A stretch of 22,601 nucleotides of DNA, taken from positions 1 to 22,601 of the IMG/VR virus record IMGVR_UViG_3300044643_000642. One strand, written 5' to 3'. Under the pieces are notes generated by a model. That model searched no databases. It saw only the letters and a program-made list of their open reading frames with translations, and had not been told where the DNA came from. Shown here piece by piece: positions 1 through 22,601 of this stretch. The stretch's first letter is position 1. Each line of letters begins with the position of its first letter. Both the position numbers and the translations under genes were made by a program. Source of the stretch: a virus.

Positions 1-1611
1 GCTGCCGGTGAGTGACTTCGAGGAGATGGCCGTGTTGTAATTCGAGCCCGTGACGGCCGATGGCTGCTGACTAGCCAGCGTGCCTTCGATGAAGAGCTGC
101 AGCTTGCCGGTGGTCGAGTTCGGAACGAGTATCCCGCCGCACCCCTGCCGGACGCCGCGGATCACGTCGGCCGCGCTCCGCCGCTGGCGAAGGACGAGGG
201 AGCACGCATAGCGCGCGTGAGAGGTGGACGCGCCGTATTGGTCGGTGTATGTGACTGTGGCCGCGCAGATCGCCGCCGCGTCAATAAAACTCTGGAGGTC
301 GAGTTCCGCGTAGCCAACGCCCGCCCAGGTGAGGAGGTCCATCAGCACCCACGCGGGGTTATCGGTGTAGGTCTTTGAGTAGGTGGAAACGTCGGCATAG
401 ACGCGCAGTTTCGGCCCCTGCACCAGCACGCGGACGCGCGGGGTTGAGGTTGATTCAGCCAGACGGCGAGGGACCACGCAGAGAATCGCGCACATCGAGC
501 CGTAGGGGTCGCCGTTGCCATTCCAAGGGGTGTCAAGGTTTGGCGCGCCGTCACGGTCGCCGCGGTTGATGACGTTGTAACGCATCAGCGGGTCACGGAC
601 GATGTAATTAGTTCCGCCTGTGATGTCGGTGGCCGGCTGGAGTTCGGTATCGTTGACGACCACGCGCAGGATGCTTTGTGCTTCCCCGAGGCAGACAATC
701 GCCTCGAAGCGCGTCGAGTTACCGTCGCCCTGCGGCTGGATCACAACCGCGTCTACCCACGCGGTCCCGTAGACCATGGGAATCGGGTTGCCGTAGCGGG
801 CTTCGTTCGGATTATTGGCAATATCGATCCAATTGCCGGAGGTATACTCGCGTGAACGTCCGCCCGTTGCGCCCTCGTATTGCACACCGCCGAAGCGCCC
901 GGTGACGCGAGAGGATGAGTCTTGCTTGTACATACCGCGCGCTTCGCAGGCGGCCTTGGTGTAGTCGCAGGAGGTGTAGGAGGTCACGCCGCTGGAGTAG
1001 TTACCCCGCGCGTTGCCGCCGCTGGCGTCGGGCGAGTACCCGCATTCGTAGCTGATATCGTCCGCGTTATCCGCCGCCGCCTGTCGCTTCGTGGATGTCG
1101 TCGGGAAGATCCACGGGCAGCGCCGTTGCAACGGCACAGGCGGGAGCATTCGCCGCTGGAGGTTCAGCTTATTGATGGCGGAGACGGTAATGGTTTCGGC
1201 GTCGCACTGGGCGGGGTCACAGATGCCACGGAAACGGAGAATGGAGTCGCTGGAGAACGTGAAAGAGTCAGCGTCCCAAAACACAAAAACAAGATCCAAG
1301 GTGGCGCCGGAGAATCCATACACGTCCTCGTAACTCGTTTTTAGTGCTTTGTCCGCATCGGCCAGGGTAAGCGAAACGCGCGGAATGATGTCGATGCCGC
1401 CAGCGTCGTACCCCTGAACCGCGCTGATGTCCTGCGAAATAATGCGCCCGATGTAGTTGTTGCCGCCGTACTGATACCCGCCCTCCGCCGTGTTCAGCGG
1501 ATGCGTGCAGGCGCGGTAAACCGTCCCGCCGTTAAACGTGATCGTGGCGAGTAGGAGCGGCTGATAAGACTGCTGTGCGTCTTTCGCCGATGCTATGTCA
1601 GTGAGCGCCAC
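1..1611 (-). CDS. Tail tip / baseplate hub protein, gpL-type Fe-S domain fused to gpJ-like hub (partial, runs off left edge)
   Basis: This is an open frame of 537 codons with no stop before the left edge, so the C-terminus is missing. The start is GTG at 1611, directly after the upstream TAA, with AGGA about 10 bases before it. Residues 1-160 look like the N-terminal part of phage minor tail proteins next to the tape measure. Residues 165-240 carry four cysteines (C165 in RCPW, C190 in ECGY, C215 in SCDY, C222 in AACE) followed by FGG. This matches the pattern of the C-terminal domain of lambda gpL, which binds an iron-sulfur cluster. From about residue 260 the protein resembles the start of gpJ-like tail-tip hubs (NPIPMVYG, then a WVLMDLLTWAGVG stretch). 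I infer a single protein doing the jobs of gpL and gpJ, placed at the distal end of the tail tube. The domain assignment is by eye. Confidence 0.75.
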   Translation of the reverse strand, partial: MALTDIASAKDAQQSYQPLLLATITFNGGTVYRACTHPLNTAEGGYQYGGNNYIGRIISQDISAVQGYDAGGIDIIPRVSLTLADADKALKTSYEDVYGFSGATLDLVFVFWDADSFTFSSDSILRFRGICDPAQCDAETITVSAINKLNLQRRMLPPVPLQRRCPWIFPTTSTKRQAAADNADDISYECGYSPDASGGNARGNYSSGVTSYTSCDYTKAACEARGMYKQDSSSRVTGRFGGVQYEGATGGRSREYTSGNWIDIANNPNEARYGNPIPMVYGTAWVDAVVIQPQGDGNSTRFEAIVCLGEAQSILRVVVNDTELQPATDITGGTNYIVRDPLMRYNVINRGDRDGAPNLDTPWNGNGDPYGSMCAILCVVPRRLAESTSTPRVRVLVQGPKLRVYADVSTYSKTYTDNPAWVLMDLLTWAGVGYAELDLQSFIDAAAICAATVTYTDQYGASTSHARYACSLVLRQRRSAADVIRGVRQGCGGILVPNSTTGKLQLFIEGTLASQQPSAVTGSNYNTAISSKSLTGS

Positions 1612-1965
1612 TTATTTGTATTCCTGGATGGAGACGGAAACGCGGTTTTCGTTCAGTTGGACCTGTTGGACCGTCAGCGAATCCTGATCGAATCGGCACT
1701 TGCTCGTAGTCGCGCCGGTGTCCGGGTCGGTGAAGTCGAATTCCTCGTAGTTGCCCTTGCGCGCGTCCCAAAAGGTTTGGAGCGTGGCGAGGTCGGCATC
1801 GGACAGGTTGAACGAAATCTCCCACCGCTTCAGCCCCGCGGCGAGGAGGTTGTAACTGTACTGGTAGCCGTGCGGTTGCCGGTTGGTGACGTTCCAGAAT
1901 TCCTGCTCTTGGGTATAGGGCAAGTGGACGGATTCGCCGCCCGCGAATGTGGGGAAGGATGGCAT
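1612..1965 (-). CDS. Minor tail protein, gpM-like, second paralog
   Basis: The protein has 117 residues and starts at an ATG that directly follows the TAA of the upstream gene. It has the pattern of small tail-tip proteins that follow the tape measure: a central amphipathic segment with WEISFNLSDADLATLQTFWDARKG, then FDFTDPDTG and a CRFDQDSL strand. Lambda gpM occupies the same position, between H and L. It shares length, layout and the motif order (strand, D..D helix, FF/FW, KG, F-D) with the gene just upstream, so the two look like an old tandem duplication. It probably joins the tape measure end to the gpL-like protein. The family assignment rests on position and weak pattern similarity. 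Confidence 0.75.
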   Translation of the reverse strand: MPSFPTFAGGESVHLPYTQEQEFWNVTNRQPHGYQYSYNLLAAGLKRWEISFNLSDADLATLQTFWDARKGNYEEFDFTDPDTGATTSKCRFDQDSLTVQQVQLNENRVSVSIQEYK

Positions 1966-2319
1966 TTAGTTCTTCCGCGTCTGAACCAGCCGAATCGTTA
2001 GCGACCATGCGCCGTTCTCGCCCTGCGTTGCGCTGATCTTGTCATCGGCGAAGGCCATATAGCTGTAGGTGGTCGAACTGATAACCAGATCCCACGTAGC
2101 ATCAAACGAGCCCTTGCACGTCTCGAAAAAGTCAACGATGGCGTCTTTTTCGTCCGTCGTGATTTGGTCGAGTGCGAGGGTGAACGATTGCAGCCCAGCC
2201 GCCTGCCGGAACCGCTGCTCCGTGCCGTCCGTGAACTTCAGGATACCCACTGGATAGCGTTTTGCCGTGGTCAGCGGGTAGAGAGCGGAGACGCCGGCAA
2301 ACGGGGTAGGGAAGGCCAT
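1966..2319 (-). CDS. Minor tail protein, gpM-like, first paralog
   Basis: The protein has 117 residues. Its ATG overlaps the tape measure stop by one base (TAATG), so translation is probably coupled. The segment LALDQITTDEKDAIVDFFETCKGSFDATWDL lines up with the same region of the next gene downstream, which is also 117 residues. Lambda has a single gpM here. A second copy suggests that a ring or adaptor at the tail tip is built from two related subunits, or that one copy took a new role. The function is inferred from position between the tape measure and tail-tip genes. No catalytic motif is visible. Confidence 0.75.
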   Translation of the reverse strand: MAFPTPFAGVSALYPLTTAKRYPVGILKFTDGTEQRFRQAAGLQSFTLALDQITTDEKDAIVDFFETCKGSFDATWDLVISSTTYSYMAFADDKISATQGENGAWSLTIRLVQTRKN

Positions 2320-5072
2320 TACGCCGCCCCTACGGCTTCCTGCATCGCCCGGTTGACCCCGTGGCCTTCGTAGATCGCCATACGGAGCGCGTCCGCAATG
2401 GATTCGCGGGAGTCTACGATTGACCGGGAATCGAGCGCGGAGATGTTGACCGTGATCTCCCGTAGCCCGCCCAGCTTGTTCGTGTCGTAGGACCGTCCGA
2501 GCCGGTCCATGGAATAGGACATTGAGTCGGCTTCGTCGTAGTACGCATCGGTCAGACGCTGATTGATTTGCGCGTCGCGCTTTTTCTTCGGGTCGCCCAA
2601 GATCATGGCGATACCCTGGAGGCCAAGCGCCACGCCAGCGAGAATAGGCGCCGCAGGGCCGGAAACGCCCGACAGCGCGAGAATCGACCCAGCCGCGCCC
2701 GCGAGTGCCGCCGTCCCATTTAACGCGCCCTGCGCGCCGCCTGCTTTGAATTGCGTGTATGCGCCAATGGCCCCGCCTGCTACCGCTCCGGCAATGCCGA
2801 CGCCACGCGCGGTTTTCGAGAGCCCGTCGCCAAGCGGAACCACTGCGCCGCCTTCGGTTGTGCCGAGACCGATGAAGCCGGGGGCGGGAGTGACCGTGGA
2901 TTTCGGCGCAGCGGAGAATACCATCGGATTCGACGCGCTGGCACCGCTGAACACGCCAGGGGCGCCAATGAGATCGCCAAGGAAGCCACTAGCCGGTCCC
3001 AGCGCGCGCATGGCGTTGAACCCGTTCGGCCCTGATACCTGGAAGCCGCCAGTCGCCTGCCGCTCAATGGCTTCCGTATTGCGGTCGGTGGCAAGCGTGT
3101 TCTTGTCGATGGGCGTGGCGTTCGCCGGGTCCAGTAACGTTCCCTGTAGGAGCCCGCCGAGGCCCGAGGCCGCGCCGATGCGCCCGAGGGTGCCTTGGAC
3201 GCGCTGGAAGGTGCCCGTAAGGGCATTCGTGCCGACTTGGTTGAGGAGTCGGCTGCCCTGCTGGCGGAAAAAGTCTTGCGGCCGCCCGTCCTGTAGGGAG
3301 CCGACGAAATCAGAGGCGAGCCCGCGGGCTTCGTCGCGCCGCTGCCGCTGGAGGTTCAGGATTGACAGCGTGCGCTCCTCTTCGATCTGGAGACGCCGTT
3401 GGTTGAGGTCGAAGACTTCGGTGCCGTAGTCGAGTTCCTGCTGGAGCCCGGCTTTCTTCAGATCGTAAATCTTTTGGATCGCCGCCAGTTCGCCGCCCGG
3501 CCCGGTGAGCATTTCGATTTTGCGTTCCTGGAACTGAACGAACGAGCGGGCGAAGGAGGCATTCAGTTCGCGTTCGCGCTGGTCTTTCTGCCGCTGGAGT
3601 TCGGCTGAGGTTGCCGCCCGATCCGCTCCCGGGTTGCTGGAGTCGAAGGCATTGCGGTCGGCTTGCGTGGAAACAAATTCGGGGAGGTCGGGCAGCGAAG
3701 TAGCGCGGCCACGGAGGGACGGAACGCGGCCGACTGTGATCCCAGCGCCGATGTTGGCGTTGATGAGATCGGACGAGTTGACGACCAGCTCGGCGCCGGC
3801 ACGGGCTTTTTGCAGAAACTCGATTTGCTTGTTGAGCGCCAACTGCTCCGCCGTGATACGGGAAAGTTCTTTGCTCTGCAGTTCAAACGCCGATTTGCTC
3901 AGTGAGCCGGAAGCCAGCGAGGAAGCGATACCAGCCCGCTCCTTCCCGAGTTGTTCTAAACGCGCCTTGATGCCGTCTTCGCCGCCAAGCTGGCCGCGGC
4001 GGAACCGATCGGACATCGCGGCACCGGCAGTGAGCCCACCGGTATCTAGTCCCGGCACGGATGGCGCAAGGCGTGATAGTGCCGCCCCGCCGTCGAGAGT
4101 CGGGAACATTTTCGCCAGGACTTCATTTTCGGCGTCTTGCGCGCCCTTGGAAAATGCCGATCCCGGCAGTGCGGAGGTATCGCCCGCAGCAAGGCGGGAC
4201 ACGCGGAGAAGTATCGGCACAATCACCGGCGCAATCTTCTCCGCCAGCTTGCCCTTGATGATCTCCCATTGCAGATCAAATGTCCGCAATTGCTTATTGC
4301 TATCGTCCAGCGCCTTCAGCAGCCCTTCGCGCGTGCCGAATCCAAGTTGCTCGGCAAGCTGATTGGCTTCCCGATATCCAACAAGTAACGGCTGCACGTT
4401 CTTCGCCGCGTCCTCGCCGCCAAGCACCCGCGAGAGGTTCACGCGCTGCGTGGTGTCCTGGACCTTCGAGAGCGCGTCGAATGTCTCCAAGAGCACGTCA
4501 TTCAACTGCCGTGTCTGCCCGGTTGACGTATAGGCGGATACGCCCAGTTGCTTCAGGAGTTGCCGCGTCTGGTCGCCCTGCCCGCCCGTGTCCTTCAGCG
4601 CAACGGACAAATCGAGCGCAGCTTCTTTCAGGTTGCGGATATCGAACCCGGTCAGGTTCGCCGCCGCCCGCAGTTTGTCCGCCTGGTTGATCGTTAACCC
4701 GGTGGACAGGGAGAGGGACTTGATTTCCAACGCGGCTTCGCCAGCGCCGCGCACGAACGCATCAAACCCGGCCGCCGCCGTCTTGACCGCGGCATATACG
4801 CCTAGCGCGGCCGTAGCGTAGCGGCCGAGGCCAGCGGCGCCGTCGTTGGTCGCCTTTGACGCGCCGCCCAGCGAGGACTCCGAGTCCTGCTTCATGCGCT
4901 TCATGGCGTCCGAATAGCGGACCTGATTCTTTACCGCATCGTCCGCCATTTTCTTGTTGGCGCGGGCGAGTTCGTCGCCCAGTTTGTTGACGGTTGCGGA
5001 CAGGCGCGCGAGTTCCGCATCGCCTCGCGCTTGGGCTTCGACGACGAGTTGAAATCGTTGAGTAGCGGCCAT
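2319..5072 (-). CDS. Tail tape measure protein
   Basis: At 917 residues this is the largest gene in the window, lying directly after the tail assembly chaperone pair, which is the classical tape measure position. Its ATG abuts the TAA of the frameshifted chaperone extension. Residues 1-90 are charged and probably coiled-coil. A helical region with KLAEKIAPVIVPILLRV follows near residue 285. Long charged helices lie around 490-590. A Gly/Ala-rich hydrophobic stretch (about 750-820, including SILALSGVSGPAAPILAGVAL) resembles the membrane-active segment of many tape measures. The C-terminus, with ALDSRSIVDSRESIADALRMAI, is typical of the family. At the usual 0.15 nm per residue it would set a tail of about 137 nm. 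No peptidase or lysozyme motif was seen. Confidence 0.93.
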   Translation of the reverse strand: MAATQRFQLVVEAQARGDAELARLSATVNKLGDELARANKKMADDAVKNQVRYSDAMKRMKQDSESSLGGASKATNDGAAGLGRYATAALGVYAAVKTAAAGFDAFVRGAGEAALEIKSLSLSTGLTINQADKLRAAANLTGFDIRNLKEAALDLSVALKDTGGQGDQTRQLLKQLGVSAYTSTGQTRQLNDVLLETFDALSKVQDTTQRVNLSRVLGGEDAAKNVQPLLVGYREANQLAEQLGFGTREGLLKALDDSNKQLRTFDLQWEIIKGKLAEKIAPVIVPILLRVSRLAAGDTSALPGSAFSKGAQDAENEVLAKMFPTLDGGAALSRLAPSVPGLDTGGLTAGAAMSDRFRRGQLGGEDGIKARLEQLGKERAGIASSLASGSLSKSAFELQSKELSRITAEQLALNKQIEFLQKARAGAELVVNSSDLINANIGAGITVGRVPSLRGRATSLPDLPEFVSTQADRNAFDSSNPGADRAATSAELQRQKDQRERELNASFARSFVQFQERKIEMLTGPGGELAAIQKIYDLKKAGLQQELDYGTEVFDLNQRRLQIEEERTLSILNLQRQRRDEARGLASDFVGSLQDGRPQDFFRQQGSRLLNQVGTNALTGTFQRVQGTLGRIGAASGLGGLLQGTLLDPANATPIDKNTLATDRNTEAIERQATGGFQVSGPNGFNAMRALGPASGFLGDLIGAPGVFSGASASNPMVFSAAPKSTVTPAPGFIGLGTTEGGAVVPLGDGLSKTARGVGIAGAVAGGAIGAYTQFKAGGAQGALNGTAALAGAAGSILALSGVSGPAAPILAGVALGLQGIAMILGDPKKKRDAQINQRLTDAYYDEADSMSYSMDRLGRSYDTNKLGGLREITVNISALDSRSIVDSRESIADALRMAIYEGHGVNRAMQEAVGAA

Positions 5073-5929
5073 TTATTTCGCGTCCATCTCCGTCCGGTCC
5101 CAATCCGCCCGCGCGCTGGCGACCGCTACCAAGGCATCGGTCCACCATGCGGGCCATTTCCCCGAATCAGGGCCAAAAAGCGTTGCTCCGGTGTCTCGCG
5201 TCGCTACTGTGTGGGTGTTGACGAGTTCAAGAATCCAGACGCTCTCAGGCGTGATGTACGAGGTTGGGCATTCGGAATTCCGATACCCTTGGACTTCCTT
5301 CTCCTTCGCCCGTGGTGTCCAGCACGGAGTGCGCCCGATCTGTATGAGTTCGGGGAAGTGGCGGCAGTTGCGCATTAGGTAGAGCCGCTTGCGCTTGCAT
5401 TGGCCGCATTGTAGATCGGCGTTGGACCATCCGCCCGAACGGGCGAACAGCCACGCCGTCGCTAGTTTTTTGCCTCGTCCTCGGTCAACCCGGAGCCGCG
5501 CACGCACGCCGTGTAAACCTCTTCGATCAGGTCGTCGGGAGCGCCGGACAGCAGGTCTTCCACACTTGGCATAGACACGCCGTCCAACTCTAGACCTTCG
5601 ACGCTGATAAACCCGGCGCGAATGGCGTTGGGCAACATGAAGCGCTCGTAGATATGCTGGGCCTTCTCGTCCATTTCCAGGATAGCCAGCCGCTTATCAA
5701 CGGGCAGCGCGTTCACGCGCGCGTTGCGCTCTTCGATGGTGCCATCTTCGCCAGCCAGCGCCTTCCATTGCGTAGCGCGTTCGGCGGTGAGGCGGCTGTA
5801 CTCCAGGCGGTAGGGCGCAATAGCCGCGTCCCGTTCCGCCCGTCGCATTGCGTTCAGGTTGCGGACGGTGAAGGTCACGCCCGGATATTTTTTCGACGCT
5901 TCAGTGAATTTGGATTTGAGCGAGTGCAT
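5073..5929 (-). CDS. Tail assembly chaperone, -1 frameshift fusion product (gpGT-like)
   Basis: This is the predicted long product made when ribosomes slip -1 at the A_AAA_AAC heptamer just before the stop of the short chaperone. The 155 zero-frame residues would continue with 130 residues (beginning LATAWLFARSGGW) for about 285 in total, ending at a TAA that abuts the tape measure ATG. The extension frame has no convincing start of its own: its first codons are an out-of-frame reading of the short chaperone's end. Lambda makes gpG and gpGT in the same way at the same place. The extension has four cysteines, beginning CGQC and followed by single cysteines in RNC and TPC, so it may bind zinc. 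Its expected role is to recruit tail tube subunits to the tape measure. It should be absent from mature virions. Confidence 0.8.
5430..5447 (-). other. Hairpin downstream of the frameshift site
   Basis: On the minus strand UUCGCCC GUUC GGGCGGA can form a 7-bp stem (one G-U pair) with a 4-base loop, starting about 17 bases after the slippery heptamer. That is somewhat farther than the usual 5-9 base spacer, so it may be a weak stimulator or part of a larger fold. Confidence 0.45.
5462..5929 (-). CDS. Tail assembly chaperone, short form (gpG-like)
   Basis: The protein has 155 residues and lies between the tail tube gene (4 bases away) and the tape measure. It is mostly helical and charged, ending SGLTEDEAKN. 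No enzyme motif is visible. Position, size and the slippery sequence at its last codons identify it as the gpG-type chaperone that coats the tape measure during tail assembly. The stop TAG at 5464-5462 follows directly after the slippery heptamer, so normal termination gives this form and slippage gives the longer one. No clear Shine-Dalgarno precedes its ATG, and coupling to the tube gene is possible. Confidence 0.85.
   Translation of the reverse strand: MHSLKSKFTEASKKYPGVTFTVRNLNAMRRAERDAAIAPYRLEYSRLTAERATQWKALAGEDGTIEERNARVNALPVDKRLAILEMDEKAQHIYERFMLPNAIRAGFISVEGLELDGVSMPSVEDLLSGAPDDLIEEVYTACVRGSGLTEDEAKN
5465..5471 (-). promoter_or_regulatory. Programmed -1 ribosomal frameshift site (A_AAA_AAC)
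   Basis: In the zero frame the codons read GCA AAA AAC TAG, which gives the canonical X_XXY_YYZ heptamer A_AAA_AAC immediately before the stop. After a -1 slip both tRNAs re-pair on AAA AAA, and reading goes on as CTA GCG ACG in the open downstream frame. The zero-frame stop in the next codon should slow the ribosome on the slippery bases. Confidence 0.82.
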
Positions 5930-5933
5930 AAAC

Positions 5934-6962
5934 TTACGTGGCGACGTATTGGAGTTCGTCGCGGGAGCCGGCGGTGATCGACGCCACGCCGGAGAAATTC
6001 AAAATGTTCTCGGCGCCGGATTCATCACGGGACGCGCCATCGACGGAGACGCCGTTGATGTTGAACGTGTGGATATTCCCCGCGTCTTCTCCGATCACGA
6101 GCGACACATCGAACACGCCCAAGGTGCGGGCGAGGTAGCGCAGCGCGGCCTGTGCGCTGGTGTCCTCTTCGTAGAGCGAGAAGTTGACATTGACCGTTGC
6201 CACATCGGCAATCGGGACGCTCGGGTAGTAGCTTCCGTGTGCGTAGCGGATCGAGCGGGCAAAGTCACCGGAAATCGAGAATGAGCGGATTTGGAACGTC
6301 GAGACGCTGTTGATCGTGGCGGAGCCGGTGAATCCGAGAGCGGCTTGGGAGAGGAACGTAGGGGCGGATGGTTCGGTCGGCCACGAGGTCAAACCGCGCT
6401 TTTCCGCCGTCGTGAGGCTGGAAAAGTTCGGCTTGTCGATGACATCGACGCCGGGACCGCTGACGCGCAAAACAGATTCAGTTTCATCGCCGCCGCCGCT
6501 GATCTCGAAACCGCTTACCAGCCCGCCAACGAGAATCTCGTTCCAGATATTCGATCCGGCCGGATCACGGAAAACGTGCGCGGTCACGCCGATGCTGTTT
6601 TCTACAATGCCATAGGTCACCGAGACGCCCGAGCTCACGGTGCCAGCCGCGCCAAACATAGCCTTTAACAGCGGGTCCATGTCGGAGACGGTGCCCGCGG
6701 TGCCAGAGCCGCGCAACGGAACGGAGATGCCCCAGTTGCAGGTACGGCGCCCGCGGCGGTCAGCCTTGCGGCCGAGGCTTCCGGCGGCCACATTGGACGG
6801 GATACGGTTCGAGGTGGCGACGAGCGAGAGCCCGCCGCGCATGTACTCCAGGCCGTCAGCGGTGGCAACGGTAGCAGTGCCCGAGGAATTCGGGATCGTC
6901 GCCGCCCATGGGTCCGTAGCCTGGACAAACAGCCGCGCGTCGTTGGGGGAGAGTGTGCTCAT
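5934..6962 (-). CDS. Major tail tube protein
   Basis: The protein has 342 residues and occupies the lambda gpV position, between the tail terminator and the tail chaperone. It is rich in Gly, Ser, Thr and beta-branched residues, with few charges in clusters, as expected for a beta-sandwich tube subunit that hexamerises around the tape measure. The segment around residues 210-290 (ATINSVSTFQIRSFSISGDF, then VNVNFSLYEE) is typical of phage tail tube proteins. It is longer than lambda gpV (246 residues), so it may carry an extra surface domain. The ATG overlaps the stop of the upstream gene by four bases (ATGA). Confidence 0.82.
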   Translation of the reverse strand: MSTLSPNDARLFVQATDPWAATIPNSSGTATVATADGLEYMRGGLSLVATSNRIPSNVAAGSLGRKADRRGRRTCNWGISVPLRGSGTAGTVSDMDPLLKAMFGAAGTVSSGVSVTYGIVENSIGVTAHVFRDPAGSNIWNEILVGGLVSGFEISGGGDETESVLRVSGPGVDVIDKPNFSSLTTAEKRGLTSWPTEPSAPTFLSQAALGFTGSATINSVSTFQIRSFSISGDFARSIRYAHGSYYPSVPIADVATVNVNFSLYEEDTSAQAALRYLARTLGVFDVSLVIGEDAGNIHTFNINGVSVDGASRDESGAENILNFSGVASITAGSRDELQYVAT

Positions 6963-7507
6963 ACGTGAACCTCGAATTCAAGGGAGAATGTGATTGTTTG
7001 GGTGTGGCCGTCGCCAAGGTTTTGAACCGGCAAACGGTCCTCGCGGTATTGCGAATGCAGGACGTTGGAGGCGCGGAAATGCGTCCGGCCTTCCTTTAGC
7101 GCGGTGCTGAATGCGTCGGCCACGGCATCGGCGTACTTCTCGAAGTCGTTGGAAAAGTCAGGCTGATTGCTGCCGTAGTTCGGCGCGTCAAGTTGCTGGT
7201 AGCGGAGGTACATCACGACAGCCGCGCCAACGGTGCCCGAGAAGGTCTTACCGACGATCTTGTGTTTATCCTCAGCAAAGGTTGTGCAGATGACGGCGCC
7301 GGGAAACTCGAAGATTTGGGAGACGTCTACTTCTTCGTCGTCCAGATACCCGTAGGCGACGTTCTTGGAGTTCGCGCCGAATTCCAGGGAAAATGGCGTA
7401 ATGCCGTAGCTTTGCGATAGGCTGCCCAGTTGCGCGTTGAAGCCCGTGGTGCCATCGGAGAGCGCCGCAACGAGGGCGTCTCGTGTTGCTTTTCGGTAGT
7501 TTGCCAT
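6959..7507 (-). CDS. Tail terminator / minor tail protein (gpU-like position)
   Basis: The protein has 182 residues and lies immediately before the tail tube gene, where lambda has U, the hexameric protein that ends tail polymerisation and docks the tail to the head. The N-terminus (KATRDALVAALSDGTTGFNAQL) and the C-terminal beta segment (HTQTITFSLEFEVHV) fit that class of small alpha/beta proteins. I do not recognise a named family from the sequence, so the call rests mainly on position. It starts three bases after the preceding stop. Confidence 0.62.
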   Translation of the reverse strand: MANYRKATRDALVAALSDGTTGFNAQLGSLSQSYGITPFSLEFGANSKNVAYGYLDDEEVDVSQIFEFPGAVICTTFAEDKHKIVGKTFSGTVGAAVVMYLRYQQLDAPNYGSNQPDFSNDFEKYADAVADAFSTALKEGRTHFRASNVLHSQYREDRLPVQNLGDGHTQTITFSLEFEVHV

Positions 7508-7510
7508 GGA

Positions 7511-8020
7511 TTATGCGGCGCGGCCAAAATACGTTCGGCGGGCGGTGATAGTGGAGCGGGAGGTGGTTGCCGCGCGGGGTAGGTTGCGGCCTGTTCGGAT
7601 GGTCTGTTCGACGCCATCGGCGAATAGTTGCGTGGCGAGTTCGAGCATTTTAGCCTGGTCGCCGTTGGAGAAGCGGAGGAGGTCGGAGTGTACGCGGGCC
7701 TTCATGCGCCCCAGGCGCGTGCCGGCGTCCGCAATGGCTTGCCGGTCGTCGGAGTAGCGCGGCTTGATTTCGTCCAACAGCGCGCCGGTGAGGTTCATAT
7801 CTCGGACAGCCCGGCGCCCGGTCTTCTTCGACTTAAAGCGCGCATAGCGCTTTTTGAGCGGCTTCGTCGGCCCGTCGTCTTCTGAAACGCCTTTCGCCAG
7901 GCGCGCCTTCATTGCCTTGATCCCGGCATCTAAAATGCGGAGGTTGTGGAATTTTCGGAAGCCGAACCCGACGAGTCGCACGTTAACGCCGTTGTATTTG
8001 ATGCGGATGTCGGGGATCAT
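7511..8020 (-). CDS. Head-tail / tail completion protein (gpZ or HK97 gp10-like)
   Basis: The protein has 169 residues and is very basic. It holds the segment MKARLAKGVSEDDGPTKPL, then KKTGRRAVRDMNLTGALLDEI and a C-terminal helix, which is the usual pattern of tail completion proteins (gpZ, HK97 gp10 and virion morphogenesis relatives), where a plate-like PLKK segment is followed by LTG. The Arg/Thr-rich tail after residue 145 has low complexity. Its ATG overlaps the stop of the 40-residue ORF upstream by four bases. It probably acts at the tail's head-proximal end. Confidence 0.7.
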   Translation of the reverse strand: MIPDIRIKYNGVNVRLVGFGFRKFHNLRILDAGIKAMKARLAKGVSEDDGPTKPLKKRYARFKSKKTGRRAVRDMNLTGALLDEIKPRYSDDRQAIADAGTRLGRMKARVHSDLLRFSNGDQAKMLELATQLFADGVEQTIRTGRNLPRAATTSRSTITARRTYFGRAA

Positions 8021-8139
8021 TTCAGGAGCTTAGCGGCGAGTTTGGCGATAGCTTCGGTGAGCGACTTGCTGGCAATGGCCGGCGCGTTAGCAATAGACTT
8101 CGCGGCCAAATACCGGCAGTAATCGCAATGGCAGGTCAT
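8017..8139 (-). CDS. Small 40-residue protein with a Cys/His N-terminus
   Basis: This small ORF encodes 40 residues, starting MTCHCDYCRYL and ending AKLLK. It is coupled on both sides by four-base ATGA overlaps, to the gene ending at 8136 and to the gene starting at 8020, which strongly suggests that it is translated. The N-terminus holds C3, H4, C5 and C8, enough to bind a metal. The remainder is a probable amphipathic helix rich in Ala, Lys, Ile and Leu. I do not recognise it. Its place among the head-tail connector genes suggests an assembly role, but this is only inference. Confidence 0.62.
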   Translation of the reverse strand: MTCHCDYCRYLAAKSIANAPAIASKSLTEAIAKLAAKLLK

Positions 8140-8447
8140 AACGGATTCGTAACGGCCAGCTTCAGTAGCCGCCCGCCGCCAGCGTCTTTTTCGACGTCGG
8201 CAACGCGGTAGGTGACACTATCCAGGACGATGTGATCGCCTTTGATTGGCTCGCCTTCGGTGAAGGAAGTGAGCGGCGCCCAGGCGGTTTGATAGACGCG
8301 CTGGGATTGCTGTACCTGCTCGCCGGTGTCGAAAACGAGGGTTATCGTGTACGAGGCACCGGCGCGCGGGTAGTAAGTGGCCTCTTCCCCAAACACGGCG
8401 AGGAGAGGCACCGTGGCAGTATCAAAAAGGCCACTGAAGGTGGACAT
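8136..8447 (-). CDS. Head-tail joining protein (gpFII-like position)
   Basis: The protein has 103 residues, mostly beta strands: an N-terminal LFDTATVPLLAVFGEEATYYP, a middle strand YTITLVFDTG, then GDHIVLDSVTYRVADVEKDAGGG and a terminal LLKLAVTNPL. This layout (strand, then KGD..V....Y.V..V..D..G) is typical of small phage head-tail attachment proteins in the gpFII group and their prophage relatives. It lies just after the decoration protein gene, as expected. It probably forms the interface ring between the gpW-like connector and the tail. Confidence 0.68.
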   Translation of the reverse strand: MSTFSGLFDTATVPLLAVFGEEATYYPRAGASYTITLVFDTGEQVQQSQRVYQTAWAPLTSFTEGEPIKGDHIVLDSVTYRVADVEKDAGGGRLLKLAVTNPL

Positions 8448-8453
8448 GGCTGG

Positions 8454-8999
8454 TTAGTATTCGGCGACCACGAGGAACTTCTTCGAGGCCGTGACGGTCA
8501 CGACCACGTTCGTGCTGGTGTGGCTGCCATAGGTGACGTTGACGCTGCCGGCGGTCGCCGGGGTCAGGTCGGTGTAGGTAACGAACACGCGCGACGGAAC
8601 GAACCCGAGGCCGTGGGCCACGTTCTGCGCGCTGCCCGTGCCGGTCTGCTCGGAGGAAACAAACTTCAGCGTGAGCGGCCCACCATACAGCTTGACGCGG
8701 ACGGTGGTATCGCCGGAAACGGCGGCCCGCGTGCAGACGCCAACTTCGCAATTGCCGGCGGCCGTGGTCGTCAGGTACTTGTTCGTGTTGTCCCAGTACA
8801 CCGCGTCGCCCACCGAAATCGCGCCGGTGGTTTTGGCGATGTCGAACACGCCTTCGGTTTTGAATTGGCCAACGGCTCCGGAAGTGGTATCGGACACCGC
8901 AACGCCGAAAATCTTGCCCACGCGCGCCGCCGCACCGGCGACAACGGTATAGGGGGCGGTAAGCGCGAGAGAGTCTCCCGCCTGTACGAAATTATCCAT
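8454..8999 (-). CDS. Capsid decoration protein (DUF2190-like) with extra C-terminal domain
   Basis: The protein has 181 residues. Residues 1-110 follow the DUF2190 pattern: FVQAGDSLALTAPYTVVAGA, then GKIFGVAVSDTTSGAVGQF, then GVFDIAKTTG..I..GDAVYWD and a strand VGVCTRAAVSGDTTVRVKL. This family decorates capsids and follows the major capsid gene in many phages. Residues 115-181 form a separate beta-rich domain (AQNVAHGLGFVPSRVFVTY, VVVTVTASKKFLVVAEY) of the HGLG type common in phage fibre and surface proteins. The fusion may place an adhesive or stabilising domain on the capsid surface. The start has GAGGG eight bases upstream. Confidence 0.78.
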   Translation of the reverse strand: MDNFVQAGDSLALTAPYTVVAGAAARVGKIFGVAVSDTTSGAVGQFKTEGVFDIAKTTGAISVGDAVYWDNTNKYLTTTAAGNCEVGVCTRAAVSGDTTVRVKLYGGPLTLKFVSSEQTGTGSAQNVAHGLGFVPSRVFVTYTDLTPATAGSVNVTYGSHTSTNVVVTVTASKKFLVVAEY

Positions 9000-9013
9000 G
9001 GTTTTACCCTCGT

Positions 9014-9033
9014 GGGGCGGCCCTCGCCGCCCC
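9014..9033 (-). other. Perfect 8-bp GC hairpin between capsid and decoration genes
   Basis: The minus strand reads GGGGCGGC GAGG GCCGCCCC, a perfect 8-bp stem with a 4-base loop, inside the 62-base gap between the capsid stop and the decoration gene start. There is no U-run after it and a ribosome binding site follows, so it looks more like an mRNA-stabilising or processing element than a full terminator. Confidence 0.6.
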
Positions 9034-9061
9034 TAGTTGTTTGGTTGCCTTGTTCCGCCGA

Positions 9062-10381
9062 TTAAACGCCGCTGGAGTAGTAGAGGCCCTTCCAGCCGAC
9101 GGCTTTGGCCGCGAAGTCGAGAAAGACGTTGATGCGAACGCCAAGAATGTCGCCAGCGTTTTCGACGCGGTAGAACTGCGGGCCGGGCGCGCCCGCCAGG
9201 TTGGCGTATTCGACATCGCCCGTTGCGGCGGCGCCGTACCATTTGGCAGTGTCGGTGAGTTCGGCATCGGACACGACTTCCAGCATTCCTGCGAACCAGT
9301 TCTGGTCGGAAATCTTGACAGAAGGCCCGGTTTCACGCATGGCAGTGACAGCCGTCATGCGCTTGGCGGGCGGGACGATGAGGTATTTCGGCATCAGGTT
9401 CAACGGGCTTACCCCGTCGATATCCTTCTGCGTGGCCATCGCCACAAACATGGAGTCCAGACCGGTGTTACCGATGGCGCCGGTGCCGACGTTTTCATGA
9501 TCGGCATGGAACAGCGTCACGCCGTCATTCATCGCCGCGTTCGCCGTTAGGATGGCGTACACGGTCTTGTTTTCCAAGCGCGCGCACTGCTCGCCCATCT
9601 TCGCGCTGATGTCATTGAAGGCACCGAGGTCGTCGTTGATGAGCATTTGGCGCGTGAAGCTGATGCCGCGCGCGTAGGTCGCCAGCGCGTAGGATTCGCG
9701 CTCTTCGCCCATTGTGCCCAGCGTGACTTCTCCGCCTTCGGGGACTTCCAGAAGCACGGGGGCCGCACCACTGCGAATCCGGCGCATCGTCTTGAAGTCG
9801 TTCGCCACACTCGCGCGAGACCAGGTTTTGTAGGTCACGGGCGCAGTGTCGTAGGCGGTCAGCAGCACTTTGCGCAGCCCGTTTTCCAGGATGTACGGGA
9901 AGTCGCTGGTGGAGTGGAACGCTTGGATACAGAAGTCGGTTTCGTTCATACCGCGCGTGTTGACGCCCGCGCGCGCCAGCACTTCTTCGGCCAGCCGGCG
10001 AACGCCCATGCCCCGGAAGTCGTTGGCGGCTTCCACTTGATACTTCGACGGGTCCACGCGGTTCAACAGCGCTGAGACGCCCAAGGCGCGCCGCGTGTCG
10101 CGCTCATCGCGGGAGATCGTGGCGGCGGTGTGGCCGACGCGAGTATCGGTAGCCATATCGGCGGCGATCTTCGCCTCGATCACGGCATCTTTGAATGCCT
10201 CGACCGTCTGTCCGCTAGAGATAGCGGAGTTGATGGCCGTAGCGGGCATCTTGGCGAGCGCGCCAATACGGGAGATTTCGCTGGTGCGGGTCCGTTCGGC
10301 GGCCATGGCGGCGGCGGCAATAGCCTCGGCGTTAATAGCCGGGTTCTGCCCCGTGGATTCGACAGGGTTCGGATTGGGCAT
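9062..10381 (-). CDS. Scaffold - major capsid protein from internal start (nested in-frame product)
   Basis: In-frame ATG codon 240 of the fusion gene (beginning MPNPNPVEST) has a perfect AAGGAGG five bases upstream. Starting here would make 439 residues: roughly 100 of helical scaffold and the whole Mu gpT-like capsid domain, without protease. Lambda does something similar in gene C, where the scaffold Nu3 starts inside the protease gene. Since a shell needs hundreds of capsid subunits but few proteases, this could be the main product. The evidence is the ribosome binding site and the position exactly at the domain boundary. No experiment is available here. Confidence 0.6.
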   Translation of the reverse strand: MPNPNPVESTGQNPAINAEAIAAAAMAAERTRTSEISRIGALAKMPATAINSAISSGQTVEAFKDAVIEAKIAADMATDTRVGHTAATISRDERDTRRALGVSALLNRVDPSKYQVEAANDFRGMGVRRLAEEVLARAGVNTRGMNETDFCIQAFHSTSDFPYILENGLRKVLLTAYDTAPVTYKTWSRASVANDFKTMRRIRSGAAPVLLEVPEGGEVTLGTMGEERESYALATYARGISFTRQMLINDDLGAFNDISAKMGEQCARLENKTVYAILTANAAMNDGVTLFHADHENVGTGAIGNTGLDSMFVAMATQKDIDGVSPLNLMPKYLIVPPAKRMTAVTAMRETGPSVKISDQNWFAGMLEVVSDAELTDTAKWYGAAATGDVEYANLAGAPGPQFYRVENAGDILGVRINVFLDFAAKAVGWKGLYYSSGV

Positions 10382-11098
10382 ATAGCCCTCCTTGTGTGAA
10401 TTGTCATCAGGGGCAGAGCCCTGGACTTTGTTGGGCGGTGCAACTTCCACCGCATTCGCCACCGGCCCAACCGCGCACAATGCAGCGGGGGCGTTACGGT
10501 AGGCGGTCAAATTCCATTCGTTTTTCGCGGCCGTGGTTTCCACGATCCGGTCAGCTAGACCAGCATCTACGGCTTCCTGTGCGGAAAACCACGTTTCCGC
10601 GTCCATCCACGCGCGGACGGTCGCCTCGTCTTTGCCGGTTCGGCGCATGTAGTCGGCCGTCAGTGAATCGGCGTACTTACTGAGAACTTCCGCAACGGCC
10701 ATGTGATCGGAAGCGTTGCCGAAGGCCAGAGCGTGCGGATTGTGGACCATCACAAACGCGCCCGCCGTAATCTCGATTTCGTCTGCCGCCAGCATAATCA
10801 CGGACGCGGCCGATGCGGCCAGCCCATCAATATGAGCAACCACTCGCGCCGGGTGTTGCGCAATGGCCGTAGACATTGCCCGCGCGGCGTCAACCTCCCC
10901 GCCTGGGGAGTTGATACGCAAATGAATCAATGACGCCTTCAGTGATTTCAAATCCTTGGCAAATTGAGACGCCTGAATTCCCCACATCCCACCAATCGCG
11001 TCGTAGACAAACACTTCGGCGGCATCTTCCGCCTTCGCGTTGATCTCGTAACGGCGCGGCTTTTGTTCGTTGTCGGCGAAGAGTTTATTGAGGCTCAT
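9062..11098 (-). CDS. Prohead protease - scaffold - major capsid protein fusion
   Basis: The protein has 678 residues. I chose the ATG at 11098 (AGG seven bases upstream, 14-base overlap with portal) over an in-frame TTG at 11146. Residues 1-190 are a ClpP-type serine protease: INSPGG near 63-68, Ser96 in GLAASAAS, His119 in MVHNPH, and a Glu at 168 before WFSAQEAVDAGLAD where ClpP has its Asp. Residues about 240-330 are Ala-rich and helical, like a scaffold (delta) domain. The remainder, with SDFPYILENGLRKVLL, EGGEVTLGTMGEERESYALATYARG-type residues and TLFHADHENVGTG, matches the Mu gpT-like major capsid family. Fused protease-capsid proteins of this type are known. The protease should process the scaffold after assembly. 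An internal start (see 10381) would supply capsid subunits without protease. Confidence 0.9.
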   Translation of the reverse strand: MSLNKLFADNEQKPRRYEINAKAEDAAEVFVYDAIGGMWGIQASQFAKDLKSLKASLIHLRINSPGGEVDAARAMSTAIAQHPARVVAHIDGLAASAASVIMLAADEIEITAGAFVMVHNPHALAFGNASDHMAVAEVLSKYADSLTADYMRRTGKDEATVRAWMDAETWFSAQEAVDAGLADRIVETTAAKNEWNLTAYRNAPAALCAVGPVANAVEVAPPNKVQGSAPDDNSHKEGYMPNPNPVESTGQNPAINAEAIAAAAMAAERTRTSEISRIGALAKMPATAINSAISSGQTVEAFKDAVIEAKIAADMATDTRVGHTAATISRDERDTRRALGVSALLNRVDPSKYQVEAANDFRGMGVRRLAEEVLARAGVNTRGMNETDFCIQAFHSTSDFPYILENGLRKVLLTAYDTAPVTYKTWSRASVANDFKTMRRIRSGAAPVLLEVPEGGEVTLGTMGEERESYALATYARGISFTRQMLINDDLGAFNDISAKMGEQCARLENKTVYAILTANAAMNDGVTLFHADHENVGTGAIGNTGLDSMFVAMATQKDIDGVSPLNLMPKYLIVPPAKRMTAVTAMRETGPSVKISDQNWFAGMLEVVSDAELTDTAKWYGAAATGDVEYANLAGAPGPQFYRVENAGDILGVRINVFLDFAAKAVGWKGLYYSSGV
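10379..10393 (-). promoter_or_regulatory. Internal Shine-Dalgarno and start codon within the protease-capsid gene
   Basis: The minus strand reads AAGGAGG GCTAT ATG. The seven-base Shine-Dalgarno is complete and the spacing is five bases. It encodes K-E-G-Y in the fusion frame. The same 12-mer AAGGAGGGCTAT serves the small gene starting at 19900. Confidence 0.65.
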
Positions 11099-12560
11099 CA
11101 GGTACCTGCTCTTGCGGGTCTGCCGCGTTGCTTTCTGCGATGGCAAGTTGACCGTTGAAAAAATCCACTCCGGCCCCTTGTAATCCCTCGGAGTATTCGG
11201 AGATTTCCGCCAACTGCTGCGCTGGGTTATTCCCCGCGCCTGCCACGACTTGCGGCCAGGTCTTTTTGCCGATCTGGAGGTCTACTTGATCGGCTTTCGA
11301 TTCCGACAGCCGATCTAAAAGCTCGAACGCGGGCGGGCTCCATTGGTGCGAGGTGTCAGATGCCGGCCCATCTAACATCAGTAGGTATTCCAAGAACTTC
11401 TGCGCCGCCCATTCGCACATTTGCGGGATAAACCACGCCCATTGGTGGGACTCGACCGCGCGCTTGAACGCTACTGCGCCCATGCGGCTACTGCTGTAAT
11501 TGGACTTCGAATAGTTCCCGGTCAGTAACTCGAACGGGATTCCAATGCCTGCCGCAAAGTCTCGCTGGCGGCTCGTCTTATAATCTTCGTATCCGCCAGC
11601 GTATGCCGGCTGATTGAATTTCACGTCTTCGCCAGGCCGCAATTTAAGCATCATGCCAGGCTCAAACGTCGATACCGGGTTACCGTTGGCGTCGGCGACT
11701 TCGGTGGTGAACTGGAATTCGTCGCCTTCAGGCGAGGTCACTGCGGCGGCAATACACGCCTCAGTGCGCTTGCGGATAATCTCGGCTTCTTCCCAATCCG
11801 CGGTGTCTTTTGCGGGGAGGGTTGACGGCGCCAACCGGGGGACGATCCGAACCTGCCCCGGCCGTTTCGGGCGCCCAATATGGGACACCTCGGAGGCGGG
11901 CACGCGATGCGACATCGTGCTGATAGAGCCGGGCAAGCCGGATGCCGCGCTATCGCCGGGGTGACGGTCGAATAGCCAATACGCCACGCGCTTTCCGACT
12001 CCGTTGAATTCGACGCCCTGGATGATGTAGCCGCTCGCCAGCGTGGCCGTTTTGAGTGTGTCCAGGTAGTCGGCTTCCAGAACTTGAATCTGCACCGGAG
12101 GCCAGACGCCATCAGAACGGCGACGGGGGCGGGATCGGAGAAGGACTTCGCCGGTTTCAAATTCTGCGTCACACGCCTGGGCTTGAATCGCCTCGAAACC
12201 AGGCAGGCCATCGGCGGAGCACGTCTTAACCCATGCGTCCCACTTCGCCTGCACCGTGGCGTCATTCCACTGGCAAAGGATGCCTGTCCCGACTACTGAA
12301 TCGGTCCATTTCGTTTGACCGCTACCCGCCAGCGGGTTATTGCGAATGAGGTCGCGCGATCGGTCGCGGAGTGCCACCAGCCCGCCCGATGTTTCAGCGT
12401 TGGCCGATGCTCCACTCGTTGTCCATCCGGCCGTGCGGCGGCCGTCTTTCGCGCCTTCATAAGATGCCTTCGGGTTCAGCGCGGCGCGGGCGCGACTCCG
12501 CCGAATCCCGGCAGCCGGGTCGAAGAACGCAACGACTTTATCAACGATGTTTAGGCTCAT
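11085..12560 (-). CDS. Portal protein, lambda gpB family
   Basis: The protein has 491 residues, the usual size for lambda-type portals. Typical elements are the N-terminal ALNPKASYEGAKDGRRTAGW region, RDLIRNNPLAGSGQTKWTDSVVG near residues 70-95, the acidic-tipped core with EADYLDTLKTA, a HVSHIGRPKRPGQVRI-like strand (EVSHIGRPKRPGQVRIV), and the C-terminal wing with FELLTGNYSKSNYSSSRMG followed by WAWFIPQMCEW. Twelve copies form the DNA channel at the capsid vertex, where the terminase docks. The ATG overlaps the stop of the gpW-like gene by four bases. It starts MSLN, as does the next gene, probably by chance. Confidence 0.93.
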   Translation of the reverse strand: MSLNIVDKVVAFFDPAAGIRRSRARAALNPKASYEGAKDGRRTAGWTTSGASANAETSGGLVALRDRSRDLIRNNPLAGSGQTKWTDSVVGTGILCQWNDATVQAKWDAWVKTCSADGLPGFEAIQAQACDAEFETGEVLLRSRPRRRSDGVWPPVQIQVLEADYLDTLKTATLASGYIIQGVEFNGVGKRVAYWLFDRHPGDSAASGLPGSISTMSHRVPASEVSHIGRPKRPGQVRIVPRLAPSTLPAKDTADWEEAEIIRKRTEACIAAAVTSPEGDEFQFTTEVADANGNPVSTFEPGMMLKLRPGEDVKFNQPAYAGGYEDYKTSRQRDFAAGIGIPFELLTGNYSKSNYSSSRMGAVAFKRAVESHQWAWFIPQMCEWAAQKFLEYLLMLDGPASDTSHQWSPPAFELLDRLSESKADQVDLQIGKKTWPQVVAGAGNNPAQQLAEISEYSEGLQGAGVDFFNGQLAIAESNAADPQEQVPDEPQ

Positions 12561-12766
12561 CCGTTGGTGTGCTGAATCAAGAGCGCGCGATTCGTCCGCG
12601 TGCCAGTGGAGGATGCAAGTTCTCCGTCAAGGATCGCCAGCGCTTTTTCCATGCCCGCAATATCTGCGTAGGTCACGGACTTGTCGCCGGTCGTGATGGA
12701 TTTCACGGCGTCGGCAATCCGCCCTACTAAAGCGTCCCGTTTTGTCTGGAGTTCTTCGGTTGTCAT
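12557..12766 (-). CDS. gpW-like head-tail joining protein
   Basis: The protein has 69 residues, close to lambda gpW (68), and lies between terminase and portal exactly as W does. It has an N-terminal helix (MTTEELQTKRDALVGRIADAV), a short beta hairpin (SITTGDKSVTYAD) and a second helix (MEKALAILDGELA), which is the known gpW fold. It probably seals the portal channel after packaging and provides the platform for the next joining protein. It is coupled on both sides by four-base overlaps. Confidence 0.87.
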   Translation of the reverse strand: MTTEELQTKRDALVGRIADAVKSITTGDKSVTYADIAGMEKALAILDGELASSTGTRTNRALLIQHTNG

Positions 12767-14679
12767 CGTCTAAGCCAATTACTCCCGCCCTGTATCCACC
12801 CGGGCCGCGCTTGCGGCTTAGGTTGCTCAGATGGCTGCTGTGTGATCTGCGTTGGGCCTTGTTGCCGTGCAACGGTAACGCCGCGTGGTAGTGGCTCCAT
12901 GGCTACTGCTAACGCATTCCAGCGCGCTTCCGGCCACTTCCCAACCCCAAGATGCTCCGCGGCCGCCCGTGCGTAATTCGCGGTGTCCAGCGCCTCGTTG
13001 CGTCCGGTCTTGTGCCAGCGGCCTTCCATGAAGCCGCGCTTATTCTTCGCCTGCACGTACCGCTCCGCGACGAGTTGCTTGTACCACTCGTCTGTTTCCC
13101 GGTAGTGGTGAACCCAGCCGGGCGGATGTTCCCCGCCCTCCGCTGATTTGCCGAGGCGCAACTGACCGTAAAGCTCAGTCTTCGCCATCGACACATTGAC
13201 CGGATACACCAGCACGCCACGGCGCCGGCGCTTCGAGTTCGATTCTGTTGTTTTCGGCGTCCCGAGGACCGCCGTTCCGGTATCGTAACCCTTAACCACG
13301 ATCACCCGGCCCGGTCCCTGTTGCCGTGCCCAGTCGTACACCTGCGTGGATTGATCGCCGGAGTCAATCGCCGTGCGGCTGATCGACATTTCAGCGCCGG
13401 ATGCGTGCCGCCAGGTTTCCCCGAGCATTCCGGTAAGTTCGAGCCATGGCCCAGCGCCTAGGCGGGCGGTGTCACCGAATAGAACCCGGTAGTCTACCAG
13501 GAAGCGCTGTTTATTGCGCCCCCAGCCCCATACAGCTATTTCTAATCGGTCGCGCTGTACGTCAACCCCGGCCGTTAGAATCAACGCGCCAGCGGGCACT
13601 GTGCCCTTTTCGTAGTCGGACGCGCGGGAGGCGATGATTTCCCAGTCGGGGGCGTCGCCGGTGATCTTCCATAGTTCGGCGAGCTTCGTGTTGATAAACG
13701 ATTTCAGCTCGCCCGGGTCGTCTTTCGACGCGAGGAAGTCTTCGGCCAGCTCGCCCCATGGCGTGATGAGCGAATAGAGGCGCGGGAGGTGGAAGCCGGC
13801 TATTTTCGACTTCGGGTTACCCTTCACCCACTCGCCGCGGTCAATCATCCACGGTTTTCGCCAGTTTTCAATATGCCCATGGCAGAGTTCGCACTCGTAC
13901 CAGGCTTCAGCCGGATCTGCGCCCCACTTCACCCGCTCCCAGATGAGCACCTGATAGGCACCGCACAGGGGGCAGGGAACGTAATATTTCCGCTGGTCGG
14001 AGCGCGTCCACCACTCGTAGATAACGGAGTCACCTTCCAGCGTTGGGGTGGACGCCAGCGCAACTTTTCGTATGCGCCGAAAATTCGCCGTTCTCATGAT
14101 GAACAGGCGAACAGTAGAGCCTTCTTTTCCGACTTCGCGCGGCCAGCGGTCTACCTCGTCTCCGAGGGCGTACCGGATCGACCGCATCTGAAAATTCTCT
14201 GGCGTTTGCGCGCCAAGCATGGTCAGCGATCCACCGCGAAACCGCTTTTCGTTGATTGTGTTCCCGGCTTCGCGCGATTTCTTTACGGCCACAAGCCCGG
14301 CCAGCGTCGGGCAGTCCCGAAACATCGGGTCGATGCTCTTTTTGCTAAACTCTTCCGTGTCCGCTTCGCGCGGTTGAATCAAGAGGATCGGGCCGGGGTC
14401 GTTGGCGATGTAGGAGCCGATGGCGTTTTCGTAGGCCGTCGTTTTCAACATCTGCGAGGCGCACATCAGCACAATAAACTCGGTCGGATCGTGCGCGCTG
14501 AGAACGTCCATGGGCTCCCGCTGGAAGGCCCAGGCCCGGAAGTCGCCGGGGGATGCACTGCGTTCGCTGGAGAGCTTGCGGTTACTCTCCGCCCACTCCG
14601 TCACCGTCTGCCGGATCGGTGGCCGCATCGCCTTCGCCGCCGCTGTCCACAATAGCTGCGCCTGCGTCGAGAAAGTCAT
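12763..14679 (-). CDS. Terminase large subunit, GpA family
   Basis: The protein has 638 residues. The N-terminal ATPase shows PIRQTVTEWAESNRKLS (21-37), the family's variant Walker A at 75-80 (SQMLKT), Walker B ALGDEVDRW (171-179) and ASTPT (209-213). A zinc ribbon follows, with C236-x2-C239 and C263-x2-C266. The nuclease domain starts with LTAGVDVQRDRLEI, where D373 is the likely first metal ligand, and D439 in TAIDSGD is a further candidate. This enzyme cuts concatemeric DNA and pumps it into the prohead. It starts 98 bases inside the small terminase gene. A downstream ATG at 14628 would shorten it by 17 residues, but family members usually have an N-terminus of this longer length. Confidence 0.95.
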   Translation of the reverse strand: MTFSTQAQLLWTAAAKAMRPPIRQTVTEWAESNRKLSSERSASPGDFRAWAFQREPMDVLSAHDPTEFIVLMCASQMLKTTAYENAIGSYIANDPGPILLIQPREADTEEFSKKSIDPMFRDCPTLAGLVAVKKSREAGNTINEKRFRGGSLTMLGAQTPENFQMRSIRYALGDEVDRWPREVGKEGSTVRLFIMRTANFRRIRKVALASTPTLEGDSVIYEWWTRSDQRKYYVPCPLCGAYQVLIWERVKWGADPAEAWYECELCHGHIENWRKPWMIDRGEWVKGNPKSKIAGFHLPRLYSLITPWGELAEDFLASKDDPGELKSFINTKLAELWKITGDAPDWEIIASRASDYEKGTVPAGALILTAGVDVQRDRLEIAVWGWGRNKQRFLVDYRVLFGDTARLGAGPWLELTGMLGETWRHASGAEMSISRTAIDSGDQSTQVYDWARQQGPGRVIVVKGYDTGTAVLGTPKTTESNSKRRRRGVLVYPVNVSMAKTELYGQLRLGKSAEGGEHPPGWVHHYRETDEWYKQLVAERYVQAKNKRGFMEGRWHKTGRNEALDTANYARAAAEHLGVGKWPEARWNALAVAMEPLPRGVTVARQQGPTQITQQPSEQPKPQARPGWIQGGSNWLRR

Positions 14680-15076
14680 CGGCTAATTGAGCGGCACATC
14701 GGTCAGTTTCGCGGATCAGGAAGAGGCGTACTTCGGTCGGGTCGGTCATTGCGGCCAGTTGGTCGCACAGTGCATTCGGAAGCGCTGAGAGTTTCTGCCG
14801 GACCATCTGGCAGAGTTGCGCCCAGGCGGCGGACGCCATCGCCACGGGGATCACGTCGCCCTGTTTTTGCTGGAATTCCAGCTCTCGAAGGTTGGCGAGC
14901 GCGGACTCTTTGCGGAGTTGCGCGTCGATGAGAGTCTCGTCGCGCGGCGCTTGTTCGTGGCGGTTTTTGATGATCGACTCGTCTGATTCACCGCGCCGGC
15001 GCCTGCGGTTGACGTTTTGCGGGGAGATTCCCGCTTTTTCAGCCACGGAAGCGGCTGAACTTCTACCATTTTTCAT
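14582..15076 (-). CDS. Terminase small subunit, Nu1-like
   Basis: The protein has 164 residues. The N-terminus has a helix-turn-helix pattern (SVAEKAGISPQNVNRRRRRG), as in small terminases that bind the packaging site. A long charged helix follows (ETLIDAQLRKESALANLRELEFQQKQGDVIPV), typical of the Nu1/DUF1441-type oligomerisation region, then a C-terminal helical part and an acidic Gly-rich tail that probably contacts the large subunit. It overlaps the large subunit gene by 98 bases. No Shine-Dalgarno is visible before its ATG. A weak start makes sense for a protein needed in small amounts, but another start cannot be excluded. Confidence 0.82.
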   Translation of the reverse strand: MKNGRSSAASVAEKAGISPQNVNRRRRRGESDESIIKNRHEQAPRDETLIDAQLRKESALANLRELEFQQKQGDVIPVAMASAAWAQLCQMVRQKLSALPNALCDQLAAMTDPTEVRLFLIRETDRCAAQLADDFLDAGAAIVDSGGEGDAATDPADGDGVGGE

Positions 15077-15182
15077 AGAATATGGTTTTTGGTAAGACTA
15101 ACTAGGTATCGCGTGCAATGAGTCGACCCTTTTCCGCTTCTGTATGGGAAGTACCTTTAGTACGGGGGGGGGGAGCTGCCCA
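15077..15182. other. Non-coding gap upstream of the small terminase gene, candidate packaging or promoter region
   Basis: This 106-base gap is the longest non-coding stretch in the window. It contains a run of ten G at 15164-15173 and no convincing terminator or promoter. In cos phages the cos site lies just before the small terminase gene, so this is the natural place to look for one. I see no pair of cohesive-end-like symmetric sequences and only note the position. Confidence 0.35.
15164..15173. repeat. Homopolymer run of ten G
   Basis: Ten consecutive G lie 10 bases beyond the stop of the gene ending at 15183. Runs of this length are prone to slippage and to sequencing error. It lies outside every supported coding frame. 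Confidence 0.9.
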
Positions 15183-15503
15183 TCAAAACCCAGCCATCAG
15201 CGAGGAGCGGTGCGTGTACGTATTCGGCAAAACCTTCACGACAGTGGCTTGAGCCGTGATCCGCGTGGCGATCTCGTTTGGCTCAGCTAACAGGAAAACC
15301 CGCGTTACCGCTTTATCTTTGCGGCGCTGAATCAAACGCGCCACGCGGCCGGCGGTTTTGAGGATGCGCAAGGTTGCTAGGCTGATTGCACGCCGCTTAC
15401 CGCTTGCGTTCTCGCAAATCACAGTCGGTCCGGCCAGTTTCAAGGTGTCCAAGCGCATCTCCTCGATTGGGAGCCCGTGAGGGCTGGCGACGTCTACCAC
15501 CAC
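15183..15503 (-). CDS. Hypothetical protein, 106 residues, possibly 5'-truncated by an in-frame stop
   Basis: This open frame starts at GTG (15503) and has no recognised family. It contains a basic helical stretch (KRRAISLATLRILKTAGRVARLIQRRKDKAV) and a hydrophobic C-terminal half. The GTG lacks a good ribosome binding site. A better-placed ATG lies at 15539, two bases after the stop of the upstream gene and in the same frame, but it meets TAA after five codons (MAIAA-stop). The rest of that frame is open to the real end. So this is either a gene with the weak GTG start or a gene broken by one nonsense change. It lies directly before the packaging genes. Confidence 0.45.
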   Translation of the reverse strand: MVVDVASPHGLPIEEMRLDTLKLAGPTVICENASGKRRAISLATLRILKTAGRVARLIQRRKDKAVTRVFLLAEPNEIATRITAQATVVKVLPNTYTHRSSLMAGF

Positions 15504-15541
15504 TTCAAACCCCGTCGAAGGTTAAGCTGCAATAGCCATGC

Positions 15542-15751
15542 TCAATTCCCGACTTTACAAGACGTTTTTCTGGATGTCAATGGGGAAGATTTGCATTTCT
15601 TCAACGCACCCAACACCCGCAGTAGCTCCCACGCCGCCGCTTGGTCGGCCGATACTTGCGCAAGACAGCGCTGGAGTAGCGTATTCTGGCGTTGTAAATC
15701 CTTTATTTCCATGCGCATAAGCGCCATTAATTGCAATTGCTCGGGTGTCAT
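15542..15751 (-). CDS. Small coiled-coil protein
   Basis: The protein has 69 residues, starting MTPEQLQLMALMRMEIKDLQ. The ATG at 15751 overlaps the stop of the upstream gene by four bases (ATGA), which fixes the start. A longer in-frame reading upstream is only a shadow of that gene. Heptad-like leucines in residues 5-45 predict one coiled coil, so it probably forms oligomers. The C-terminus is short and basic with two cysteines (KKCKSSPLTSRKTSCKVGN). I recognise no family. Confidence 0.6.
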   Translation of the reverse strand: MTPEQLQLMALMRMEIKDLQRQNTLLQRCLAQVSADQAAAWELLRVLGALKKCKSSPLTSRKTSCKVGN

Positions 15752-16227
15752 AGCGTGCCCCCAGCACAGCGACATTTGCCGCTGAAGTGGTACGGCTGTT
15801 TGAGCGGATTCCCTTGCTCGTCCACCATGCCCTGCACCCGCACCCACTTCGTGACGCGGATTTCTCCACCTGCGCACCGCGCCGGGTGATGGATCTTTTC
15901 CAGCCCGCGAGAGTTGGGATCGTAGTCCCAGTAGGTCAACCCTGGAATCTCGCGCCCGCACCCGCCCGTATTTGCCCTAGGAGCTTCGTTTACCGGCTGC
16001 CCATGCTTCGCCTCGTTCAGCGCGTCCGCGATGTCTTGCGGCCCCGTTGGAAGCGATTTTCGGCCCAGTATGAGATCCACCGCCGCCCGAGCGTGCGCCG
16101 CATCGTCGGAATGACTGGCGAGCACGTCGATAAGCGAGGTGAACGTCTCCGGCGCCATGAAGCCGAACCCCTGGAGATTCGACATGCGATTGAGCTGGGC
16201 GGTGGCCGTACCGCGGTTACACGGCAT
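15748..16227 (-). CDS. Unrecognised protein in the lambda gene P position
   Basis: The protein has 159 residues and starts inside the last codons of the replication initiator (11-base overlap), with GGAGG six bases before the ATG. The first 90 residues are helical (FTSLIDVLASHSDDAAHARAAV, then LILGRKSLPTGPQDIADALNEA). The C-terminal half has four cysteines (GGCGRE, ARCAGG and CRC near the end) that could bind a metal. The order initiator then this gene recalls lambda O-P, where P loads the host helicase, but I see no similarity to P or DnaC and no Walker motif. A role in replication is inference from position only. Confidence 0.65.
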   Translation of the reverse strand: MPCNRGTATAQLNRMSNLQGFGFMAPETFTSLIDVLASHSDDAAHARAAVDLILGRKSLPTGPQDIADALNEAKHGQPVNEAPRANTGGCGREIPGLTYWDYDPNSRGLEKIHHPARCAGGEIRVTKWVRVQGMVDEQGNPLKQPYHFSGKCRCAGGTL

Positions 16228-17335
16228 CGTCCACCTCCAGCCCGGCCTTCAAGTCCACCGGCCCAAACCGCCGCGGCGCCCGCGGTGCCGATGGTATTTG
16301 GTCATGTTTGCCGTCCCTTGTCCACCATTGCGCCTCTTTCGGCTTCAAATCGGCGTTGGTGTCGTAGGCGATGCGCCACTTCCGCACGGCTGCCGTATAA
16401 GCAAGGCAGAATGCCGCCGCGCTCCAGTCGTATTTCGGGCCAGAGTTCTGGAACTGCATACGCATCGCCGCCAGTGTCATGCCGACATCGCCGCCGGCTG
16501 GCAGGTGCTCACATGCGAATTTCGCCGCGGTCTGGAAAAGCTCGTCTGGTTCAGGTCCGTTGTCGTCGATGCGGAGTTGCTGCGGCGGGGGCGGGGCGGG
16601 CGTCAGCGCGCCATTCCCCCTTCCCCCTTCCACATTCCACATTCTACATTCCACATTCATACCGGGAACCCCCCCTATCATAGAGGCAAATCCTGGGGAA
16701 CTTTGGGGAAATTGTCTATGATCGGCCAATGATAGGCCGTTTCCCCAGGATTCCCCGGGATTTGCCCCTATCATTGACGTATCATCAAGCGTTTCCCCAG
16801 GATTCCCCGGGGAACTTTGGGGAACTTTGGGGAAATCGTCTATGATCGGCTTATCATTGGCCGATGATAGGCCCAAATCCTGGGGAATCCTGGGGAATCC
16901 TGGGGAACTTTGGGGAATCGGCCTATCATTGACGTATGATAGAGGCAATTCCTGGGGAATCCTGGGATTTTGCTCTATCATCGGCCTATCATTGATTTGG
17001 CCTGATGGCGGCGGGTACTCGCTGTCCGGGTCCTTATAGTGCGGCCGCTGGTGCTTCAGGAAGTTCACGCACTGGATTACCTCGACCGATCCAACCGCAT
17101 AAAGGACGATCAGCCCGGCGTCGTGGAGGTCGTGAACCCACTGCGCGACGTCTTCCACGGTCGCCGGATCGAAGCCAAAGGCGTACTTTTTGAGCCGCGT
17201 CGGGCGGTACTCCAGGCGGCCTTCTTTGTCCGCCAGCGTCCACATGGCGATCCACAGGAGGCGCTGCGGGTAGCCGACTTTTGCCGGGTCGTCGCTCTCG
17301 AAAAACCCCGGCTTGATGTTACGGGCGCGCGGCAT
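16217..17335 (-). CDS. Replication initiator protein (lambda gpO-like architecture)
   Basis: The protein has 372 residues and starts at an ATG with AAGGAGG seven bases upstream (17342-17348). Residues 5-97 look like a winged helix: PQRLLWIAMWTLADKEGRLEY, then KKYAFGFDPATVEDVAQWVHDL and LIVLYAVGSVEVIQCVNF, as in many phage replication initiators. Residues about 112-226 form a Pro/Ser/Gly-rich linker with imperfect internal repeats (PQSSPG four times), encoded by the iteron block. The C-terminus (about 255-372) is a helical domain (AAKFACEHLPAGGDVGMTLAAM, KYDWSAAAFCLAYTAAVRKW). This layout, DNA-binding domain, origin-coding linker, interaction domain, mirrors lambda gpO. It probably binds the repeats and recruits the host replisome. 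The gene overlaps the glycosyltransferase gene by 17 bases. Confidence 0.77.
   Translation of the reverse strand: MPRARNIKPGFFESDDPAKVGYPQRLLWIAMWTLADKEGRLEYRPTRLKKYAFGFDPATVEDVAQWVHDLHDAGLIVLYAVGSVEVIQCVNFLKHQRPHYKDPDSEYPPPSGQINDRPMIEQNPRIPQELPLSYVNDRPIPQSSPGFPRIPQDLGLSSANDKPIIDDFPKVPQSSPGNPGETLDDTSMIGANPGESWGNGLSLADHRQFPQSSPGFASMIGGVPGMNVECRMWNVEGGRGNGALTPAPPPPQQLRIDDNGPEPDELFQTAAKFACEHLPAGGDVGMTLAAMRMQFQNSGPKYDWSAAAFCLAYTAAVRKWRIAYDTNADLKPKEAQWWTRDGKHDQIPSAPRAPRRFGPVDLKAGLEVDDAV
16628..16655. repeat. Tandem heptamer repeat (TTCCACA)
   Basis: Four head-to-tail heptamers (TTCCACA, TTCCACA, TTCTACA, TTCCACA) lie next to the iteron block, still within the initiator gene. On the coding strand they read NVE-CRM-WNVE. 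They differ in sequence and period from the decamers, so they are probably a separate short tandem repeat. They sit in the protein linker, where extra residues would be tolerated. Confidence 0.85.
16675..16994. repeat. Candidate replication origin: decamer iterons alternating with palindromic 20-mers
   Basis: Two repeat types alternate inside the initiator gene. Type 1 is the decamer TCCTGGGGAA or CTTTGGGGAA, in head-to-tail groups: 16691 and 16701; 16805, 16815, 16825; 16878, 16888, 16898, 16908; 16950 and (degenerate) 16960. It is inverted at 16741, 16751, 16793 and 16803. Type 2 is a 20-mer CTATCAT-N6-ATGATAG: perfect at 16923-16942, near-perfect at 16716-16735 and 16851-16870, degenerate at 16768-16787. 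Extra half-sites lie at 16675, 16840, 16975 and 16986. Gaps between the two types are nearly always 5 or 7 bases. This is what an initiator-bound origin would look like. Confidence 0.75.
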
Positions 17336-18188
17336 CTTTCGCCTCCTTTTGCACTTTGGTTAGCGTCATGCCGTATTCGTCTTGACGGCCCACCGGGGTT
17401 AAGCCATCGCGCTCAATGAGCCGGTTCGACTTGAACCCCGAGTAATCGACTTCGTGGTGCCAGCGGTCGAACTTCCACGCCACCTTTGCCACGTCTGGGT
17501 GATTGCGTACTAGGCTCTCGGCGAACTCTAGACGGTGGTCGGACGTGGCGTACACTGTATCCGTGTTCCCGCCCTTCATCGTCATAGTTGTTACCTTGTC
17601 AGCTAAGAAGGCATTGAATTGGATCGTGCACCAGCCATCTTTTAGAGCCCGCAAGCACAAGTCCGTGTCCTCGTTGTAGCGCCCGCGCCAGCGATATGGC
17701 ATCGCATTATTGAGCAAGGAAATGGAGTAGATGCGGGTATTTAGATCAAACGGTGCCGCGTTCGGGTTGCGGTCGGGAGCGAAGGCGATATTGTTAAACC
17801 CTGAGAGGGCGACGTTAGTAAAGCGATCCGTAAAGTCTTCCGCCGCCGCAAATATAGCCGCGCTCCAGCATGGAACGCGGCGGTTGAAGTTCATGCGGTA
17901 AAACCGCACAATATTGTCGTCAATGATCCAGTGGCGTTGATGGCCTTGCTCAATAGAGTGTTCCCAAATCCAATTACGAGCCGGGATGGAGCCTTGCCCA
18001 AGGTTGGAGAACGGCAAAATTAAGAGCGTTGCTTGCCGTGGGATCACCTTTCGGTATTCGTCCTCATCTTCTGGCTCGATTACCACGTTGAACGGTATTC
18101 CCATTTCGGTTAACCGCTGAATGGTGAGTGGTCGAAACGCCCGCCCCTTAGACGGGATATAAATGGGGTAACGCGGCCTACGGCTCAT
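17319..18188 (-). CDS. TET-associated glycosyltransferase (TAGT)-like protein
   Basis: The protein has 289 residues. The ATG at 18188 has GGAGG seven bases upstream and is preferred over an in-frame start ten codons earlier. Motifs match the phage TAGT family: YIPSKGR (10-16), VVIEPEDEDEY (35-45), LPFSNLGQGSIPARNW (58-73), the acidic WIIDDN (87-92, likely metal and nucleotide-sugar binding), WRGRYNEDTDLCLRALKDGW (167-186) and MKGGNT (204-209). In phages these enzymes are linked to sugar transfer onto oxidised or hydroxymethylated bases made by TET/JBP enzymes. No TET/JBP dioxygenase or C5-cytosine methyltransferase is visible in this window, so the partner would lie outside or the substrate differs. 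It is followed by the replication initiator. Confidence 0.83.
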   Translation of the reverse strand: MSRRPRYPIYIPSKGRAFRPLTIQRLTEMGIPFNVVIEPEDEDEYRKVIPRQATLLILPFSNLGQGSIPARNWIWEHSIEQGHQRHWIIDDNIVRFYRMNFNRRVPCWSAAIFAAAEDFTDRFTNVALSGFNNIAFAPDRNPNAAPFDLNTRIYSISLLNNAMPYRWRGRYNEDTDLCLRALKDGWCTIQFNAFLADKVTTMTMKGGNTDTVYATSDHRLEFAESLVRNHPDVAKVAWKFDRWHHEVDYSGFKSNRLIERDGLTPVGRQDEYGMTLTKVQKEAKDAARP

Positions 18189-18459
18189 CGACGTACCTCC
18201 ACTCCGACGGCTTTGCAAGGTCTTCCGGCGGAAAAGTGAGTGTGTCTGTTTTTGTCGTCACTCGCGCCCCTAAAACCTCGCCAAATCGTGTTAGGTCATC
18301 AATGGAGTAAAAGTTGACCGTCACGCGATACAACGGGCGCGCATCGCCCATATCGAAGGAAGGCATACCCCACCACAAATCCGACCATTTAGGCTCATTG
18401 GCAAATAGCGCGTCTTGTTGGTTTTCGCGCGTTCGCCGCTTCAATCGTTGAATATCCAT
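18178..18459 (-). CDS. Small conserved-looking phage protein next to the glycosyltransferase
   Basis: The protein has 93 residues, with a basic N-terminus and then SDLWWGMPSFD, a strand YRVTVNFYSIDDLTRFGEVLG and RVTTKTDTLTFPPED. The pattern W-GMP-F, V-F-s-dD--F----G, T-KT---FP is one I associate with a common small phage protein often found by genes of this glycosyltransferase type, but I cannot name its function. It overlaps the glycosyltransferase by 11 bases and has a GAGGGAG ribosome binding site close to its ATG. A role in the same modification step is a guess from the gene pairing. Confidence 0.65.
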   Translation of the reverse strand: MDIQRLKRRTRENQQDALFANEPKWSDLWWGMPSFDMGDARPLYRVTVNFYSIDDLTRFGEVLGARVTTKTDTLTFPPEDLAKPSEWRYVDEP

Positions 18460-18498
18460 TGCTCCCTCTTTCCGGCCGCGTCGGCATAGCGGCCCCGT

Positions 18499-18672
18499 CT
18501 ACTTCGCCCGCATCAGCCGCTTGAGCACGGCCGCCTGATTCCTGCCCGCCCGCCCATCGCTAGGCGTCTTCGCTATCACGTAGCGCCGTCCGTTCGGCAA
18601 GCGCCACACCTGATGATTCTTCTGGCGCACCAGCACGGCGCCGGCGCGCTTGAGTTGTTCGAGGATGGTCAT
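18499..18672 (-). CDS. HicA-like small protein without a HicB partner
   Basis: The protein has 57 residues, starting MTILEQLKRAGAVLVRQKNH. The ATG overlaps the RusA stop by four bases, which sets the start. The order (L..L...G....RQK.H.....P.GR...V...P..G....Q...VLK.L) is that of the small dsRNA-binding-fold HicA family, with His20 where HicA has its catalytic His. HicA toxins are normally paired with HicB, which is not seen on either side. In a phage early operon an orphan HicA-like protein may be a nucleic-acid binding or host-takeover factor rather than a toxin. Confidence 0.65.
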   Translation of the reverse strand: MTILEQLKRAGAVLVRQKNHQVWRLPNGRRYVIAKTPSDGRAGRNQAAVLKRLMRAK

Positions 18673-19094
18673 GGCGTGGCCCGCCATATTCGGATCGCGG
18701 CGCCGCTCGTAATCGAGCCCGGCGGCATTTCATCGGAGTACCGCTTGCATGTGGTCACGTACTCCACTACCCGCGCATCGTCCGCCCAGGCCCCGCCCGT
18801 GGTTAGCGCGTCCTCTGTTGACCGGATGAGCTTGGACAAATCCGGCTTCCGGTCATGCAGCGCCGTGCGCTTGCGCGACTTCGGCCGCGGAAATACGAAC
18901 ACCATCTGGCATCGCACCGGCCCATCTATCGGTGGCCGGCCCGCCATGGCTTCCAGCGCAGCCCAGGCCACGGAATCGCGCCACGGTGCCACCTTCTTGC
19001 TTGATTCGATCATGCGCCCGCCGCCTACGTGGCGTTTTGAGCCTTGAGGACCTGGCACGCCAAGCACGACAAGTTCGACGTCGGGCGGCCTCAT
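18669..19094 (-). CDS. rusA: RusA-type Holliday junction resolvase
   Basis: The protein has 141 residues. The ATG at 19094 overlaps the upstream stop by four bases. A longer Gly-rich reading upstream is an artefact. RusA pattern: ELVVLGVPGPQGSKRH (7-22), VFVFPRPKSRKR (65-76), KPDLSKLIRSTEDAL (83-97) and ADDARVVEY (104-112). These enzymes cut four-way DNA junctions as dimers and are common in phages, where they resolve replication intermediates before packaging. One point is odd: where E. coli RusA has a second catalytic Asp two residues after the first, this protein appears to have Ser87, and the following Lys is Arg91. D85, D105 and D106 are kept. Some phage relatives may share this. Confidence 0.87.
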   Translation of the reverse strand: MRPPDVELVVLGVPGPQGSKRHVGGGRMIESSKKVAPWRDSVAWAALEAMAGRPPIDGPVRCQMVFVFPRPKSRKRTALHDRKPDLSKLIRSTEDALTTGGAWADDARVVEYVTTCKRYSDEMPPGSITSGAAIRIWRATP

Positions 19095-19441
19095 CCCTCC
19101 ACCGCCGCCAAAACCGCCAGCATCACGGCCTCGGACCACTCCCGCGCCTCCCGCATGACCGGATAGCGCGCGTCGTGCTGGTGATGCAAGGTGACCACAT
19201 ATGCACGCTTTTCCGCCTCCCAGCGCTGCCAAGTGCTCACGCCGTCCATCTGCATCGCGGCCAGCGCCATCGCCGCCGCCGCCGGGTCGTTCGGCCAGTC
19301 GGAAACTTCCGATGACTGCATCCACTTCGGCCTGTCGTCAAAGTTCCGCAGCCATAGCCGCCCACGGAACTCGAATACCTGCCACTCCATTACCCGTTCG
19401 GCGATGGTGCGGGATTCGCGTAGGGTCCATGGGCGCGTCAT
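19091..19441 (-). CDS. Small phage protein, possibly of the phage ABA sandwich type
   Basis: The protein has 116 residues. It contains ESRTIAERVMEWQVFEF, a Trp-rich middle (KWMQSSEVSDWPNDPAAAAMALAAM) and a C-terminal EAREWSEAVMLAVLAAVE. The order (IAE-VM-W, W, then S-DWP-D--AA--) resembles small phage early proteins of the BC1872/ABA sandwich kind, whose job is unknown. Four-base overlaps join it to both neighbours. I give the family only as a possibility. Confidence 0.6.
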   Translation of the reverse strand: MTRPWTLRESRTIAERVMEWQVFEFRGRLWLRNFDDRPKWMQSSEVSDWPNDPAAAAMALAAMQMDGVSTWQRWEAEKRAYVVTLHHQHDARYPVMREAREWSEAVMLAVLAAVEG

Positions 19442-19752
19442 GGCTGGGCCTCTTTACAGCGTTGCGCCCAATGCGGCTCCCATGTGCGCCCTGGATCGTC
19501 GTACTTGATAATGAACTTGGGCACCCAATAAGATCCGCCACCGTCCTCCCGGCTGCGAACTAGCGTCATGCACGCGCCAAGTTTGACACCTAGCGTATCA
19601 ACGCTATCCTCTAGCCTTTGCAATTCAGCCGGGATGGCTTCCCAGTCTAAATACTGCCATTGAGGTTGATAGTAGATTACTTTCGCCCTCCGCATGGCTT
19701 TGCAAATCCATGGAAAGCCGGGAACCGGCTCACACGCACTGTATTCTTGCAT
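19438..19752 (-). CDS. Hypothetical early protein
   Basis: The protein has 104 residues. The ATG has AGGAGG six bases upstream, a strong site. It is rich in aromatic residues (YYQPQWQYLDW, YWVPKF, WEPHW) with three cysteines and one predicted helix (EAIPAELQRLEDSVDTLG). It overlaps the 56-residue gene upstream by 23 bases and the next gene by four. I recognise no family. The tight packing and ribosome binding site support that it is real. Confidence 0.62.
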   Translation of the reverse strand: MQEYSACEPVPGFPWICKAMRRAKVIYYQPQWQYLDWEAIPAELQRLEDSVDTLGVKLGACMTLVRSREDGGGSYWVPKFIIKYDDPGRTWEPHWAQRCKEAQP

Positions 19753-19900
19753 CGCGCGCCTCCTGCTCCATCAAAAACTCCTCCGCGAACCAGTCACCCA
19801 TGCCCAACTCCGCCAGCGGGTGCCCGTCCTTAATGTATCGCGCCGCCGCTTCGCGCTGCTCGCGCTGGGCGGTGGCGATGGGATTGTCAGTCGATGGCAT
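19730..19900 (-). CDS. Small acidic helical protein, 56 residues
   Basis: This small gene starts MPSTDNPIATAQREQREAAA and ends RIQCV. It has a complete AAGGAGG eight bases before the ATG (19909-19915) and overlaps the methyltransferase end by 14 bases and the following gene start by 23. It is mostly helical and charged: an N-terminal QREQREAAARYIKDGHPLAEL part and an acidic GDWFAEEFLMEQEA part. I recognise no family. The ribosome binding site and the way it bridges two genes support it. Confidence 0.6.
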   Translation of the reverse strand: MPSTDNPIATAQREQREAAARYIKDGHPLAELGMGDWFAEEFLMEQEARDARIQCV

Positions 19901-20879
19901 CGAATAGCCCTCCTTGAGCGCCGGCGTATGCCTCCGCGCTCTCCAGGTGCTTTACAGCCGTCGAAAAGTAACCCGGCTTGAGTTCGATCCCGATGAACTT
20001 GCGGCCCTCGTCCAGCGCGACGAATCCCTCTGAGCCGACGCCAGCGAACGGCGACAATACGACATCTCCGGGCGAGGACCACAGCTCCACGCAGCGCCGG
20101 ATCAGTCCGAGCTGTAGCGGGCAGATGTGTTTCTCGTCCTTTTCGTCGCGGGCGATGCGGAAGTTGAGTACATCGGTTTGGTCGATGTCCCACCAAACCG
20201 GCTCCGCGTACCGCCGCCAAATCTCAACGCTCGTCCGCCCGTCGCGGCCTTTGCGGGCGTATTTCGAAGGGTGCTGGTCGGTTTCGCGCGGATCTTGCGC
20301 CGGGTCGCCAATGTATCGAGTAAAGCCCGTCGGCCGCTCAATCGGCTTCGTGCTGAGATTGTCACCTGGGGGCGTCTTGCGGAACGCCAGCACATAGTCC
20401 GCCATGCCCTGCCGAATCTGCGAAGAGTCGCGCATAACGGTCTTGTGCAAGAGCCCGTTGTTGTTGGTCCGTTCCCGCTCCGTCACCGGGCACTTCCACA
20501 CCGTAACCCGGCTATGGAACGTCCACCCGGCGCGCTCCATGGCGGCGATGCACTGACCTGGGAAGTCCCGCAAGCCGCTGGCGCCGTCGCTGTTCCGATA
20601 CGTCGGCAGGTCTTTGACGTGCATCACGCACAGCCGCCCAGTCGTCGTCACGCGAAGTAGTTCAGGCGCAAGGAATCCGAAGTGCGCAAAGAACTCCTCG
20701 TCGCTGGCGCAGTTGCCCATATCGGCCTCGGAGTCTGAGTACATGTACAGGCTGGAAAACGGCGGCGAAAACACCGTCAGGTCTACCGATTCATCGGGAA
20801 TGCCCTTGATGACTTCGCAGCAGTCGCCGTTGTAGAGCGCCCAGTTGCGGCCGTGCCGCTCGTCTAAAATCACGTTCAT
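19887..20879 (-). CDS. DNA methyltransferase (N4-cytosine / N6-adenine type, SPPF motif)
   Basis: The protein has 330 residues. I use the ATG at 20879 (TAATG overlap with the helicase stop, AGGTGG five bases before). Catalytic motif IV is SPPF at 38-41, preceded by the N-terminal WALYNGDCCEVIKGIPDESVDLTVF. The SAM-binding motif I is near the C-terminus (SPFAGVGSEGFVALDEGRKFIGIEL, about 276-300). Catalytic motif before SAM motif is the beta-class order. SPPF/SPPY is commoner in N4-cytosine enzymes, but the target base cannot be decided. It may protect phage DNA from host restriction. Translation coupling to an SNF2-type helicase suggests that both act in one process on phage DNA. Confidence 0.88.
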   Translation of the reverse strand: MNVILDERHGRNWALYNGDCCEVIKGIPDESVDLTVFSPPFSSLYMYSDSEADMGNCASDEEFFAHFGFLAPELLRVTTTGRLCVMHVKDLPTYRNSDGASGLRDFPGQCIAAMERAGWTFHSRVTVWKCPVTERERTNNNGLLHKTVMRDSSQIRQGMADYVLAFRKTPPGDNLSTKPIERPTGFTRYIGDPAQDPRETDQHPSKYARKGRDGRTSVEIWRRYAEPVWWDIDQTDVLNFRIARDEKDEKHICPLQLGLIRRCVELWSSPGDVVLSPFAGVGSEGFVALDEGRKFIGIELKPGYFSTAVKHLESAEAYAGAQGGLFDAID

Positions 20880-22249
20880 TAGATCCACCTCGGAAGATTC
20901 ATTTGCTTTGTGCCGACGGCCGATGCAAGCTGGCGCCGCCCGGTCCCGTTTTGAATTGCCGCCATCGCTTGAACCATGGCCGCTTTCATTTCTTCGTGCT
21001 TCTTTTGCTTTTCGCGGATCGTCTTGAGGACAGGGCCTTCCGTCTCCGCGATGACCATGTAGGCGTCAACCGGCCGCGTTTGCCCGAACCGCCAGGACCG
21101 GCGCACGGCCTGATAGAACTGTTCGTAGGAATAGGACAGGCCGCAAAAAATGTGACGGTTGCAGTGCTGCCAGTTCATGCCAAAACCAGCGATTGACGGC
21201 TTCGTGACGATGCGCTGGAACGCGCCGTTCGTGAACCCAAGTAGCTTTTCTTCCTTCGCCTCTGTGCGCTCATCGCCGCGTACTTCGATGGCTCCGTCGA
21301 TCACGCGCATCAGTTCGTCGGCCTCGTAGTTGGTGTTGCACCAGATACACCACGGCTCTTTCGAGTTGCCGATGATCTCGGCAACGCGAGCCGCCCGCGC
21401 CGGCGCCGTCAGCCGCATCTCCCGATGCAGTCCCGTCGCCGATACGTCCGCCACCCGGAACAGTTGGCCGTTGGCGTTGATGGATTGATCGACGGAGACG
21501 ATCTCCTCGTGAATATTCAGCGCTGGCATCACCCATCCGTCATCGGAACAACCAAGGTCTGACGGCTTTTCCATGCACACCGACCACGAGGCCACCCACC
21601 GCCAGTAGTCCGCCTCTGCGTGGCCTTTCAGCCGGTACCCGCCCGCCTTCATGGTGTCGTTCAGGAACCACCGCATGAGCATTTGCGCGCCGCTCATGAT
21701 GTCCAAAAACTCCGAGTGGTTGCCTAGCTCCATGTGATCGTTTGGCGACGGCGTAGCCGAGCAACACAGCCTATAGGGCGTGCTCGCAAACGAGTCTTGC
21801 AGTAGCCGCCGAGTTGCCCCGGTAAAGTTTTTAAGGATGCTCGACTCGTCCAATACAATGGCCTTAAAATGGCCCGCGTCGAAGTGCTTGAGCATGTCGT
21901 AGTTGGCAACATTCACGCCCCGGCGCACGTCCTTTTGACTTCGGCATTGCGTGATCTCAACGCCGAACTTCGCGCCCTCAGCTACGGTTTGCGCGGTGAC
22001 GGCTAACGGCGCCAATATCAGCGCATCACCGCCCGTATGCTGGCAGACCTGCCGCGCCCATTCCGCTTGCATGGCGGTTTTGCCGCTGCCGCACTCCGTG
22101 AATAGTGCGAACTTGCCAGCGTTCAGAGCCCGCGTGATGCTCTGCTTTTGGAAGCCGAAGAGTTTGCTGTTCAGGTCGAACTCTCCGGAAATGCCGGATG
22201 GTTGCGGCTGAACGTGCTTGCCGTCAAGAAACGCCCGGTAGCCGCTCAC
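20879..22249 (-). CDS. SNF2/DEAD-like superfamily 2 helicase
   Basis: The protein has 456 residues. It starts at GTG (22249), overlapping the upstream stop (GTGA). Motifs in order: FGFQKQSITRAL (Q-like, 31-42), Walker A TECGSGKTA (51-59), motif Ia LILAPLAV, Walker B-like LDESSILKN (133-141), motif III CSATPSPND (163-171), then a C-terminal helicase half with WCNTNYEADELM, GFGMNWQHCNRHIF and motif VI QAVRRSWRFGQTRP (380-393). The SWRFGQT form of motif VI is typical of SNF2 proteins. SNF2-like phage helicases are thought to remodel protein-DNA complexes or help replication. The tight coupling to a methyltransferase is the best clue to its role. Confidence 0.9.
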   Translation of the reverse strand: MSGYRAFLDGKHVQPQPSGISGEFDLNSKLFGFQKQSITRALNAGKFALFTECGSGKTAMQAEWARQVCQHTGGDALILAPLAVTAQTVAEGAKFGVEITQCRSQKDVRRGVNVANYDMLKHFDAGHFKAIVLDESSILKNFTGATRRLLQDSFASTPYRLCCSATPSPNDHMELGNHSEFLDIMSGAQMLMRWFLNDTMKAGGYRLKGHAEADYWRWVASWSVCMEKPSDLGCSDDGWVMPALNIHEEIVSVDQSINANGQLFRVADVSATGLHREMRLTAPARAARVAEIIGNSKEPWCIWCNTNYEADELMRVIDGAIEVRGDERTEAKEEKLLGFTNGAFQRIVTKPSIAGFGMNWQHCNRHIFCGLSYSYEQFYQAVRRSWRFGQTRPVDAYMVIAETEGPVLKTIREKQKKHEEMKAAMVQAMAAIQNGTGRRQLASAVGTKQMNLPRWI

Positions 22250-22601
22250 ACCCGCCCCCCATCCAACGTAGCCCAGCGCGCCACCGAATTACCCACGTCC
22301 TCCAGCGTTGCCCATTCACAATCAGGCCCCCCGCGCAATCCCTTGTACGCCGCGCCCGCGTTACGCACCGGCCGCGGCGCATCCACCGGTCCGCGAGTAG
22401 CCTCGCGCATCTCGCGCTCTGACCGGCGCTTTTCCATCATCGCTTCAGTACCTCGGCGGGCACCTTCAGCGCGTCTCTTTGCCACGCATGCAGCACAGCG
22501 GGTGGCTGTGGTCAGGCCACTTATAAACGCACTGCAATCCTCGCAGTTACGCTCGGACGGCGTCGCTTCTTTTTTTGCATCTAAGTACTCTCGCCGCGCC
22601 T
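22246..22601 (-). CDS. Zinc-ribbon protein, cut by the right edge
   Basis: The frame is open from the edge to the stop at 22246, so the 5' end is outside the window. An in-frame GTG at 22485 would drop the most informative part, so I do not take it as the start. The visible part has NCEDC and RCAAC, a C-x2-C-x12-C-x2-C zinc ribbon typical of small phage regulators and recombination partners, followed by a highly charged stretch (KRRAEGARRGTEAMMEKRRSE) and a C-terminal part with LEDVGNSVARWATL. No enzyme motif is visible. It is coupled to the helicase start by a four-base overlap. Confidence 0.6.
   Translation of the reverse strand, partial: ARREYLDAKKEATPSERNCEDCSAFISGLTTATRCAACVAKRRAEGARRGTEAMMEKRRSEREMREATRGPVDAPRPVRNAGAAYKGLRGGPDCEWATLEDVGNSVARWATLDGGRV

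Follow-up and report, generated by a model that had tools for sequence, protein, structure and literature searches.

The 22,601-nt window analyzed here, taken from a virus record, carries a dense array of short repeats within the coding sequence of a predicted replication initiator, which raises the question of what these repeats are for and whether they act as DNA or through the peptide that they encode. We conclude that the array is very probably an intragenic replication origin in the initiator linker, of the lambda O/RepA_N kind and with a grammar of two or three tiers, a reading drawn from sequence comparison. The 22.6-kb window also encodes a terminase (PF05876/PF20454) that resembles those of many tailed phages at less than 60% identity. 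The habitat of the phage is presumably freshwater, which is our reading of the metagenome numbers of related records. A TET-associated glycosyltransferase gene (PF20691, E 5e-43; 17319-18218, minus strand) overlaps the start of the initiator gene, and a DNA methylase is encoded at 19887-20888. Glycosylated modified bases may be present in the phage DNA and could influence how the initiator binds.

Residues 1-119 of the initiator match PHROG replication-initiation families, with the best matches to phrog_16167 (E 1.2e-32) and phrog_12556 (1.6e-30), and tblastn with the initiator matched 169 phage records. The protein has no Pfam match at E 0.1, including none to the RepA_N domain PF06970, and no NCBIfam match; searching the PDB by sequence gave nothing convincing, and an Rfam search returned no match. 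The model of the full-length initiator was poor overall (mean pLDDT 47.6) and served for domain borders only, with the linker predicted to be disordered (pLDDT <50 at residues 95-259). Structural comparison of the N-terminal domain by Foldseek and VIA placed it near the N-terminal domains of pSK41-type Rep (4pql/4pt7/5kbj) and of DnaD (2v79/2vn2), all of them weak fold matches with no Foldseek E below 1e-3. Against 4pql_A the Foldseek E was 5.9e-3 and the VIA Z score was 8.0 (rmsd 3.1 over 87 residues), and other winged helices score alike. The C-terminal domain belongs to no known family in Pfam or NCBIfam, and a search for it in GTDB genomes gave no relatives.

The repeats of the array are genuine and well beyond what chance would produce. 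The initiator gene contains 16 GGGGAA/TTCCCC cores (mean of 1.24 and maximum of 7 in codon-shuffled versions) and 11 CTATSAT/ATSATAG half-sites (shuffled mean 0.17, maximum 3), and the rest of the window (~21.5 kb) contains zero such half-sites. A previous sequence-only reading described fifteen decamer units alternating with 20-bp CTATCAT-N6-ATGATAG palindromes. The decamers and their 10-bp period were confirmed, with 14 exact cores at 16695-16954, a further degenerate unit and a step of 10 bp inside each group. The 7-6-7 palindrome had to be given up as the elementary unit, as one perfect copy is present, the other blocks are imperfect or direct repeats, and all blocks reduce to an odd 9-bp palindrome, CTATSATAG, with 11 sites at two or fewer mismatches and a background of 0.2 per 351 bp. 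The palindromes are therefore better read as CTATSATAG sites with centres 11 bp apart. The 7-6-7 inverted repeat and the 11-bp direct repeat are equivalent, since both amount to two CTATSATAG sites one turn apart. The distances of 52, 72, 72 and 52 bp previously given between palindromes are correct if the central block is taken as the double element at 16840-16870. Neighbouring CTATSATAG centres are 11, 41, 61 or 72 bp apart, near multiples of ~10.3 bp; this spacing, together with that of the decamers, places the entire array near one helical face. The exact 7-6-7 palindrome was also tried as a collection-wide probe and rejected as not specific, many other contigs being among the matches listed.

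Table. Features of the initiator gene, its motif array and the adjoining heptamer tract, in window coordinates.
Feature	Position	Strand	Basis
Initiator gene, 372 aa, carrying the array	16217..17335	-	ORF, PHROG match
C-terminal domain, ~residues 252-372, presumed replisome-recruiting	16217..16582	-	three predicted helices 263-326, block pLDDT ~54-74
Heptamer tract, 6.7 copies at 7 bp, candidate unwinding element	16612..16658	-	TRF
Motif array in linker codons, presumed initiator-binding part of the origin	16675..16994	-	low pS, disordered in protein model
CTATSATAG site, exact (CTATCATAG)	16675..16683	.	site scan
Two decamers (ATCCTGGGGA, ACTTTGGGGA)	16690..16710	+	
CTATSATAG pair, centres 16720 and 16731, 11 bp apart	16716..16735	.	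site scan
Two decamers, TTCCCC cores on the plus strand at 16741 and 16751	16741..16761	-	
CTATSATAG site, centre 16772, then a degenerate copy at 11 bp (GTATCATCA)	16768..16787	.	site scan for the first; copy has 3 mismatches, under the scan cut-off, and was read from the sequence
Two decamers, TTCCCC cores on the plus strand at 16793 and 16803	16793..16808	-	
Three decamers (GGGGAACTTT), 10-bp period, head to head with the 16793..16808 group	16809..16834	+	
Triple CTATSATAG, centres 16844, 16855 and 16866 (11 + 11 bp)	16840..16870	.	site scan
Four decamers (AATCCTGGGG), 10-bp period	16876..16919	+	
CTATSATAG pair, centres 16927 and 16938; sole perfect CTATCAT-N6-ATGATAG palindrome	16923..16942	.	
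One decamer and one degenerate decamer	16949..16968	+	
CTATSATAG pair, centres 16979 and 16990, direct orientation	16975..16994	.	
N-terminal winged-helix domain, residues 1-105, presumed DNA-binding	17021..17335	-	AlphaFold2 model, mean pLDDT 91.2

Directly downstream of the array in the gene, and just outside the interval that the sequence-only reading had assigned to it, is a tract of heptamers whose TRF unit is CATTCCA on the plus strand and TGGAATG on the coding strand. This tract contains the 40-mer with the highest AT content in 16600-16680 (42.5% GC at 16621), which falls within the lowest 1.8% of 40-mers in a window of 60.6% GC; the tract itself is only moderately AT-rich. The tract is strictly spaced and kept in the mapped clade members, and it is also kept in relatives that have a different N-domain and array. 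The sequence CATTCCACATTC occurs at one place per genome in six of seven related records. No DnaB_C or IstB (DnaC-like) genes were found in the seven related records, which may be fragments.

Approximately 40 relatives were found in viral contigs, with 31 distinct initiator sequences. Spacing proved rigid across 25 distinct relatives, with whole blocks gained or lost in frame. Within the clade the step is fixed at 11 bp for sites, 10 bp for decamers and 7 bp for heptamers; the joins measure 12 and 18 bp, and the first heptamer follows the last site at 23 bp. Initiator relatives without any such repeats, which would speak against an origin, were absent among close relatives. In 16 sequences of the same architecture, pS was 0.241 in the N-domain, 0.067 in the array, 0.053 in the heptamer tract and 0.335 in the C-domain, with pN/pS of 0.08, 0.88, 0.26 and 0.17, respectively. 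Synonymous diversity is thus 3.6-5-fold lower in the array and heptamers, and inside the array diversity is three times less at motif positions than in spacers (0.031 vs 0.092). Because pS in the array is low while its protein is nearly unconstrained, selection acts on the DNA. Recent common ancestry of the array does not fit, as it would also reduce pN, which is not reduced.

Comparison with relatives (L007-L046) suggests that the window array arose by recombination between two types of array present in its clade. Its left part resembles that of the 1044-bp type and its right part that of the 1002-bp type, as if the two had been joined, and the mirror symmetry about 16855 claimed for the window, which is broken in relatives, would then be a by-product of this join. 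In one relative (L040, 6001-6989) the initiator gene is frameshifted after the array, and the part before the frameshift is intact.

More distant relatives separate the domains of the protein. The C-domains of L042 and L213 are 83% and 70% identical to that of the window, and the heptamer tract is also common to them, whereas in the N-domain the identity drops to 47% and 43% and their array letters differ (AGCCGGGTAATTACCCGGCT with CCATATATGG in L042, AGCCGCGCCTAGGTACGGCT with CCATGG in L213). This pattern suggests that N-domain and array were exchanged as a cassette between the window clade and these relatives, with the C-domain kept. CTATSATAG sites and TTGGGG units, together with a heptamer tract of TGATACC, accompany an unrelated C-domain in L396. 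The idea that a GATTCC core of the decamers is itself the CTGATTCC element of the wider family was weakened, since decamers are found in both orientations and some units have no such core, and since L396 combines window-like motifs with a separate heptamer tract.

The wider family is defined by the N-domain (MARxRNIKP...KHQxPH winged helix, phrog_16167 group), and the window N-domain is 42-53% identical to 52 aligned members. A Pfam search over 53 family N-domains gave one match only, which was spurious. Confirmed family loci number at least 229 in genomes and at least 547 viral, and they include initiators across phyla; in annotated phages the initiators adjoin DnaC-like loaders and DnaB helicases. 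We compared 108 distinct initiators from GTDB genomes and viral contigs. In 74 of them, AATCAG (CTGATT) is found three or more times after the N-domain, against 11.6 for the top 6-mer (a different one) of the shuffled control. Between the N-domain and the class-2 array of 77 family genes, direct 6-mer repeats at exactly 11 bp number 208 (2.2 expected), with further peaks at 22, 33 and 44 bp. The 11-bp-type spacing is absent from the N- and C-domain coding regions, where one 34-bp peak was seen in the N-domain. With 16 further genes included, lineage-specific iterons phased at 10/11 bp follow the N-domain in 93 of 124 members, and are usually followed in turn by a one-strand, 7-bp-phased CTGATTCC array. 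Iterons are shared by ~8% of pairs whose N-domain identity is below 55% and by 53-83% of pairs above 70%, a trend that is confounded, being partly due to common descent.

The heptamers of the family are strongly oriented, with a TGATTC strand bias of 293:19 and spacings mostly of 7, 14, 15, 8 and 21 bp; they are read in two frames and have near-invariant codons for an LIPDS peptide. Their sense is opposed to that of the window clade: GGAATCA (TGATTCC) of the family is opposite to coding, whereas GGAATGT is on the coding strand in the window clade. From the period, the position and five of the seven letters, we hypothesize that GGAATGT is the counterpart of GGAATCA on the opposite strand. The sequence-only reading knew of no described origin with exactly this two-motif grammar. 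The letters of the window do appear to be private to its clade, whereas the grammar itself, 11-bp iterons plus a 7-bp heptamer tract, appears to be common to this large family. In five loci related to Firmicutes phages (L354, L371, L401, L273 and L269), CCTATTACC/CCTATCACC or GATTACCTATTACCTACTACC tracts replace CTGATTCC, and the initiator ORFs of L295 and L267 contain an HNH-endonuclease-like sequence after the N-domain, recognized by eye in the linker DNA.

When the CTGATTCC array was sought by a blind pattern scan, 120 loci emerged, at least 97 of which are in initiators of the phrog_16167-group family (84 by an automatic rule and 13 by reading translations). Among the 23 exceptions, the CTGATTCC array is in most cases immediately preceded by iteron-like repeats. 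L475 and L446 carry CTGATTCC arrays with no recognizable family initiator nearby in the contig. At L415, L433 and L428, iterons and a CTGATTCC array occur without a long same-strand ORF and the initiator gene starts ~2.3 kb downstream, suggesting that the origin can lie outside the initiator gene. The existence of the two-part element without a covering same-strand ORF is a strong argument that it works as DNA.

DNA-level constraint could also be explained by an operator, bound by the initiator or another phage regulator and controlling its own gene or neighbours, with no origin present. Phased direct and inverted sites are typical of operators too, and the fold of the N-domain is near that of many repressors. 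We consider this unlikely, since a search of 16000-18600 with the sigma-70 consensus gave no promoter-like site, the element is deep in the gene and joined to the heptamer tract, and it recurs in initiators across phyla with the lambda O and RepA_N origin layout. A partition (centromere-like) or packaging site, bound by an initiator-like or other protein, is very unlikely: in annotated phages the family neighbours DnaC-like loaders and DnaB helicases, its PHROG label is replication initiation, none of the ten window proteins scanned is a partition ATPase or GTPase, and the terminase genes are elsewhere. The resemblance that favours it is to winged-helix proteins such as TubR, which bind iterons and, in the case of TubR, appear among the weak fold matches. 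Slightly less probable still is that function lies in a large hairpin or cruciform formed by the inverted blocks, for example a recombination site or a single-strand origin. While the window array does fold as single-stranded DNA (z = -9.1), long inverted arms occur only in arrays with reversed decamer blocks, and the commoner 1044-bp type, which has no reversed decamers in its array, folds less strongly (z = -4.7). That the repeats serve the peptide, as a disordered linker grown by slippage or recombination with no DNA function, agrees with the predicted disorder and in-frame block variation of the linker but is largely refuted by protected synonymous sites beside free amino acids, by decamers in both orientations that encode unrelated peptides, by family heptamers at 7 bp that span two reading frames, and by two-part elements with no long same-strand ORF over them.

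An intragenic origin is thus strongly supported by synonymous constraint, conserved phasing, family recurrence, domain-motif exchange and non-coding copies. Of the original proposal, the location in the initiator gene, the regular spacing and the presence of at least two motif classes stand; the palindrome unit, the mirror symmetry and the end at 16675 do not, the last because the heptamer tract beyond it is under the same DNA-level constraint. By analogy with lambda O and pSK41 Rep, we infer that the N-terminal winged helix would bind the helically phased CTATSATAG sites at 11-bp intervals, with the GGGGAA decamers (10 bp apart) probably a second contact for the N-domain. The two motifs may be recognized by two proteins or by two domains of the initiator, as the sequence-only reading proposed. 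Bound initiator copies would line up on one DNA face, the complex would open the DNA at the heptamer tract, and the C-terminal domain would bring in the host helicase or primase. More tentatively, the one-strand 7-bp-phased tract (CTGATTCC; GGAATGT or TATTACC-like elsewhere) may be a distinct origin element, namely a strand-specific unwinding or helicase-loading code, DnaA-trio-like with a 7-base step, common to phages whose bacterial hosts span several phyla despite differing iterons and C-domains.

The heptamer or an equivalent phage origin was not found in the open-access literature, and a description in a subscription journal is possible. The array rule places the predicted origin within ~300 bp across a very large family of phages and prophages, on whose origins no studies were found. 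Natural swaps of a DNA-binding domain and the repeat array that matches it offer material on how a winged helix reads DNA, and the widespread CTGATTCC heptamers pose a testable question: what recognizes them?

Among annotated phages, members of phrog_16167, 12556, 2149 and 1408 (F10, HK639, JBD44, Louie and others) have the same N-domain, with linker repeats after it. CTGATTCC is present in many of those inspected, and their iteron letters differ from those of the window, in whose clade decamers and GGAATGT heptamers take the place of CTGATTCC. In lambda O, initiator-binding iterons are found mid-gene between the DNA-binding and replisome-recruiting domains, the adjacent region is unwound, and iteron number varies between relatives, altering the linker (PMC7466680). 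The window repeats are likewise inside the initiator gene between its domains. Lambda has four to six iterons, 19-bp imperfect inverted repeats, beside an AT-rich tract, whereas the window combines 9-bp sites spaced at 11 bp with distinct 10-bp decamers and a tract of 7-bp heptamers, and its initiator is not of the lambda O models, as it has no Pfam family match. The pSK41-type Rep has a winged-helix N-terminal domain, boxes inside rep, a dispensable linker peptide and a separate C-terminal domain, and no heptamer tract is described in the passages cited (PMC5703833). The window differs from RepA_N in having no RepA_N Pfam match, weak fold similarity and different boxes. In pPR9 the N-terminal domain and origin were exchanged as one cassette while the C-terminal domain is >97% identical (PMC5703833), and this pSK41/pPR9 exchange parallels that between the window and L042 and L213.
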